This document shows positions 1 through 64,000 of a DNA stretch of 64,000 nt, piece after piece. The notes beneath the pieces are model-generated. The model saw only the letters and a list, made by a program, of their open reading frames with translations. It was not told where the DNA came from and searched no databases. The DNA comes from Corallococcus sp. AS-1-6 (GTDB lineage Bacteria; Myxococcota; Myxococcia; Myxococcales; Myxococcaceae), in contig NZ_JAIQDE010000002.1 of NCBI RefSeq assembly GCF_020037015.1, positions 496,001-560,000 on the forward strand, read 5' to 3'. The first letter of the stretch is position 1. Every line of letters begins with the position of its first letter. The translations under genes and the position numbers were made by a program.

Positions 1-1394
1 CGCGCGAAGTTGAATTGATCCGAGCGGTAGAAGAACCCGCGGTCGGAGAGCTGATCCGCCTTCACCGTGCGCCCCTGCGTCTTCGCCATCGCGGTGACGT
101 AGGTGTCCAGGGAGGACTTGCCCAGGCCGATGACGGTGATGTCGCGCGTGCGGCCCAGCACGTTGCCGCCGTCCACGTTGATGTTCGCGGCGATGCGGCC
201 CGGGGGCACGGGCGGATGCGCCGCCAGGTACGCGGAGCCCAGCAGGCCGTACTCCTCCGCGGCCACCGCGGCGAAGAGGATGGAGCGGCGCGGAGGCGTG
301 GGCAGCGCGGTGAAGGCGCGGGCCACGGACAGCATCGAGGCCACGCCGGCCGCGTTGTCCAGCGCGCCGTTGTAGATGACGTCCTCGCCGGGCTTGCCGT
401 CGTCCTTCTTGCCCAGGTGATCATGGTGCGCGCTGTAGAGCACCACCTGCTTCGCCAGCGTGGGATCGCTTCCGGGCAGCAGGCCCAGAACGTTCGCGGT
501 GGGCCGGCGGCGCACCTCGTTGGACAGGCGCAGGGACAGCGTCACGCCCAGCGGCACCGGGCGGAAGTCGCGCTTCTGGGCGGCGGCGCGCAGCGCGTCC
601 AGGTCCTGCCCCGCGAGCTTCATCACCTGCTTCGTGGCGTCCTCGGTGGTCCACGCCTTCACCTGGAGGCGGGGCGCGTCCCCCGCGGGCAGCTCGAACT
701 GCTCGCCGGTCCACGACGTGCGCACCACCTGCCACGGATAGCCCGCGCTGGGCGTGGTGTGGATGATGATGGCGCCCGCCGCGCCCGTCTTCGCCGCCTG
801 CTCGTATTTGTAATCCCAGCGGCCGTACCAGAGGCGCGTCTTGCCGGCGAAGAGGCGCGGGTCGTCCTCCGGATCATTGTTGAGGATGACCAGCGTCTTG
901 CCCTTCAGGTCCGCGCCCTTGAAGTCATCCCACTGGTACTCCGGCGCGACGATGCCGTAGCCCACGAACACCAGCTCGGATGCGTCCAGGGTCGCCTCCG
1001 GGGCCTGCACGCCGGACACGGCGATGAAGTCCTCGCGCGGCTTAAGCTCCACGCGGCCCGCCTTCGCCTGGAAGGACATGGGGCCCGGGCGGCTGTGGAT
1101 GCCCATCAGGTCGAAGCGCTGGAGGTAGCCGCCGTCCTCCGCGCCCGGCTTGAGGCCCAGGGCTTCGAACTGCGTGGCGATGTACTCCTGCGCCAGCGCG
1201 TCGCCGCGCGTGCCGGGGCCTCGGCCCTCCAGCAGGTCGCTCGCGAGGAAGCGCACGTGCGCGCGCAGGAGGTCCGCGGTGATGGCCTGTTCGGCCGTCT
1301 TCTCCTGCGGCGTGACGGTGGGCGCGCCCGCCGCCAGGACGGGCACCGGGCCCAGGGAGCACAGCGAGATGAACAGCGCTGGGAGGAGCCTCAT
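1..1394 (-). CDS. Secreted M28-family metallopeptidase with PA domain (C-terminus beyond window)
   Basis: Reading from the ATG at 1394, the protein opens with a hydrophobic signal peptide (MRLLPALFISLCSLGPVPV) and a mature N-terminus predicted near residue 22. A protease-associated insert follows (roughly residues 125-270). The M28 zinc-peptidase core comes next, with the metal-binding stretch YSAHHDHLG, the bridging Asp in YNGALDNAAG, the catalytic pair in AAVAAEEYGLLGS and a later metal Asp in NVDGGNVLG. The family are di-zinc aminopeptidases or glutamate carboxypeptidase-like enzymes; the substrate cannot be read from the sequence. The reading frame is still open at base 1, so the last metal-binding His lies outside the window. 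It is 46 nt downstream of cysS on the same strand and could be co-transcribed. No strong ribosome binding site precedes the ATG. Confidence 0.85.
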   Translation of the reverse strand, partial: MRLLPALFISLCSLGPVPVLAAGAPTVTPQEKTAEQAITADLLRAHVRFLASDLLEGRGPGTRGDALAQEYIATQFEALGLKPGAEDGGYLQRFDLMGIHSRPGPMSFQAKAGRVELKPREDFIAVSGVQAPEATLDASELVFVGYGIVAPEYQWDDFKGADLKGKTLVILNNDPEDDPRLFAGKTRLWYGRWDYKYEQAAKTGAAGAIIIHTTPSAGYPWQVVRTSWTGEQFELPAGDAPRLQVKAWTTEDATKQVMKLAGQDLDALRAAAQKRDFRPVPLGVTLSLRLSNEVRRRPTANVLGLLPGSDPTLAKQVVLYSAHHDHLGKKDDGKPGEDVIYNGALDNAAGVASMLSVARAFTALPTPPRRSILFAAVAAEEYGLLGSAYLAAHPPVPPGRIAANINVDGGNVLGRTRDITVIGLGKSSLDTYVTAMAKTQGRTVKADQLSDRGFFYRSDQFNFA

Positions 1395-1440
1395 GGGTCC
1401 AGGTGCGTAGCATGGCCGCACGGGCGCCCCCAGCGGGTTT

Positions 1441-2910
1441 TCAGGAGGCTGTCGCCGCCACCTTCCAGGAGGTGCCAGCAGGCGTGTCCATGATGTCCAC
1501 GCCCAGGGCCTTGAGGGCGCCTCGCACCTGGTCCGCCCTGGCGAAGTCCTTCGCAGCGCGCGCGGCGGTCCGCTCGGAGAGCAGCCGCTCCACCTCCGCC
1601 ACGTCGATGCCGCGCTCACGCACCGCGCGGTCGCGGCGGCGCAGCAGCCACGCGCCCGGGTCGTCCTCGAAGAGGCCCAGGACGCGGGACGTCTCACGCA
1701 CCTGCTCGCGCAGGGCCTGGAGCGTGCGGCCCACCAACGGCTTGTCTTTCACGGGCGGCTTGTCGGTGAGCTCGTTCATGAAGCCGAAGAGCCCGGACAG
1801 CGCTCCCAGCGCGCCCGCGGTGTTGAAGTCGTCGTCCATGGCGGACTCGAACTCCGTGAGGAAGCGCGCGGGGTCGCCGTGCAGCGGGCCCTTGCCGAAG
1901 TCCTTGCCCGCCACGCGCTCGTCCACCTTGCGCAGCGTTTCGTAGAAGTACTCCATGCGCCCTTCGGCGTCCTGGAGCGCCTTCTCCCCGAAGTTGAGCG
2001 GGTGGCGGTAGTGCGTGGAGAGGAAGAAGAAGCGCAGGGCCTCCGCGTCCACCTTGGCGAGCGCGTCGCGCAGGCGCACCACGTTGCCCAGCGACTTGGA
2101 CATCTTCGCGCCTTCCAGGTCCAGGAAGCCGCAGTGCATCCAGTACTTCGCCATCGTCTGGCCGGTGGCGGACTCGCTCTGGGCGATCTCGTTCTCGTGG
2201 TGGGGGAAGATGAGGTCCAGGGCCCCGCCGTGGATGTCGAACGTCCGGCCGAGGAACTTCTCGCTCATCGCGGAGCACTCGATGTGCCAGCCCGGGCGGC
2301 CCTTGCCCCAGGGACTGTCCCACGACGGCTCACCGGGCTTCGCCGCCTTCCACAGCGCGAAGTCCAGCGGCTGGTGCTTGAGGTCGCCGGGCTGCACGCG
2401 CTCGCCCTGGCACAGGTCGTCCAGGTTGCGCTTGGACAGCTTCGCGTAGTCGTCGTCCTTGTCGACGGCGAAGTACACGTCGCCCTTAGCCTCGTAGGCG
2501 TAGCCCTTGTCCACGAGCGTCTGGATGAGAGCGACGATCTCCGGGATGGTCTCGCTCACGCGCGGGGACACGTCCGGTTCGCGCAGGTGCAGCGCGCGGG
2601 CGTCGTCGCGGAAGGCCTCCACGAAGCGCGAGGCCAGGTCCACCGGCGCCTCGCCCGTCTCGTGCGCGGCCTTGATGATCTTGTCGTCGACGTCCGTGTA
2701 GTTGCGCACGTACGTCACCTTGAAGCCCCGGTAGCGCAGGTAGCGGACCACCACGTCGAACGACGTGAAGGTGCGCGCGTTCCCGATATGGATGTAGCTG
2801 TAGACCGTGGGCCCACAGACGTAGACCTTCACTTCGCCGGGCACGAGCGGCTCCAGCGGCTCCTTCTGCATGGACATCGTGTTGAAGAGCCGGATGGATG
2901 GGGGGGCCAC
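1441..2910 (-). CDS. cysS: Cysteinyl-tRNA synthetase
   Basis: This class Ia aminoacyl-tRNA synthetase charges tRNA-Cys in the cytoplasm. The 489-residue length is usual for the family. Visible are the Zn-site Cys in YVCGPTVYSYIHIGNA, which also carries the HIGH motif (HIGN), the zinc ligands in GWHIECSAM and FPHHENEIAQSE, and the KMSKS loop in GAKMSKSLGN. The frame is open to an ATG at 2970, but a GTG at 2910 is preferred. It follows a full AAAGGAGG (2921-2928) at about 10 nt, and the protein then begins at the conserved APPSIRLFNT stretch. The C-terminal anticodon-binding domain is present and the gene looks intact. Confidence 0.95.
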   Translation of the reverse strand: MAPPSIRLFNTMSMQKEPLEPLVPGEVKVYVCGPTVYSYIHIGNARTFTSFDVVVRYLRYRGFKVTYVRNYTDVDDKIIKAAHETGEAPVDLASRFVEAFRDDARALHLREPDVSPRVSETIPEIVALIQTLVDKGYAYEAKGDVYFAVDKDDDYAKLSKRNLDDLCQGERVQPGDLKHQPLDFALWKAAKPGEPSWDSPWGKGRPGWHIECSAMSEKFLGRTFDIHGGALDLIFPHHENEIAQSESATGQTMAKYWMHCGFLDLEGAKMSKSLGNVVRLRDALAKVDAEALRFFFLSTHYRHPLNFGEKALQDAEGRMEYFYETLRKVDERVAGKDFGKGPLHGDPARFLTEFESAMDDDFNTAGALGALSGLFGFMNELTDKPPVKDKPLVGRTLQALREQVRETSRVLGLFEDDPGAWLLRRRDRAVRERGIDVAEVERLLSERTAARAAKDFARADQVRGALKALGVDIMDTPAGTSWKVAATAS

Positions 2911-2920
2911 GGTGGAAGGT

Positions 2921-2928
2921 CCTCCTTT
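2921..2928 (-). promoter_or_regulatory. Ribosome binding site fixing the cysS GTG start
   Basis: A perfect AAAGGAGG lies 10 nt upstream of the GTG at 2910. It is the reason for choosing that start over the upstream in-frame ATG at 2970. Confidence 0.8.
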
Positions 2929-3038
2929 GGGAGCAGGGCGGGCGCGGCACTTGCGCAACGCGATACACACTCTAGGATCCCGGGTCCCACACAGGCCAGC
3001 ACTTGGCGTTGGAAGCGTCGGATAGGGAGAATCGCCGC

Positions 3039-4859
3039 ATGGCTCCGCCGAATCCGAAGCGTCCGCCGCGCCCTCCCCGCCCTCCCGGGCAGCAGGCGTC
3101 TTCGGACGACCCCTCGGAGGAGCTCCCGTTCGACGACGACGAGGTGGCGCCCCTGCAGGCGGATGATCCTCGCCCGCAGCGCGTGCCCCAGTATCCGGCG
3201 GGTCCCCGGAAGGCGAAGCGGCGGGGGCCGGGTGAGCGCAGCCGGTCCGACCGCGAGCTGACGCCCCGGTATGACTGGGCGATGGAGTATTCGGATCCGG
3301 GCCTGACGCCCGCGTTCGTGTACGTGGAGCGCGGGCCGGGCGCCGGGCAGCTCGTGCCCCTGCGCCAGGGCTCCATCACGCTGGGGCGGTCCTCCACGTC
3401 GGACCTGCGGCTCCAGCATGCGTCCATCAGCCGGCGCCATGCGCAACTGACCCGGCGGGGCAATGTCTTCATGGTGCGCGACCTGGGCAGCCAGAACGGC
3501 ACCTTCGTCAACCGCCTGCGCATCAAGGGCGAGGTGGAGATCAAGCCCGGGGATGAGCTGAGCCTGGGCAACGCGACCCTGCGGCTGCGCGGTCCGGGGG
3601 CCGGGCCGACGGCGAGCCGGACGTCGCTGGAGCCGCTGCTGTCTCGCACGGCGAAGCGACCGCTGAATGGCGTCGCCGTGGCGGTGGCCGCGGCGGTCGT
3701 GGGCTCCGCGGTCGCGGCGTTGATCAGCGTGGTGGCCATGCGGATGGGGGAGCGGGCTCCCGCGCGGACTCCAGCGGAGGGCGCGCCCACGAAGGCCCCT
3801 GGGACTCCGGCGGCGCCCGCGAACGACGCCCGGGAGACCGAGGCGGCGGCGTCCGCGAAGGAGGCGTCCATCGTCGGAGAGGAGGCGCCCGCGAAGGCCG
3901 CCTCGCCCAGCGCGACGGATGCGGCTCCTGACGTTCGTGAGCACGCCGCGTCTGGCGCTGGCGGAGCGACGAAGCTCAGCGCGGCGGATGTCGCTCGTGG
4001 CCTGCGTCCGGGCGCGCCGGCGACCGTGGACGGGACGACGGGCGCGGCGAAGGTCCTCAGCGCTTCGGACATCGCGCGACGGGTTCAGTCGGATCAGGTG
4101 TCCCCGAGCGCCTCGGACATCGCGCGACGGGTTCAATCGAGTCAGTCGTCTCCGAGCACCTTGGACACCGCTCGACGGGGTCAGTCGAGTCAGGCGTCCC
4201 CAAGTGCCTCGGACATCGCTCTCGGCGCGCACGCGAGCACGGGTGCGACGTCCAGGGACGCGGAGCCAGGAGCACGGGAGGTCGCGAAGGGCGCGGGGAC
4301 CGCGAATGCGGGTGAACCCCATCCAGACGCTTCGGGCAGGGGGATCGCTAAGACGGGCGAACCCCACCCGGACGCTTCGGGCGCGGGTCTCGTCATTGCC
4401 GCTTCCGGGCGGAAGGCCTTGTCCTCGGCCGAGCCGTCCGGGCCTCCGGACGAGCGCCAGCGCGCGGACATCCTCGCTCGCTATGAGTCCGGTGACGTCG
4501 CCGGAGCGTTGGCCCAGGCGAAGCGCGCGAACCTCACGCCCCTGGTGCAGCAGCTCACCCGCTTCCAGACCGCCGAGACCGCGGCCCGGACCGCCCTGGC
4601 GCAGCAGGACCGCACCCGGGCGATCGACGCACTCAGCGCCGCCGTGCGGGCGGACCAGGAGCTGTCCCAGGGATGGAGCCGCCAGGGAGTCGGACTCCGC
4701 CGCCAACTCGCCGGGCTGTATGTGCGCACGGGCCAGGACGCCGTTCGGGCTCAGCGCTTCGCCGACGCCCGAGCGGCTTTCACCGCCGCGCTCCAGCACG
4801 ACACCGACAACAGCGAGGCCCGCTCACAGCTCGCGGCGCTCGAAACGCAGGCGCCCTGA
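3039..4859 (+). CDS. FHA-domain membrane protein with 16-residue repeats and TPR-like tail
   Basis: The predicted protein has 606 residues. The N-terminus is Pro/Arg-rich. A clear FHA phosphothreonine-binding domain spans about residues 109-185 (ITLGRSSTSDLRL, SISRRHAQL, DLGSQNGTFVN). A single transmembrane segment (about 210-238) follows. An Ala/Glu-rich region contains four 16-residue repeats based on ASDIARRVQSSQSSPS (about 341-404), and the helical C-terminus resembles TPR units (about 475-605). The topology suggests a cytoplasmic phosphopeptide reader tethered to a periplasmic helical module; the partner kinase is unknown. The start is the ATG at 3039, preceded by AGGGAG at 9 nt; a TTG at 3003 in the same frame is less likely. 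The gene is divergent from cysS. Its stop is followed directly by palindrome array 1. Confidence 0.85.
   Translation: MAPPNPKRPPRPPRPPGQQASSDDPSEELPFDDDEVAPLQADDPRPQRVPQYPAGPRKAKRRGPGERSRSDRELTPRYDWAMEYSDPGLTPAFVYVERGPGAGQLVPLRQGSITLGRSSTSDLRLQHASISRRHAQLTRRGNVFMVRDLGSQNGTFVNRLRIKGEVEIKPGDELSLGNATLRLRGPGAGPTASRTSLEPLLSRTAKRPLNGVAVAVAAAVVGSAVAALISVVAMRMGERAPARTPAEGAPTKAPGTPAAPANDARETEAAASAKEASIVGEEAPAKAASPSATDAAPDVREHAASGAGGATKLSAADVARGLRPGAPATVDGTTGAAKVLSASDIARRVQSDQVSPSASDIARRVQSSQSSPSTLDTARRGQSSQASPSASDIALGAHASTGATSRDAEPGAREVAKGAGTANAGEPHPDASGRGIAKTGEPHPDASGAGLVIAASGRKALSSAEPSGPPDERQRADILARYESGDVAGALAQAKRANLTPLVQQLTRFQTAETAARTALAQQDRTRAIDALSAAVRADQELSQGWSRQGVGLRRQLAGLYVRTGQDAVRAQRFADARAAFTAALQHDTDNSEARSQLAALETQAP
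4060..4252 (+). repeat. 48-bp coding minisatellite (4 units)
   Basis: Four tandem 48-bp units lie inside the FHA gene. The anchor TCGGAC/TTGGAC recurs at 4065, 4113, 4161 and 4209. Being a multiple of three, each unit adds 16 residues without shifting frame. Confidence 0.8.
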
Positions 4860-4944
4860 TTCAGCGGTCCCGCCGGGCTCCACGGAGGCGGGCCGTTGCG
4901 ACTGGCAATTCGGGCGCCAGCGCCCTCCCCCGATGCGGTTCTCC

Positions 4945-5649
4945 GAAACCGACAGTCGGACAACTTTTCTGGGCTCGGCTGGGGCAGAGGCCATCCGGCC
5001 GCAGGCGTCCAAACTTGTCCGACAGTCGGACAACGCTTCTGGGCTCGGCTGGGGCGGAGGTCCTGGCCTTGAGGCTTCAAAACCTGTCTGACAGTCGGAC
5101 AGCTTTCTTGGGCTTGGCTGAGGCGGAGGCCCTCCGACCTCATGAGTCCAAACTTGTCCGACCGTCGGACAACTCTTCTGGGCCCGGCTGAGGCGGAGGT
5201 CCTGGCCTTGGTGGTCCAAAACCTGTCCAACTGTCGGACAACTCTTCTCGGCCCGGCTGAGGCGGAGGTCCTCCGGCACCTGGGGTCCAAACCTGTCCGA
5301 CCGTCGGACAACTTTTCTGGGCTCGGCTGAGGCGGAGGTCCTCCGGCATCTGGGGTCCAAACCTGTCCGACCGTCGGACAACTTTTCTGGGCTCGGCTGA
5401 GGTGGGGGCCCTCCGGCTGCAGGGGTCCAAACTTGTCCGACGGTCGGACAGGTTTCCGCTGCGCGTGGGCGGGAGCGCCCTGCGCCCTGAACTTGTCCGA
5501 CGGTCGGACAGGTTTTCTTGGCTCGGCCGGGGCGGAGGCCCTCGGGCTGCAGGCGCACAACTTGTCGGACTGTTGGACGGGTTTCCGCTGCTCGGGTGGC
5601 GGGGGCGCCTTCCGCCACGGCGCCCTGAACTTGTCCGACTGTCGGACAG
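4945..5649. repeat. Palindrome array 1: eleven 19-bp palindromes at 69-70 bp spacing
   Basis: This gene-free interval (4860-5785) holds a tandem array. Copies of TTGTCCGACNGTCGGACAA or CTGTCCGACNGTCGGACAG lie at 4945-4963 (degenerate left arm), 5015-5033, 5084-5102, 5154-5172, 5223-5241, 5293-5311, 5363-5381, 5433-5451, 5493-5511, 5562-5580 (degenerate) and 5631-5649. Start-to-start distances are 70, 69, 70, 69, 70, 70, 70, 60, 69 and 69. Central bases run A, A, A, C, T, C, C, G, G, T, T, so neighbouring copies tend to match. Spacers are related to each other (GGGCTCGGCTGAGGCGGAGG is typical). Some carry a smaller palindrome, GGAGGTCCTCC. The spacer family changes after copy 8. Because most steps are not multiples of three, the long open frames crossing the array are unlikely to be genes. 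Confidence 0.92.
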
Positions 5650-5707
5650 GTTCGTGCGCTGCTCCGCTGGCGGGTGGCCCAACAGGAGTGGGGCTCCGGA
5701 AACACGA

Positions 5708-5739
5708 CGCCCCGGATTCCATCGAGGGAACCCGGGGCG
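5708..5739 (-). terminator. Probable terminator of cdnL
   Basis: The stem CGCCCCGG/CCGGGGCG has a 16-nt loop and lies 47 nt beyond the cdnL stop. On the cdnL strand it is followed by TCGTGTTTCC. A second GC hairpin (5755-5770) sits closer to the stop. Confidence 0.6.
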
Positions 5740-5785
5740 CGGGGTGCGGACACGGCGGCCTCTCGGCCGCGCGTCACGCGGGGAC

Positions 5786-6280
5786 TCAGGCGAGGTTGAA
5801 GATCTTCTTCAGGTCGGACTCGACCTCTTCCTCGGAGCAGTCCTTGGCCAGCGACAGTTCCTTGATCAGCAGCGAGCGCGCCGTGTCCAGCATCTTGCGC
5901 TCACCGAACGACAGGTCCTTGTCACCCTTGAGCAGGTACAAGTCGCGGAGCACCTCGGCGATCTCGAAGACGGAGCCCGTCTTGATCTTCTCCATGTACT
6001 CGCGGTACCGGCGGTTCCACGTGGTGGAGTCGACGGAGATGTCCTTCTCGCGGAGGATGGAGTAGACCTGCTTGACGTCCTCCTCGCTGATGATCTCCCG
6101 GAGGCCGACCGACCCGACCTTGTTGATCGGGATCATGATCCGCATCCCGTTCTCCAGGATGCGCAGCACGTAGAACGACTGGCGCTGCCCGGCGACCTCG
6201 GTGTGCTCGATGCCCATCACCTCACCGACGCCCTGGCCCGGATAAACCGCCTTGTCACCAGTCTTGAAGCTGGTCTGCAC
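5786..6280 (-). CDS. cdnL: CdnL, CarD-family RNA-polymerase-binding transcription factor
   Basis: The 164-residue protein has the CarD_CdnL_TRCF fold. The N-terminal RNAP-beta-interacting Tudor-like part (residues 1-65) starts MQTSFKTGDKAVYPGQGVGE. The helical C-terminal DNA-interacting part (about 70-164) includes TTWNRRYREYMEKIKTGS. The sequence agrees with my memory of Myxococcus xanthus CdnL. That protein stabilises open promoter complexes at rRNA and other primary-sigma promoters and is essential; this is family knowledge, not seen here. It lacks the zinc-binding and HMGA-like C-terminal region of CarD itself, hence CdnL and not CarD. The start is a GTG at 6280, preceded by AAGGAGG (6287-6293) at 6 nt. 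It is divergent from comEC. Confidence 0.95.
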   Translation of the reverse strand: MQTSFKTGDKAVYPGQGVGEVMGIEHTEVAGQRQSFYVLRILENGMRIMIPINKVGSVGLREIISEEDVKQVYSILREKDISVDSTTWNRRYREYMEKIKTGSVFEIAEVLRDLYLLKGDKDLSFGERKMLDTARSLLIKELSLAKDCSEEEVESDLKKIFNLA

Positions 6281-6328
6281 TAACTGCCTCCTTGGAGAAA
6301 GCTTCGACCCCGGCCTTCACGCCAGCCA

Positions 6329-6357
6329 CTACTACCACAAACCACATCCACGGGCAA
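6329..6357 (-). promoter_or_regulatory. Possible primary-sigma promoter for cdnL
   Basis: On the minus strand TTGCCC (6352-6357) is separated by 17 nt from TAGTAG (6329-6334), about 49 nt upstream of the cdnL start. The -10 match is weak, so this is only a candidate. Confidence 0.3.
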
Positions 6358-6468
6358 CGAAATCGCCTTGACCACCCGATGACTGCCGCACTACGGTGTC
6401 CGGTTTTGTGTGCGGTGTCGCTCGGTGTGTGAGCGCCGCGAGACGGACGGGGCGGTGGGTGGGGGTGG

Positions 6469-8931
6469 GTGTTGGTTCGTTATTCGTGGCGCGACCTGGG
6501 TGCGCGTCCGTTGTTCTTTCCAGCGCTGAGCCTCTTGCTCGGCGCCCTTTGGCCAACCGGAACAGAGAGCTTCGCCGGGGTATTTCTCCTCTGCGCGCTT
6601 TGTCTGGGAGGGTTGGGCCTGGCGCTCGGCCCGTTGCCTGGAGCGCACCTGGCGGTGCTCGGCGCGCTGGCCCTGACGGGCGCGGGGCTCTCCGCCCTGG
6701 AGGCGCGGGTCGACATCCCGCCTGCCCTGAAGGAAGGCGGCGGCGCGGTCCTGGAAGGCGAGCTGGAGCGCGTGGAGCGCTTCGATGGAGCCTTGAGGCT
6801 GCGGCTCGCGGTGGCCCGCGCGGGGCCCGTTCCAGGGCCTCCGACCGCCGCCCGCTTTCGCGTCAGCCTTTCAGGGCGGGGTGAAGGTCTGGAATTGCAC
6901 CCCGGCCAGCGCGTGCGCCTGGAAGCGCGGCTCGTGCCGGATGCGCCTCCTTCGAATCCTGGCGAGCGGGACTTCTCGTCGGCGCGGCGGCGGCAGGGCG
7001 TGGCCTTCACGGGCGGGTTCGTTCCGGGGCGCCTGCTGGCGCTGTCCCCTGCCCCCTCGTGGAGACTCGCGCTGGCGGACGTGCGCGGGCGGCTGACGAC
7101 GGCGGTGCACGGGGTGGCGCCCTCAGCGGACGCGGCGGCGCTGTTCCTCACGCTGGCCGCCGGGCAGCGCGCGGACCTGGACGCCTCTTGGGAGGACGCG
7201 TTCTCGCGGGCAGGACTCGCGCATGTGCTCAGCGTCAGCGGGCTTCACGTGGCGGCGCTCGCGCTGATGACGCTCGCGCTGCTCAGGCGGGGGCTGGTGC
7301 GGCTGGGCGGACGCTGGCGGACGCTGGAGGCGCGGCGGTGGGCTGCTCCAGCGGCGGTGCCCTTCGTCTGGGCCTACGTGCTCTTCACGGGGAACCAGGC
7401 GCCCGCGGTGCGCTCGGCGGTGATGGCGTCAGCGGTGCTGCTGGGCCTGTCGCTGTGGCGGCGCGCGGATGGGCTGAATGGCCTGTCGCTGGCGGCGCTG
7501 GTGCTCGTGGCCTGGGCGCCTTCCAGTGTCGTGGACCTGTCCCTGCGGCTGTCGTTCCTCGCGGTGCTGGGGCTGGTGCTCCTGTCGCCCGCGCTGCGCG
7601 AGGCCCTGCCCCTGGAGCGGCCGGCTCCCTCCGAGCCCCGGCGGCTGAAGCGGTGGGCCGCCGAGGCGCGTGAGACCGTGGCGCAGACGCTGTGCGCGAG
7701 CGGCGCGGCGACGCTCATCGGGCTGCCCGTGGTGGCGGCGGCGTTCGGCCGGGTGAGCCTGGCGGGGCTCGTGTCCAACATCGTCGCCCTGCCCCTCTGC
7801 GGGCTGCTCACCGGGCTCGCGGCGGGCGGCGCGGCCCTCTTCGTGGTGGCGCCAGTCGTGGCGACGCCGGTGCTGTGGGCGGGGGCCTGGGCGTCGGAGC
7901 TCCTGCTCGTGTTGACGCGGGGCTTCGCGGCCGTGCCCTTCGCGGCGGTGGAGGTGCCGGGCCTGGGGCCGTGGCTTGGCGGGGTCTACGCGCTGGGGCT
8001 GGGCGCCTGGGCCCTGGGTTCGGGCCGCTGGCGATGGCTGGGCCTGCTCGTTCCGGGGGCCGTGCTGGGCGCGCTGCTGCTGCCCGTGCTCGCGCCGGAG
8101 CCCGCGCTGCGGATCACCTTCCTCTCCGTGGGCCAGGGGGACGCGGTGGTGCTGCGCTCGCGGGGACATCACGCGCTGGTGGATGCGGGCGGCGTTCCGG
8201 AGGGCGCGGATACCGGGGAGCGGTTCGTCCTGCCCTTCCTCAAGGCCGAGGGCGTGTCGCGGCTGGACCTCGCGGTGCTCTCCCATCCGCATCCGGACCA
8301 TGCGCTCGGGCTCGTGTCGACGCTGGCCCAGGTGCCCACCGCACGGCTGTGGCTCTCCGCGGGGAGCGCGGACGGGCCGCTGTCCCGGCGGATCATCTCC
8401 GCAGCGAAGGGCGCCACGGTGGAGGAGGTGGAGGTGGGGCGCCCCGCGTACGTCCTGGGAGAGGCGACGCTGGAGGTGCTGGGGCCGCCCTTGGACCGGG
8501 AGCTGATGGAGGGCGCCAACGACCGGAGCGTGGTGCTGCGCGTGCGCCATGGAGACGTCACGGTGCTGCTGGCGGGCGACGTGGAGGCGGAGGGCGAGGC
8601 CGCGCTCGAGGCGTCACTGGGCCCGATGACGGTGTTGAAGGTGCCGCACCATGGCTCGCGCACGTCGTCCACCGCGCCGCTCCTGGAGCGCACCCGGCCA
8701 CGTCACGCGGTGTTCTGCGTGGGCCGGCGCAACCGCTACGGGTTCCCCCATCCGGAGGTGGAGGCGCGCTACCGGGCCCTGGGCACCGAGTGCTGGCGCA
8801 CCGACCGCGATGGGGCCATCACCCTGGAGAGCGATGGCGAGGACGTCCGGCTGGTGTCCTTCCTGCCGCGCGTGGATTCCGCGCCCCTCCCCGTTGCCGG
8901 GAGTGGGGAGCAGGCCCAGCTTGAGCGGTGA
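6469..8931 (+). CDS. comEC: ComEC/Rec2-type DNA-uptake channel protein
   Basis: This is an inner-membrane competence protein thought to carry single-stranded transforming DNA into the cytoplasm. The predicted protein has 820 residues, a typical length. The N-terminus has transmembrane segments and an OB-like soluble section. The multi-pass Competence domain spans about residues 200-480 ([16 protein letters not shown] near its start). A C-terminal metallo-beta-lactamase-like domain (about 545-800) retains SHPHPDHALG, LLAGDVE and VPHHGSRTS, so the hydrolase metal ligands appear intact. The proposed start is the GTG at 6469, with TTG at 6472 as an alternative; the upstream sequence is G-rich without a textbook ribosome site. 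The next gene overlaps its stop codon. Confidence 0.92.
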   Translation: MLVRYSWRDLGARPLFFPALSLLLGALWPTGTESFAGVFLLCALCLGGLGLALGPLPGAHLAVLGALALTGAGLSALEARVDIPPALKEGGGAVLEGELERVERFDGALRLRLAVARAGPVPGPPTAARFRVSLSGRGEGLELHPGQRVRLEARLVPDAPPSNPGERDFSSARRRQGVAFTGGFVPGRLLALSPAPSWRLALADVRGRLTTAVHGVAPSADAAALFLTLAAGQRADLDASWEDAFSRAGLAHVLSVSGLHVAALALMTLALLRRGLVRLGGRWRTLEARRWAAPAAVPFVWAYVLFTGNQAPAVRSAVMASAVLLGLSLWRRADGLNGLSLAALVLVAWAPSSVVDLSLRLSFLAVLGLVLLSPALREALPLERPAPSEPRRLKRWAAEARETVAQTLCASGAATLIGLPVVAAAFGRVSLAGLVSNIVALPLCGLLTGLAAGGAALFVVAPVVATPVLWAGAWASELLLVLTRGFAAVPFAAVEVPGLGPWLGGVYALGLGAWALGSGRWRWLGLLVPGAVLGALLLPVLAPEPALRITFLSVGQGDAVVLRSRGHHALVDAGGVPEGADTGERFVLPFLKAEGVSRLDLAVLSHPHPDHALGLVSTLAQVPTARLWLSAGSADGPLSRRIISAAKGATVEEVEVGRPAYVLGEATLEVLGPPLDRELMEGANDRSVVLRVRHGDVTVLLAGDVEAEGEAALEASLGPMTVLKVPHHGSRTSSTAPLLERTRPRHAVFCVGRRNRYGFPHPEVEARYRALGTECWRTDRDGAITLESDGEDVRLVSFLPRVDSAPLPVAGSGEQAQLER

Positions 8932-9191
8932 TGATCTCCGACGACCTGGATCTCCGGCAGCTCACCGCCCAACTCAAGGCCCGGCTGGGACCGGGAGAGC
9001 CCGTGGGCTACCTGCGCGGCAAGTCCCTCATGCGCGACCTGCTGCTCGACATGAGGGACAACCGGTTCTCCGAGCTGGAGGCCGAGGAGCTCGTCGACAC
9101 GCTGGAGGCCCGGGGCTTCGTGCGCTTCCTGGGCGACCCGGCGGAGCGGTCCGTGGCGGACGCGCCGTGGGACATCTCGCCCCACGCCTGA
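8931..9191 (+). CDS. Small conserved-type acidic protein coupled to comEC
   Basis: This 86-residue protein starts at an ATG that shares one base with the comEC stop (TGATG), so it is probably translationally coupled. It is soluble, acidic and helical, with LRGKSLMRDLLLDMRDNRFS followed by the Leu-rich stretch ELEAEELVDTLEARGFVRFL. No signal peptide or transmembrane segment is seen. Family and function are not recognised. The coupling and GC3-rich codons make it a likely real gene. It could be a regulatory or folding partner of ComEC, but that is inference from position only. Confidence 0.7.
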   Translation: MISDDLDLRQLTAQLKARLGPGEPVGYLRGKSLMRDLLLDMRDNRFSELEAEELVDTLEARGFVRFLGDPAERSVADAPWDISPHA

Positions 9192-9200
9192 CGCACCGGA

Positions 9201-10406
9201 CTACTGGAAGACGAGCCACCCGAAGCGCGGCAGCGCGTGGAAGTCCCCGATGAAGAGGGGGGAGAAGGCCTGTCCTTCCACCTGCCGGCGGCCGTGGTGC
9301 TCCAACCGGTAGAGGTTGAAGCGCCAGCGCTCGCCCGGCTGGGGCGGAACGTGCGGCACCTCCGCGAGCCGGTTGAACGGGATGGCCATCTCCACCGTCC
9401 AGCCCTCGTCGCGGTCGGACGCGTCGTCCAGCGTGCCGCGCACCTTCACCGCCGTCTTCATGCCTGAGTCCCACGACAGGTCCATGCCCTGGCGCCGCGC
9501 GGGGAAGTACGCGTCGAAGATGACGTTGTGGGGGGACACCTGCAGCTCGTTGTACGTGCGCCCGTCCGCGTTGGCGTCGAGGAACACCTCCACGACCTCC
9601 TGTTCGTAGATGGAGTCGTCGCGGTTGCGCATCGTGCCCCAGAGGTCCGGGTCCTCCACGTCGAAGGCCACGTACAGGTTCGCGTCGTCGTAGACGAGGC
9701 GCGCCTGGGTGCGCAGCCGCGCGGGCCGTCCGTCGAAGCTGCCCACGAGCGTCACCGGCTTCGCGCCCTTCCAGGCCTCGTCGTCCAGCGCGCCGTCGAC
9801 CACCGGCGCCTTCTTCACACGCGTGACGGTGTACTCCGGCAGCGCGGGAGGCTCGCCGCCCAGGAGCGGTCCGCGCACGCGGTTGTTCCCCAACTGCATG
9901 CGCGGATCATCCACCGCGAGCCGCTCGTCGTCCTTCCAGAAGCCCAGAACGATCCGGGCGGGCGTGGCGGGCATGGAGACGGTGTGCACGTCCTCCAGCA
10001 CCCGGCCCACGGGCCAGGTCTCCAGCGGCGCGGCGCCGTCCTGGAACTCGTGATCCGCGTTGGCCAGCATCTGGCCGCTCTCCGGCTCCACCACGTGCGT
10101 GAAGAAGTGGAAGCCCTGGGGTGGCGGGCGCACGGCCTGGAAGTAGTGCGCGATGCGCACCGGCTGCCCCGCCGTGGGCTGCTCCGGCGTCACGCGCGCG
10201 CCCAGGTAGACGATGGCGCCTCCGGCGAAGGTGGCGCCGCTGCGGAAGGTGAGCCCCTCCGGGGCCGCGTCGAGCGTCCGCGACGTCGTGGGCGCGGGCA
10301 GCTTGGGCGTGCGGTGGGCGGGGCCCGCCTGCTCATCGCGGCAGGCACCACCCACGAACAGGACGGAGGACAGCAACGGGACCAGGGCAAGGGAGCGGAG
10401 GCGCAT
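9201..10406 (-). CDS. Exported CBM9/DOMON-like protein, probable lipoprotein
   Basis: The predicted protein has 401 residues. The N-terminal signal sequence starts MRLRSLALVPLLSSVLFVGG and ends at Ala-Cys. The lipobox is imperfect (Gly-Gly-Ala-Cys), so lipidation is probable but not certain. Residues about 190-401 resemble family-9 carbohydrate-binding modules of the CBM9-like/DOMON group: VDGALDDEAWKGAKPV, LYVAFDVEDPDLWGTM, EVVEVFLDANADG and WTVEMAIPFNRL. The middle section is unassigned. The family often binds carbohydrates or acts as a surface accessory domain; no catalytic motif is visible. It is convergent with the small gene ending at 9191 and divergent from the outer-membrane protein at 10593. 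The start at 10406 was chosen for the signal peptide. Confidence 0.8.
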   Translation of the reverse strand: MRLRSLALVPLLSSVLFVGGACRDEQAGPAHRTPKLPAPTTSRTLDAAPEGLTFRSGATFAGGAIVYLGARVTPEQPTAGQPVRIAHYFQAVRPPPQGFHFFTHVVEPESGQMLANADHEFQDGAAPLETWPVGRVLEDVHTVSMPATPARIVLGFWKDDERLAVDDPRMQLGNNRVRGPLLGGEPPALPEYTVTRVKKAPVVDGALDDEAWKGAKPVTLVGSFDGRPARLRTQARLVYDDANLYVAFDVEDPDLWGTMRNRDDSIYEQEVVEVFLDANADGRTYNELQVSPHNVIFDAYFPARRQGMDLSWDSGMKTAVKVRGTLDDASDRDEGWTVEMAIPFNRLAEVPHVPPQPGERWRFNLYRLEHHGRRQVEGQAFSPLFIGDFHALPRFGWLVFQ

Positions 10407-10592
10407 CGAAGGCGCGGAGTCTACCCTTCCCCGTCTCCTGGGAAGCGTTCTTCCTCGGGTGGGGCAGCGCGCTTCCTGTGTCTGGGCAACCCGTCCGCAA
10501 GGGAGGGCGGCCGAGCCTGCGGGCCCCCGAGGCCCGCTTGGCATGGACCCAGGTACACCCCACCTTCCAGTCCAACACAGGGAGGGGACCAT

Positions 10593-11228
10593 ATGAGCAA
10601 GGGATTGTTGGCTGGCGCGGCGGCGGTGGCGGTGTTGGCGGCGGGCTCCGCGCAGGCGGCTTCGACGGAGCTGCGCAGGTCGGCGGACATGCGCGGCCTG
10701 ACGTTCCTCGTGGGCGGCGGTGTGGAGGGCTACACCAGCGGACTGCGCGACCAGATTGATCCAGGCCTGGCCTACGGCGTGACGGTGGCCATCAAGCCGA
10801 CGAACGTGCTGGGCCTGGAGCTGGGCTACACGGGCGCCATCAGCAACTTCAACAACAGCCGCGTGCTGGCGACGGACACCAGCGGGCCGGACATCGTGCG
10901 CAACGGCGCGCAGGCGGCGGTGACGCTGGGCCTGACGGCCACGCCGCTCCAGCCGTACGTCATGGGCGGCCTGGGCCTGAGCCGCTACAACGTGCGCTCC
11001 GCCGCCCTGGGCTTCCAGGACGACACGGTGGGCAACGTGCCGGTGGGCGCGGGGCTGCGCCTGCACATCGGCAGCTTCACCGCGGACGCGCGCGTGAACT
11101 ACAACTTCCTGTTCGACCAGGAGTTCGCGCTCACCGTGCCGCCGTCCGACGTGGACCTGGGCGGCGACGAGACGTTCAGCAGCGGCGGCCGCTACGTGGG
11201 CACCATCAACCTGGGTGCCACCTTCTAG
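10593..11228 (+). CDS. Outer-membrane beta-barrel protein
   Basis: The predicted protein has 211 residues. The cleavable signal peptide is MSKGLLAGAAAVAVLAAGSA, cut after AQA. Alternating hydrophobic and polar strands rich in Gly, Tyr and Asn fit an eight-strand OmpA/OmpW-type barrel (GLELGYTGAISNF, LQPYVMGGLGLSRYNV, FTADARVNYNFLFDQEF). The chain ends in Phe (NLGATF), as expected for a BAM-recognised C-terminal strand. A GGGAGGGG ribosome site precedes the ATG. It probably resides in the outer membrane, but any pore or adhesin role is unknown. Confidence 0.82.
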   Translation: MSKGLLAGAAAVAVLAAGSAQAASTELRRSADMRGLTFLVGGGVEGYTSGLRDQIDPGLAYGVTVAIKPTNVLGLELGYTGAISNFNNSRVLATDTSGPDIVRNGAQAAVTLGLTATPLQPYVMGGLGLSRYNVRSAALGFQDDTVGNVPVGAGLRLHIGSFTADARVNYNFLFDQEFALTVPPSDVDLGGDETFSSGGRYVGTINLGATF

Positions 11229-11251
11229 CCAGGAGCAAGGGCCACCGCCGT

Positions 11252-11278
11252 CCCGGCCTCCGGACATGGGGGGCCGGG
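11252..11278 (+). terminator. Weak candidate terminator after the outer-membrane protein gene
   Basis: The inverted repeat CCCGGCC/GGCCGGG has a 13-nt loop and lies 23 nt past the stop. The following sequence has no T run, so support is limited. Confidence 0.35.
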
Positions 11279-11356
11279 GCTGGATGGGGCCTGGGGGCAA
11301 CCTCGCGAAAAAGCGACGTCCGGTGGCAGGCGTGACGCTTGCTGCCGGACGTCCGC

Positions 11357-12193
11357 ATGCGCTTCGAATTCGAGCACCTGGGCACCCCCACCCCGTTCGA
11401 GCTGACCGAGGGCCGCCACCTCCTGGGCGGTGGCCCCGACGACCATGTCCACCTGGAGGGACTGCCTCCGGGGCTGTTGACCCTGCGCATCGGCTCCGGA
11501 CGGCTGATGGTGGAGGCGGTGCGCAGCTTCACCGTGAACGCGGTGCGCGTGCTGCCCGGCGTGTCGCGCCTGGTGGTGCCTGGCGAGGTGCTGGGCCTGC
11601 CGGACGGCATGTGCCTGCGCGTGCTCGCCGAGCCTGACGCTCCCGGGCGCGGCGTGGGCACGGTCGCCGTGCTCAAGGGCCTGTTGACGGACGCAGATGT
11701 CCCGGCGTCCCGCGCGGCCACCCTCACCTGCCTCACCGGACTGGACGTGGGCCGCTGTCACGCGCTCGCGGAGGCGTGCACGGACATTGGCCGGGGCGAC
11801 GGCGCGGCCCTGCGGCTGCGCGACCGGGCCGTGTCACGGATGCACGCGCGGATCCGCCGCGAGGATTCGGACTTCCTGCTGGAGGACCTGGGGACGCCCA
11901 ACGGCGTGTTCCTCAACGGCGTGCGGCTGGAGGCCCCCGCGCCGCTCGCGGACGGGGACGTCGTGGAGCTGGGGCGCTCGCTGCTCCGCTTCCAGGCGGC
12001 GTTCGATGAGGCTTCGGGGGAGGCGCGGCCCGCGCCCAGGCCAGTGGCCATCGTGGAGGAGCCCGCGCATGCAGCAGCGCCGCGGCCTCCCGAAGGAGGG
12101 CCACGGCGCCTGGAGGGGTGGATCATCGCCGGGGCCGTCGCGCTGGCTCTGGGCGCGCTGCTCGTCACCGCCCTGGTGGCGGCGACAGGCTGA
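11357..12193 (+). CDS. FHA-domain protein with C-terminal membrane anchor
   Basis: The predicted protein has 278 residues. A clear FHA domain lies at about residues 141-212 (TDIGRGDGAALRLRDRAVSR, MHARIRRE, DLGTPNGVFLNGVRL). The N-terminal 90 residues (LTEGRHLLGGGPDDHVHLEG) look like a second, degenerate FHA fold lacking the usual Ser/Arg binding residues. The last 24 residues form one transmembrane helix, a tail anchor. It probably reads phosphothreonine at the inner membrane; the partner is unknown. The start is ATG 11357, and TTG 11339 in the same frame is possible. Neither has a good ribosome site. Confidence 0.8.
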   Translation: MRFEFEHLGTPTPFELTEGRHLLGGGPDDHVHLEGLPPGLLTLRIGSGRLMVEAVRSFTVNAVRVLPGVSRLVVPGEVLGLPDGMCLRVLAEPDAPGRGVGTVAVLKGLLTDADVPASRAATLTCLTGLDVGRCHALAEACTDIGRGDGAALRLRDRAVSRMHARIRREDSDFLLEDLGTPNGVFLNGVRLEAPAPLADGDVVELGRSLLRFQAAFDEASGEARPAPRPVAIVEEPAHAAAPRPPEGGPRRLEGWIIAGAVALALGALLVTALVAATG

Positions 12194-12207
12194 AAAGCGC
12201 GCGAGTC

Positions 12208-12648
12208 CTACGCAGGCAGGGGCGAGAGGCCCGCGCGCTCCACCAGGAGCCGGGCCAGGTAGCGGTGGTTACGGAAGAAGCTGGTGAAGTGCACGAAGCC
12301 CTGGCTGCCCCGGATGGCGTAGACCGTCACCGGCCCGGGGAGGACGTCCAGCTTGCGGATGTCCGCGAACGAGAAGCGCCGGGTGCGCACCATGCCCCGG
12401 CAGGTGATGCCCCGGGCGTCCACTTCAATGCGGGTGCGGCCATAGTAGGTGACGGCCACCGCGAAGAAGACGACGAAGAAGGCCGCGGACAGGAACGTCT
12501 GTAACGGCACGCCGTCGAAGTGGAACAGCCAGGCGAAGATGCCCAGCCATAACAGGCCTGCCGCCGCCATCACGGCGGCGAGCACCCTGCGCGGGCGAAA
12601 GACCTGGTGCGGCTGCTTCCCCTCCACCGTCCGATCGCGTCCGTCCAT
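12208..12648 (-). CDS. PH-like (bPH2-type) two-helix membrane protein
   Basis: The predicted protein has 146 residues. After a basic N-terminus come two adjacent transmembrane helices (about residues 23-42 and 46-66). The short beta-rich cytoplasmic domain contains YYGRTRIEVDARGITCRGMV, RRFSFADIRKLDVLPG and VYAIRGSQGFVHFTSFF, the layout of bacterial PH domains. Function is unknown. The ATG has no Shine-Dalgarno sequence; an AT-rich TATTTTATAG sits immediately upstream, so the transcript may be nearly leaderless. Confidence 0.7.
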   Translation of the reverse strand: MDGRDRTVEGKQPHQVFRPRRVLAAVMAAAGLLWLGIFAWLFHFDGVPLQTFLSAAFFVVFFAVAVTYYGRTRIEVDARGITCRGMVRTRRFSFADIRKLDVLPGPVTVYAIRGSQGFVHFTSFFRNHRYLARLLVERAGLSPLPA

Positions 12649-12689
12649 GCCCTATAAAATAGTGGGCTGGACAGTCCCTCGGACGATGC

Positions 12690-12712
12690 CCGCCTGCTCT
12701 CCGGGCAGGCGG
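12690..12712 (-). terminator. Candidate hairpin terminator of the TPR gene
   Basis: The stem CCGCCTGC/GCAGGCGG has a 7-nt loop and begins directly after the TPR gene's stop codon. No T run follows, so termination is uncertain. Confidence 0.4.
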
Positions 12713-13585
12713 TCAGCGCAGGCGCTCGGCCTTCTGGCGGGACTCCTCCTTCAGCTCGGGCCGCACGTCGGCGGCGGTGGAGCGCGCGTAGCGCTCGTAG
12801 AGGTCGCGGGCCTCCAGGTTGCGGCCCAGCGCGCGGTACGCCTCCGCGAGTCCGTACAGCGGCGAGGCCGCCTCCGGCTCCAGCTTCAGCGCGAACTGGT
12901 AGTCCGCCGCGGCCTCCGCGTAGCGCCGCAGCCCGATGTTGGCGCTGCCCCGCGCGATGTACGCCACCGTCAGCAGCGGCTCCTGCTGCAGGGCCTGCGT
13001 CAGCGTCTGGAGCGCGGGCGCGTAGGCGCGCTGGCTGATGTGCTGGACGCCCTGCTCGTAGGCGCGGCGGGCCTGGGCCCGCGTCGTGTCCGCCACGGGG
13101 CCCGAACCGGGCGGCTGCCCCACGGCTTGCGGCGACGCGCCGAGCTCGCCCTGCTTCACGCGCGCGCGGGTGATGTTGTCCTGCGCGCTCTGCCGGATGG
13201 CGGCGTCCTGGGTGAGGCGCGAGGCGGCCTCCCACTCCTCGATGGCGCGCGCGTAGTAGCCGAGCACCGCCAGCGCGTTGCCCAGCTTGAAGCGCGCCTC
13301 CACGTGGTCCGGCGCCGCGTGCTCCGCGTCGAGGAAGGCGAAGGCGGCCTCACGGTAGCGGCGCTCGCGCATCAGCGCGTCCCCGTCGCGGATCCGCGTG
13401 GCCGCCAGCACGGCCTGCGACGTGCGCTGGGGCTGGGGCTCCACCGGGGCCAGGGCGCGCGCGGCCGGAGCAGCGGGTTTCGCCTCGGGGGCCGGGGGCT
13501 GTGCCCGAGCCCAGGCCGGCACCGCCAACGTGCCAAGCCACACCACCGCCGAGACCCCGAGCTGGAACCTGCGCGTGCGAACCAT
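12713..13585 (-). CDS. Exported TPR-repeat protein
   Basis: The predicted protein has 290 residues. A signal peptide (VRTRRFQLGVSAVVWLGTLA, cut near ARA-QPP) and an Ala/Pro-rich linker precede TPR-type helical pairs. Recognisable units include FKLGNALAVLGYYARAIEEW, AYIARGSANIGLRRYAEAA and YGLAEAYRALGRNLEARDLY. TPR proteins usually act as scaffolds; no enzymatic motif is present. The start at 13585 (ATG, with GGGAGAGGGA just upstream) gives a proper signal peptide; an upstream in-frame ATG at 13705 would add an implausible Arg-rich leader. It is downstream of purA on the same strand with a 56-nt gap. Confidence 0.8.
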   Translation of the reverse strand: MVRTRRFQLGVSAVVWLGTLAVPAWARAQPPAPEAKPAAPAARALAPVEPQPQRTSQAVLAATRIRDGDALMRERRYREAAFAFLDAEHAAPDHVEARFKLGNALAVLGYYARAIEEWEAASRLTQDAAIRQSAQDNITRARVKQGELGASPQAVGQPPGSGPVADTTRAQARRAYEQGVQHISQRAYAPALQTLTQALQQEPLLTVAYIARGSANIGLRRYAEAAADYQFALKLEPEAASPLYGLAEAYRALGRNLEARDLYERYARSTAADVRPELKEESRQKAERLR

Positions 13586-13641
13586 GTCCCTCTCCCGTCC
13601 TGGCCCCCGGCGGGCCAGGACCACTGCGGCCTGCGTCCTTC

Positions 13642-14964
<1,323 letters not shown>

Positions 14965-17900
14965 TTAGCACGCGGGAGGGGCCGGGTGACAGTGTTCCGC
15001 GAAGCCGCAGTGAAGGGCCTGGCAGGCCGCCTTGTCCCACCCCGGCCATGCCCGCGACATTTCAGCCTGGACAAGCGCCCGGACGCCCTCGGCCAGCCGG
15101 CGCACCGCCTTGGCGTCGGCGGGTCCGGCCGGGAGGAATTCCGGCTCCGGAGAGGCGTCTCCCAGGAAGGCCACACCCACCCGCACCAGCACTCCGTCGC
15201 GCACCATCCGCGCGGACGCCAGGGCCAGGGCCGTCAGCTCATGGGCGCACGCGGCCGGGCCCAGGGGGTGGCGGGCGCCCGGGCGCAGGAGCACCGCCAC
15301 GGCCTCGCCGTCCGGTGACTCCCAGAGGAGATCCACGGCGCCCTCCACGCGGGCGGAGTCATCCAGGTCCAGCACGAAGTCCAGGCCCCGGTGGATGGTG
15401 GACGCGGGCGCCGCCGCGAGCTGGCGGGCGAACGTCGTGTCCAGGAAGCGCTCCACGGTGGCGAGCACCTCGCCCAGGTCGTCCTCGTCCGGCTCCCGGC
15501 CCGCGCCGCGCAGCAGGTTCTCCAGGTGCGCGCGCCGCTCGGAGGCCTCCGCGTCCGGTCCCGCGAGCGACAGGTCCACCTCGCGCAGCAGCCGCGTGAC
15601 GAGCTGGTCCGGACGCTCCACGGGCAGCCAGCCGTCGGGCTCCACGAAGAGGGGCGCGGCGCGCACGGGGGCCTCCCAGGGTTCGGATCCGGCGGCGAGG
15701 CCCAGCCGGTGGAGCTGGTGGTAGCGGCGCGGGCAGGTGAGGAAGTCCTGGACCGCGCGCACGGAGGCGACGGCGGGCGCGTCGGTGAACACGGCGGCGG
15801 CACGGGCCTCGGACGCTTCGTCGGACATCCGCTCCAGCGCGGACTCCAGGCGGATCCGCGCCTGCTCGAGCTGCTCCTGCGTGGGCGGCTCCGGATCCGC
15901 GGGCGGCGGCAACTGCTCCACGTCCACGTCGTTGGCGAGCGCGCGCAGGTCCGGATCCGCGTCCAGCCGGCGGTCCACGCGGTGCCACCACGTGTCCGTG
16001 CCCGCGCGCTTCTCCTCGCCACCCGACAGCACGAGCAGGTCCTTGGCGCGCGTGAGGGCCACGTAGAGCAGGCGCAGGTATTCGGCGTCCTCGCGGGCCT
16101 TCAGCTCGGCGCGCACGGCCTCGAAGCGCTCGGAGGTGAAGGTGTCCAGCGAGTCCGGCATCCACGGCCGGAGGGCCAGGCCGAAGGAGCGCTCGAAGTA
16201 GGCCCGGGCGGACGTGGTGCGGCGGCGTCCGCCCATCCCGGGGACGATGACCACCGGCCACTCCAGGCCCTTGGCGCGGTGGATGGTGAGCAGTTGCACG
16301 GCGCGAGGGTCGCCCTCGTCCAGCAGGTCCGCCTGGGCCTCGTTGGGGTCGGAGTCCGCCAGTTGGCGCAGCTCGCGCGCGAAGGCCACGCAGCCGCCCG
16401 TACCGCGCTCGTCCCGGCGCGCCGCCAGCGACAGGAGCTTCTCCACGTTCGCGCTCGCCTGCTCCGCGTAGGGAGAGCCCGCCAGGGCCTCGCGATACCC
16501 GGTCGCGTCCAGCGCGGCCTGCAAGAGGGCATGCACACCCAGCCGGTCCCGCTCGCGCCGCAGCACGGGGATGAGCTCCAGGAAGCGCCCCAGCCGCGAC
16601 TGCTCGCGCGCGGACATGGCGGCGCGGACCTCTTCATCCACCAGCCGGGGTGAGCCAAGCGACAGCGGCAGGTCCCCCGCGAGCCGGAACAGCGACGCGT
16701 CCGACAGGCCGACCAGCGGCGAGCGCAGCACCGCGGCGAACGCCAGCGCGTCGTCCGCGTCCGCGAGCAGCGCCAGCAACGAGGCGAGGTCGCGCACCTC
16801 CTGGGCCCCGTAGAAGCCGCGGCCTCGCAGCACCCGGTGCGGCACGCCGTGGCGGATCAACGCCTGCCGGTACTCCTCCAGGTGCGTGAAGGTCCGGAAG
16901 AGGATGGCCACGTCGCCGCCGCGCGCGGGACGCAGGCCCTTCTTGTCCTCCGCCATCACCGTGGGCGGCGCCCCCGGCGCGAGCATCACGCGCAGCCTGC
17001 GGGCCACCGCGTCCGCCTCGGACTCGCGCAGCTCCGGCGCGGTGTCGGCCTCCGGCAGGGTGAGCCGCTCCACCACGGGCCCTTCGGCCAGGTCCGGGCG
17101 CGTGGGCGACAGGTCGTCCGTCTGGGGTTCATAGACGACCTCGAAGGGGCGGGGCGTGGCCTCCTTCGCCACGAGCAGCCCGGCGAACGCGCGGTTGAAG
17201 AAGGACAGGACCCCGGGCAGCGAGCGGTAGTTGTTCTGGAGGAAGCCGCGCATGCCGCCCTCGGCTTCAATCTTGTCCGCGAGGACCTTGAACACGGACA
17301 CGTCCGCGCCACGGAACTCGTAGATGGACTGCTTGCGGTCACCCACCGCGCACAGGAACGCGGGCTCCAGGGGCAGCGAGGCCACGAGGTCCGCGTCCGG
17401 CGCCAGCTCGCGCGGGCCGCCTTCGCGCTGCTCCGCCAGGAGCAGCACCAGCTCCAGTTGCAGCCGGTTGGTGTCCTGGAACTCGTCCACCAGCAGCGCG
17501 CCCAGCCGCTCCTGCACCTGCTGACGGAACTCCGGATGGTCGCGCAGGAGGTCGCGCGCCTTCACCAGCAGCGAGGTGAAGTCGAACACGTTGCGCCGGG
17601 CCAGCTCCGCGTCGTGCCGCTCCTCCACCCGGGTCAACAGGTCGCGGAAGGTCGCCTCGAAGGGCGCCGTGCGCCACGCGGCGTAGGCATCCTCCAGCCG
17701 CCGCACGGAGCCGTCGCTCTTGCCCTTCACCTTCCAGAGCAGCTCCTTCAGGCACGCGCCCGCGCCCTTGCGCAGGTTGACCAGGTTGCGCGGCTCCGAC
17801 AGCAGCACGGAGCGCAGCAGCGGGAAGTGGCCCGGCTGCATGAACGTATCCGGCGTCATGCCCTTCAGCGCGGGCTCGCACGCGTTCAAGAGCGCGCTCC

Positions 17901-18636
17901 ACTCGCCCTTGGTGTCCTGGGCACGGGCGTCCAGGCACAGGCGGCGGCAATCCTCGATGAGGGCCTCGAGCTGCGCCTTGTCCGCCACGCCGTCGCCCAC
18001 GCGCGCCGTGGCGGCCTTGAGGCCCTCCTCGCGCAGCGTGCCGTAGACGTCCATCAGCGCGGCCACGAGCCCGTCGGAGAAGCCCGAACCGGAGAAGCCC
18101 AGCTCCGCGCACAGCTCGCGCACGCGCGCGTCGCCGCCCTCCAGCGCGTCCAGGACGACGCGCTCGGTGACGTCCTCCAGCAGGCCCGCGGCCTCCAGCT
18201 CGTCCAGCACCTCGAAGGCAGGGTCGATGCCCACCGCGGGCGGCGCGCGGCGCAGGAGCTGACCGCAGAGCGAGTGGAACGTGCCCACCGTCGCGGCGCC
18301 CAGCTCCTCGCGCACCTTGCGCCACTGGTCCTGCGTGGGGAACGGGCGCTCCAGCCTCGCGAGCGACGCGCGCAGGTCCTTCTCCGCGTCAGGCGGGACG
18401 TCCCCCTGGGCCAGCGCGTCCAGGCGCTCGCGGACGCGCTTGCGCATTTCGGCGGCGGCCTTGTCCGTGAACGTGAGCATGCACAGCCGGGAGGGACGCA
18501 GCGGCTCCGCCTGCCGCGCTCCGGCGAACAGGTGCAGCGTCATCGTCACCAGGCTGTACGTCTTGCCCGCGCCGGCGCCCGCCATCAGGGCCAGGTTCTT
18601 CTCCAGCGCGAGCATGTGGGGCGCGGTGTCGCTCAT
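14965..18636 (-). CDS. addA: AddA-like UvrD/RecB-family helicase
   Basis: The predicted protein is 1223 residues. It is a superfamily 1A helicase of the AddA/RecB group, expected to unwind DNA ends during double-strand-break repair with its AddB partner. Motifs: Walker A MAGAGAGKTYS (about 17-28), Walker B LLVDEFQDTNR (about 383), GDRKQSIYEFRGADV (about 431), TIHRAKGLEWP (about 781) and YVALTRAKDLLVL (about 856). The C-terminal PD-(D/E)XK-like region is degenerate: VEGAVDLLWE (about 1095) keeps the Asp but the expected DYKTG is replaced by AVLLRPG, so nuclease activity is doubtful. The ATG overlaps the stop of the AddB-like gene (ATGA), implying translational coupling. The symbol is by homology and neighbourhood. 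Confidence 0.88.
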   Translation of the reverse strand: MSDTAPHMLALEKNLALMAGAGAGKTYSLVTMTLHLFAGARQAEPLRPSRLCMLTFTDKAAAEMRKRVRERLDALAQGDVPPDAEKDLRASLARLERPFPTQDQWRKVREELGAATVGTFHSLCGQLLRRAPPAVGIDPAFEVLDELEAAGLLEDVTERVVLDALEGGDARVRELCAELGFSGSGFSDGLVAALMDVYGTLREEGLKAATARVGDGVADKAQLEALIEDCRRLCLDARAQDTKGEWSALLNACEPALKGMTPDTFMQPGHFPLLRSVLLSEPRNLVNLRKGAGACLKELLWKVKGKSDGSVRRLEDAYAAWRTAPFEATFRDLLTRVEERHDAELARRNVFDFTSLLVKARDLLRDHPEFRQQVQERLGALLVDEFQDTNRLQLELVLLLAEQREGGPRELAPDADLVASLPLEPAFLCAVGDRKQSIYEFRGADVSVFKVLADKIEAEGGMRGFLQNNYRSLPGVLSFFNRAFAGLLVAKEATPRPFEVVYEPQTDDLSPTRPDLAEGPVVERLTLPEADTAPELRESEADAVARRLRVMLAPGAPPTVMAEDKKGLRPARGGDVAILFRTFTHLEEYRQALIRHGVPHRVLRGRGFYGAQEVRDLASLLALLADADDALAFAAVLRSPLVGLSDASLFRLAGDLPLSLGSPRLVDEEVRAAMSAREQSRLGRFLELIPVLRRERDRLGVHALLQAALDATGYREALAGSPYAEQASANVEKLLSLAARRDERGTGGCVAFARELRQLADSDPNEAQADLLDEGDPRAVQLLTIHRAKGLEWPVVIVPGMGGRRRTTSARAYFERSFGLALRPWMPDSLDTFTSERFEAVRAELKAREDAEYLRLLYVALTRAKDLLVLSGGEEKRAGTDTWWHRVDRRLDADPDLRALANDVDVEQLPPPADPEPPTQEQLEQARIRLESALERMSDEASEARAAAVFTDAPAVASVRAVQDFLTCPRRYHQLHRLGLAAGSEPWEAPVRAAPLFVEPDGWLPVERPDQLVTRLLREVDLSLAGPDAEASERRAHLENLLRGAGREPDEDDLGEVLATVERFLDTTFARQLAAAPASTIHRGLDFVLDLDDSARVEGAVDLLWESPDGEAVAVLLRPGARHPLGPAACAHELTALALASARMVRDGVLVRVGVAFLGDASPEPEFLPAGPADAKAVRRLAEGVRALVQAEMSRAWPGWDKAACQALHCGFAEHCHPAPPAC

Positions 18637-21600
18637 CCGCTCCCCTCTTCCGAGATGCGGCGCTCGGTGATGCGGCACACCGCGCGGTAGCCGCACTTGC
18701 CGCAGTCATTGGGCCGCGCCGGGAAGTCGCCCTTGCGGAGCTGACGCACCAGCGACTCCACCGCGTTGGGCAGGTTGAGGCCGGCGGCGTCCGCCACGCG
18801 CTGGCGCACCTCCGGGTCGGTGGACAGCAGGTCCTCCAGCTCCGCGGGCGGCAGCACGGAGGACAGGTGGATGGCGTCGCCCGTGCGCAGCGAGAACCAC
18901 GCCGCGTTCTTCGCGCCCACGTGGCCCGCTTCGCGCGCGGCGTAGAGGTACAGCGGGAGCTGGAAGTCCGAACGCAGCAGGTTCTCCTTGAGCGTGCGCT
19001 TGTCCAGGCGGCCCGTCTTGTAGTCGATGACGCCCACCTCCGCGCCGGCCGTGTCCAGCCGGTCGATCTGCCCCTCGAAGACGATGGCGTCCTCCGCCAC
19101 CATCAGCTTCACGTCGCTCCAGCGCTGGTCGTCGGCCGCGGGGCCGAAGCGCAGCTCGAAGCCTTCGGGCACCAGCGGGTCGAACGGCAGGCCGTGCCGT
19201 GGATCCGCGAGGATGCGCCGGGCCATGGCCTGGGCCTTCTCCCCCGCGAGCTTCCACAGCTCGTGGTGGCCCACGTGGTGCAGCTCCGCGAAGTGCCGGC
19301 TGGCCTTCTTGACCGCCTTCTCCAGCACCTCCTCGGGGATGTCCTCCGGCGCCTGGCCCAGGAGCTTCTTCTCCTTGAGCGCCTGGAAGACCTCCTCCAT
19401 CACGCGGTGCCAGAAGGTGCCTCGGCCCCGGGCATCGAACTCCTCGTGGGCCACCACGGGCTCGGCCACCTTCAGGCCGTACGCGATGAAGCCCTGGAAG
19501 CCGCAGTTGCCGAACTTCGACAGGGCGCTCGCGGACAGCGGGCGCTCCAGGCCGAAGTGGAACGTGTCGCGCAGCTTCTGCTCCAACTGGGGGCCCTGCA
19601 CGCCGCCGGTGAACTCGCCGGGCCGCTCGTCCTCGCGGCCGAAGAAGCGCAGGCGCGCGGCCTCCATGTGGGCCAGCTCCCGCGCGCTGCGGAACCAGTC
19701 GTCCGTGCCGAAGCGGTCCTTGAGCACCTGCCCCGCGGGGTCCGGCTCCGTGACGCGCAAGGCGGGGAACGTCAGGCCCGCCAGCGCCTCCAGCGCCACG
19801 GTGCGCCGCAGCTCGGACGGCGTGAGCACTTCGTCCAGCGGGAGCACCGGAGGCAGCGTGCGCGTGGACCACTTGTGGGCGGTGAGCCGGCGCACCTCCT
19901 CCAGGAACGCGGAGGGCACCTGCTCCTGTCCCCCCGCGGCCTTCACCGCGAACGAAAGGCTCAACGAGCCCTCCGCCGCCGCGAGCGCGCTGGCGAAGAG
20001 CAGCCGGTCCTCCGTGAGGCGCCAGGGCGCGCGGTCATCGAACTCGCCGCCGGTGAGGCGGAACACGTCCCGGGTCAGGTGCTGGTTGAGCGCCACGCGC
20101 TCCGCGTCTCCCAACAGCGGCGACGGCGGCTCCCTCCCGGGGAGCCGGCCCTCCGTGAGCCCGGCGACGAAGAGGTGCCGGAAGGTGCGGCCTGGCACCT
20201 CCGCCAGGTCCAGCACCTCCACCGCGCCCGTGGAAGGGCCTCGCGCGGGCAGGTGCACGTCGCGCAGCGCGTCCGCCAGCCACCGGCCCAGCACGCGCCG
20301 GGTGATGCGGGGGCCTCCGCCCACGGCGCGCAGCGAGCGCAGCAGCGCCTCCATCCGCTGGCGGAACGCCGCGAGCGCCGCGTCGTCCCGGGCCCTCGCG
20401 TCCTCGATGCGCGCGCCCAGGGTCCCTGCCTCGCGAGCCTCCAGGGGCCCCGCGGAGTCCAGCAGGCCCAGCCGCTCCACGACCTTCCACCACGCGGCGA
20501 TGGACTCCGCGGCGGGGGCCTCCTGGGGGATGTGGCGGCATTCGTCGATGAGCCGCATCACGCGGTCGCGCAGCGCGCGCACGGCCATCACCTTGACCGC
20601 GTCCTCCTTGCGTTTGCCGCCCTGCGCGGCCATCCGGCGCGCGAGCCCGTCCAGGCGCACGTCGTAGGCGCCCTTGCCTCGCGTGGCGCCCAGGCGGTCG
20701 TCGCGCGCGGCGGCGAGCGCGAAGAGGGTCGCGGGAGCATCCGGCCCACCGCGCGACAGCGAAGGCACGTAGCGGCTGGAGACGAGCTCCGCCACGCGCT
20801 CGGCCGGGAAGCCGTCCTCCATCAGGACCGGCAGCTCCAGCGCCAGCCGCACCGGCCCCGCGAGCGCGAGCGGCTCACCCCACGGCAGGCGCACCGGCAC
20901 GCCCAGTTCACCCAGGGCCTCCGCGAGCCAGCCCGCCTCCGGGCCCAGGTCCCGGTACGCGATGGCGATGTCGCCCGGCGCGCTGCCCGCGTCGATGAGG
21001 CGGCGCACGTCGCGGGCCACGACGCGGGCCTCCTCGCGAGCGTTCGTCGCGTTCCACACGGACAGCCCGTCCACGGAGCCCTTCAGCACGTCGCGAGCGG
21101 CGCGGGGCGAGAACAGGTGCCGGCCCAGGTCGGTGAAGGGGCGGCCCTCGAAGGTGACGTCCGCCTTGAAGAGGTCCACGTGGGGCATGGTCTCGCCCCG
21201 GTTCTCGAAGGCGCGGAACAGCGCCGCGAGCGCCGCGTCCGCCACCGGCGAGCCGCCCACCGGCGTCTCCACGCGCAGCGACACGCGCCGGGCCTCGCAC
21301 GCCGAGGCGAGCCCCATGAGCAGCTCCAGCTTCGACGGGCGCACGTCATAGACGCCGTGGAGCACCAGCCCCGTCACCCCGTCCCAGCCCGAGGGCCACG
21401 CGCCCCGGTCCAGCGCCTCGCGAGCGCCCCGGAGCACGTCCTCGCGGTCCGCGAGCCCCAGCTCCGCCAGCCGCTGTTCGTACAGGTGATAGAGCCGGGC
21501 GAGGACCCGCGCGCGGGTGCGGCGCTCCGGGGGCAGCACCTCCGCGGCGTCCTGGAGTTCGCGCGCGGAGAGCCGGCCCGCCTTCAGGTCCAGCAGCACG

Positions 21601-21920
21601 TCCGCCGCGGCGCGGGCGAAGGCGGGTTCGCGCACGTAGTCACCGAACGGCGTGGGACCCAGCGAGGCGCCCAGGCCGGCCACCACGGCGCGAGCCGTCA
21701 TCGCGGGACAGGGTCGACGGTTGAGCTCGCGCGCCCCACCCAGCGCGTGGACGAAGTCGTCCCACGTGAGCAACTGGGTCCCCACGGCGATGCCCCGCGC
21801 ACGCCGCTCCGCCCGCAGGGCAGCCTGGCGGCGCGCGGCATCAGGGAAGACGTGGAGTGTGCGACCAGGGCGGGACATGCGGGGCGAGGACTCTAGAACG
21901 GCCAGGGGCGCCGTTTTCAT
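18633..21920 (-). CDS. addB: AddB-like PD-(D/E)XK nuclease / helicase-like protein
   Basis: The predicted protein is 1095 residues. The helicase-like first two thirds lack a recognisable Walker A, as in proteobacterial AddB proteins. The RecB-type nuclease domain is intact: EGQIDRLD and GVIDYKTGRLD (about 948-971) provide the Asp and Lys. An AddB-type Fe-S site is suggested by FGNCGFQ (about 806) and CGKCGYRAVCR (about 1069-1079), giving four cysteines. Expected role: processing DNA ends for RecA loading. The start is uncertain. ATG 21920 has AAAGGAG very close, while ATG 21878 begins SRPGRTLHVFPDAARRQ, which looks like the conserved N-terminus. The frame is open far upstream, but that extension crosses a palindrome repeat and is unlikely to be coding. 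Confidence 0.85.
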   Translation of the reverse strand: MKTAPLAVLESSPRMSRPGRTLHVFPDAARRQAALRAERRARGIAVGTQLLTWDDFVHALGGARELNRRPCPAMTARAVVAGLGASLGPTPFGDYVREPAFARAAADVLLDLKAGRLSARELQDAAEVLPPERRTRARVLARLYHLYEQRLAELGLADREDVLRGAREALDRGAWPSGWDGVTGLVLHGVYDVRPSKLELLMGLASACEARRVSLRVETPVGGSPVADAALAALFRAFENRGETMPHVDLFKADVTFEGRPFTDLGRHLFSPRAARDVLKGSVDGLSVWNATNAREEARVVARDVRRLIDAGSAPGDIAIAYRDLGPEAGWLAEALGELGVPVRLPWGEPLALAGPVRLALELPVLMEDGFPAERVAELVSSRYVPSLSRGGPDAPATLFALAAARDDRLGATRGKGAYDVRLDGLARRMAAQGGKRKEDAVKVMAVRALRDRVMRLIDECRHIPQEAPAAESIAAWWKVVERLGLLDSAGPLEAREAGTLGARIEDARARDDAALAAFRQRMEALLRSLRAVGGGPRITRRVLGRWLADALRDVHLPARGPSTGAVEVLDLAEVPGRTFRHLFVAGLTEGRLPGREPPSPLLGDAERVALNQHLTRDVFRLTGGEFDDRAPWRLTEDRLLFASALAAAEGSLSLSFAVKAAGGQEQVPSAFLEEVRRLTAHKWSTRTLPPVLPLDEVLTPSELRRTVALEALAGLTFPALRVTEPDPAGQVLKDRFGTDDWFRSARELAHMEAARLRFFGREDERPGEFTGGVQGPQLEQKLRDTFHFGLERPLSASALSKFGNCGFQGFIAYGLKVAEPVVAHEEFDARGRGTFWHRVMEEVFQALKEKKLLGQAPEDIPEEVLEKAVKKASRHFAELHHVGHHELWKLAGEKAQAMARRILADPRHGLPFDPLVPEGFELRFGPAADDQRWSDVKLMVAEDAIVFEGQIDRLDTAGAEVGVIDYKTGRLDKRTLKENLLRSDFQLPLYLYAAREAGHVGAKNAAWFSLRTGDAIHLSSVLPPAELEDLLSTDPEVRQRVADAAGLNLPNAVESLVRQLRKGDFPARPNDCGKCGYRAVCRITERRISEEGSG

Positions 21921-22057
21921 GCTCCTTTCTGCGCATTCCCACACCCTGGCCCGTTGTCCGCTCGCCTGCCGCCCTCGGAACCCGGGAAGTCCAAGGCGGC
22001 GAGCCTTTCTGCCCGACCCGGGACACCCCGGTTCCGGCTGGAGGCGCCCGGAGCGCT

Positions 22058-22084
22058 GAACCTGTCCGACAGCCGGACAGGTTC
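22058..22084. repeat. Solo palindrome of the array family
   Basis: The core CTGTCCGACAGCCGGACAG (22062-22080) is extended by GAAC/GTTC flanks to a 27-bp near-perfect palindrome. It lies 137 bp upstream of the chosen addB start. It is followed within about 20 bp by a coding-like fragment. Confidence 0.85.
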
Positions 22085-22101
22085 CGGAACGCCGCCGCAG
22101 C

Positions 22102-22365
22102 GCATTCGAGGTACGCATCCCGGAGACCTTCGTCGTCAACAGCAACAGCAGCGTGGCCATCCCCCATGCGGCCCGAGCGAGCTTCGGCATCACCCTGTTC
22201 GTGGGGCCGATGGTCCACCCGGAGATTGAGGCCGGTCCGCGGAGCCCCTTCCTCCGCGAGCACTCCCTGGAACGCGGCGCGCCGTGGCGGATGGGGTCCC
22301 AGGCCCGGCGAACCCTGCCCGAGGTGACGGCCCCGGGCGGGCGACTTCCTGGCTCGGCTCTTTGA
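22102..22365 (+). pseudogene. Orphan coding-like fragment without a start
   Basis: Reading + strand from 22102 gives AFEVRIPETFVVNSNSSVAI followed by PHAARASFGITLFVGPMVHP, ending at a stop at 22365. Third-codon positions in the first two thirds are almost all G or C, as in the real genes here, and the peptide looks like a beta-strand-rich C-terminal piece. There is no plausible start or ribosome site, and the frame begins about 20 bp after the solo palindrome. I do not recognise the family. It may be the 3' end of a gene whose front was lost, or chance. Confidence 0.4.
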
Positions 22366-22431
22366 AGAGGACGGGGCCGGGGACGTTGAGCACACGACAC
22401 CTGGATTGCGGGAAAAGGGTGGAGCGCCCTT

Positions 22432-23340
22432 ATGCTTCGCCGCCCCATGCTTCCTTCCTATCGGACCCTCGCCACCTTCTGTCTGCTCCTGCTGGCGCCG
22501 CTGTCCCCCGCCGCCGCGCAGGACACCTCCGATGCTCCGCGCGCGCTGCGCTTCAACTGGACCCGCGACGGCATCATCACCGGCGCCGCGGGGGTGCTGT
22601 GGATCTCCAGCGAGACGGTGTTCAAGGACGACCTGGCCCCGGCGCAGTGCCGCTGGTGCGACCGCGCTCCTGACGGCACCGACCGGCTCAACCGCCTGGA
22701 CCGCTGGGGCCGAGGCATCGCGGGCAGCACGGAAGCGTCCCGCAAGCGCGCGGACACCTGGAGCAACATCATCGGGTTCGCGGGCATGCCGCTGGCCATC
22801 CTGGGCACCCAGTACGCCGTGGGGCACAGCAGCGGCGCCTCCGCGGAGTTCTTCGCCCAGGACGCCACCATCATGGTGCAGAGCGCCGTCCTCGCCTCCG
22901 TCGCGAACCAGGCGGTGAAGTTCGCCGTGGGCCGCGAGCGGCCATTCGTCCACGTCCTCCCGGAGGAGGAAAGGGGCCTCACCGCGCACCCCAACGACAA
23001 CAACCTGTCCTTCTACAGCGGTCACACGAACCTGGCCTTCTCCCTGGCCGTGTCCGCCGGCACCGTCGCCTCGATGCGCGGTTACAAGCACCAGGCCGTC
23101 ATCTGGGGCGTGGGCCTGCCGCTCGCCGCCTCCGTGGGCCTCTTGCGCATGGGCGCGGACAAGCACTACCTCTCCGACGTGCTCACGGGCGCCGTGATGG
23201 GCACCGCGTTCGGTGTCGCGGTGCCCCTGCTGATGCACGGCCGCGTGGATGACACGAAGCCCACCACCGCTCGAGCGTCCTCGGTGTCACTCAACCCGAT
23301 GGTCGGGACCCAGATGGTGGGCCTGTCCGGCGCCTTCTAG
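22432..23340 (+). CDS. Exported PAP2-family phosphatase
   Basis: The predicted protein is 302 residues. A signal peptide (LATFCLLLLAPLSPAAA, cut after AQ) is followed by a PAP2/type 2 phosphatidic-acid-phosphatase domain. The three catalytic blocks are KFAVGRERP, FYSGHTNLAF (catalytic His) and GADKHYLSDVLTGA (nucleophile His plus Asp). Substrates in this family include phosphatidate, undecaprenyl pyrophosphate and lipid A phosphate; which one applies here is unknown. The ATG at 22432 has GGTGGAG at 7 nt; ATG 22447 is an alternative. The 511-bp space before it holds the solo palindrome and the orphan fragment, with no convincing promoter. Confidence 0.88.
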   Translation: MLRRPMLPSYRTLATFCLLLLAPLSPAAAQDTSDAPRALRFNWTRDGIITGAAGVLWISSETVFKDDLAPAQCRWCDRAPDGTDRLNRLDRWGRGIAGSTEASRKRADTWSNIIGFAGMPLAILGTQYAVGHSSGASAEFFAQDATIMVQSAVLASVANQAVKFAVGRERPFVHVLPEEERGLTAHPNDNNLSFYSGHTNLAFSLAVSAGTVASMRGYKHQAVIWGVGLPLAASVGLLRMGADKHYLSDVLTGAVMGTAFGVAVPLLMHGRVDDTKPTTARASSVSLNPMVGTQMVGLSGAF

Positions 23341-23445
23341 CCACGCACCGCCAGGAGTTCGCGAACACATCCTGAGCGGCAGCAAGGCCCGAACAGGTGC
23401 GACCGCCGGAGCAAGCGCGCCACGTCAGAACGCCACTGGAGCGCC

Positions 23446-24927
23446 TCATGCCGGAGGGCCTGGGGGATGGGCAGAGCAACACCACAAGCGCACGGTCCAG
23501 CGCGCCAGGGAAGCCCAGGGGCCCATGAAGCGCCTCGCCCAAGCTGCGAAACGCTCCACTGAGGATTCAGCGGGAACCCGCGGGAGGAACCTCGGGATGC
23601 GGAGGCCACCCTCCTGAGGCGAAGCACCAAAACCTGTCTGACTGTCTGACAGACTTCCCCAAGCCGCCCCCATCACATCCTGCCCCGCGCACTCTCCACC
23701 TGCCCCACCGGAGCCAGTGACCGGGGCGGCTGAAGACCGCGACTGCGCGCCGTCCGTCTCTACACCGAGGGTCTGAACATCGAAGCAAGGTGCAAGTCCA
23801 AGCGGCTCGGTTTCCTCTGCGATGGGCGCGACGCAGCAGGAGCCATGAGCCTCAACGCTTGGGAATACCTCCGGCGTCTCATCCAACGCGTTGGTAGGCG
23901 AGGGAACGCGGATACCATGACTCTCCGCGCCCGGACGTGCCTCCAACGAACCATCTTGCGCAGAGGCTGACGCGAAACTGTCGGCGCCACGAACCTCGGC
24001 GCATGCGCATGCCTCCAGCGCTTCGTCTTGCGCGGCGGTGCCGGATGCACGCACCTCGACACAGGGGCAATTCATCAGAGCAACAGCCCCCGCAGTGGGT
24101 GACGCGGAATCGCAGGCGCCAAGTTCCTCGATGCCAGGGCGTAGACCGCTGACCGGTGCGGGCGCACCGAAAAGGTTCTCCTGAGCGGATGGCACCTCGG
24201 TGGACGTAGGTGACTGGGGAGCAGGAGCAAAGGCATTCAGCACGAGTTCATCACAAGCCTTCATCAGCGCCGGAAGCTCGTGCTGAAGCGCCCGCACGTC
24301 GCGCTCGTGCAGGATTGCCATCGCACGAGAGGCCCACGCGCGCAGCGCGGCTCCGCCCAAGAGCGGCAGCAGTTTGGCTGCGCCTCCCATGAAGGCCCGT
24401 TGCAGGGACTGGACGAGGAGCACATGCCCGGGCCGCTCCGCCACGCGTGCCGCCTCCCGAAGCAACTCGAACTCCGCCTGGGCGCACGTTGTCCCCGACT
24501 CCCAGCGCGCCGCGTCCTGGAGCCGGAAGCACGCGCTCCCCAGCCGGTCCAGGTCTCGGTCCGAAGCCTTCGCACAGCAGTCGACCAGCAGCTCCACCAG
24601 CACCTGCCGCTTGAGGCTGAAGTAGCCCTCCAGCAGCCACCGGGCCTGCGGGGAGCGCGCGTCATGCAGCGCCAGCCCCAGGTTCTCCAGCGTCAGCGAT
24701 TCATCCAGGGCCACCGCGCGAGTCTTTCGCCCGGGGCGCTGCACCACCAGCCCCCGCGCCGCCAGCCGACGCAGCGCCTCGCGGATGGTGCCCCGGCACA
24801 CCTCATAGCGACGCGCCAGCTTCGCTTCGGAGCCAAACTGCCCGCTCGGGTGCAGCCGTCCCAGCGCGATATCGCGCTCGATTTGCGCTTCCACATACGC
24901 CACGAGTCCTCGCCTCTCCATCCCCAT
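23446..24927 (-). CDS. GntR-family (FadR type) regulator with a long repetitive C-terminal tail
   Basis: Residues 1-70 form a GntR winged helix (IERDIALGRLHPSGQFGSEA, RRYEVCRGTIREALRRLAAR, VVQRPGRKTRAV). Residues about 80-235 resemble the all-helical FadR/FCD effector domain. The FCD metal-binding His positions are not evident (FELLREAA in place of FH), so a FadR-like organic ligand is more likely than a metal-chelated acid. From about residue 260 to 493 the sequence is Ala/Glu/Pro-rich, with roughly five 24-residue degenerate repeats (EALEACACAEVR, GSLEARPGAESH, ETPEVFPSVEAH). It then crosses a palindrome of the array family. Normal family members are about 230-260 residues, so the tail is exceptional. 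ATG 24921 fits the GAGGAGG site better than 24927. Confidence 0.72.
   Translation of the reverse strand: MGMERRGLVAYVEAQIERDIALGRLHPSGQFGSEAKLARRYEVCRGTIREALRRLAARGLVVQRPGRKTRAVALDESLTLENLGLALHDARSPQARWLLEGYFSLKRQVLVELLVDCCAKASDRDLDRLGSACFRLQDAARWESGTTCAQAEFELLREAARVAERPGHVLLVQSLQRAFMGGAAKLLPLLGGAALRAWASRAMAILHERDVRALQHELPALMKACDELVLNAFAPAPQSPTSTEVPSAQENLFGAPAPVSGLRPGIEELGACDSASPTAGAVALMNCPCVEVRASGTAAQDEALEACACAEVRGADSFASASAQDGSLEARPGAESHGIRVPSPTNALDETPEVFPSVEAHGSCCVAPIAEETEPLGLAPCFDVQTLGVETDGAQSRSSAAPVTGSGGAGGECAGQDVMGAAWGSLSDSQTGFGASPQEGGLRIPRFLPRVPAESSVERFAAWARRFMGPWASLARWTVRLWCCSAHPPGPPA
23634..23652. repeat. Palindrome of the array family inside the GntR coding sequence
   Basis: CTGTCTGACTGTCTGACAG carries a matching C-to-T change in both half-sites: TGTCTGAC to the left of the centre and GTCTGACA to the right. 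It lies in the 3' part of the GntR-family gene and encodes part of the tail (SLSDSQTG). Confidence 0.75.
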
Positions 24928-25044
24928 CCCCCTCCTCGTTTCAGCATCGCCATCCCACCACAGGGGTCTGACATGGACGTGCGGGGCCCACCCTCCACGT
25001 CGCTTGCCTGGGGAGCGCGCCCCCGGGCGGCGGGCGGCGCAAAC

Positions 25045-25978
25045 CTGTCCGACTGTCGGACAAGCAGACCGTCCTCATCGCCCGCTGGGCTGCGGTCCGG
25101 GGGGCATGGGGCGAAAATCTGTCCGACAGTCGGACAGGTTTTGAGGCAACCGGGTCCGCGCGGGCGCCTCTGTCCGTGCCCCCACCGCGGTGTCGACGCA
25201 CGCACGACCTCGTTCACCTTCTGGGTTGGTGCGGCCTCGGGTCCATGCTGCGAGAACCTGTCCGACTGTCGGACAGATTTGAAGCAACGAGGCCCTGGCG
25301 GGTGGGGCCCTATCCCCGCTCCAGCTTGGTGTTCGCGAGCACGCGAACTCGAGACCCGGCCGGTCCTGCGCAGCCTCGGGTCCATGCGGCGAAAACCTGT
25401 CCGACAGTCGGACAGGTTTTGAGGCAACCGGGCCCGGTCGGGCTCCTCGGTTCATGGCCCTCTCTTGGTACCGCACACGCACGACATCACACGCCTCCCA
25501 GTCAAACGCGGCCTCGTTCGCCTTGCGGTGGAAAGCGGTCCGACAGTCGGACAGGTTTTGGGGCAACCAGGCCCGCGCGGGCGCCTCGGTTCATGGCCTA
25601 CCTTGGTACCCGCGCACGCACGACGTCATACGCCTCCCAGTCAAGCGCGGCCTCTCGCCCTGGGCGGTGGGAACGGGTCCGAGTGTCGGAGATGTCTTGG
25701 AGGCACCGGGACGATGCGGGCTCCGCTGCTCTTGGACCCAACGTCGTGCCCTTGCATGGACGACGTTGCGCTCCGCGAGACGTGCGTCCCCCACTTCGTG
25801 CGGTGCGAACCGCTCTGACAGTTGGACAGGCTCTTGGAAGACTGGCTCGGGCGGGTGCTTCTGCTCGAGGCTCCAACTTCGTGCCCATGCATGCACGACG
25901 TTGCCGTTCGTCGCTGCGCTCCTCGGGGCATGTGCCATCGGGCTTCGCTCGGTGCGAGCTGGTCCGACTGTCGGACAG
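25045..25978. repeat. Palindrome array 2: eight palindromes, mostly 139 bp apart
   Basis: This gene-free stretch (24928-26000) holds palindromes at 25045-25063, 25119-25137, 25258-25276, 25397-25415, 25536-25554, 25675-25693 (degenerate), 25811-25829 (degenerate) and 25960-25978. Steps are 74, 139, 139, 139, 139, 136 and 149. The copy centred on 25406 is a perfect 29-bp palindrome (25392-25420), because A4C and G-T4 flanks extend the core. Units share text such as GAGGCAACCGGGCCCG and CGCCTCCCAGTCAA. Near the middle of several units lies a second inverted repeat: 25331-25348 (GTTCGCG/CGCGAAC), 25739-25768 (CAACGTCGT/ACGACGTTG) and 25874-25903 (CAACTTCGTGC/GCACGACGTTG). Open frames through the region are not considered genes. 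Confidence 0.9.
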
Positions 25979-26000
25979 GTTTGCGTAAGCCGGGCCCGGG

Positions 26001-26790
26001 CGCGAGAGCCTCCAGAAGCTGCCGGCGATGGAGGACGTGGAGGTGGAGTGCGTCGCCACCGCGCGCGACGCGCTCCAGCGCCTGCGCGAGTTCACCTTCG
26101 ACTGCATGGGGATGGACCTGCACCTGCCGGACTTGAGCGGCCAGGACCTCCTGGAGCGCATGGCCGCCGAGGAGGCCGTCTCCTTCCCTCCCGTCATCGT
26201 CTACACCGGCCACGCGCTCAGCCTCGACGAGGAGCATCCGCTGCGCCGCTTCTCACGCTCCATCATCAAGGGCGTGCGCTCCCCGGAGCGGCTTCTGGAC
26301 GAGGTGACGTTGTTCCTGCACCAGGTGGAGTCGCGCCTGCCGCCGGAGCACTCGCGCATGCTCCAGGCCGCGCGTGACCGCGAGTCCACGCTGGAGGGCC
26401 GCCGCATCCTCGTGGTGGAGGACGACGTGCTGAACATCTTCGCCCTCTCCCGTGAGCTGGAGCCCCGGGGCGCGAAGGTGGAGATCGCCCGCAACGGCAA
26501 GGAGGCCCTGGCCCTCTTGACGAAGAGCCTGGCCCTGCCCAGCTCTCCGTGGACCTGGTGCTGATGGACATCATGAGGCCGGAGATGGACGGACTCACCG
26601 CCACACGCGAAATCCGCAAGCACGAGGCCTGGCGCAAGCTGCCCATCATCGCGCTCACCGCGAAGGCCCTGCGCGACGACCAGGAGAGGTGCCTCCAGGC
26701 TGGCGCCAATGACTCCATCGCCAAGCCGCTCGACGTGGAGAAGCTGCTGTCGCTCCTGCGCGTCTGGATGCCCAAGGGGTGGGGCCGCGC
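26001..26790 (+). pseudogene. Remnant of a hybrid histidine kinase: truncated receiver plus frameshifted receiver
   Basis: The remnant begins in the middle of a receiver domain (RESLQKLPAMEDVEVE, then FTFDCMGMDLHLPDLSGQDL), without the first beta strand and acidic pocket. After a linker (GVRSPERLLDEVTLFLHQVE) comes a second receiver, RRILVVEDDVLNIFALSREL. Its frame breaks near 26540 by what looks like a one-base loss and resumes as VDLVLMDIMRPEMDGLTA to LLSLLRVWMPK. In related myxobacterial proteins these receivers end a long GAF/HisKA kinase placed before cheR. Here everything upstream is missing and array 2 repeat sequence runs up to about 26000. Not expected to be functional. Confidence 0.8.
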
Positions 26791-27613
26791 ATGCTCGACG
26801 TGGCGACGAAGGAGTTCGACATCGAGCCGCGGCTGCTGCTCGTAGCGCTCTACCTGAAATACCACTACGACTTCCGCGGCTACGCGGAGTCCTCCCTCAA
26901 TCGCCGGCTGGCCCAGGCCGCCGAGCGCTTCGACCGCGCCCCCCTGTCCCAGCTCCAGGACCGGATGCTTCACGAACCCTCGCTGCTGGATTTCCTCACC
27001 GTGCAGGTGAGCGAGCTGTTTCGCAACCCGTCCTACTTCCGCAACCTGCGCGAGCACGTGGTGCCGGTGCTGCGCACCTCCCCGTCGCTCAAGGTGTGGG
27101 TCGCCGGATGCAGCACGGGGGAAGAGGCCTGGTCGCTCGCCATCCTGCCGCGCGAGGAGGGGCTCCTGGAGCGCACGCTCATCTACGCCACGGACATCAA
27201 CCCCAGCGCGCGGAGGCCGGCGTGTACGCGGTGGGCCGCATCGCTTCCTTCACCCAGAACCACCGGCTGTCCGGCGCGCGCACGTCTCTGCCGGACTCCT
27301 GCACGGCCGTGTACGGCGGCGCGGTGTTCGACCGCTCGCTCAGGGGGCGCATCGTCCTCTCGGGCCACGGCCTGGCCACCGACAGCGTCTTCGCGGCGGT
27401 ACTGCTCCTGTCGTGCCGCAATGTGCTCAGCTCCTTCAACCGCGAGCTGCAGGAGCGCGCGCTGGGGTTGTTCGCGGAGTCGCTCTGTCACAAGGGGTTC
27501 CTGGGCCTGGGTGCGCGCGAGTCGCTGCGCCTCTCCTCGCACGAGGCCTCGTTCACCCCGTCGTCCCCGAGGTCCGGCTCTACCAGAAGCGCCAAGGAAA
27601 GGACGCAACCGCC
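26791..27613 (+). pseudogene. cheR: Frameshifted CheR-type protein methyltransferase
   Basis: The N-terminal part is clear in one frame: LLLVALYLKYHYDFRGYAES, QVSELFRNPSYFRNLREHVV, then the SAM-binding VWVAGCSTGEEAWSLAIL and IYATDINPSA. Homology jumps frame near 27215 (EAGVYAVGRIASFTQNHRLS, then SCRNVLSSFNRELQERALGL) and again near 27557 (VVPEVRLYQKR). Both jumps correspond to one missing base. The final frame has no stop before the CheB start. CheR enzymes methylate glutamates of chemoreceptors; this copy cannot make a full enzyme unless the shifts are sequencing errors. Confidence 0.82.
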
Positions 27614-28228
27614 ATGCCCACCGCGCGCTCCGCTCCGCCCGCTGGCCGCGTCGACGCCATCGTCATTGGCGCGTCCGCGGGAGGGGTGGGTGCCCTGAAG
27701 CACCTGCTGCCCGCGCTGCCCTCGGACTTCCGGCCCGCGGTCCTCGTGGTCCTGCACCTGCCCCGCGGCCTCCCCAGCCTGCTGCCAGAGGTCTTCACCC
27801 CACGGTGCGCGCTGCCGGTGCACGAGGCGGGGGACAAGCAGCCCATCCAGCCGGGGACCGTCTCCTTCGCGGCCCCGAACCACCACCTGCTCGTGGACCG
27901 GGACGCGAAGGGGCCCCTGCTCGCGCTGTCCATGGACGCCCCCGTCCACTTCTCCCGGCCCGCCATCGATGTGCTCTTCGAATCCGCCGCCGCGGTCTAT
28001 GGCGCGCGCCTGGGCGGCGTCATCCTTTCGGGCGCCAACGCGGACGGGGCGCTGGGACTCCAGGCGGTGAGACGGCGGGGCGGCGTCACCCTGGTGCAGG
28101 CGCCCGACACCGCTCGCTCGCCCACCATGCCCCAGGCGGCGCTCGCGGCTGGAGCGGTGGTCTTCGTGCTGCCTCTTGAACAGATGCCCGCCGTCATCCG
28201 GGCATGGGGAGATGGCGGTGCTATCTGA
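27614..28228 (+). CDS. cheB: CheB-type methylesterase, catalytic domain only
   Basis: The predicted protein is 204 residues and consists only of the CheB esterase domain, with no receiver. The catalytic triad is visible: Ser in VIGASAGGVGAL, His in VVLHLPRGLPSLLPEVF and Asp in SGANADGALGLQAV. Free-standing CheB domains occur in atypical chemosensory-like systems together with CheR and hybrid kinases, matching this neighbourhood. The frame is intact although its upstream partners are damaged. The ATG at 27614 follows AAGGAAAGGA. Its stop overlaps the next gene by 17 nt, so the two are probably translated together. Confidence 0.85.
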   Translation: MPTARSAPPAGRVDAIVIGASAGGVGALKHLLPALPSDFRPAVLVVLHLPRGLPSLLPEVFTPRCALPVHEAGDKQPIQPGTVSFAAPNHHLLVDRDAKGPLLALSMDAPVHFSRPAIDVLFESAAAVYGARLGGVILSGANADGALGLQAVRRRGGVTLVQAPDTARSPTMPQAALAAGAVVFVLPLEQMPAVIRAWGDGGAI

Positions 28229-29375
28229 CCTGTCCGTCCTCAGCAAGGAGCCCCTGCCCGTGGCCTCCCGGGTGAAGTGCCTGCTCGTCGATGACCTGGA
28301 GGAGAACCTCCTGTCGCTCTCCGCCGTGCTGCGGCGTGACGACGTGGAGGTGCACTGCGCCCGCTCCGGCGCGGAGGCGCTGGAGTTGCTGCTCCTGCAT
28401 GAGTTCGCGCTCGCGCTCGTGGACGTGCAGATGCCGGAGATGGACGGCTTCGAGCTGGCGGAGCTGATGCGCGGCTCCGAGCGCACCCGCGACGTGCCCA
28501 TCATCTTCGTCACCACGGGCGGGGGCGACCCCTGGCGCACCTTCAAGGGCTACGAGGCCGGCGCGGTGGACTTCCTCGACAAGCCGCTGGAGGCCCACGC
28601 GCTGCGCGCCAAGGCGGAGGTCTTCTTCCAGATGCACCGCCAGAAGCAGCAGTTGGCGCAGCAGTTGGACACGCTCGCGGAGACCCTGCGACTCAACGAG
28701 ATGTTCACCGCGGTGCTGGGCCACGACTTGAGAAACCCCCTCTCCGCCATCCTCACCGCGGCGGACCTGCTCCAGCGCCGCTCGGACGATGAGGCCGTGA
28801 AGCGGACGGCCACGCGGATGATGGCCGCCGGCAAGCGCATGGGCCGGATGATTGAAGACGTGCTGGACCTGGCGCGCGCGCGGCTGGCGGGCGGGATTCC
28901 GCTGCGCCGGGGGGAGACGGACTTCGGGCAGTTGGTGCAGCGCATGGTGCAGGAGCACCAGACGGCCTGGCCCCGCCACCGCATCGAGGTGCGGCAGGAC
29001 GGCGACCTCGTGGGGGACTGGGACGCGGACCGGCTGGCGCAGGTGGCCTCCAACCTCATCGGCAACGCGCTCCAGCACGGCGACGCCGCGGAGCCGGTGC
29101 GCATCACCGTGGACGGCACGCGCGACGACGCCCTGCGCTTCACCGTCACCAACGTGGGCGTCATCCCCGCCCACCTCCTGCCCTTCCTCTTCGACCCGTT
29201 CCGGGGCGGCCAGCAGCGCCGGGGCCGGGGAGAGGGGCTGGGCCTGGGGCTCTTCATCGTCCAGCAGATCATCCACGCGCATCAGGGCGGCGTGGAGGTG
29301 CTCTCCGGCGCCGGGCCCTACACGGAGTTCCGCGTGGAGCTGCCGCGCAAGGGCCTGGAGGTCGTCAGGCTGTAG
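28212..29375 (+). CDS. Response-regulator/histidine-kinase fusion
   Basis: The predicted protein is 387 residues. An N-terminal receiver (about 17-140; KCLLVDDLEENLLSLSAVL, phospho-Asp in LALVDVQMPEMDG) is followed by a short coiled linker, HisKA (about 160-230; LGHDLRNPLSAIL) and HATPase_c (about 270-380; ASNLIGNALQHGD, GLGLGLFIVQQI). The first ATP-binding box (VTNVGVIP) lacks the usual DxGxG, so activity may be reduced. It is cytoplasmic. Its gene overlaps the CheB gene and appears to be the last member of the chemosensory-like cluster. Its stop overlaps the converging metallophosphoesterase gene by 11 bp. Confidence 0.85.
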   Translation: MAVLSDLSVLSKEPLPVASRVKCLLVDDLEENLLSLSAVLRRDDVEVHCARSGAEALELLLLHEFALALVDVQMPEMDGFELAELMRGSERTRDVPIIFVTTGGGDPWRTFKGYEAGAVDFLDKPLEAHALRAKAEVFFQMHRQKQQLAQQLDTLAETLRLNEMFTAVLGHDLRNPLSAILTAADLLQRRSDDEAVKRTATRMMAAGKRMGRMIEDVLDLARARLAGGIPLRRGETDFGQLVQRMVQEHQTAWPRHRIEVRQDGDLVGDWDADRLAQVASNLIGNALQHGDAAEPVRITVDGTRDDALRFTVTNVGVIPAHLLPFLFDPFRGGQQRRGRGEGLGLGLFIVQQIIHAHQGGVEVLSGAGPYTEFRVELPRKGLEVVRL

Positions 29376-30297
29376 CGCCGTTGTCCGCGGGCACGCTGCC
29401 CGGCCCGTCCGGCGCCTCCAGCGGCGGCAGCGTGTGCAGCCCCCAGCGCTGTCCCGCCTGCCACGTGGCGGCGCCGGAGACGCCCCAGCCGGCGCGCTGG
29501 GCCTCGCGCCCCTCGAACTCCAGCCAGAAGACGGCGGTGTCCGGATGGGCCGCCTGGTCCAGGCACGCCACGCGCGACAGCGTGCGCCCGTGCGAGTCCA
29601 GCGCCACCGCGAAGGGCTTGTGCGAGTGGCCGCAGAGCACCCACTTCGGGTGCACCGTGTCCACCAGCCTGCGCGTCACCGGGTTGCCGATCCACGGCGA
29701 GGGCAGCGGGCGCGAGGGGGCCAGGCGCTCGTCGCGGGCCTTCTGCACGATGCCCCGGGGCCACTCGTGGACGAGCAGCAGGTCCACGTCCCGCAGCGCG
29801 GCCACCCGCTCCACCTCCGGCGCGCGGAAGTAGCCCGCCTGCTTCGCCGTATCCAGCGACGTGGGCCGCTTCAGCGGCTGGTCGATGAAGCGCGGCGCGT
29901 GGATGCCGGACAGGTACGCCACGCGCAACGGGCCCAGGGTGCGCAGGCCCGCGCGGCCCAGGTAGTGGACGTCCGGGGCCAGCTCCCCGCCGTCCGGCAG
30001 GTCGTGCAGCGCCTCGAAGTCCTCGTTGTTGCCGCCGATGAAGTACAGCGGCCGCTTCACGCGGCGGATGCCGTCCGCGTACTCGGCGAACTCGGCGGGC
30101 ATGGAGCGCTTGGCGGCCTTGCGCCGGTGGTCGTCCGCGTGGCGGAAGGCCTCCACGTCCCCCACCGCCAGCACCAGGTCCACCCGCCGGCCGCGCGCCG
30201 CCTCCAGCGCGTCCAGCCACGCCTCCACCCGGTGGAAGCGGCCATGGATGTCACCCAGCGCGGCGACGAGGAGGGAGTCCTGCGGCATGTCCTTCAC
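29365..30297 (-). CDS. Calcineurin-like metallophosphoesterase resembling lariat-debranching enzyme
   Basis: The predicted protein is 310 residues, with no signal peptide. Metal-site blocks are LGDIHGRF (residues 14-21), AVGDVEAF (44-51), FIGGNNEDFEAL (86-97, Asn where GNHE is usual), LLLVHEWPRGIV and CGHSHKPF. The order and wording of several blocks resemble the catalytic domain of eukaryotic Dbr1 RNA-debranching enzymes: GDVEAFRH, KRPLYFIGGNNE, LAPDVHYLGRAG and VHEWPRGI. The Cys of the Dbr1 first motif is Asp here, as in ordinary metallophosphoesterases. The substrate is unknown; 2'-5' or other phosphodiester hydrolysis is only a possibility. It is convergent with the response-regulator kinase (11-bp overlap). 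Confidence 0.85.
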   Translation of the reverse strand: MKDMPQDSLLVAALGDIHGRFHRVEAWLDALEAARGRRVDLVLAVGDVEAFRHADDHRRKAAKRSMPAEFAEYADGIRRVKRPLYFIGGNNEDFEALHDLPDGGELAPDVHYLGRAGLRTLGPLRVAYLSGIHAPRFIDQPLKRPTSLDTAKQAGYFRAPEVERVAALRDVDLLLVHEWPRGIVQKARDERLAPSRPLPSPWIGNPVTRRLVDTVHPKWVLCGHSHKPFAVALDSHGRTLSRVACLDQAAHPDTAVFWLEFEGREAQRAGWGVSGAATWQAGQRWGLHTLPPLEAPDGPGSVPADNGATA

Positions 30298-30373
30298 TCA
30301 AGGCCTCCCGCCCCGCCCTGTCGAGTCATCCGCCCCGGTCACTTTCCAGTGACGGACGAATGGCCGCCTTGGG

Positions 30374-33313
30374 CTACGGGCAGCCCAGCGGATAGGTGAC
30401 CTCCACGACGGAGCCCGGCGCCGGGGCGCGCAGCCGGTCGAAGACGACGGCGTTGGCTCGCGCGTCATAGGACCAGCCGTCCGTGACGGGCAGCCCGTCC
30501 ACCCGGACGGCGATGGCGCCGGGGTCCTCCGGCAGCTCCGACAGGGGGAAGGCGCGGTTGGGCCCGAAGGCGCTCTCCGACAGCTTCTCCAGGGACGCGG
30601 CCCAGTTGGGCGTGCAGATGCTGTCCACCACGCCGTTGAGCTTGCGGGCCAGCTCCATGTACCGGGTGCCGGAGCTGCTGGAGGTGGTACAGGTGCTCAG
30701 GTCGTCCGGGCCCACCACGGCGTTGAAGCTGACCTTGGTGGGGTCGTTCCCCTTCAGGGCCAGGAGGTAGGTTTCGTAGAAGGACACCGGCTGGGTGCTG
30801 AAGTCCTCCTCGTCCGACAGGACGATGATGGCCAGCTTCGCGTCCTCGCGCAGGAAGCCGCCGTTGCCGTCGTTGGCCTGGGGCGTGCGCGGGTCGTCCA
30901 GGTCGTAGAGCAGCGGATCCGACAGCGCGCGGTAGGCCGCGTCCAGGCCCTGCTCGTTCCAGTGGCACACGCCCACGTGCGTGTTGGTGGCGAAGACGCC
31001 GGCCGCGTTGGGCGTCTCCGGCGTGATGATGCGCGGGCTGGAGCCGTCCACGGGGAACAGGCGCCCGTTCTCACCGCCCAGCGCGCCGCCGGGGCACTCG
31101 GACCAGCCGCCCGGGGACGGATCCAGGCCGGTGGTGGTGACGCCGATGCGGTAGTCCACCTGCGCGGCGGTGGCCTGGGACAGGAAGGCCGCGAAGTTCT
31201 CCCCCAGGCTCTGCTGCTCCTCCATCATGGAGCCCGAGTTGTCCACGACGAAGAGCACGTCCACGCGCGACTCCGACTGCTGGACGAAGCGGTCCGTCTG
31301 GTCCGTCTTCGCCAGGCCCCGCCCCACGAGCCCCGCGCTGTAGACGGCGCCGTCCTTCAGCGTGAAGCGCACCGTCGCCGCGTCCTCGCCCTCCTCCACG
31401 GGCGCGTACTTCGCGGTGAGCGTCACGCGCCCGCCCGCGGGAATGGCGGCCGGCAGCGCGCCGGACACGGCGAACTCCTGGCCCGGCTGCTCCAGCTTCA
31501 TGGCCGTCACCCTCACCTCCCCCGGACAGTCGTTGTAGGCGATGAAGTCGCGGGTGCGCGGGCCGCACGCCAGCCGGCTGATGCCGAAGTCCACCGTGGT
31601 GGGCTGCACGGAGAAGCACCCCTGCACGCCCCGGCCCACCAGGTTCACCAGCGGGTGGCCGCGCGTGGGGTGGCTCACCCAGCCCTCCGCGAGCCCCTGG
31701 TACTCCCCTTCCGCCGGCGGGCGGAAGCGCACGAGGAGCGTGGCCTTCTTGCCGGGCTCCAGCACGCTGTTGGCCACCGTCGCCGCGCGGAAGGCGGGGT
31801 CCGACCCGGACGCGAGCTGGAGCCCCGCCAGGAAGCACGCCTGGGTGCCGGTGTTGCGCAACGTCACCCCCAGCGCCACCTCCGAGCCCACCGGCACCTG
31901 GCCGAAGTCCAGCACCGAGGGCAGCGCGTACTCGCACGGCGCGAAGGTCCTGCCCTCGCCCGACAGCGTCACGCCGTCCGTGGCGCTGGAGGTGCGCTGG
32001 GTGGAGGTGACCGCCAACTGCCCGCTGCTCGCGCTGCCCACGCCCGCGCGGGGGCTGAAGGTGATGCCCACCTTGAGCGTGCCCCCGGGCGCCACCGGCT
32101 GGCTGGACGGCGGCTGCGCGAGCGTGAAGTAGCCCCCCGCCTGCGTGGTGAGGTGGAGCCCGGTGACGGTGGTCTCCTCGCGGCAGTGGTTGTTCACGGT
32201 GACCTCGCGCGTGGCCGTCATGCCGAAGGCCACCGGCCCGAAGTCCAGGTGCGAGGGCGTCACCTCCACGCACGACGCGCCACCCTCGCCCGTCAGCGTC
32301 ACCTTGGGGCCCGGCGAGGTCGTCCGGGGCTTGCGCACGGACACCTCCACGCGGCCGTCGCGCACCCGGCCGGCGACCGTGGGCGTGAAGGCCACGCGCA
32401 GCTCCACCACCGCGCCCGGCGCCAGCACGTCGTTGGGGAGCGCGGGCGCGCTCACCACCTTGAACACGCCGGACGGGTCCTCCAGCAGCGACGCGCCCTT
32501 GTAGCTGAGCGGCTCGGAGCCCAGGTTGCGCACGGTGATGCGCTCCTCCGCGGTGGCGCCCACGGCCACGCGGCCGAAGTCCACGCGCAGCGGCGTCACC
32601 TCCAGCGCGCCGGCCACGCCCATGCCCGTCAGCCGCACCGTCGCGGGCTCGCAGCCGTCACACACGGCGACGTGCAGCTCCGCCTCCGCGTTGCCCAGCC
32701 GCACGGGGCTGAAGGCCACCGGCACCTTGCGCGTCTCGTGCGGCGCCAGCGTGGACGGCAGCCCCGCGCCCGCGGAGAACTCGTCCTTGTCCGCGCCCTC
32801 CACCGACAGCACCAGCGGGCTCTCCACGTCGGAGGGGTTGCGCACCGTCACCTCGCGCATCTCCACCAGCCCCAGGTTCACGTTGCCGAAGTCGAGCGCC
32901 GCCTCCGGCACCTCCACCAGCGCCTTCACGCCGCGCCCGCTGACGGGCACCTGCGTCGCCGCGCCGCCGGACGCGTCCGTGAAGAGCTCCAGTTGCCCCT
33001 GCACCGCGCCCTCCACGTCGGGCGAGAAGCGCACCTCGAGCTCGTGCTCCGCGCCGGCCGTCAGCGTGAAGGGCTCGAACGCGGGGACGCTGACGTTGGG
33101 CAGCGACGAGCGCGCGCCCTCCACGCGGTACGACGCGCGCCCCTGGTTCGCCAGCCGCAGCTTCATGGACTTGGTGCGCCCCACCGCCGCGGGGCCGAAC
33201 TCCAGGAGCTCCGGCCTCGCCGCGAAGCCCGTGCGTGCCTGCTGTGAAGTGGGCCGCTCACACGCCGTCACCGCCACCACCAACGCCAACACCCGCCATC
33301 GGAGTCCACGCAT
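30374..33313 (-). CDS. Large lipoprotein with six ASH-type repeats and a von Willebrand A domain
   Basis: The predicted protein is 979 residues. The lipoprotein signal is MRGLRWRVLALVVAVTAC, with lipobox VTAC. Six roughly 100-residue ASPM-SPD2-Hydin/choice-of-anchor-D repeats follow, each opening with a variant of LDFGxVxxG (LEFGPAAVG, LDFGNVNLG, VDFGRVAVG, LDFGPVAFG, LDFGQVPVG, VDFGISRLA). From about residue 684 there is a VWA domain with MIDAS sequence VLFVVDNSGSMMEEQQ and a later SDEEDFS. Paired cysteines suggest disulfides outside the cytoplasm. It is probably a surface or periplasmic adhesion/structural protein; the ligand is unknown. Start ATG 33313 was chosen for the lipobox. Confidence 0.88.
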   Translation of the reverse strand: MRGLRWRVLALVVAVTACERPTSQQARTGFAARPELLEFGPAAVGRTKSMKLRLANQGRASYRVEGARSSLPNVSVPAFEPFTLTAGAEHELEVRFSPDVEGAVQGQLELFTDASGGAATQVPVSGRGVKALVEVPEAALDFGNVNLGLVEMREVTVRNPSDVESPLVLSVEGADKDEFSAGAGLPSTLAPHETRKVPVAFSPVRLGNAEAELHVAVCDGCEPATVRLTGMGVAGALEVTPLRVDFGRVAVGATAEERITVRNLGSEPLSYKGASLLEDPSGVFKVVSAPALPNDVLAPGAVVELRVAFTPTVAGRVRDGRVEVSVRKPRTTSPGPKVTLTGEGGASCVEVTPSHLDFGPVAFGMTATREVTVNNHCREETTVTGLHLTTQAGGYFTLAQPPSSQPVAPGGTLKVGITFSPRAGVGSASSGQLAVTSTQRTSSATDGVTLSGEGRTFAPCEYALPSVLDFGQVPVGSEVALGVTLRNTGTQACFLAGLQLASGSDPAFRAATVANSVLEPGKKATLLVRFRPPAEGEYQGLAEGWVSHPTRGHPLVNLVGRGVQGCFSVQPTTVDFGISRLACGPRTRDFIAYNDCPGEVRVTAMKLEQPGQEFAVSGALPAAIPAGGRVTLTAKYAPVEEGEDAATVRFTLKDGAVYSAGLVGRGLAKTDQTDRFVQQSESRVDVLFVVDNSGSMMEEQQSLGENFAAFLSQATAAQVDYRIGVTTTGLDPSPGGWSECPGGALGGENGRLFPVDGSSPRIITPETPNAAGVFATNTHVGVCHWNEQGLDAAYRALSDPLLYDLDDPRTPQANDGNGGFLREDAKLAIIVLSDEEDFSTQPVSFYETYLLALKGNDPTKVSFNAVVGPDDLSTCTTSSSSGTRYMELARKLNGVVDSICTPNWAASLEKLSESAFGPNRAFPLSELPEDPGAIAVRVDGLPVTDGWSYDARANAVVFDRLRAPAPGSVVEVTYPLGCP

Positions 33314-33732
33314 ACAGAGTCCCGCCTTTCCTACACACGGCGCCGGTGTCCCCCCACACAGCACTGCACGTGGATCCGGTCGGCGTAGAAAGGTGCAACC
33401 CTGGTGCCTGAACGTCCCAACGAGGCGCCGTCACACCGCCAACACGGCAAACGGGCGCTCACGCTGGGGAACGGCATTTAACGGGTAAAGCAGGGGATTC
33501 CACGTTTCGTGGAAGCGACTGCAAAAGCTTCACAAACGGTCGATGCCACACCGACCCCTCACCCTCGGGGGCCGTGCGACTTCCAGAGGGGAGGAGTGCC
33601 GCGCGCAGGACGGCCGCGTGCCCGTCCGGCTGTGGGGATGCGGGCGGCGGCTTCGCGTGTTTCCGCTGAACCCCTCCGGTGCTGCGCCTTTGCGTGCACC
33701 GGAACACCCTTTCAGTGATAAAGCGCGCCCCC
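33314..33732. other. Divergent intergenic region before uvrA
   Basis: This 419-bp gap lies between the ASH/VWA lipoprotein and uvrA. It contains one hairpin, CCGGTGC (33676-33682) with GCACCGG (33696-33702), 31 bp before the uvrA start. No palindrome of the array family and no convincing LexA box or promoter was seen. Confidence 0.5.
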
Positions 33733-36606
33733 ATGTCCGAGCCCGACGTCATTTCCATCCGCGGTGCCAGGGAGCACAACCTCAAGACCGTCTCCCTGGA
33801 CATCCCGAAGAAGAAGCTCGTGGTGTTCACCGGCGTGTCGGGCTCCGGCAAGAGCTCGCTCGCGTTCGACACGCTCTACGCGGAGGGCCAGCGCCGCTAC
33901 GTGGAGAGCCTGTCCTCCTACGCGCGCCAGTTCCTGGGGCAGATGGAGAAGCCCCGCTACGACACGCTGCGGGGCCTGTCGCCCACCATCTCCATCGAGC
34001 AGAAGGCGGCCAGCAACAACCCCCGCTCCACGGTGGGCACCGTCACGGAGGTGCACGACTACCTGCGCGTGCTGTACGCCTCCATCGGCGTGCAGCACTG
34101 CCCCAACTGCGGCCGCAAGGTGGGCAAGCAGAGCGCGCAGCAGATCGTGGATGAGATCATGAAGCTGCCCGCGGGCACCAAGCTCCAGGTGCTGGCGCCC
34201 ATCGTCACGAACCGCAAGGGCGAGCACAAGGACCTGCTGGCGGAGGCGCAGAAGCGCGGCTTCTCCCGCGCGCGCGTGGACGGCAAGGTGCGCGAGTTGG
34301 AGGAGCGCATCGATCTGGACAAGAAGTCCAAGCACGACATCGCGCTCATCATCGACCGGCTGGTGTTGAAGCCGGACCTGCGCACGCGCCTGACGGACTC
34401 CGTGGAGACCGCGCTGCGCGAGGGCAAGGGCACGCTCATCATCACGGACGAGAAGGGCACGCTCGCGTCCGACCGCGTGATGAGCGAACTGAACGCGTGC
34501 CCCGCGTGCGGCCTGTCCTTCGGGGACCTGACGCCGGCGTCGTTCTCCTTCAACAACCCGCTGGGCATGTGCACGGACTGCAACGGCCTGGGCACGCGTC
34601 CGGAGATGGACCCGGACCTGCTGGTGCCGGACCCGACGCGCAGCATCCGCGACGGCGCGATTGAACCGTGGGCCAGCGGCATGAACCGCGGCGAGGGCTG
34701 GACGGCGGACTTCGTGGAGAGCCTGGCGTCCGCGTTCAAGATCGACCTGGACGTGCCGTACGCGAAGCTGACGAAGCGGGAGAAGGACGTCCTGATGAAC
34801 GGCGCGAAGGGCAAGTCCTTCACCGTGCAGTGGGGCGACAACGGCCAGTACGACATGGAGTGGGAGGGCCTGCTCGCCCGCACCATGCGCAACTTCAAGA
34901 CGACGACGTCGGAGGCGCGCAAGGCGGAGCTGCAGAAGTACTTCAGCGACAAGCCCTGCCCGTCCTGCAAGGGCGAGCGCCTGCGTCCGGAGAGCCGCGC
35001 GGTGAAGGTGCACCAGCGCACGCTGGTGGACCTGAGCCGGATGACCATCACGGAGGCGCGGACGTTCCTCACGCAGATGGGCCTCTCCGCGCAGGAGGAG
35101 AAGATCGCCCAGGAGCTGCTCAAGGAGATCCGCAGCCGCCTGTCCTTCCTGGTGGACGTGGGCCTGGGCTACCTCACCCTGGACCGCACCGCGTCCACGC
35201 TGTCCGGCGGTGAGAGCCAGCGCATCCGGCTGGCGTCGCAGATGGGCAGCGAGTTGACGGGCGTCATCTACATCCTGGATGAGCCCTCCATTGGCCTGCA
35301 CCAGCGTGACAACGGCAAGCTGCTGGCCACGCTCAAGCGGCTGCGCGACCTGGGCAACTCCGTCATCGTCGTGGAGCACGACGAGGAGACGATGGAGGAG
35401 GCGGACTACCTGGTGGACTTCGGCCCCGGCGCGGGCGAGCTGGGCGGGCAGGTGGTGTCCCAGGGCACGCCCCGGCAGGTGATGGCGGACGAGCAGAGCC
35501 TCACCGGCGCGTACCTGTCCGGCCGCCAGGAGATTGAAATCCCGGAGACGCGCCGCCCGGTGAACCCCAAGCATCAGATCTCCATCGTGGGCGCGACGGA
35601 GAACAACCTGAAGAACGTGGACGCGGACATCCCGCTGGGCATCTTCACCGCGGTGACGGGCGTGTCCGGCGCGGGCAAGTCCACGCTGATCAACGAGATC
35701 CTCTACCCGGCCCTGGCGCGCGCGCTCTACGAGAGCCGCGAGCCCATGGGCAAGCACAAGTCCATCAAGGGCCTGGAGCACCTGGACAAGGTCATCGACA
35801 TCGACCAGCGGCCCATTGGCCGCACGCCGCGCAGCAACCCGGCCACGTACACCAAGGTGTTCGACGCCATCCGTGAGGTGTTCGCCATGACGCCGGAGGC
35901 CCGCACGTTCGGGTACGGCCCGGGCCGCTTCAGCTTCAACATCAAGGGCGGGCGCTGCGAGGCGTGCGAAGGCGACGGCGTGAAGCTGGTGGAGATGCAC
36001 TTCCTGGCGGACGTGTACGTCCCCTGCGAGGTCTGCAACGGCAAGCGCTTCAACGAAGCGACGCTGCGCGTGCGCTACAAGGGCAAGAACATCGCGGAGA
36101 CGCTGGATTTGAGCGTGCGCGAGGCGGTGGACCACTTCGGCGCGCACAAGGACATCATGCGCGTGCTCACCACGCTCACCGACGTGGGCCTGGGCTACCT
36201 GCGGCTGGGCCAGCCCTCCCCCACCCTGTCCGGCGGCGAGGCGCAGCGCATCAAGCTCGCCCGCGAGCTGGCCCGGGTGGCCACCGGGCGCACGCTCTAC
36301 ATCCTGGACGAGCCCACCACGGGCCTGCACTTCGAGGACATCCGCAAGCTGCTCTCCGTGCTCAACCGGCTGGTGGAGGCGGGCAACAGCGTGCTCGTCA
36401 TCGAGCACAACCTGGACGTCATCAAGAGCGCGGACTGGCTCATCGACCTGGGGCCGGAGGGCGGCTCGGGCGGCGGCAACATCCTGGCCACCGGCACGCC
36501 GGAGGACGTGGCCCGGGTGGAGGCCAGCCACACCGGGCGTTACCTCAAGCACGTGCTGGGCAAGGCGCGCCGGGCCCGCATCGGCAAGCGCGTGGACGCG
36601 GCCTGA
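33733..36606 (+). CDS. uvrA: Excinuclease ABC subunit A
   Basis: This is the damage-recognition ATPase of nucleotide excision repair, a dimer that loads UvrB. The predicted length is 957 residues, normal for UvrA. Two ABC modules are visible. Walker A sequences are [10 protein letters not shown] (about 33) and [10 protein letters not shown] (about 644). Signatures are [13 protein letters not shown] (about 487) and [13 protein letters not shown] (about 830). Zinc modules are [19 protein letters not shown] with CTDCNGLG, and CEACEGDG with CEVCNGKRF (about 742). The start is ATG 33733 ([10 protein letters not shown], the conserved beginning); an upstream frame extension to 33679 is unlikely. The POT transporter gene follows after 22 nt. 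Confidence 0.97.
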
Positions 36607-36628
36607 GGGGCCCCGGTAGGGTGGGGGC

Positions 36629-38077
36629 ATGGCCGAGACCTCGACCGCCCCCACCTCCCAGCGCTTCCCGCCCCAGATTCCCTACATCATCGGGAACGAG
36701 GCCTGCGAGCGCTTCAGCTTCTACGGGATGCGGAACATCCTCACGGTGTTCTTCATCGACTACCTCCTGCGCACGCACGTGCCGGAGACAGGGGCGCGGG
36801 AGGCCCAGGCGAAGAGCCTGATGCACCTGTTCATGGCGGGGGTGTACTTCTTCCCGCTCATCGGCGGCTACCTGGCGGACCGCTTCTTCGGGAAGTTCCA
36901 CACCATCTTCGTGCTGAGCCTGGTGTACTGCGGCGGGCACGCGTGCCTGGCCCTCTTCGAGGACAACGCCACGGGCTTCTACACGGGCCTGACGCTCATC
37001 GCGATTGGCTCCGGCGGCATCAAGCCGTGCGTGTCCGCGATGGTGGGCGACCAGTTCTCGGAGAAGAACAAGCACCTGGTGAAGAAGGTCTTCGCCATCT
37101 TCTACTGGACCATCAACTTCGGTTCGTTCTTCGCGTCGCTGTTCGTCCCGCTGCTGATGAAGAACTACGGGCCGGCGGTGGCCTTCGGCGTGCCGGGCAT
37201 CCTGATGTTCCTGGCGACGGTCATCTTCTGGGCGGGCCGCAAGCACTACGTGCTGGTGCCGCCCACGGGCCCCAACCCGCACTCGTTCTTCAAGGTGCTG
37301 GGCAGCGCGTTCCGGGGCAAGGACGCGGCGGGCGGCACCTGGCTGGACAGGGCGAAGGCGGAGCACCCGGCGGAGGCCGTGGAGGGCGTGAAGGCGGTGT
37401 TCCGCGTGTCCGCGCTGATGCTGCCCTTCGTGCCCTTCTTCTGGATGCTGTTTGATCAGAAGGCGTCCACCTGGGTGGTGCAGGCGCGGTCCATGGACCC
37501 CAACGTGGGCGGCATCGTGTTCCAGCCCAGCCAGATGCAGTTCATCAACCCCATGCTGGTGATGCTGCTCATCCCCTTCCTCACGGCCGTGGTGTACCCG
37601 GCCTTCCAGCGCGCGGGCTGGGAGCTGACGCCGCTCAGGCGCATGCCGCTGGGCCTGGTGATTGGCGCCGCGTCGTTCGTCATCGCGGGCTTCTTCCAGG
37701 TGGCCATGGAGGGCGGGACGACGCTGAACATCGCGTGGCAGCTCCTGCCGTACATCGTGCTGACGGTGGCGGAAATCCTGGTGTCCACCACGGGCCTGGA
37801 GTTCGCGTACACGCAGGCGCCCCGGGAGATGAAGGGCACCATCCAGAGCGTGTGGCTGGTGACGAACACGCTGGCGAACGTGGCGGTGGCCATCGCCGCG
37901 GCGCTCAACGTCTTCACGGGCTCCGCGCAGTTCTTCTTCTACGCGGCGCTGGCGGCCGTGGCCGGCGTGGGCATGGCGCTGGTGGCCCGCCGCTACGTGG
38001 TGCGCGACTACTACCAGACGGACGCGCAGGCCCCCATGGACGGCCGCAACCCCGCGGTGGAGCCCAAGCCGGCTTAA
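36629..38077 (+). CDS. POT-family proton-coupled oligopeptide transporter (first copy)
   Basis: The predicted protein is 482 residues with about 12-14 transmembrane helices in the major-facilitator fold. The POT proton-coupling motif ExxERFxYYG appears as NEACERFSFYGMRNIL near residue 20. The second family block is IGSGGIKPCVSAMVGDQF, followed by YWTINFGSFFASL. It probably imports di- and tripeptides across the inner membrane, fitting a proteolytic predator. It lies 22 nt after uvrA and could be co-transcribed. Its TAA stop overlaps the stop of the convergent sensor kinase by four bases. Confidence 0.92.
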   Translation: MAETSTAPTSQRFPPQIPYIIGNEACERFSFYGMRNILTVFFIDYLLRTHVPETGAREAQAKSLMHLFMAGVYFFPLIGGYLADRFFGKFHTIFVLSLVYCGGHACLALFEDNATGFYTGLTLIAIGSGGIKPCVSAMVGDQFSEKNKHLVKKVFAIFYWTINFGSFFASLFVPLLMKNYGPAVAFGVPGILMFLATVIFWAGRKHYVLVPPTGPNPHSFFKVLGSAFRGKDAAGGTWLDRAKAEHPAEAVEGVKAVFRVSALMLPFVPFFWMLFDQKASTWVVQARSMDPNVGGIVFQPSQMQFINPMLVMLLIPFLTAVVYPAFQRAGWELTPLRRMPLGLVIGAASFVIAGFFQVAMEGGTTLNIAWQLLPYIVLTVAEILVSTTGLEFAYTQAPREMKGTIQSVWLVTNTLANVAVAIAAALNVFTGSAQFFFYAALAAVAGVGMALVARRYVVRDYYQTDAQAPMDGRNPAVEPKPA

Positions 38078-40302
38078 GGCCCCAGCCGCGCGTTCGGCTC
38101 CGCCGGGGCAGCCGCATGGGGCCCCCGGCGGGGCAGCTCCACCGTGAAGGTGGCGCCCTGCCCCGCCTCGCTTTCGACGCGGACCGAGCCGCCCAGCCGC
38201 TCCACCAACTGGTTCACGATGTGGAGGCCCAGCCCCAGCCCCCCGTAGTGGCGGGACGACACCGCGCGCTCGAAGGCACGGAAGATGCGCGTGTGCCGCT
38301 CCGCCGGGATGCCGATGCCCTGGTCCCGGACCTCCAGGCGGGCCGTCACGGCGTCCCCCGCCACCCGGACCTCGATGGGCCTCCCCTCGCCGTACTTGAT
38401 GGCGTTGGAGAGCAGGTTGGTGACGATCTGATCCAACCTCGAGCGGTCCCACACGCCCGGCATCGCCGTGTCGGCGTGGAGCTGGAGCCGGGTCCCCGAC
38501 GTGGCCAGCTCCGGGGCGAAGCGCGCCGCGACGTCCCGGACCAGCGCGGCCAGGTCCACCTCCTCGAACTCCAGCTCCAGCCGCCCCGCATGGATGCGGG
38601 AGACGTCCAGCAGGGTGTTCACGAGCTTCGCCATCCGCTTCGCCTGACGCTCGATGACCTCCAGCGAGTGGGTCACGCTCTCCACCGGCGCGGTGCGCAG
38701 CGCCCCCGCCCGGGCCAGGCGCATCAGCCCCTGCACTGAAAGCTGGAGGGACGTGACCGGGGTCTTCAGCTCGTGCGAGGCGATGGAGAGGAACTCGTCC
38801 CGGAGGCCCACCGCCAGTTGCGCCTGCTGGTAGAGGCGCGCGTTGTCCAGGGCCATGGCCGCGCGGCGGGCCAGCTCCTGCGCGAGCGCGAAGTCCGCCG
38901 GGCCGTACCGGTCACCGCCCTTCATGCGGGCCAGGGTGAGCGCGCCGAGCGCGTGCTCCCGCGCGAGCAGCGGCACGGAGATCCACGACTGGAACTCGAC
39001 CACCTCGGACAGGCCCTGCCCGTCCCGGACGCACCCCAGGGACATGGAGGCGCACCCCTCCGGGCAGAACTCCGGCTCGCCCAGGCGCAGCACCCTGCCC
39101 GGACCGTGCGGGGCCTCCAGGTCCGGCAGCGCGCAGTACATCCGCGTGGGCGCGGTGGCGCGCAGCACGTCGGAGCGGGCCTCGGCGATGCGCTGGAAGG
39201 AGTGCCCCCCGTCCAGCAGGTCCACCGCGCACCAGTCCGCGAACCGCTCGACGGTCAGCTCGGCCACGCTGCGCAGCGCGTCCTCGGGGGCGAGCGAGCC
39301 GGTGAGCAGCCCGGACGCCTCCGCCAGCAGCGCGGAGCGCCCCTCCTGCTGCTCCGCGCGGGCCCGCGCCTGCTGCTCGCGCTGGAAGGTCTGGTCGCGC
39401 TCCTGCTCCGCCCGGCGGTGCTCGGTGATGTCGATGCCGGTGCTGATGACGTACTCGATGGCCCCGGACTCGCCTCGCAGCACGTTGCTGGACCAGGCGA
39501 TGAGCCGGCGCTCGCCCTCGCGGGTCACCCAGTCGTTCTCGTACTGCTCGAACCCCCGCCCGGACGCGAGCACGGCGAAGTGCGCCTCCACCCGCGCCGC
39601 TTCGTCCGGCGGCAGGAGGCGCGTCCAGAAGCGCGCGCCGCGCAGCTCCTCGAAGGAGTAGCCCGTCACCTCCTGGCACGCCCGGTTGAAGCGGACGATG
39701 CGCCCCTGGGGATCCAGGACGATGACCAGCGCGCGCGCCGTGTCCAGGACCGCCGAGCTGAAGTCCCGCTCGTGCTGGAGCGCGCGCTCGCTGTCCAGGG
39801 TGCGCGCGAAGAGCTGCCGGTGGACGAGCGCGGTGTGCAGCACGCCGCCCAGCCGCTCCACCATGCCCCGGTATTGCCGCGGCAGGTGCGGCTCGCGGTC
39901 GAAGTACAGGAGCAGCATGCTGGACGGGGCCCCGGCGTCGTCGATGGGCACCGACCACCGCACGAGCCCCGGCGAGGCCAGCTCCGGATAGGGCAGGTCG
40001 ACCCGCGGCGGCCCCGGCGGCCCCGGGCGCGGGGGCAGCGCGGGAATCGGGAGCTGGCGGGAGGCCGAGGACAGGCCGCTCGCGCCCAACAGGCCCACCT
40101 GCCCCCGCGCGTCCGGCTGGAGCCAGAGGGCCACCGCGCAGCCCAGCCGCTCCGCGACGCGGTCCAGGAAGTCGTCCGCGGGCTTGTAGGGGTTGAGCAG
40201 GTCGAGCGCCGCGACGGTGAGCTCCTGGAGCACGCTCAAGAGCGCGAGCCGCTCCTCGGTGAGCTTGTGGTCCGCGTCGGGGTCCGCCATGCGCCACCTC
40301 AT
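38074..40302 (-). CDS. Cytoplasmic GAF-PAS-GAF sensor histidine kinase
   Basis: The predicted protein is 742 residues without transmembrane segments. An N-terminal GAF-like region (about 1-170) is followed by PAS/PAC (about 185-305; IVRFNRACQEVTGYSFEELR), then GAF (about 325-480; WISVPLLAREHALGALTLAR). HisKA (phospho-His in ASHELKTPVTSL, about 505) and HATPase_c (NLLSNAIKYGEG, VRDQGIGIP, GGLGLGLHIVNQL) complete it. All ATP-binding boxes look intact. The gene starts four bases after the FIST gene's stop (TAGGGGAATG), so the FIST protein and kinase are likely one operon. ATG 40290 is an alternative start. The output regulator is not nearby. Confidence 0.9.
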   Translation of the reverse strand: MRWRMADPDADHKLTEERLALLSVLQELTVAALDLLNPYKPADDFLDRVAERLGCAVALWLQPDARGQVGLLGASGLSSASRQLPIPALPPRPGPPGPPRVDLPYPELASPGLVRWSVPIDDAGAPSSMLLLYFDREPHLPRQYRGMVERLGGVLHTALVHRQLFARTLDSERALQHERDFSSAVLDTARALVIVLDPQGRIVRFNRACQEVTGYSFEELRGARFWTRLLPPDEAARVEAHFAVLASGRGFEQYENDWVTREGERRLIAWSSNVLRGESGAIEYVISTGIDITEHRRAEQERDQTFQREQQARARAEQQEGRSALLAEASGLLTGSLAPEDALRSVAELTVERFADWCAVDLLDGGHSFQRIAEARSDVLRATAPTRMYCALPDLEAPHGPGRVLRLGEPEFCPEGCASMSLGCVRDGQGLSEVVEFQSWISVPLLAREHALGALTLARMKGGDRYGPADFALAQELARRAAMALDNARLYQQAQLAVGLRDEFLSIASHELKTPVTSLQLSVQGLMRLARAGALRTAPVESVTHSLEVIERQAKRMAKLVNTLLDVSRIHAGRLELEFEEVDLAALVRDVAARFAPELATSGTRLQLHADTAMPGVWDRSRLDQIVTNLLSNAIKYGEGRPIEVRVAGDAVTARLEVRDQGIGIPAERHTRIFRAFERAVSSRHYGGLGLGLHIVNQLVERLGGSVRVESEAGQGATFTVELPRRGPHAAAPAEPNARLGP

Positions 40303-40306
40303 TCCC

Positions 40307-41473
40307 CTACCCGGGCAGGGCGACCACCACCGCCGTCTTGTTGTGGAACTGGGGGACCCCGCCGCCCATGGCCCCCACCTCGCCCAGCGTCAGACACCCC
40401 ACGAGCGGCACCTCCTCTCCGAGCGCGTCCTGGAACCGGGAGAGCTCCTCCCGGACGCCCTCCCCCAGGACGAGGTAGCGGGAGACGCAATCGAACACCA
40501 CCGCGCCGCCCAACGTGCCGGAGGTGGCCTCCCGCGCCAGGGTGGCGGCGCTGCCCGCGGCGTCGAGCAGGTCCCTGCGCCTGCCCTCCATCACGCGGAC
40601 CAGGGAGCCGTCCGGGACCTCGGCGATGAAGCGGACCGAGCCGTCGGGTTCGACGGACAGCGGGTCGCGGATCACGAACTCGCCATTGGCCTGGGGAATC
40701 CCCAGCGGGTGCGTCATCGCGAAGCGGGGGAAGCTCCGCGCATCCAGGGCGTCCCCCCGGCTCTCGGCCGTGTGCCGGTAGACGTCGAAGGCGCGCTCGT
40801 AGTCGAGCTCGACGGCGGTCGAGCCCCGGGCCTTCGTCACCTGCGAGGGCGGACCATACGGGGACCAGCCGTGCTGGATGCCCACGCCGAAGGGCTCCCG
40901 GGCGTCGAAGGCGATCACGACCACCTGGTCCTCGTAGGCATGCCCCTGCATGAACTGGGCGGTCTTGACGAACCGGAGGTTGTTCCCCGCGCCGCCCCCC
41001 GCCCAGCGGATGCCCGCGCCCGCCTCCTGTTGGGCCCCGCGCACGACCTCCGTCGAGTTGCCGCTCAGCGCGTCCGGCAGGACGAACAGCGTGCGCCGGT
41101 ATCCGGGGGGCTTGGGCGGCAGCCTGCCCACGGCCTCGGCCACCGCCGCGCGCCCGGCCGCGCGCGGGCTCACGCTGACGGGGCCGCCCATGCCCACGCC
41201 GACGCGGAAGTCGTCGCCGCGAAAGAGCGCGATGACCAGCCCCTGGAGCAGCAGCTCCGTCCCCGCGAAGACGCCCGCCGCGCAGCACCCGGCCCAGGGG
41301 ATGGCCCCCAACTGGTCGCGGACCGCGGACGCCAGCGCCACCGCGTCGTACTGGTCCGTGCACAGGACGAGCGCGAAGGTGGGGGCGTCCGCGCCTCGCA
41401 GCGCCTCCTGGCTCGCCTCCCGCGCGGCGGCGATGCAGTCCGCCGAGCGGCTCTTTCCAATCTGGATCCGCAT
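40307..41473 (-). CDS. FIST-domain sensory protein
   Basis: The predicted protein is 388 residues with FIST_N (about 20-215; LVLCTDQYDAVALASAVRDQ, AGCCAAGVFAG) and FIST_C (about 225-385; ESRGDALDARSFPRFAMTHP, VPLVGCLTLGEVGAMGGGVP, FHNKTAVVV). FIST proteins are predicted small-ligand sensors, possibly for amino acids or, in some families, nitric oxide-linked signalling. The gene is directly upstream of a GAF/PAS kinase with a 4-nt gap, suggesting that it feeds that kinase. Start ATG 41473 (RIQIGKSRSADC) was chosen over an upstream frame extension to 41530. Confidence 0.85.
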   Translation of the reverse strand: MRIQIGKSRSADCIAAAREASQEALRGADAPTFALVLCTDQYDAVALASAVRDQLGAIPWAGCCAAGVFAGTELLLQGLVIALFRGDDFRVGVGMGGPVSVSPRAAGRAAVAEAVGRLPPKPPGYRRTLFVLPDALSGNSTEVVRGAQQEAGAGIRWAGGGAGNNLRFVKTAQFMQGHAYEDQVVVIAFDAREPFGVGIQHGWSPYGPPSQVTKARGSTAVELDYERAFDVYRHTAESRGDALDARSFPRFAMTHPLGIPQANGEFVIRDPLSVEPDGSVRFIAEVPDGSLVRVMEGRRRDLLDAAGSAATLAREATSGTLGGAVVFDCVSRYLVLGEGVREELSRFQDALGEEVPLVGCLTLGEVGAMGGGVPQFHNKTAVVVALPG

Positions 41474-41534
41474 GGGCTCCAGAATCGATACCCACGCGGG
41501 AGCGGGCGTGCAGGGCCCGCCCGGCGCCAATGAA

Positions 41535-41567
41535 AACGCCGGAGCACCCTGGGGGCGCTCCGGCGTT
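41535..41567. terminator. Bidirectional-looking terminator after the second POT gene
   Basis: The 11-bp stem AACGCCGGAGC/GCTCCGGCGTT is flanked by TTTTCATTGG on the minus side and by TTCGTGTCCC on the plus side. It lies 30 nt past the stop of the POT gene at 41597 and upstream of the FIST gene. Confidence 0.75.
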
Positions 41568-41596
41568 CGTGTCCCGGCAAGACTGCCCTGCGCGGC

Positions 41597-42985
41597 TCAG
41601 GTGGCCGGGTGGACGGTGCCTTGCTGGTGCGCGGGCGGCGCCGCGGGCGTGACCTCGTCCGTGCCGTGCATCATCCGCTTCAGCATGGGGGCGAGGAACA
41701 GCAGGATGACGCCCGCCAGGCCCGCGCCGATGACGATGGTGAGGAACACGCTGAACTCACCCATCTTCTCCGAGTAGCCACCGAGCACGCCGGACAGCTT
41801 GTTGGCCACCGCGTTCGCCAGGAACCACACGCCCATCATCGCGGAGACGACGCGCTGGGGCGCCACCTTGCTCACCATGGACAGGCCCACCGGCGACAGG
41901 CACAGCTCGCCCATGGTGTGGAAGAGGTACGCCATGATGACCCACCACGCCGCCGCCTTGCCGTCCGCCGCGCTCTCCTTGGAGGCGCCCAGCATGAAGG
42001 CGAAGCCGACGGACAGGAAGATGAGCCCCAGGGACATCTTCACCGGGATGCTCAGGTCCTTGCCCTTCGCCGCCAGCGAGCTCCACACCGCCGCGAAGAG
42101 GGGCGCCAGCGTCACGATGAAGACGGAGTTGAAGTTCTGGAACCAGGTGGTGGGCACCTCCCAGCCGAACATGGTCCGGTCCACCTTCTGGTCCGTGTAG
42201 AGGTTCATCAGGCCGCCCGCCTGCTCGAAGCCCGTCCAGAACGCGACCACGAACAGCGCGATGATGAAGATGACGATGATGCGGTCCCACTCCTCGCGGG
42301 AGAAGGCGTGGTGCTTGCCGTCCGGCGTCGTCGTCTGCGCCTCGGTGGGGCGCGGCGCGGGCGCCAGGCCCACGTTGCCGAGCATCCGATTCGACAGCGC
42401 CATGAAGATGAGCAGGCCCAGCGTCATGCCCACGCCGGCGGAGCCGAAGCCCCAGTGCCAGCCCACGCGCTCACCCAGCGTGCCGCAGATGAAGTTGCCC
42501 AGCACCGCGCCCAGGTTGATGCCCATGTAGAAGATGGTGAAGGCGCCGTCGCGCCGGCCGTCACCCGCGGGGTACAGCCCGCCCACCATGGTGGAGATGT
42601 TCGGCTTGAAGAAGCCGTTGCCGATGATGAGGAAGCCCAGGCCCGCGTAGAAGATGGAGACGCCTGGGAGCGCCAGCAGCAGGTGACCTATCACCATCAA
42701 CGCGCCGCCCAGCATCACCGCCTTGCGCTGGCCGATGAAGCGGTCCGCGATGTAGCCGCCCAGGATGGGCGTCAGGTACACGAGGCCCGTGTACGTGCCG
42801 TAGAGGCCCAGCGCATCCGCCGTGGACCAGCCAAACCCGCCCCGCACCTTGTCGGTGAGGAAGAGCACCAGCAGGCCGCGCATGCCGTAATAGGACATGC
42901 GCTCCCACATCTCGGTGGCGAACAACAAATAGAGGCCCGGGGGATGCCCCTTGCGGGCCTCGCCCGCGGCGACGGTGCTTTGCAT
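41597..42985 (-). CDS. POT-family proton-coupled oligopeptide transporter (second copy)
   Basis: The predicted protein is 462 residues with about 12-14 transmembrane helices. The POT signature is ATEMWERMSYYGMRGLLVLF near residue 25. IGNGFFKPNISTMVGGLYP and TMGELCLSPVGLSMV (the C-terminal family motif) are also present. It differs clearly from the copy at 36629, so the two probably have different peptide preferences. The start is ATG 42985 (QSTVAAGEARKG) with GAGGAA at about 9 nt. Upstream frame sequence to 43186 is Arg-rich and not transporter-like. Confidence 0.92.
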   Translation of the reverse strand: MQSTVAAGEARKGHPPGLYLLFATEMWERMSYYGMRGLLVLFLTDKVRGGFGWSTADALGLYGTYTGLVYLTPILGGYIADRFIGQRKAVMLGGALMVIGHLLLALPGVSIFYAGLGFLIIGNGFFKPNISTMVGGLYPAGDGRRDGAFTIFYMGINLGAVLGNFICGTLGERVGWHWGFGSAGVGMTLGLLIFMALSNRMLGNVGLAPAPRPTEAQTTTPDGKHHAFSREEWDRIIVIFIIALFVVAFWTGFEQAGGLMNLYTDQKVDRTMFGWEVPTTWFQNFNSVFIVTLAPLFAAVWSSLAAKGKDLSIPVKMSLGLIFLSVGFAFMLGASKESAADGKAAAWWVIMAYLFHTMGELCLSPVGLSMVSKVAPQRVVSAMMGVWFLANAVANKLSGVLGGYSEKMGEFSVFLTIVIGAGLAGVILLFLAPMLKRMMHGTDEVTPAAPPAHQQGTVHPAT

Positions 42986-43148
42986 GCCGTGAGTTCCTCG
43001 AACGGATTCTTGTGGGGGGGAACGAAAAGTCGCGCGACTGTAACAGGAGTCCCGCCCCCGGCGAGGACAGAGGACACCCCGCGTCCTTGGGAATTCCCGC
43101 CCCCTGCGCGAGCGGCCCTTCAGCCCCCCGCGTTCGTGTCCGGGCGCG

Positions 43149-46076
43149 TCAGCCCAGGCGCCGCGACCAGCGGCCGCGACTCGCACCCGTGGTGGGGGTG
43201 GAGGCCAGGGGCTCCGCGTGCGCGGGGCGCAGGGGCAGCCGGACCTCCACGCGCGTGCCCTTGCCCATCTGGCTGGTGATGTGGATACGGCCCCCGTGCT
43301 GCAAGACGATGCGCCGGCTGAGCGCCAGGCCCAGGCCCGTGCCCTCCCCCGCGGCGCGGGTGGAGAAGAAGGGCTGGAAGAGCCGCTCCAGGTCCTCCGG
43401 GCGGATGCCCACGCCGGTGTCCTCGATGGTGACGAGCGCCTCGTCGCCCTGCTGGGCCGTCTCCACCAGCACGCGGCCGGCGTCGCCCACCGCGCGCAGG
43501 GCGTTGTCCAGCAGGTTGAGCCACACCTGGTTGAGGGTGCCCGGGTCGCCCCAGATGGGCTCCGCGCACTGGTAGGCGCGCTCCACCACGACGCCCGGGG
43601 GGACGCGCCAGCCCAGCACGTTGAGCGTGGAGTCCAGCGCCGTGTCCAGCCGCACCGCCACCGGCTTCTCCGCCGTGCGCACGAAGGACAGGAGTGACTC
43701 CGCCAGGTGGCGGATGCGCTGGCCGCACTCCTCCATCACCTCCAGCATCGCGGGGCCCAGGTCGGGGTCCCCCCCCGTCTGCTTGCCCTGCATGAAGTCC
43801 TTGAGCGGGACGAGCGCGTTCATCAGCCCGTTGAGGGGGTTTCGCACCTCGTGCGCGAAGCCGGAGGTGAGCAGGCCGATGGCCGCCAGCCGCTCGTTCT
43901 CCGCCGCGCGCACGGCCGCCTCGCGCAGGCGCAGTTGCGTCTCCACGCGCGCCAGCAGCTCGCGCGGGCTGAAGGGCTTGCCCAGGTAGTCGTTGGCGCC
44001 CGCGCCCAGGGCCTCCACCTTGGCGGACACCTCCTGGCGCGCGGTGAGCAGGATGACGGGCAGGTCCACCGTCTGCGCGTGGGCGCGCAGTTGCACCAGG
44101 AGGTTCAGGCCGGACTGCACCGGCATCATCACGTCGGACACCACCAGGTCCGGCCGCTCCTCCAGCGCGCGGCGCACGCCCTCCTCGCCGTTGGTGGCCT
44201 CCAGCACCCGGTAGCTGGGCGCGAGGATGTCCGCGATGAAGGCGCGGATCTCCGCGTCGTCCTCCACCACCAGGATGCGGGGGGCCTTCGCGTCCGCGCG
44301 CGTGTGGTCCTGCGGCTCCGTGGGGCGCTGCGCCCCGGCGACGGTGGCGGCCAGCACGGTGGCGAAGCGGCCGGAGCTGCGGCGCTCGCGGCGCGTGGGC
44401 AGGTCCGTGGCGCGGCGCTCGCGCAGGTCCTCGCGCAGGTGCTGGGTGCCCTTGGGCAGCCGCACGCGGAAGCTGGAGCCCTGCCCCGGCGTGCTCGACA
44501 CCTCGATGCCGCCCGAGTGCAGCTCCAGCGTCTCCTTCACCAGCGCCAGGCCGATGCCGCTGCCCCCGAAGCGCCGCGTGCCGGTCGTGTCCGCCTGGGC
44601 GAAGCGGTCGAAGATGACGGCCAGGTCCGCGGGCGCCATGCCCTGCCCGGTGTCCACCACCTCCACGTGCACGTCCGTGTCGTCCTCGCGCAGCCGCACC
44701 GCGATGCTGCCGCCGGCCGGGGTGAACTTGAGCGCGTTGGAGACCAGGTTGTGGAACACGCCCTCGATGCGCTCCGCGTCCACGTGCACCGGCGACACCG
44801 GCCCGCCCTCCAGCGTGAGGGTGAGCCCCTGCTTCTCCGCCACCGTGCGGAAGGGCAACAACTGCGAGGACAGGAACGCGTGCAGCTCCACCGGCTGGTA
44901 GCGCAGCCGCACCTTGCCCGCCTCCAACTGCGCCAGGTTGAGCAGGTTGTCGATGAGGCGCAACAGCCGCTGCGTGCTCCGGTCCAGCGTCACCAGGTGC
45001 TGCCGCACCACCGCGGGCAGCGACTCCGGCTCCTTCTGGAGCGCGTCCAGCGACAGCAGGATGAGCGTGAGCGGCGTGCGCAGCTCATGGCTCACGTTGT
45101 CGAAGAACTCCGTCTTCAGCCGGTCCTGCTCGCGCTGCTTGACGAGCGCCGCCTCCAGCTTCTCGTTGGCCTCGGACAGCTCGCGCGTGCGCGCGGCGAC
45201 GCGGTCCTCCAACTGCACGTTGCTGCCGAACACCTCGTCGTAGCGCTGCTGCAGCTCCCGCAGCGAGCCCATGTTCGCCTGGGCCTGCGCCGCGAGCAGC
45301 TCGTCCTTGCGCTTGATTTCACGCCGCCGGTCCAGCCAGCCGCCCAGCGCGAAGCCGCCCGTGCCCAGCGACGCCACGGAGAAGAGCGCGTCCCCCCAGC
45401 CCAGGTGCGTGGCCAGCAGCCCGCTCACCATGCCCAGCAGCAGGCCCAGGTAGTGGCCCCAGAGCGCGGGCGGGTCCGTCCAGGTGAGGTGGTAGCGGCA
45501 CGCGTGGCCGCCCAGCACCTGGCACTCCGTCTCCCGCACCTCCGCGGGCGCCAGGCCCCAGATGGTGGGGAAGGACGCGAACTGGCCCATGCGCAGCTCG
45601 CAGATGTTGCGGCTCTGCTCCGGGATGCTGCTGCGGTAGGACAGCTTGAGCCGCTTGTGCTCCAGCAGGTCCACCGTGAACGCCCCCACCCGGTTGTAGC
45701 TGGGGGAGAAGTCGATGGTCTGCTTGTAGCAGGCCTTGGGCGAGCCGAAGGCGCGCAGCATGTAGAAGACGAAGCCCAGCGCCTGCGGCGACGCGGTGAA
45801 GAGGCCCGCCTCGCGCATGAAGCGCGAGTCGCCGGAGTCCTCGCGCAGCGCCGCCGCCACGCGCTCCAGGAAGCGCAGCGAGATGTAGTTGGTGGGCTGG
45901 CGCATGTAGTCCAGCCCCAGGCTGAACCCCTGCTCGCGCCACACCCGGGCCAGGCGGTCCGCGCCAAAGCGGTGCTCGAAGTAGAGCAGCAGCGTGGACG
46001 TGGCGCGGACGCTCACCTCGGGGGCGTTGTCCGCGGACACGTCCTGCACCTTCACCGCCGGCAGGCGTTGGGTCAC
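43149..46076 (-). CDS. Membrane sensor with kinase-receiver-kinase architecture
   Basis: The predicted protein is 975 residues. The N-terminal 205 residues form a sensor that ends like a V4R/haem-NO-binding-associated fold (CELRMGQFASFPTIWG, ECQVLGGHACRYHLTW). Two or three membrane helices (about 210-265) and a coiled coil follow. HisKA 1 (His about 329, NVSHELRTPLTLIL) and HATPase 1 (NLVSNALKFTPAGG) come next. The receiver is at about 597-715 (ILVVEDDAEIRAF, Asp in LVVSDVMMPVQSG). HisKA 2 (GFAHEVRNPLNGLM, about 739) and HATPase 2 (NLLDNALRAVGD, GTGLGLALSRRI) close it. Both kinases look complete. The start is GTG 46076, overlapping the methyltransferase stop (GTGA), so the gene is the last of a coupled three-gene operon. 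Confidence 0.9.
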   Translation of the reverse strand: MTQRLPAVKVQDVSADNAPEVSVRATSTLLLYFEHRFGADRLARVWREQGFSLGLDYMRQPTNYISLRFLERVAAALREDSGDSRFMREAGLFTASPQALGFVFYMLRAFGSPKACYKQTIDFSPSYNRVGAFTVDLLEHKRLKLSYRSSIPEQSRNICELRMGQFASFPTIWGLAPAEVRETECQVLGGHACRYHLTWTDPPALWGHYLGLLLGMVSGLLATHLGWGDALFSVASLGTGGFALGGWLDRRREIKRKDELLAAQAQANMGSLRELQQRYDEVFGSNVQLEDRVAARTRELSEANEKLEAALVKQREQDRLKTEFFDNVSHELRTPLTLILLSLDALQKEPESLPAVVRQHLVTLDRSTQRLLRLIDNLLNLAQLEAGKVRLRYQPVELHAFLSSQLLPFRTVAEKQGLTLTLEGGPVSPVHVDAERIEGVFHNLVSNALKFTPAGGSIAVRLREDDTDVHVEVVDTGQGMAPADLAVIFDRFAQADTTGTRRFGGSGIGLALVKETLELHSGGIEVSSTPGQGSSFRVRLPKGTQHLREDLRERRATDLPTRRERRSSGRFATVLAATVAGAQRPTEPQDHTRADAKAPRILVVEDDAEIRAFIADILAPSYRVLEATNGEEGVRRALEERPDLVVSDVMMPVQSGLNLLVQLRAHAQTVDLPVILLTARQEVSAKVEALGAGANDYLGKPFSPRELLARVETQLRLREAAVRAAENERLAAIGLLTSGFAHEVRNPLNGLMNALVPLKDFMQGKQTGGDPDLGPAMLEVMEECGQRIRHLAESLLSFVRTAEKPVAVRLDTALDSTLNVLGWRVPPGVVVERAYQCAEPIWGDPGTLNQVWLNLLDNALRAVGDAGRVLVETAQQGDEALVTIEDTGVGIRPEDLERLFQPFFSTRAAGEGTGLGLALSRRIVLQHGGRIHITSQMGKGTRVEVRLPLRPAHAEPLASTPTTGASRGRWSRRLG

Positions 46077-46858
46077 GGCTTCGTTCCTTCGGTGACCAGC
46101 GTCACCGCGTACTTCAGTCCCTCCGGGTCCTCGAGCATGGCCAGGAAGTCGGCGCAGTGCGCCTGGTAGGGCTCCATCCCGCCCAGGGCCGCCGCGCCCA
46201 CCGGCGCGAGCGCCTCGAAGCGCGTCTTCCAGTCGCGCACGAGCCGCGCCTCCGCGGCGCCTGGGGAGAGGTAGAAGGGCATCAGGTGGACCCGCACGTC
46301 CGTGAGCCCCGCGCGGCGGAACTCAGAATACAGCTTGCGGCCCACATACAGGTCGAACCCGCGCGCCGCCAGGGCCTCCACGATGCGCTCCGTGCCCACG
46401 CGCAGGTGCTCCGGGAAGGGCCAGTTCTGGAAGCCCAGCCCGTCGATGTCGGACACCACCACCCGCCCGCCGGGCCGCGTCACGCGGATGAGCTCCGCGA
46501 GCGCGACGTGCCGGTCCGGCAGGTACTCGAAGACGTACTGGCTCCAGGCGTAGTCGAACGCGTCCGGCGGCAGGCCCGTGGTGCGCACGTCCGCCTGGAG
46601 GAACGTCACGTTGGGCCGGTGGGCGTTGCGTGTCCGCGCCTCCGCGACGCGCCCCTCGTGCAGGTCCACGCCGGTGACGTGGCCGCCCTCCCCCACCAGC
46701 TCCGCCATCAACTCGGCGATGCCGCCGGGGCCGCAGCCGGCGTCCAGCGCGCGCGTCCCCGGCGCAAGGCCCGTGCGCAGCAGGACGGCGCGCGTGTCCT
46801 GGGACTGCTCCTGCTCCAGCAGGCGGCGGGACTCCTCCGCGGATTCCATGAGGTACAT
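46073..46858 (-). CDS. Class I SAM-dependent methyltransferase
   Basis: The predicted protein is 261 residues, in the Methyltransf_11/25 group. The SAM-binding motif I is RALDAGCGPGGIAELMAEL, motif II contains HVTGVDLHEGRVAEARTR, and DAFDYAWSQYVFEYLPDRH and RVTRPGGRVVVSDIDG follow. The substrate is not evident; small molecules or quinones are typical of the group. The ATG shares a base with the upstream PilZ-GNAT stop (TGATG), and its own stop overlaps the kinase start (GTGA), so all three are translationally coupled. This suggests a shared pathway, perhaps modification of a signal sensed by the kinase, which is inference. Confidence 0.85.
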   Translation of the reverse strand: MYLMESAEESRRLLEQEQSQDTRAVLLRTGLAPGTRALDAGCGPGGIAELMAELVGEGGHVTGVDLHEGRVAEARTRNAHRPNVTFLQADVRTTGLPPDAFDYAWSQYVFEYLPDRHVALAELIRVTRPGGRVVVSDIDGLGFQNWPFPEHLRVGTERIVEALAARGFDLYVGRKLYSEFRRAGLTDVRVHLMPFYLSPGAAEARLVRDWKTRFEALAPVGAAALGGMEPYQAHCADFLAMLEDPEGLKYAVTLVTEGTKP

Positions 46859-49320
46859 CAGCGCGCCTCCTCTTTCGTGACGGACGTCTGAGCGTCGGGA
46901 GCCTCGGGAGCCTGGGTGGACGCCCGGCGCCGGGGCCGCCGCATGGGCATCTGCCGCTCGAAGAGCGAGCGCCAGGCCTCGCACCAGCGGCGCACCATGG
47001 AGCGGTGGAAGGTCCACTCGGAGAAGAGGCCCTGGTCCACGAAGCCCCAGGGGGCCAGCACGGGCACGTCCTGCGCGTCCACCAGGCCCAGCGCGGAAGT
47101 ACGGCCCCGCTCGCGCGCGTGCGCCATGCACCGCAGCGCCAGCGCCGCCACCGCGTCCTTCGCGCGAGGGTGCTGCCGGTCCGCCACCACCAGGTTGAAG
47201 CCGTTGGTGACTTCAATGAGGCTCAGGCCCGGCGAGGCCTCGTCCTGGAGCGCCAGCGCGAGCGGGCCCTCTTCCCCATCCACCACGAACACGCGCCGCT
47301 CGCGGTGCAGCCCCGCCGCCCGGAAGCGCTCACCCAGGACGGACTCGGAGCCGCGGTCCGCGCCCAAGTCCTCGCTGAGCAGGCGCACCATCTCCCCCTT
47401 GCGGCGCAGGTACGACTCCAGCCACTGGCGGTCCTCCGGGCCCGCCTCGCGCACGGCCGGCAGCGCCCCCGCGTCCGCGGAGGGCATCTGGGACAGGTCC
47501 GCGCGCAGGTAGTGGAACTGGCGCAGGTGGCACAGCCCCTGCCCTTCCAGCACGCGCGCCAGCCACGTGCCCAGCCGGTGCGGCCACCGGTTGTCGGTGC
47601 GCCACATGTAGCGGATGAACTCCACGTCCTCCATCGCCTCGCCCACCTCCACCGCGAGCGACGTGAGCTCGCTGGAGATCTGCTCGCTGCGGCGGAAGCC
47701 CGGCATCACGGCCAGGTGCTGCACCAGCCACGTGCCCGAGTACATGCGCAGGCCGTTGACGTGCCCCAACAGTCGGCGCGCGTCCGTGAAGACGAGCGAG
47801 CGCCCCAGCTCGCGCGCGCGGCTCAGCCGCTCGTACGTCTGCTCCAGCACGGGCAGGACGCGGGACTCCTCGCCGAAGGGGTGGTCCGGGTGGAAGGTGT
47901 AGTGGGCCTCCTCCATCATCCGCCAGACGTCCGGGAAGCGGAACACGGCGCCGTCGCGGACCTGGGGCGCCCTGGCGGACACGAACGCGTCCACGATGGC
48001 GTCGCGCACCGCGCGCGGCATGTCCAGGATGCGCACGCCGCAGCGGTAGGGCCTCAGGCGCTGTTCATGCCGGGACTCGAAGGGCACGACGTCCACCGAG
48101 CGCACCTCCACGCGACACGCCACCTCCGAGCCGTCCGGCAACAGCAGCATCGTGTCCAGCAGCGAGCCCACCGGCAGCACCTCGCACGACGCGTCGATGG
48201 GGAAGGCGAACCCGCGCGCGCCCAGGTCCAGCACCGCGCGGGTGATGCGCTGGCCGCTGAACGGGGAGGTGAAGCGCACGAGGAAGCGATGCTGCGCGCT
48301 GGGGCGGAAGCGCTGCTGCCCCCGCCGGTTCTCCACCGCGAGCGAGCGGGGCATCCCCAGCGCGACGCCGTCCGGCCCCACGTGGAGCATGCTGGTGACG
48401 CCCCGGTAGCGCTGGCCGCCCATCTCGAAGGAGAGGTGGACCACCTCGCCCACGCTGGAGGGCAGCGCCGAGGACACCTGCCCGCGCAACAGGCCCCGCT
48501 CGTCGGAGGCATCCACCGTGGCGGACTCCAGGAGGAAGTGCGCCGTCTGGCTGTCCATCGGGTGCAGCCACACGGGCAGGTCGCGCCGGAGCGCCTTGCG
48601 CAGCGCGGCCTGCACCGCCACCGCGTCCCGCAGCGTGCGCGGCGGGGCGGTGGTGGACTCGTCCTGGGCCAGCCGCCAGGACAGGCCCACGCGCAGGAAC
48701 GCGTGCGTCCCCTGCTGGACGGGGGTGGCGTGGCGCACGTAGGCGCGGGCCACGTGCAGCACCGGCCGGCCATCGCGCAGCATGGTCAGCGAGTCCAGGG
48801 GCGTGCCCGGCAGGAAGGCCGCCAGGGACGCGTCCATGGGGACCTGGAGCGCGGCGCCGAAGTGGCCCAGGTCCTGGCACTCCGCGCTGAAGGCCTGGCC
48901 GCGCAGGCGGAAGTCCACGCGCATCCCGGCATCCAGCGACACGCGCGTGGACGCGCGCAACTGGAGGATGTCGCGCAGGCGCGTCTGGAGCTCGCCGTCC
49001 GTCAGCGCGTCGTCCACCGTGCTGAAGACGTGCCCCTCCGCGGCCGTCTCCACCAGCTCCTCCAGCCCGAGCTGATCCGACCGGGCGCAGACGAATACGC
49101 AGACGGCCTCCGGCGCCGCGCGGTCCACGTGGCGCAGGAAGCGCCGCGCGTTGTCCGGCGGCGCGATGATCAACGTGGGCGCGGTCGACTCCATGCGCCG
49201 CGCGGCTTCCAACTGCGAGCCCACCACTGAGACCCGGTGCGCGTTCAACGCGGACTTCAACGCGTTGCGACGCATCTCGTTGGGGTGGACGATGAGGACT
49301 TCGTGAGTCGGCACGCTCAT
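46858..49320 (-). CDS. Composite receiver-like, double PilZ and GNAT-like protein
   Basis: The predicted protein is 820 residues. The N-terminus (1-115) resembles a receiver but lacks the acidic pocket (EVLIVHPNEMRRNALKSALN). Two PilZ-like regions follow: one starting RASTRVSLDAGMRVDFRLRG (about 125-225) and one with RGQQRFRPSAQHRFLVRFTS and LDLGARGFAFPID (about 340-450). PilZ domains bind c-di-GMP, but the RxxxR and D/NxSxxG signatures are imperfect here, so binding is uncertain. The C-terminal 300 residues look like an acetyltransferase (GNAT) fold (RVFVVDGEEGPLALALQDEA, then ALRCMAHARERGRTSALGLV). It is first gene of an operon with a methyltransferase and a sensor kinase. Start ATG 49320 has GGAGAG at 5 nt. 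Confidence 0.75.
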   Translation of the reverse strand: MSVPTHEVLIVHPNEMRRNALKSALNAHRVSVVGSQLEAARRMESTAPTLIIAPPDNARRFLRHVDRAAPEAVCVFVCARSDQLGLEELVETAAEGHVFSTVDDALTDGELQTRLRDILQLRASTRVSLDAGMRVDFRLRGQAFSAECQDLGHFGAALQVPMDASLAAFLPGTPLDSLTMLRDGRPVLHVARAYVRHATPVQQGTHAFLRVGLSWRLAQDESTTAPPRTLRDAVAVQAALRKALRRDLPVWLHPMDSQTAHFLLESATVDASDERGLLRGQVSSALPSSVGEVVHLSFEMGGQRYRGVTSMLHVGPDGVALGMPRSLAVENRRGQQRFRPSAQHRFLVRFTSPFSGQRITRAVLDLGARGFAFPIDASCEVLPVGSLLDTMLLLPDGSEVACRVEVRSVDVVPFESRHEQRLRPYRCGVRILDMPRAVRDAIVDAFVSARAPQVRDGAVFRFPDVWRMMEEAHYTFHPDHPFGEESRVLPVLEQTYERLSRARELGRSLVFTDARRLLGHVNGLRMYSGTWLVQHLAVMPGFRRSEQISSELTSLAVEVGEAMEDVEFIRYMWRTDNRWPHRLGTWLARVLEGQGLCHLRQFHYLRADLSQMPSADAGALPAVREAGPEDRQWLESYLRRKGEMVRLLSEDLGADRGSESVLGERFRAAGLHRERRVFVVDGEEGPLALALQDEASPGLSLIEVTNGFNLVVADRQHPRAKDAVAALALRCMAHARERGRTSALGLVDAQDVPVLAPWGFVDQGLFSEWTFHRSMVRRWCEAWRSLFERQMPMRRPRRRASTQAPEAPDAQTSVTKEEAR

Positions 49321-49697
49321 GGATTCTCTCCGACGCGCAAGAGCCACACCGGCGCCCGTGCATGGCGCCATTCCCGTCGACGCGGGGCTCGCACGCGCCC
49401 CGTTCCCGCCATTCACATGTCTTGAGTGTCCGAGCCTGGTGCTCTCTCTGATGCCAGCGGGCCCGCGCTGAAACGCCTTCCCGGTGAGCCGCCGGCGAAC
49501 AACCACCGCGTACTTTACCTGCTCCTATGGATTAGGTGATGTACGCGGGGGTGAGAGGACTTTTCGGAATAGGTTAAAGACGCGCGGTCGCCCGGGACCC
49601 CTTGGTGGGTAGGGACGCGCGCGCGGGGCTCCAGGAGCGCGCTGGCCCCGCGCCGCGGACGCCGTTACAGAATGCGCGGGCGACGAGGAGGCCCCCC
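49321..49697. other. Divergent intergenic region between the PilZ operon and nadA
   Basis: This 377-bp gap has an unusually AT-rich patch at about 49508-49580 (ACTTTACCTGCTCC, TATGGATTAGGTG, GGAATAGGTTAAAG) in otherwise GC-rich DNA. It probably holds divergent promoters, but no clean -35/-10 pair could be assigned. No repeats of the palindrome family are present. Confidence 0.5.
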
Positions 49698-50630
49698 ATG
49701 GGCGAGACGGTGGATTACGAGGCCGGCATCCGGGAGCTGAAGCGCTCCATGAACGCGGTCATCCTGGCGCACTACTACCAGGAGAGCGAGGTGCAGGACG
49801 TGGCCGACTTCGTCGGTGACAGCCTGGCGCTCGCGCAGGCCGCGGCGCGGACGGAGGCGGACGTCATCGTTTTCTGCGGTGTGCACTTCATGGCGGAGAC
49901 CGCCAAGATTCTGAATCCCAGCCGACAGGTGCTGCTCCCGGACCTCAAGGCCGGCTGCTCCCTGTCGGACCGGTGCCCGCCCGCGGCCTTCAAGGCGTTC
50001 AAGGACAAACACCCGGACGCCTTCGTGGTGTCGTACGTGAACAGCTCCGCCGCGGTGAAGGCGATGAGCGACGTCATCTGCACGTCCTCCAACGCCGTAC
50101 GCATCGTGAACCAGATTCCGAAGGACCGCCCCATCCTCTTCGCGCCGGATCAACACCTGGGCCGGCACGTGATGAAGCAGACGGGCCGCGACATGGTGCT
50201 GTGGCCGGGGAGCTGCATCGTCCATGAAATCTTCAGCGAGAAGAAGCTGGTGGGCCTGAAGGTGGAGCACCCGGACGCGGAGGTGGTGGCCCACCCGGAG
50301 TGCGAGCAGCAGGTGCTGCGGCACGCGGACTTCATCGGCTCCACCAAGGCCATCCTGGATTACGTGGTGAAGAGCCCGAAGAAGAAGTTCATCGTGGTGA
50401 CGGAGGCCGGCATCCTCCACCAGATGAAGAAGGCCGCGCCGGACAAGACGTACATCCCGGCGCCGCCGGACAACGGGTGCGCGTGCAACGAGTGCCCGTA
50501 CATGCGCCTCAACACGCTGGAGAAGCTCTACCGCTGCATGAAGGACAGGACGCCGGAGCTGGTGCTGCCGGCGGACCTGCAGCACGCGGCGCTGGCCCCC
50601 CTGCAGCGCATGCTGGAGTGGTCGGTCTGA
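49698..50630 (+). CDS. nadA: Quinolinate synthase
   Basis: NadA condenses iminoaspartate with dihydroxyacetone phosphate to quinolinate in NAD biosynthesis, using a [4Fe-4S] cluster. The predicted length is 310 residues, usual for the short bacterial form. The three cluster cysteines appear in [28 protein letters not shown] and [16 protein letters not shown]. The substrate-binding N-terminus is [20 protein letters not shown]. Start ATG 49698 has GAGGAGG 6 nt upstream. No nadB or nadC is adjacent in the window. Confidence 0.96.
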
Positions 50631-50718
50631 AAGGCGCGGGACTCGGGACTGTCGCCCGCGTCCCACGTTTGGCAACTCGCGTCTTGCGGATGGCGGGCCC
50701 AAGTGCCATGGAAGGGAC

Positions 50719-51330
50719 GTGGCCTTCCGATTTCTCGCACTTCCCGCCCACCGGCTGGTGGACTTCCCCAAGACCCTGCCGGACGACGAGCGCCTCGAGC
50801 CGGACCTGCCGCCGGTGCACGAGGCGGTGGAGCGCGCCCTCGCTGGCGCCGAGTTCCGCGACCTGAAGGCCCGCGACCGCCTGCGCGCCCTGCTCCAGGG
50901 GGACCGCCCCCCGGCCCTGGGCTCGCCGGGCAAGGGCTTTGGCGCGAGCGCCATCTTCGCCCAGCCGCCCCAGGACCTGCCGGCGCTGCTGCGCCTGGCG
51001 GATGAGCTGGAGCACATGGCCCGCCTGGAGGCCGGCGAGCGCGCGCTGGTGTGGAAGTGCGGCGAGTGCAGCGCCCGCTACGCGGTGCCGGTGGCCCTGG
51101 TGCGTCAGGTGTCCATCCGCTGCGAGCGCTGCGGCCACCCGGTGCAGTTGTCCTCGCAGCAGAGCCTGGGCGAGGAGGCCCTCATCGACCCGTTCCAGGG
51201 CGCGGTGAACAGCAGCCGGCACGAGCTGGCGGCCTTCTTCCGCGAGGCCATGGCGCGTGGCTGGCCGGTGCTCGTGGCCGAGGGCGGAGCCCCCGCTGCG
51301 CGCGGACGCGCCTCCAGCCCGGAGGCCTGA
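50719..51330 (+). CDS. Zinc-ribbon protein of unknown function
   Basis: The predicted protein is 203 residues. The N-terminal half is acidic and helical. In the middle is a four-Cys zinc ribbon (WKCGECSARYAVP, then IRCERCGHPVQ) of the kind seen at the head of MJ0042-type and GYF-type myxobacterial proteins. The C-terminus (ELAAFFREAMARGWPVLVAE) is a short alpha/beta tail. No membrane segment is seen. The start is a GTG at 50719 with AAGGGA close by. It lies downstream of nadA on the same strand with an 88-nt gap. Family and role are not recognised. Confidence 0.7.
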   Translation: MAFRFLALPAHRLVDFPKTLPDDERLEPDLPPVHEAVERALAGAEFRDLKARDRLRALLQGDRPPALGSPGKGFGASAIFAQPPQDLPALLRLADELEHMARLEAGERALVWKCGECSARYAVPVALVRQVSIRCERCGHPVQLSSQQSLGEEALIDPFQGAVNSSRHELAAFFREAMARGWPVLVAEGGAPAARGRASSPEA

Positions 51331-51352
51331 GCCACCCCGCTGCCGTTCCCAA

Positions 51353-51374
51353 GGGGGCCCTTCCACGGGCCCCC
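51353..51374 (+). terminator. Terminator after the zinc-ribbon gene
   Basis: The stem GGGGGCCC/GGGCCCCC has a 6-nt loop and is followed by TCTTCGTTTC. It lies 23 nt past the stop and may also serve the convergent gene ending at 51383. Confidence 0.75.
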
Positions 51375-51382
51375 TCTTCGTT

Positions 51383-51754
51383 TCAGATGAAGATGCCGGC
51401 GGAGGCGTCGTTGCGCGCCTCCTGGAGCTCCTGCGTGGCGGGGCGGCCGCGCAGCGCGTCCGTCACCTGGCGCGGCGCATGACGGCCCGAGCACTTGGAG
51501 CACTCGCACTTGCCGCGCTTGCAGGTGCAGTCCGCCTTGCTGCCGCAGGAGCACTTCGCCGTCAGCAGTTGATCCAGCTCCTCCAGCGGGCGCGGCGCGT
51601 CGTCCTTCCGGGCCTCCGGGGCCGGCGTCCGGGGCGCGGTGCCCTTGGAGGCGGCCGCCTTCGCGTGGGCCTCGCAGGCGTGGGCGCTGGCGGGCAGGAG
51701 CCAGAGGCCTCCCAGCAGCAAACCCGCGGTCATCAACGTCGCGCTGCGTGCCAT
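51383..51754 (-). CDS. Small exported Cys-rich (metallothionein-like) protein
   Basis: The predicted protein is 123 residues. The signal peptide is ATLMTAGLLLGGLWLLPASA, cut near AHA. The mature protein is low-complexity Ala/Lys up to about residue 65. A dense cysteine cluster then follows, CSCGSKADCTCKRGKCECSK plus one more Cys: eight Cys in about 22 residues with repeated C-x-C and C-x-x-C spacing. That resembles metallothionein-type metal binding, although export would be unusual and oxidation could give disulfides instead. The ATG has AAGGAGAG upstream at about 6 nt. Function unknown. Confidence 0.75.
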   Translation of the reverse strand: MARSATLMTAGLLLGGLWLLPASAHACEAHAKAAASKGTAPRTPAPEARKDDAPRPLEELDQLLTAKCSCGSKADCTCKRGKCECSKCSGRHAPRQVTDALRGRPATQELQEARNDASAGIFI

Positions 51755-51937
51755 GTCCGCTCTCCTTGGCGAAGGCCCGGGGAAGACTTGGGGGGAGGCG
51801 TCCGCCGCTCCGGCCTATAGCGCAGGGCATTCCCCCTGCCAAGGCATTGGCACGCACCTTTGCCTACCCTTCAACGGAGCGGACGGTGCGCTCGCCCGGC
51901 GCGGGGGTGGACGCGTACAGTCCGCGCCCTCCTGCCC

Positions 51938-53500
51938 GTGACGAACCGAACCGCCCGCATCGCCTTTGTCGCCGCGCTCGTCCTGGGGGCGCTCCCGCTC
52001 TGGGTGTCGCGCCTGCTGCCCATGGTGGACCTGCCGCAGCACCTGTACCTCATCTCGGTGCTGCACCGGCTGGACGACCCGACGACGCTCTACCCCACGC
52101 TGTTCGCGGCGCGGCACGAGCTGACGCCGTACCTGGGCTATTACTACCTCGTCAGCGCGCTCAACTGGCTGTTGCCGCTGGAGCTGGCCAACCGCGTCTT
52201 CCTCACCGCGTACGTGGTGGGGATGCCGCTGGGCATGGCCTTCCTCCTGCGCGGCCTGGGCCGGCCGTCATGGCCCGCGCTGCTCACGCTGCCGCTCGCG
52301 TACGGAGACAGCTTCGGCTGGGGCTTCATCAACTACCTGGCGGCCCTGCCGCTGACGCTCGTGTGCTGCGGCCTCTTCGTGCGGACGCTGACGGACGCGC
52401 CGCGCCGCGCGCGCTGGGGCGTGGGGCTGGCGGCGTGCCTGGTGGCGGTGCTGCTCTTCCACGTGCAGGCCTTCGGGTTCCTGGCGTTCGGGCTGCCGTG
52501 GCTGCTCCTCACCACGCCGGTGCCGGAGGACGCGGCGGCGAAGGGCCTTGTCGCCCGGCTGCGGCCGCGCGTGCCGGCGCTGCTGGGCGTGGTGCCCGGC
52601 GTGGCGCTGTTCCTGTCGTGGGTGGTGCTGCGGTTCGGCAACCCGCCGGACATCCAGCCGGGCGCGCCGTGGAAGGCGTGGGGGCCCACGTTCTCGCCGC
52701 AGAACCTGGCGTGGAAGGGCTTCGAGCAGAACCGCGCGGAGTTCTTCCAGGTGCTCGCCAACACGTTCCACGACGGCTCGGACCGCTGGCCGCTGTACGC
52801 GGTGGGCGCGGTGGCGGTGGCGGGCTGGGTGCTGGGCCTGGTGGCGCCGGGGACGCGCCGCGAGGGGCGGGTGGCGCGCTGGCGGCTGCTGGGGCTGGGC
52901 GTGCTGGCGCTGGCGCTGTACTTCCTGCTGCCCTTCGACATCCGGGGGTACGTCTACTACCTCAACACGCGCTACGCGCACCTGGCCGCGGCGCTGCTGG
53001 TGGCGAGCGTGCCGGCCGCGCGCGCGGACTGGCGGCGGCCGCTGGGGCTGACGGCGGCGGCGAGCGCGCTGCTGCTGGCGTTCGTGATGGGGCGCGGCTT
53101 CCAGCGCTTCTCCCAGGAGGCCCGGGAGCTGGAGGCGCTGTCCGAGCTGGCCGCGAACCGGCCGAAGGTGATGGGGCTGGTGTTCGACCCGCGCTCCAGC
53201 GTGGTGCGCTTCCCCGTCTTCATCCACGCCGCGGCGGTGGTGGCGCGCGAGCGCGGCGGGGTGCCCAACTTCACCTTCGCCACCACGCCCCACTCGCCGC
53301 TGCGCTACCGGGGGGAGGTGCCGCCCACCTTCCCTTCCGAGTGGCGGCCGCAGGAGATGGACTACGCGACGCAGGGCCGTTGGTACGACCACTTCCTGGT
53401 GCGCGGGGCGCATCCGTCGCGCGTCTTCGGCGCGCGGCTCCAGTCGGAACTGGTCATCGTGGGACAGAGCGGAGGGAGCTGGCTGGTGCGGCGGCGGTAG
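51938..53500 (+). CDS. Polytopic membrane protein resembling GT-C glycosyltransferases
   Basis: The predicted protein is about 520 residues with around ten hydrophobic helices. The first periplasmic loop contains VDLPQHLYLISVLHRLDD, an Asp-containing loop after helix 1 as in GT-C/PMT-type enzymes that use polyprenyl-phosphate sugars. The soluble C-terminus (about 400-520) contains VMGLVFDPRSSVVRFPVF and ends in a basic tail. The donor, acceptor and even catalytic activity are unproved. The chosen start is GTG 51938; no ribosome site is obvious, so it is approximate. The next gene begins 23 nt downstream. Confidence 0.75.
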   Translation: MTNRTARIAFVAALVLGALPLWVSRLLPMVDLPQHLYLISVLHRLDDPTTLYPTLFAARHELTPYLGYYYLVSALNWLLPLELANRVFLTAYVVGMPLGMAFLLRGLGRPSWPALLTLPLAYGDSFGWGFINYLAALPLTLVCCGLFVRTLTDAPRRARWGVGLAACLVAVLLFHVQAFGFLAFGLPWLLLTTPVPEDAAAKGLVARLRPRVPALLGVVPGVALFLSWVVLRFGNPPDIQPGAPWKAWGPTFSPQNLAWKGFEQNRAEFFQVLANTFHDGSDRWPLYAVGAVAVAGWVLGLVAPGTRREGRVARWRLLGLGVLALALYFLLPFDIRGYVYYLNTRYAHLAAALLVASVPAARADWRRPLGLTAAASALLLAFVMGRGFQRFSQEARELEALSELAANRPKVMGLVFDPRSSVVRFPVFIHAAAVVARERGGVPNFTFATTPHSPLRYRGEVPPTFPSEWRPQEMDYATQGRWYDHFLVRGAHPSRVFGARLQSELVIVGQSGGSWLVRRR

Positions 53501-53523
53501 GGCGTGAAGTAGAAACCCGGTGC

Positions 53524-54708
53524 ATGAGCCCTGCCTCCACCGAGCCCCGTCCCCTGCTGGATGCGTTGCGCGCCGGCACGCCCCTGCCCGCCTTCCCGGA
53601 GGCGGACGTCGCGCGGGCCCGGGGGCTCGCGGACGACGTGGGCGCGGCGACCCCCGCGGCCGTGGAGGCCCTGCCCGAGGCCCTGGCGGGCGCGGTGCTG
53701 GAGGCCGCCGTGCTGGCGGGCCAGGTGGCGCTGCCGGAGGCCCTGTCCGCCTCGTCGGTGAAGCCGCTGGCCAAGGCCGCGAAGAAGGCGCTCTACCGGC
53801 TGCGCTCGCGCGGCGTCACTCCGCCGGAGGCCCCCCGGGAGGCGCCCCCGGCTCCGGCCCCGGAGACGCTGCCCACGCTGGTGACCGTGGTGTCCTCGGC
53901 GGGGCAGTACGGCCTGCTGCTCACGCGCGTGGTGCGCGGCGGCGTGGAGCTGCTCCAGGTCATCGCGTCGGATGAGCAGGGCGTGCTGGAGCTCTCGCGC
54001 ACCGAGCAGAGCCGCGGGGACCTCCGCCGCATCCTCAAGCACGGGCTGAAGAACGGCTTCGGCATGGAGGTCTCCCGCGAGGAGGGGGCCCGGCTGCTCG
54101 CCGAGGCGGCGGCCCTCAACCTGCGCACCCGCACGCCCTTCCCGCCGGACCTGGAGGCCGCGCTGCGCCACCACGGCGTCCAGCCCCAGGAGCCCGAGCC
54201 CCTCCCCGCCCCCGAGCCCGACGACGTGCGCCGCGCCCTGGAGGGCGACCAGCTCCACGCGACGCCGGAGATCGCCGAGTGGATGCCGCCCGACGCGGAG
54301 GTGCGTGGCCTGATGGAGCAGGTGCAGGCGCTGGCCGGAAGCCCGCTGGCGTTGAGCGGGCCCCAGCGCCAGGAGCAGGTGCGGCAGAAGGTGCTGGACG
54401 CGGCGAAGTCCTTCTTCACCCCGGAGGTGCGCCAGCGCTACGCGCGCCGCCTGTGGCGCATGGCGGCCTTCTTCGACGCGACCGGGAGGGCCCTGCAGGC
54501 GGACATCGCCCGGGGAGAGGCGCGGCGCCTCTTCCACGGGCTCGACGCGCCCTTCTCGCTCTTCGCGGAGACGCTCTTCGCCAAGGTGGTGGTCCTGGCC
54601 GCGGCGGGTGCCCAGGCCCAGGCGGCGCAGGGCGCCCCGGGCTCCGAAGCGCCTCCTGTCACCCCCACGGGCGAGCGGCGCAGCCCCGGCGGCCTCATCC
54701 TGCCCTGA
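53524..54708 (+). CDS. Hypothetical soluble protein
   Basis: The predicted protein is 394 residues and not recognised. It is Ala/Glu/Pro-rich with several ordered blocks: a helical N-terminus ending KAAKKALYRLRSRGV, a predicted beta section (LVTVVSSAGQYGLLLTRVVR, GGVELLQVIASDEQGVLELS), and a helical C-terminal half (VRQRYARRLWRMAAFFDATG). The KKALYRLRSRGV wording suggests an RNA- or nucleic-acid-related basic helix, but this is speculative. Codon use is typical of the genome. It follows the membrane protein by 23 nt. Confidence 0.7.
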   Translation: MSPASTEPRPLLDALRAGTPLPAFPEADVARARGLADDVGAATPAAVEALPEALAGAVLEAAVLAGQVALPEALSASSVKPLAKAAKKALYRLRSRGVTPPEAPREAPPAPAPETLPTLVTVVSSAGQYGLLLTRVVRGGVELLQVIASDEQGVLELSRTEQSRGDLRRILKHGLKNGFGMEVSREEGARLLAEAAALNLRTRTPFPPDLEAALRHHGVQPQEPEPLPAPEPDDVRRALEGDQLHATPEIAEWMPPDAEVRGLMEQVQALAGSPLALSGPQRQEQVRQKVLDAAKSFFTPEVRQRYARRLWRMAAFFDATGRALQADIARGEARRLFHGLDAPFSLFAETLFAKVVVLAAAGAQAQAAQGAPGSEAPPVTPTGERRSPGGLILP

Positions 54709-54710
54709 GA

Positions 54711-54744
54711 GGGCCCGCGTCCCGGACGTCCCGGGAGCGGGCCC
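54711..54744. terminator. Strong hairpin between convergent genes
   Basis: The outer stem GGGCCCGC/GCGGGCCC has an inner CCGG/CCGG pairing. It lies between the stops at 54708 (+) and 54752 (-). There is no long T tract on either side. Confidence 0.6.
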
Positions 54745-54751
54745 ATGGACC

Positions 54752-55558
54752 TCAGGCCTGCTCCGTGCGGGCGCACAGGAGCAGGTCCAGGTTCTCCCGC
54801 TCCCAGGCGAGCGCCCGCTGGTAGTCGTGGAAGCGCTTCTCGTGCTCCATCAGCTCCGGTGGGTGGATGCAGCGCCGGCCGTCCTCGCCCCGGCGGGCGC
54901 GGTAGACGTGGTGCAGCATCTCGTGGAAGACGATCCACTCCACGAAGTACCGGGGCACCAGCGGCTGATCCAACGCCGGGTGGATGCGGATGACCTTCGA
55001 GTCCGCCGAGTACGAGCCCATCTTGATGCTCTTGCGAGGCCCCTTCACCCGGGGCGCCGGCCCGTAGGTGATGGCCGCGTCGATGCGGCTCTGGAAGTAG
55101 CGCTCGTTGAGCCGCTCATAGATGCGGCCCAGGTCGTGGTAGCGCCCCACCGGGGACAGCCGCAGCCGCTTGCGCATCTGCGCCGGGGACAGCCGGCGGA
55201 TGAAGATGCGGTTGCGCTCGATGTAGCGGTCCAGGAGCGCGCTGGCGTCCGGGTCCCCCTTGCGCACGAAGCTCGCGAGCGCCTGGAGCACCTCGTCCGG
55301 CGCCGCCAGGAACATGTGGTGCAGCCTCAGCCGCCACAGCGCCCGCTGGCGTTGGAACGTCAGCATCGTGTGGGTGTTGTCGTGGATCTCCACCGCCACC
55401 TTCCCCCGCAGCCGCGTGCGCAGCCGGCGCTCCAACACGCGCCGCCACACCTTCACCAGTCGGTTGGGCTCTGGGGCGACCGGGAGCTGCCGGGCCACCC
55501 TCCCCGCGGGGTAGGTCCTCTGTCGGTTGATGTTCTTCTGCTTCTTCGCGCGAGCCAT
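54752..55558 (-). CDS. SprT-like zinc metalloprotease
   Basis: The predicted protein is 268 residues, very basic at the N-terminus and without a signal peptide. The zinc motif is VEWIVFHEMLHHVY (HExxH), followed about 20 residues later by further His/Glu residues in PPELMEHEKRFHDY. The preceding GSYSADSKVIRIHPALD matches the beta-hairpin that precedes the HExxH in SprT/Spartan-like proteases. In eukaryotes such enzymes degrade DNA-protein crosslinks; the bacterial role is unclear. ATG 55558 and ATG 55591 are both possible, and neither has a clear ribosome site. Confidence 0.8.
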   Translation of the reverse strand: MARAKKQKNINRQRTYPAGRVARQLPVAPEPNRLVKVWRRVLERRLRTRLRGKVAVEIHDNTHTMLTFQRQRALWRLRLHHMFLAAPDEVLQALASFVRKGDPDASALLDRYIERNRIFIRRLSPAQMRKRLRLSPVGRYHDLGRIYERLNERYFQSRIDAAITYGPAPRVKGPRKSIKMGSYSADSKVIRIHPALDQPLVPRYFVEWIVFHEMLHHVYRARRGEDGRRCIHPPELMEHEKRFHDYQRALAWERENLDLLLCARTEQA

Positions 55559-55716
55559 AGAGGGGCCGGAGTCTACGGACCCCTCTGACATGTGTAAACG
55601 CGCCCGCTTGGTGGAAAGCCAAGGAATTCCAACGACTTAAGGGCACTCAAGCTTACCCGGTCCTACGTGTCCTCCGGGGGGTGCGGATGCCGCATACGCG
55701 TAAGTCGCCGTGCCAA

Positions 55717-58700
55717 TTAGCGTCGCCTGCGGCATGGGACCCGGAGCGTCTGGAGTTCCCCGGTTACAGGTCGGACGTTGTAGGTCTCGATACCCCGAGG
55801 TGCACGCTTTCCCGGGCAGGTGTACTGGACGCGAAGCGGGCCGGGAGCCAGGGCGACCACCTGGTTGATGGGCAGCTTTCCGCCCCCCGGCCGGCCGAGC
55901 ACGGTGCGCGCCGGGGCGTCGAAGCGGACCTCCACGGTGGCGGGGGGTGGGGGCTCGGCCGGGGTCGCCGTCTCCACGGGCGGAGGGGCCGCGGCATCGG
56001 TGCCCGCGGCGGCCAGCGTGAGTCCCGCGTCCAACGGGCTCGCGGAGGTGTCCGCGAGGGCGGGTGCTACGGGCTGCCGCGCGGAGGTGTCCGCGAGGGT
56101 GGGCTCCGCGGGCTGCCGCGCGGCGGAGTCCGCGAGGGTGGGTTCAGCGGGCTTCGGCGGCGCGGACTCGGCCGGAACAGGAGCGGGTGGCGAGGGCGCC
56201 TTCACGGGGGCGGTTCCCTGGGGACCGGGCCGCGCCGGGCCTCCCACCGGAGGCCCCTTCATGGGCGCGGGAGGAGCCTGCGCTTCCGGACCGAAGAGGC
56301 CCATCATCCACGCGAGCCCCAGGGCCAGCACGGCCACGAGCGCCACACCCGCGACCACCACCAGGGTGCGCGAGCGCCGGGGCGAACGGGAGGCGTCGAG
56401 CGTGTCGGGACCCTCGTCGTCGTAGGCCTCGTCCTCGTCGACGGGGGCGCGCACGGCCCGCCGGGGCGGCGGCCTTCGCGGCGCCTGGAACCCGACGGTG
56501 GACTCGTCGTCGTCCGGGTCCCCGGTCGTGACGGGCGTCGGGTCCGTGAGGCTTATCCCGGAGGGTCCGGGGTCGGTGTTGAAGCGTTCGTCGTCCTCGG
56601 GTGACGGCCGCGGAGGCGGGCGGACATTGCGAGCCCCCGGAGTTCCGGACGGGGCCGAACGGTTCGCGTCGCTGGAAGCGGAGGCGCCCCGACGCGGGCC
56701 CGGAGGCTGCGACACGCGGCCATCGTCCCCCATGCGCCGGGGACCGGAGGCCAGCGGATCAGACCGGCCATCGTCCCCCATGCGCCGAGGACCGGAGGCC
56801 ACCGGGTCGGAGCGGCCGTCGTCGCCCATGCGGCGAGGACTGGAGGACAAGGGCTCGGAGCGGCCATCGTCCCCCATGCGCCGAGGACCGGAGGCCACCG
56901 GGTCGGAGCGGCCGTCGTCGCCCATGCGGCGAGGACTGGAGGACAAGGGCTCGGAGCGGCCGTCGTCGCCCATGCGCCGGGGACCCGACGCCAGCGGATC
57001 AGACCGGCCATCGTCCCCCATGCGCCGGGGACCGGAGGCCAGCGGATCAGACCGGCCGTCGTTGGCGGACGCCATGCCCGACCGGCGCGGACCCGGTGGC
57101 GGCGTCGTAGCGCGTCCCTCTGGTGTGCGACGCGGTGCGGGCGCGAACGGATCATCCCCGGCGCCCGCCCCGCGAGGCATGGCCACGCCAGAGGACGGAC
57201 GCCGCGAACGGTCTCCCCCACCCCGCTCGCCCGAAGGCCCGGAGCGCGCGGTCACCTCCGGAGGGCCGCGCCGCGCCGGTGCGGGCGTGGGCGCGACGGG
57301 CCGGGGACGGCGCGCGCGCAGCGGCACTGTGGAGTCACCCTCGTCGTCGTCCTCCTCCGCCTCCTCCTCGTCCCAGGCCTCCGCCTCGAACACAGGCTCC
57401 AGGTGGCGGCGCGGCGAGGGAGCACCGGGCATCGTCCCGACCGCGGTGGACTCGCCGTCATCGTCGTCGTCGCCCAAGGGCAGGTCGCGCGGACGCGCCA
57501 TCTGCGTCTCCGGCTCCCCTTCCTCCGCGTCCCAGGCACGCAGCGCCGCGGCCTCCGCCGTGGGCCTGCGCGCGGGAGGCCGGGCCACCAGCCCCACGGG
57601 CGTCAGCGCCGAGGGCCCCCGCGGCGACGACGCCGTCCCGCCCAGCGGCAGGGTGCGCGCGCCCGTGTCCTCGTCCAGCGGAGACGTGCGCGACGATGTG
57701 TCCTCCGTGAGCGGCAGCGTGCGCGCGGCGGTGTCCTCCGCGTCGGCCAGGGGCAGCGTGCGCGCGGCGGTGTCCTCCGGCAGGGCGGGCACCGGAGGCG
57801 GCAGCGGCGTGCGCAGGGGCGGCAGCGGCAGGGTCGCTTCGTGCCGGCCCGCGCGCTTCGCCGGGGGGATGTGGAGCACCGTGCGCTCCTCCTTCTCCCC
57901 TAGCAGCCGCGCGATGTACTGCGCCACGTCAAGGCTCTGCCGGAGCACGCCGGACGCCAGGAACGCCTCCAGGTCGTCACGCACGTCGGAGGCCCGCTGG
58001 TAGCGCTGGGTGCGGTCCTTCACCAGACACCGCATCACGATGCGCGACAGCGCCTCCGGGTAGTCCGGGCGCACCAGGTGCGGCGGAGGCGGCTCCTCGT
58101 AGCGGATGGCGTAGAGGATGCCTTCCGTGGTGGCGCGGTGGAACGGCTGCTTGCCGGTGGTGATTTCGTAGAGCATCACCCCCAGCGCGTAGATGTCCGC
58201 CCGGTGGTCCAGCCGCTCCTGGAGGATCTGCTCGGGGGAGAGGTAGAGGAACTTCCCCTTGATGACGCCCGGCTTGCTGCGCTCCATGAACGCGCCGGCC
58301 TTGGCGATGCCGAAGTCGACGAGCTTCACGCGCCCGTCGTACGAAATCATCACGTTCTGCGGAGAGACGTCCCGGTGGATCAGCTCCAGCGGGCGCCCAT
58401 CCACGCCCCGGCTGAAGTGCGCGTGGTCCAGGCCCGCGGCGATGGCCGCGCAGATCTTCGCCGCGACCCCGTACGGCATGGAGGCGCCGAACTTGAACTC
58501 CTCCGCGAGCACGCGGCGCAGGTCCACGCCCTCCACGTACTCCATGCAGATGAAGATGTTGTCCCCCTCCTTCCCCAGCTCGTGCACCTGCACGATGTTG
58601 GGGTGGTGGAGCTGGGCGGCGATGCGCGCCTCGTCCAGGAACATCTGGACGAACTCCGGCTCCTCGGAGAGGTACGGGAGGATCCGCTTGATGACCACCA

Positions 58701-58872
58701 GCGTGGGGTCCGGCGGCTTGTGCGCCAGGAACAGCTCCGCCATCCCGCCCAGCGCGAGGCGCTTGATGAGCAGGTATTTGCCGAACGGGGTGGCCGTCTG
58801 GGGCGAGCTCAAGGACGTGGAAGGTGTGGGCCGCGGGTGGAACTTTGAAGCGTGTCCGGAGCCTACCTGCAT
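55717..58872 (-). CDS. Transmembrane Ser/Thr protein kinase with repeat linker and PEGA-like tail
   Basis: The predicted protein is 1051 residues. The PknB-type kinase domain spans about 30-295: Gly loop LALGGMAELFLA, Lys in VVIKRI (about 61), catalytic loop HRDVSPQNVM (about 161) and DFGIAK (about 184). The HRDxxPxN form without the second Lys is common in this bacterial group. A long acidic/Pro-rich linker contains EDTAARTLPL repeats (possible phosphothreonine sites) and a 16-residue tandem repeat. There is one transmembrane helix (about 829-857). A periplasmic PEGA-like domain closes it (PARTVLGRPGGGKLPINQVV). The start at 58872 is weakly supported. Confidence 0.88.
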   Translation of the reverse strand: MQVGSGHASKFHPRPTPSTSLSSPQTATPFGKYLLIKRLALGGMAELFLAHKPPDPTLVVIKRILPYLSEEPEFVQMFLDEARIAAQLHHPNIVQVHELGKEGDNIFICMEYVEGVDLRRVLAEEFKFGASMPYGVAAKICAAIAAGLDHAHFSRGVDGRPLELIHRDVSPQNVMISYDGRVKLVDFGIAKAGAFMERSKPGVIKGKFLYLSPEQILQERLDHRADIYALGVMLYEITTGKQPFHRATTEGILYAIRYEEPPPPHLVRPDYPEALSRIVMRCLVKDRTQRYQRASDVRDDLEAFLASGVLRQSLDVAQYIARLLGEKEERTVLHIPPAKRAGRHEATLPLPPLRTPLPPPVPALPEDTAARTLPLADAEDTAARTLPLTEDTSSRTSPLDEDTGARTLPLGGTASSPRGPSALTPVGLVARPPARRPTAEAAALRAWDAEEGEPETQMARPRDLPLGDDDDDGESTAVGTMPGAPSPRRHLEPVFEAEAWDEEEAEEDDDEGDSTVPLRARRPRPVAPTPAPARRGPPEVTARSGPSGERGGGDRSRRPSSGVAMPRGAGAGDDPFAPAPRRTPEGRATTPPPGPRRSGMASANDGRSDPLASGPRRMGDDGRSDPLASGPRRMGDDGRSEPLSSSPRRMGDDGRSDPVASGPRRMGDDGRSEPLSSSPRRMGDDGRSDPVASGPRRMGDDGRSDPLASGPRRMGDDGRVSQPPGPRRGASASSDANRSAPSGTPGARNVRPPPRPSPEDDERFNTDPGPSGISLTDPTPVTTGDPDDDESTVGFQAPRRPPPRRAVRAPVDEDEAYDDEGPDTLDASRSPRRSRTLVVVAGVALVAVLALGLAWMMGLFGPEAQAPPAPMKGPPVGGPARPGPQGTAPVKAPSPPAPVPAESAPPKPAEPTLADSAARQPAEPTLADTSARQPVAPALADTSASPLDAGLTLAAAGTDAAAPPPVETATPAEPPPPATVEVRFDAPARTVLGRPGGGKLPINQVVALAPGPLRVQYTCPGKRAPRGIETYNVRPVTGELQTLRVPCRRRR
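56722..57066 (-). repeat. 48-bp coding minisatellite in the kinase linker (about 7 units)
   Basis: An exact 48-bp period is marked by CATGCGCCG or CATGCGGCG at 56731, 56779, 56827, 56875, 56923, 56971 and 57019. Each unit encodes a variant of GPRRMGDDGRSDPLAS. Two sub-types alternate (DPLAS/DPVAS and EPLSS), suggesting recent expansion of a two-unit block. Confidence 0.92.
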
Positions 58873-58970
58873 TCCCGCCCCGGGGGGAGCCGTCCGACCC
58901 GCCCGGCGCCGGACTCTAGGCAGGCCCGGCGGAGCACGCGAACTTTCGGGCTCCAGCCCCTGAAACACGA

Positions 58971-59003
58971 CCGCCTCCCAGGGCACGAAGCCCTGGGAGG
59001 CGG
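58971..59003 (-). terminator. Strong terminator of the lipoprotein gene at 59033
   Basis: The perfect 13-bp stem CCGCCTCCCAGGG/CCCTGGGAGGCGG has a 7-nt loop. On the minus strand it is followed by TCGTGTTTCAGG. It begins 29 nt after the stop codon. Confidence 0.85.
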
Positions 59004-59032
59004 ACGGGGAAAAGCGTCAGGCGGAAGGCGGA

Positions 59033-60070
59033 TTACTCCGGAGCCGCCACTTCGCCCGGCAGGTCCGCGCAGCCCTGCGGGATGATGGTGTAGGTGTAGC
59101 GCTGGTCGGTGCCCGGCACGCCGCTGTCGGAGAGGTTGTTGCCGCAGCCGGTGATGTCGGAGCTGCCGTTGGTGCAGGGCGCGAAGGTGTAGGTGTCCCA
59201 GACGCCGCTGATGCCGTTGGGGAACGTCACCGCGCCGCCATCCAGGGCCGCCTTCTGGTAGTCGCAGCCCTCGAACGTACCGCCGTCGCTGAAGGTCCGG
59301 GAGCGGGTCTTGTCGTGGTAGACGAGGATGCCGCCCGTGACCTCGAAGCCGTAATAGAGGGTGCCCGCGTCCTCGTTGTCCAGGCGCTGGAACTGGGTGG
59401 GCTGCGGGTTGGTCAGCGTGAGCGGACCCGCCAGGTGAACGCGCGTGCCCAGGTAGGACGCGGCGTTCTGGGGCGCATCCAGCGACGCCTGCAGGTCCGC
59501 CACCGTCACCTCGTTGGCGGCCGGCCGGGCGTCCACGCCCGCGTCGGACTTCACGGTGATGGTGAGCTTCAGGCCGTTGCGGTAGTCGTTCGCCAGGTGG
59601 TGACGGCGGCCGCTGAACGGCTGGAAGTTCGGCTCGGTGCCGAAGAAGCCCTCGATGTCGATCTTGTTGCCGGGCTGCGGGCGATACGTATCCGGCACGT
59701 CATCGTAGAACTTGCTGATGTAGAGGCCTTCCTTCGGGAAGGCCGGATCCGTCACCCAGAAGAACGAGCGCCACTGCTTCCCGTCGTTGCCCAGCTTCTC
59801 GTAGTCGACGTCGGTGACGACCACGTCGCGCAGCGTCGTCTTGGTGTTGAACGGCAGCTTGCGCGTCGCGGCGATCTGCCCCGCCGTGCCCGCGTCAGTG
59901 CCCGCGTCAGAGCCCGCGTCAGAGCCCGCGTCGGTGCTGCAGACGCCCGTGCAGCCGGCGTCGGGAGTGGGCGTGGGGTTCTCGTCGTCACGGCCGCCAC
60001 AGCCGGCCGCGGTGGCCATCGCCGCTGCGGCCAGGAGGGCCGCAGCGCCCAGCTTCGTGCGCAGTTCCAT
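59033..60070 (-). CDS. Lipoprotein of unknown function with Asp-Ala-Gly repeats
   Basis: The predicted protein is 345 residues. The signal peptide starts ELRTKLGAAALLAAAAMATA and ends in the lipobox AAGC. A low-complexity stretch based on SDAG/TDAG (12-bp DNA repeats at about 59880-59935) serves as a flexible spacer. The globular part (about 65-345) contains TTLRDVVVTDVDYEK, FWVTDPAFPKEGLYISKFYD and GNKIDIEGFFGTE, suggestive of an OB-like beta-barrel domain found in myxobacterial secreted proteins. It is followed by a Cys-containing C-terminus. It is probably surface-exposed. No enzymatic motif is seen. Confidence 0.82.
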   Translation of the reverse strand: MELRTKLGAAALLAAAAMATAAGCGGRDDENPTPTPDAGCTGVCSTDAGSDAGSDAGTDAGTAGQIAATRKLPFNTKTTLRDVVVTDVDYEKLGNDGKQWRSFFWVTDPAFPKEGLYISKFYDDVPDTYRPQPGNKIDIEGFFGTEPNFQPFSGRRHHLANDYRNGLKLTITVKSDAGVDARPAANEVTVADLQASLDAPQNAASYLGTRVHLAGPLTLTNPQPTQFQRLDNEDAGTLYYGFEVTGGILVYHDKTRSRTFSDGGTFEGCDYQKAALDGGAVTFPNGISGVWDTYTFAPCTNGSSDITGCGNNLSDSGVPGTDQRYTYTIIPQGCADLPGEVAAPE

Positions 60071-60229
60071 TTGTAATTCTCCGGGGGGTGAGAGGCGCCG
60101 AGGTGGTTGAAGTCCGACGCCGGTCGGGCTGAGGATTCAGGCCCTTATACCGGTGGCTCACCAGGGCCGGCAAGGAACGGACCGAGGCCCTGTCCGTGAC
60201 ATCGTCGTCAATTCAGGAATAGGTGGATC

Positions 60230-61048
60230 ATGCTGCCGCGCGACATGTTTCTCCATGGGCTGAAGCCCACGCTCCACATCGCGCATCGCGGCGGGGCGCT
60301 GCTCGCGCCGGAGAACACGCTGGAGGCCTTCCAGCGCGCCGTCCACACGCACCGCACGGACATGCTGGAACTGGACGTGCACCTGTCGCGCGACGGCGAG
60401 GTCATCGTCGCGCACGACGACACGCTGGAGCGCTGCACCGACGGAGAGGGTCCGCTCGCGGCGCTGACGCTGGCGGAGCTGCGCAAGCTGGACGCGGGCT
60501 ACCGCTTCACGCCGGACGAGGGCCGCACCTTCCCCTTCCGCGGCCAGGGCGTGCGCCTGCCCACGCTGCGCGAGGTGCTGCGCGCCTTCCCCGCCCTGCG
60601 CCTCAACGTGGAGCTCAAGCCGGACGTGCCGGGCGCGGAGGCCGTGCTCGCCCGCCTGCTGACCGAGGAGGCGGCCCTGGGCCGCGTGTGCCTGGGCAGC
60701 GAGCAGGACGCCATCGCGGAGCGGCTGTACGAAGAACTCCCCGACGCCTGCCACTTCTACCCGCGCGACGCGCTGGCCGCGTTCGTGCTGGCGCTCAAGG
60801 CGGGCGAGACGCCGCCGGAGGACGCGCGCTACCGCGTGCTCGACATGCCGCTGTACTTCGGCGAGGTGCGGCTGGTGGACGACGTGCTGCTCAAGGCCGC
60901 GGCCGAGCGCGGCAAGTGGATCAACGTGTGGACCGTGGATGATCCGGCGGAGATGGACCGGCTCCTCGCGGAGGGCATCGGCGGCATCATGACCGACCGG
61001 CCGGACCTGCTCCGCCAGCGAATGGACGCCTCTGGAAAGCCGGGTTAA
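60230..61048 (+). CDS. ugpQ: Glycerophosphodiester phosphodiesterase
   Basis: The predicted protein is 272 residues, cytoplasmic (no signal peptide). The GDPD TIM-barrel motifs are visible: HIAHRGGALLAPENTLEAF with catalytic His-Arg and Glu, MLELDVHLSRDGEVIVAHDD with the metal Glu/Asp and second catalytic His, LNVELKP, and near the end INVWTVDDPAEMDRLLAEGI followed by GGIMTDRPDLL. It hydrolyses glycerophosphodiesters to glycerol-3-phosphate and an alcohol. The ATG at 60230 has AGGTGG 4 nt upstream. Three same-strand genes with short gaps follow and may form an operon. Confidence 0.92.
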   Translation: MLPRDMFLHGLKPTLHIAHRGGALLAPENTLEAFQRAVHTHRTDMLELDVHLSRDGEVIVAHDDTLERCTDGEGPLAALTLAELRKLDAGYRFTPDEGRTFPFRGQGVRLPTLREVLRAFPALRLNVELKPDVPGAEAVLARLLTEEAALGRVCLGSEQDAIAERLYEELPDACHFYPRDALAAFVLALKAGETPPEDARYRVLDMPLYFGEVRLVDDVLLKAAAERGKWINVWTVDDPAEMDRLLAEGIGGIMTDRPDLLRQRMDASGKPG

Positions 61049-61061
61049 GCCTTCGGGCTCC

Positions 61062-61817
61062 ATGCCCCGCTCCACCGCCCGCGCGCGTCCGGCGACGTCC
61101 CGCACCGAGCCGCCCTCGACCCAGGCGCCGCCTCCGGCCGACGCCGCAAAGAAGCCCGCTCGCAACGCCCTCAAGCTCAAGGTGAAGGTGCCGCGCGCCA
61201 AGCGCTTCGTGGCGCTCGCGGGCAACATCGGCGCGGGCAAGACGACGGCCGCGAAGCTCATCAGCCAGGGCTTCGGCTTCGAGCTCTTCGACGAGCCCGT
61301 CATCGACAACCGCTTCCTGCGTGACTACTACGGCGACATGACGCGGTGGTCGTTCACGCTGCAGTTGGAGTTCCTCATCCGGCGCGTGGAGCACCACGAG
61401 CTCATCCACTCCGTCAGGAAGAGCTGCGTGCAGGACCGCACGCTGTATGAAGACCCCGAAATCTTCGCCAAGTACCTGCACGGCCTGGGGCACATGACGA
61501 ACGCGGAGCTGGACCTGTACTACGAGTACTTCCAGCGCCTGTCGCGCCACATCGTCCGGCCGGACAAGGTCATCTGCTTCGACGTGCCGTCGGAGGAGGT
61601 GCTGCTCCAGCGCATCCGCACGCGCGGCCGCGCGGAGGAGAAGGGCATCGGGCGGCCCTTCCTCAAGGGCCTCAACGGCTACTACGCGGGCTTCCCCCAG
61701 GTGCTCCAGGAGAAGTACGGCGTGGAGTGCCTGGTGGTGGACGTCTCCAAGTCGGACATCCGCAAGGGCGCGGGCCGCGACGAGTTCATGGACCGCGTCT
61801 CCGCATTCCTGGCCTGA
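61062..61817 (+). CDS. Deoxynucleoside kinase family protein
   Basis: The predicted protein is 251 residues. After a basic, Pro/Ala-rich extension of about 45 residues, the dNK fold starts at FVALAGNIGAGKTTAAKLIS (P-loop). FDEPVIDNRFLRDYYGDM carries the catalytic Glu position. SCVQDRTLYEDPEIFAKYLH carries the Asp-Arg of the DRS motif. A lid region, RIRTRGRAEEKG, follows. It phosphorylates deoxynucleosides (dA/dG or dC in relatives) for salvage; the specificity is not readable. The N-terminal extension is longer than usual for bacterial dGK/dAK enzymes. It lies 13 nt after the phosphodiesterase gene. Confidence 0.9.
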   Translation: MPRSTARARPATSRTEPPSTQAPPPADAAKKPARNALKLKVKVPRAKRFVALAGNIGAGKTTAAKLISQGFGFELFDEPVIDNRFLRDYYGDMTRWSFTLQLEFLIRRVEHHELIHSVRKSCVQDRTLYEDPEIFAKYLHGLGHMTNAELDLYYEYFQRLSRHIVRPDKVICFDVPSEEVLLQRIRTRGRAEEKGIGRPFLKGLNGYYAGFPQVLQEKYGVECLVVDVSKSDIRKGAGRDEFMDRVSAFLA

Positions 61818-61853
61818 CGCCGTACCAACTCTCGTGCGACGCTCCGTCGCGCC

Positions 61854-62372
61854 ATGCACGACCTCAGCCCCAAGAGCCCGCGCGACTCCGAAGTGGTGAT
61901 GACGCAGCTCATCCTCCCTCCGGACGCCAACAACCTGAACGCCGCGTTCGGCGGGAAGGTGATGCAGTGGATCGACATCTGCGGCGCCGTGGCCGCCCAG
62001 CGCCACTGCCGTCAGGTCGTGGTGACGGCGTCCATGGACGACCTGCACTTCCACGCCCCCATCCGCGTGGGCTGGATTGCCCTCCTGCACGCGCGCGTGC
62101 TCGCGGCGTTCCGCACCTCGCTGGAGGTGGGCGTCACCGTGCACGCGGAGAACCCGCTCACCGGTGAGCGGCACCTCACCACCAGCGCGCTGCTCACCTT
62201 CGTGGCGCAGGGCCAGGACGGCAAGGGCGTGCCGGTGCCGCCGCTGCTCCTGGAGTCGGACGCGGAGCGCCAGGCCTTCCAGGAGGCCGAGGCCCGCCGC
62301 GCCCAGCGCCGCAACCGCGGCCAGGGGGAGCAGAACTGGATGAAGGTGATGAAGCCCGTGGCCGGCGCCTGA
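61854..62372 (+). CDS. Acyl-CoA thioesterase (YciA/hotdog family)
   Basis: The predicted protein is 172 residues with a single hotdog domain. MTQLILPPDANNLNAAFGGK followed by VMQWIDICGAVAA matches the family's active-site Asn/Asp and hotdog helix. VVTASMDDLHFHAPIRVGWI and GVTVHAENPLTGERH are also typical. It hydrolyses acyl-CoA; chain preference is unknown. The C-terminus is an Arg/Gln-rich tail. It ends the + strand run of three genes and is followed by a terminator. Confidence 0.9.
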   Translation: MHDLSPKSPRDSEVVMTQLILPPDANNLNAAFGGKVMQWIDICGAVAAQRHCRQVVVTASMDDLHFHAPIRVGWIALLHARVLAAFRTSLEVGVTVHAENPLTGERHLTTSALLTFVAQGQDGKGVPVPPLLLESDAERQAFQEAEARRAQRRNRGQGEQNWMKVMKPVAGA

Positions 62373-62393
62373 GGCTCCGGAGCCTGGACGCAC

Positions 62394-62438
62394 GAAGGGC
62401 CGGGGGCACGCCTGCCTGGCGTCCCATCCCGGCCCTTC
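62394..62438. terminator. Bidirectional terminator between the thioesterase and IscA-type genes
   Basis: The 11-bp stem GAAGGGCCGGG/CCCGGCCCTTC has a 23-nt loop and lies between the convergent stops at 62372 and 62466. On the minus side it continues into GTGCGTCC. Confidence 0.7.
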
Positions 62439-62465
62439 CTCACCCCTGAAGCGACGGACAGCCGC

Positions 62466-62849
62466 TCAGGTGGTGAAGGACGTCCCGCAGCCGCAGGACG
62501 ACTTGGCGTTGGGGTTCTCGAACTTGAAGCCCGCGCCGGTGATGCTGGTGACGTAGTCGATGTGCGTGCCCGCGAGGTACTGGGCGCTCAGCGCGTCGGT
62601 GGCGATGGTGACGCCGTCCTGCTCCCAGGTCTGGTCGCCGGCCTTCGTCTCCTTGACGAGGTTCAGGTCGTACCCCAGGCCGCTGCAGCCGGAGGGCACC
62701 ACGCGGATGGAGAAGAAGTAGCCCTGGAAGCCCTGGGCCTGGATGACCGTCTTCACCTGGGCGATGGCGGCGGCCGTCAGGACGACGGGCGCGGAGGCGG
62801 CGGGCTGGGAGGCCGGCGTGGTGCCGGCGACGGCGGTAGAAGTATCCAT
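62466..62849 (-). CDS. IscA/ErpA-type iron-sulfur carrier protein
   Basis: The predicted protein is 127 residues, A-type carrier family, involved in delivering Fe-S clusters to apoproteins. The three conserved cysteines are present in VPSGCSGLGYDLNLV and SSCGCGTSF. The first 25 residues are an Ala/Pro/Thr-rich extension. The start is ATG 62849 with GAGGAG at 10 nt. Which of iscA, erpA or sufA it represents cannot be decided; no isc or suf genes are adjacent. It is divergent from the rhodanese gene. Confidence 0.92.
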   Translation of the reverse strand: MDTSTAVAGTTPASQPAASAPVVLTAAAIAQVKTVIQAQGFQGYFFSIRVVPSGCSGLGYDLNLVKETKAGDQTWEQDGVTIATDALSAQYLAGTHIDYVTSITGAGFKFENPNAKSSCGCGTSFTT

Positions 62850-62949
62850 GTGCTTCAATCTCCTCGTAGACGGCGCCTCATAACGCCCTGGCGCCCGAAA
62901 AGCCAAGGGACCTGACGGGCCCCTTCCCGGCTCAACAGAAGATAACCCC

Positions 62950-63282
62950 ATGCCCATCCCCGAAATCACCCCCGCCGAGTTGGCCCGGCGCCTGGCCGGC
63001 CCTCCCGAGTCACGCCCCGTGCTGGTGGACGTGCGCTTCCCGCACGAGCACGAGTGGGTGGCCCTGCCCGGCTCGGTGCTGATGCCCCTGCCGGAGCTGG
63101 AGGACTTCCACGAGCAACTGGAGTCCTTCCGGGGCCGCCCCGTGGTCGTCTACTGCCACCACGGGGTGCGCAGCCTGGACGGCGCCGCGTACCTCATCGA
63201 CCGGGGCCTGGAGGCCGTGTCGCTCCAGGGCGGCATCGATTTGTACTCGCGCACCGTGGACCCCGCCCTGCCGCGCTACTAG
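62950..63282 (+). CDS. Single-domain rhodanese
   Basis: The predicted protein is 110 residues, one rhodanese domain. The active-site loop is YCHHGVRSLDGA with the catalytic Cys, and the N-terminal LVDVRFPHEHEWVALPGSVL is the other family signature. It is a probable sulfurtransferase acting in the cytoplasm on persulfide donors. Divergent placement beside an Fe-S carrier gene hints at sulfur trafficking (inference). Its stop overlaps the convergent downstream gene in a shared CTAG. Confidence 0.92.
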   Translation: MPIPEITPAELARRLAGPPESRPVLVDVRFPHEHEWVALPGSVLMPLPELEDFHEQLESFRGRPVVVYCHHGVRSLDGAAYLIDRGLEAVSLQGGIDLYSRTVDPALPRY

Positions 63283-64000
63283 AGCGCGGAGGCCAGGTCC
63301 AACGGCAGGTCCGTCGTCTCGTCGGCCTTGATGGTGGCCTCGAAGGCGACGGGCTCCTTGAGCTGCTTGCCGCGCAGCTCCAGGCGCTGCTTGCCCTCCA
63401 TCAGCTTGAGCGTGGTGCCGGCGCTGCCCATCATCTGGTTGTTCCGGTACACCGTCAGGCCCGGCGTCATCCCCTTGGGGGTGATCTTCAGCTTGAGGGT
63501 GCCCTCCTTGAAGCTGCGCTCGAAGGTCTTCAGCTCGCCGGGCTGGCCGAACGCGAGCTCCTCCGAGTCCTCCAGGTAGATGCCCTGGGCGTCGTTCTCC
63601 AGGATGAGCGTGTCCTGCAGGTGCGCGCCCTGCACGCGCGTGAGCGGCGCGGTGCCCAGGAACGTCACCGGCTCCGGGCTGTTGCAGCGCTCCGTGTGCC
63701 GCACGGACACCTTCACCGGCTGGTTGGTGTTCACCGTGAGCCACACGCCCTGCGCGTCCGCGGCCTTGGACGTGAGCGCCAGCATGATGGGTTCGCGGAA
63801 GAGCACGACCATGGCGAGCAGGCCCACCACGAGGCCCACCGTCACCAGGGCGCGCACACTGCCGCCCCGGGGCCTCACCGGCTCCGGCAGCGCGGGGGCG
63901 CTGGAGCGGGACGGACGGCGCTCGCCGGAGTCCTCGTCGTCCACCGGCGGGGCCACCGGGCGCGGGCGCGGGGCGTCCACGCGGCTGGAGGTGCGGCGGC
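63279..64000 (-). CDS. Partial membrane protein with PEGA-like extracytoplasmic domain
   Basis: The frame is open at base 64000, so the N-terminus is outside the window. What is seen: an Arg/Pro/Ser-rich linker, one transmembrane helix (ALVTVGLVVGLLAMVVLF), and an all-beta extracytoplasmic tail with VWLTVNTNQPVKVSVRHTER and LKLKITPKGMTPGLTVYRNN, resembling PEGA-type domains. In this organism group such tails commonly end Ser/Thr kinases or FHA proteins, so this may be the C-terminus of one. A GTG at 63980 is in frame, but the coding pattern continues past it. The stop overlaps the rhodanese gene. Confidence 0.7.
   Translation of the reverse strand, partial: RRTSSRVDAPRPRPVAPPVDDEDSGERRPSRSSAPALPEPVRPRGGSVRALVTVGLVVGLLAMVVLFREPIMLALTSKAADAQGVWLTVNTNQPVKVSVRHTERCNSPEPVTFLGTAPLTRVQGAHLQDTLILENDAQGIYLEDSEELAFGQPGELKTFERSFKEGTLKLKITPKGMTPGLTVYRNNQMMGSAGTTLKLMEGKQRLELRGKQLKEPVAFEATIKADETTDLPLDLASAL

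Follow-up and report, generated by a model that had tools for sequence, protein, structure and literature searches.

A palindrome array beside one copy of a multi-copy GntR-family regulator gene in Corallococcus: a candidate operator array

Introduction

REP and BIME elements with their RAYT genes are short palindromes located at the 3' ends of genes, single or clustered, with an associated gene that carries the palindrome upstream and, in part, in its tail. The repeats described here are alike in these features, whereas their associated gene is a multi-copy GntR-type regulator and Corallococcus is without the RAYT-type (Y1) transposase in 16 of 16 genomes. RMX and RXX are repetitive elements of Myxococcus xanthus, and on their general description alone they can be set beside the Corallococcus palindrome as repetitive DNA in a myxobacterium. 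FadR-type regulators of the GntR family, for which one account of the subfamily gives the operator consensus GTM-N0-1-KAC (PMC4494728), combine a GntR winged helix-turn-helix with a helical second domain and have boxes of this form upstream of their own gene, as is also seen at our locus, where the helical domain is a predicted one. What sets our locus apart from them is the number of gene matches (12 in the genome under study, hereafter the own genome, and 49 in genome G038), a variable protein tail, and a candidate operator that is a paired box in a tandem array beginning 119 bp upstream of the gene. The account of NanR in PMC8012715 likewise places dimers of a GntR-family protein on repeated boxes, the (GGTATA)3 repeat operator, which is one operator with close repeats, as opposed to the dispersed palindrome arrays found here.

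In this study we analyzed a stretch of 64,000 nucleotides from Corallococcus sp. AS-1-6 (the window), which holds a tandem array of palindromes next to a regulator gene, here called gntR, together with related loci in other genomes (genomes and loci are cited by their G and L numbers). The array does belong to a family that unites a regulator gene and a palindrome, and open-licence PMC papers, as far as we searched them, do not describe the palindrome, its array or the expansion of gntR.

Results and discussion

The core of the palindrome, GTCCGACNGTCGGAC, reads GTCCGAC-N-GTCGGAC, and eight copies, six exact and two imperfect, make up the array, with core-to-core spacings of 74, 139, 139, 139, 139, 136 and 149 bp (Table 1). 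The first-pass annotation had described eight palindromes at these spacings, one of them extended to a perfect 29-bp palindrome, and all of its coordinates, including those of the 29-bp copy, agree with the sequence. Allowing up to 3 mismatches, the window holds 24 cores, compared with a mean of 9.83 and a maximum of 19 in 100 shuffles. A defence protein was considered and rejected, as PADLOC gave no match up to E 0.1. Besides the sister array listed in Table 1, the window has one palindrome with 1 mismatch at 22064-22078, near position 22100, where G060, G067 and G068 carry a further array (L120:2845-3544; L122:2767-3291), and separate 48-bp tandem repeats at 4059-4219 and 56716-57062.

Table 1. 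Coordinates of the features in the 64,000-nucleotide window
Feature	Position	Strand	Remarks
Sister array, ~70-bp period	4947..5647	.	between convergent FHA-domain (3003-4859) and CarD-like (5786-6280, minus) genes; no adjoining gntR
GntR-family regulator gene (P0001)	23446..24927	-	493 aa; winged helix-turn-helix, helical domain, variable tail
Palindrome in gntR tail	23636..23650	.	GTCTGACTGTCTGAC, 2 core mismatches
Winged helix-turn-helix (Pfam GntR)	24721..24894	-	residues 12-69; PF00392, 46.9 bits, cut-off 27
Conserved GTC-A-GAC box	24966..24972	-	45 bp upstream of gntR start, within highly conserved promoter-like block
Tandem palindrome array	25045..25978	.	eight palindromes, 139-bp main period
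Palindrome 1	25047..25061	.	exact core; 119 bp upstream of gntR start
Palindrome 2	25121..25135	.	exact
Palindrome 3	25260..25274	.	exact
Midpoint inverted repeat	25331..25348	.	GTTCGCG/CGCGAAC
Palindrome 4	25392..25420	.	perfect 29-bp palindrome; core 25399-25413 exact
Palindrome 5	25538..25552	.	exact
Palindrome 6	25677..25691	.	2 mismatches
Midpoint inverted repeat	25739..25768	.	CAACGTCGT/ACGACGTTG
Palindrome 7	25813..25827	.	3 mismatches
Midpoint inverted repeat	25874..25903	.	CAACTTCGTGC/GCACGACGTTG
Palindrome 8	25962..25976	.	exact
Response-regulator gene remnant	26000..26561	+	homology to 11/15 other Corallococcus genomes begins exactly at 26000
Natural position-4 variants of the 25-bp palindrome			GTCGGACAGTCGGAC, GTCCGACTGTCCGAC

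An inverted repeat about midway along the 139-bp unit had also been proposed to alternate with the main palindrome, as a second kind of symmetric site. The three midpoint inverted repeats named for it exist, its right arm GCACGAC, said to recur at the same phase in most other units, is present in exact form near the midpoint in 4 of the 6 window units, and related arrays (L033, L073, L053, L120) do have another conserved element close to the midpoint, a mainly asymmetric motif with the consensus CACCTTGGTGTCCGCGCACGCACGACGTCGCG. The symmetry itself has little support as a general feature. Strong midpoint inverted repeats are confined to single units (three in the window), and the midpoint dyad is the best of its unit, ties allowed, in 3/6 window units and in 6/22 units of four related arrays. 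Across 28 units from seven other arrays the mean dyad score at phase 70 was 6.39 of 12, versus 5.81 (sd 0.42) for all phases, which is 1.4 sd above the all-phase mean and lower than the scores at phases 27-30 and 36-38. The first-pass annotation had stated that the secondary symmetry would be due to chance if other copies of the repeat family had no inverted repeat at the midpoint, and by this standard the proposal of two alternating kinds of symmetric site largely fails; we read the midpoint motif as a conserved stretch within the 139-bp spacer, and not as a second general operator. Since several sister arrays have units of 69-72 bp, we also examined the 139-bp unit as a dimer of two 70-bp units, an idea that was rejected: the halves are unlike, the score of the consensus is equalled or exceeded in 118 of 1000 shuffles, and 1 of 34 units has a score reached by at most 10 of 200 shuffles.

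The neighbouring gntR gene, which the first-pass annotation leaves unmentioned, is transcribed away from the array, and its product carries the N-terminal winged helix-turn-helix of the GntR family, with a Pfam score above the cut-off (Table 1). No match to the FCD Pfam domain was obtained in the regulator at E <= 1; in an AF2 model (mean pLDDT 80.2, pTM 0.63) the second domain is predicted to be helical, and the best Foldseek matches of the model are GntR/FadR/NanR structures at ~1e-6, with TM values of ~0.3-0.5 and large rmsd. Pairwise dN/dS between the window gene and 12 others lies at 0.07-0.35, and its third-position GC drops from ~0.8 in the first half to 0.64-0.65 in the tail, compared with mostly >0.9 in other genes of the window. 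The closest named relatives of the gene are from Corallococcus. The 12 matches in the own genome include contig-end pieces, and nine of the own-genome loci that we fetched carry gntR, in addition to an end piece in L056.

The gene and the palindrome are associated. A palindrome with at most 2 mismatches lies 85-130 bp upstream (actual range 89-124 bp) of all 48 distinct Corallococcus-type gntR genes, a set defined by the helix REALRRLAARG among those fetched loci whose flank measures 200 bp or more, with identical genes merged, and a GTC-N-GAC box is found 35-60 bp upstream in 47 of them. Earlier, partly overlapping counts of the upstream palindrome gave 16/16, 31/31 (leaving aside L161, which has only ~120 bp upstream before a contig end) and 9/9 genes. 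Outside Corallococcus, the core was detected within 200 bp of one of 8 distinct gntR genes (L099, at 168 bp, with 2 mismatches), and four of the 8 have the box at 35-60 bp. The conserved block around the window's box, CCATGTCAGACCCCTGTGGTTGGATGG (24945-24975), has the form TGTCA, 11 nt, T...AT, which may resemble a RecA-independent DNA-damage (PafBC-type) promoter. Helical phasing between the palindrome and the -45 box was considered and dropped, as the distances, ~55 to 85 bp, have no consistent phase.

Each arm of the palindrome is itself GTC-N-GAC, giving two boxes 8 bp apart, and this motif, of which the palindrome holds two copies and the -45 box one, fits the FadR-subfamily consensus as given in PMC4494728. 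The centre base of the box, which is position 4 from the palindrome centre, varies with no sign of compensation: of 372 distinct contexts, 280 are paired at this position, compared with 282.9 expected under independence, G-G or C-C is found in 22/145 loci, and the double change occurs as G-C in 1 locus and as T-A in 2 contexts. Such uncompensated variation favours a protein reading of the boxes, and speaks against the view that Corallococcus requires a perfect hairpin. Our preferred reading, of modest confidence, is that a FadR-like GntR-family gene with many copies has, upstream of this one copy, the array as its control region, that is, an operator array, whose binding by the regulator we infer. 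The fixed palindrome upstream of a multicopy regulator suggests that the two work and spread together. Counting against an operator, two dimers placed 8 bp apart would be crowded.

The own genome (9.5 Mb, 82 contigs) contains 132 exact cores, with 0 in a backward control, and a 17-bp form of the palindrome is present in 16/16 Corallococcus genomes, at 3 to 137 copies. Across these 16 genomes the number of gntR genes, tallied at E <= 1e-10 with contig-end pieces included, correlates with the number of palindromes (rho 0.83, p 7e-5, kinship ignored). In a phylum sample, 25 of 195 genomes carry the 15-bp core, namely all 16 Corallococcus, 5 of 6 members of genus g8, and G131 (10), G153, G157 and G085 (1 each). 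Genus g8 is taken here to be Archangium, on account of a named Archangium record with the gene and the same palindrome type (L186), and genus g24, presumably Myxococcus, has the core in one genome alone (G153), once. Among 58 genomes of the family, all 8 that have at least 5 copies of ACCTGTCN{5,11}GACAGGT also have gntR (E <= 1e-20), and the 46 genomes without gntR at this threshold have at most 2 copies; the pattern is absent from 4 of the 12 gntR genomes (G007, G012, G044, G051), of which G007, G044 and G051 contain cores whose arms differ (12, 4 and 19, respectively). Two observations weigh against the operator reading: G012 has a gntR-like gene (2e-32) with neither palindrome form, and two genomes with palindromes, G031 with 6 cores and G037 with 12, have no gntR at E <= 1e-20. 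Further gntR matches occur in G038 (49, of which several are 3' fragments), G053 (17), G003 (5) and G014 (3); the exact core is absent from these four genomes, and a looser palindrome is found 25, 5, 7 and 43 times, respectively, partly inside gntR.

Most palindromes stand away from gntR, and those that occur singly are located for the most part at the 3' ends of genes and not at promoters, which also goes against an operator. Their contexts were read from codon-position heuristic gene calls, which replaced a first, crude calling. Of 44 Archangium sites, 18 lie between convergent genes, with 19 codirectional, 6 divergent and 1 at an edge, compared with 2/35/28 (convergent/codirectional/divergent) among the other intergenic gaps of the same loci; the 50 sites in G051, 19 of which are common to both counts, divide into 23, 23, 3 and 1 at an edge, with a control of 2/59/28. 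Most of these sites are located ~20-140 bp past a stop codon. The 12 single copies of the own genome comprise 4 convergent, 6 codirectional and 1 divergent, with 1 inside a called gene. Palindromes thus occupy the intergenic space at gene 3' ends, as REP elements do, at the Archangium sites and at most own single copies, but not in the gntR-linked arrays. Furthermore, 56 sites in G051 match one 25-mer with at most 3 mismatches; subfamily variants occur among them, and the 50 sites that were read have flanks conserved to about +-33. The element subfamilies in this genome (L188-L206, L228-L258) extend over ~65-90 bp around the 25-bp palindrome; they have outer CCGG arms at +-27-30, and most of them are situated at the 3' end of a gene.

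These contexts are what would be expected if the palindrome were a REP-like dispersed repeat or a bidirectional 3'-end hairpin (terminator or mRNA end) that spreads by itself and with which gntR hitchhikes, an account that we regard as possible, though clearly short of probable. The palindrome does form a perfect hairpin (-18.7 kcal/mol), and position 8 of the Archangium arm covaries (43/44 paired, with 14 double and 0 one-sided changes), which is hairpin-like and counts against an operator; neither the 3'-end positions nor the covariation in Archangium favours the operator reading. Left unexplained by a self-spreading repeat are the near-fixed place upstream of 48/48 gntR genes and the copy-number link, and it is further opposed by the uncompensated position 4. 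Nor is there a convergent excess among the own arrays without gntR (n=20; 3 convergent, 13 codirectional, 0 divergent, 3 edge, 1 inside; control 3/12/6) or the six palindromes of G031 (2 inside, 2 edge, 1 divergent, 1 codirectional). Terminator-like sites with a GC stem and a T run number 0 in 24800-26100 (shuffle mean 0.7), and Rfam covariance models gave 0 matches in 22000-28500 up to E 1. A strand-specific RNA hairpin in Archangium was rejected, as the imperfect pairs at codirectional G051 sites, read on the transcribed strand, are 15 G-U versus 15 others and so show no preference for G-U. Taken together, the position at gene 3' ends and the Archangium covariation indicate that the palindrome may have started as a REP-like 3'-end repeat.

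The history of the locus bears on how gene and palindrome spread. In G060, gntR and array form a 3.24-kb stretch that is missing from G039 and G047 at the window locus, and G031, G054 and G068 are without both this stretch and the neighbouring response-regulator gene. Compared with G060, the window is without ~2.8 kb between array and response-regulator gene, so that the array abuts the gene at 26000; the response-regulator/CheB region (26000-28225) has its 5' end cut off by the array. By eye, the same-locus array in G067 ends at an apparent IS3-type orfA start (L121, around 8860-9050). The gntR gene at the window locus is 87% identical to the same-locus copy in G060 versus 97% to its best own-genome relative, and is nearer to own-genome copies than to the same-locus copy of two other species. 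In a first tree, six own copies group together (99/96), as do the copies of G060 and G067 (99/90), and the 10 copies of C. interemptor make up one clade (100/100); in a larger tree the own group of six is retained (93/98) and the G060 copies form no single resolved group, with own copies L059, L070 and L075 outside the own group in both. These groupings and identities imply that gntR copies have been partly homogenised within genomes, or replaced. A more far-reaching reading is a regulator-based selfish system, in which a GntR-type protein without a transposase of its own and the paired-box palindrome would multiply together, the protein's binding would protect or drive the spread and homogenisation of dispersed gene copies (concerted evolution), and palindromes would come to rest at the 3' ends of genes and expand into arrays; we consider such a system rather unlikely.

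We are more doubtful still of a mobile palindrome-gntR-palindrome unit, moved by an unknown enzyme that would recognise the palindromes as its ends, with arrays as by-products. The discrete 3.24-kb insertion and the many, partly fragmentary gntR matches in G038 are in line with it, as is the palindrome that lies upstream of gntR and, in part of the copies, also in the gene tail. An exact 25-mer palindrome was found in the tail of 1/16 genes of a first gene set and 5/37 of a second (two of the five, L094 and L152, look like one gene), and with at most 1 mismatch in 8/37; conversely, 22/37 tails have no match within 4 mismatches. The unit shared by the nine G038 copies that were read (L127-L135) begins mostly ~60-95 bp upstream of the start codon, without a palindrome, and the single locus whose junctions were read shows no target duplication. 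In self-comparisons, no additional gene is shared beside the copies among the matches listed, and in a transposase search that covered Y1 alone, PF01797 had 0/16 Corallococcus genomes positive (control positive in 5/14), by which RAYT was rejected. The tail palindrome codes NLSDCRTG, and one G014 copy of gntR has a similar palindrome in a different codon phase, a weak hint of a role at the DNA level.

Finally, an ordinary minisatellite, i.e. chance tandem duplication of a spacer that holds a palindrome, agrees with the 139-bp repeat called by Tandem Repeats Finder and with unit sequences that differ between array families, but is very improbable, given that the same palindrome recurs in differing units (39, 57, 70, 72, 83, 92, 120, 139 and 150 bp, mostly constant within an array) in ~50 clusters among the own-genome places listed, and that palindromes are 85% identical between the six window units versus 59% for spacers. 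The same spacer identity is at odds with a CRISPR array, where identical repeats are separated by unrelated spacers.

Conclusions

Under the operator reading, dimers of the regulator would bind the palindrome at its two GTC-N-GAC boxes, which stand 8 bp apart, and the further box near the promoter would be bound as well, placing the gene family under its own control. Unequal recombination could then let the palindrome grow in tandem into a platform of many sites, and the other arrays and single copies may serve as further targets, or as decoys, for one pool of regulator.

What we describe is a dispersed palindrome family of predatory myxobacteria that is tied to one expanding regulator gene family. 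If the binding is true, a many-copy transcription factor would face up to ~150 exact sites per genome, and the system would offer a natural experiment on operator titration and on the joint multiplication of a regulator and its sites.
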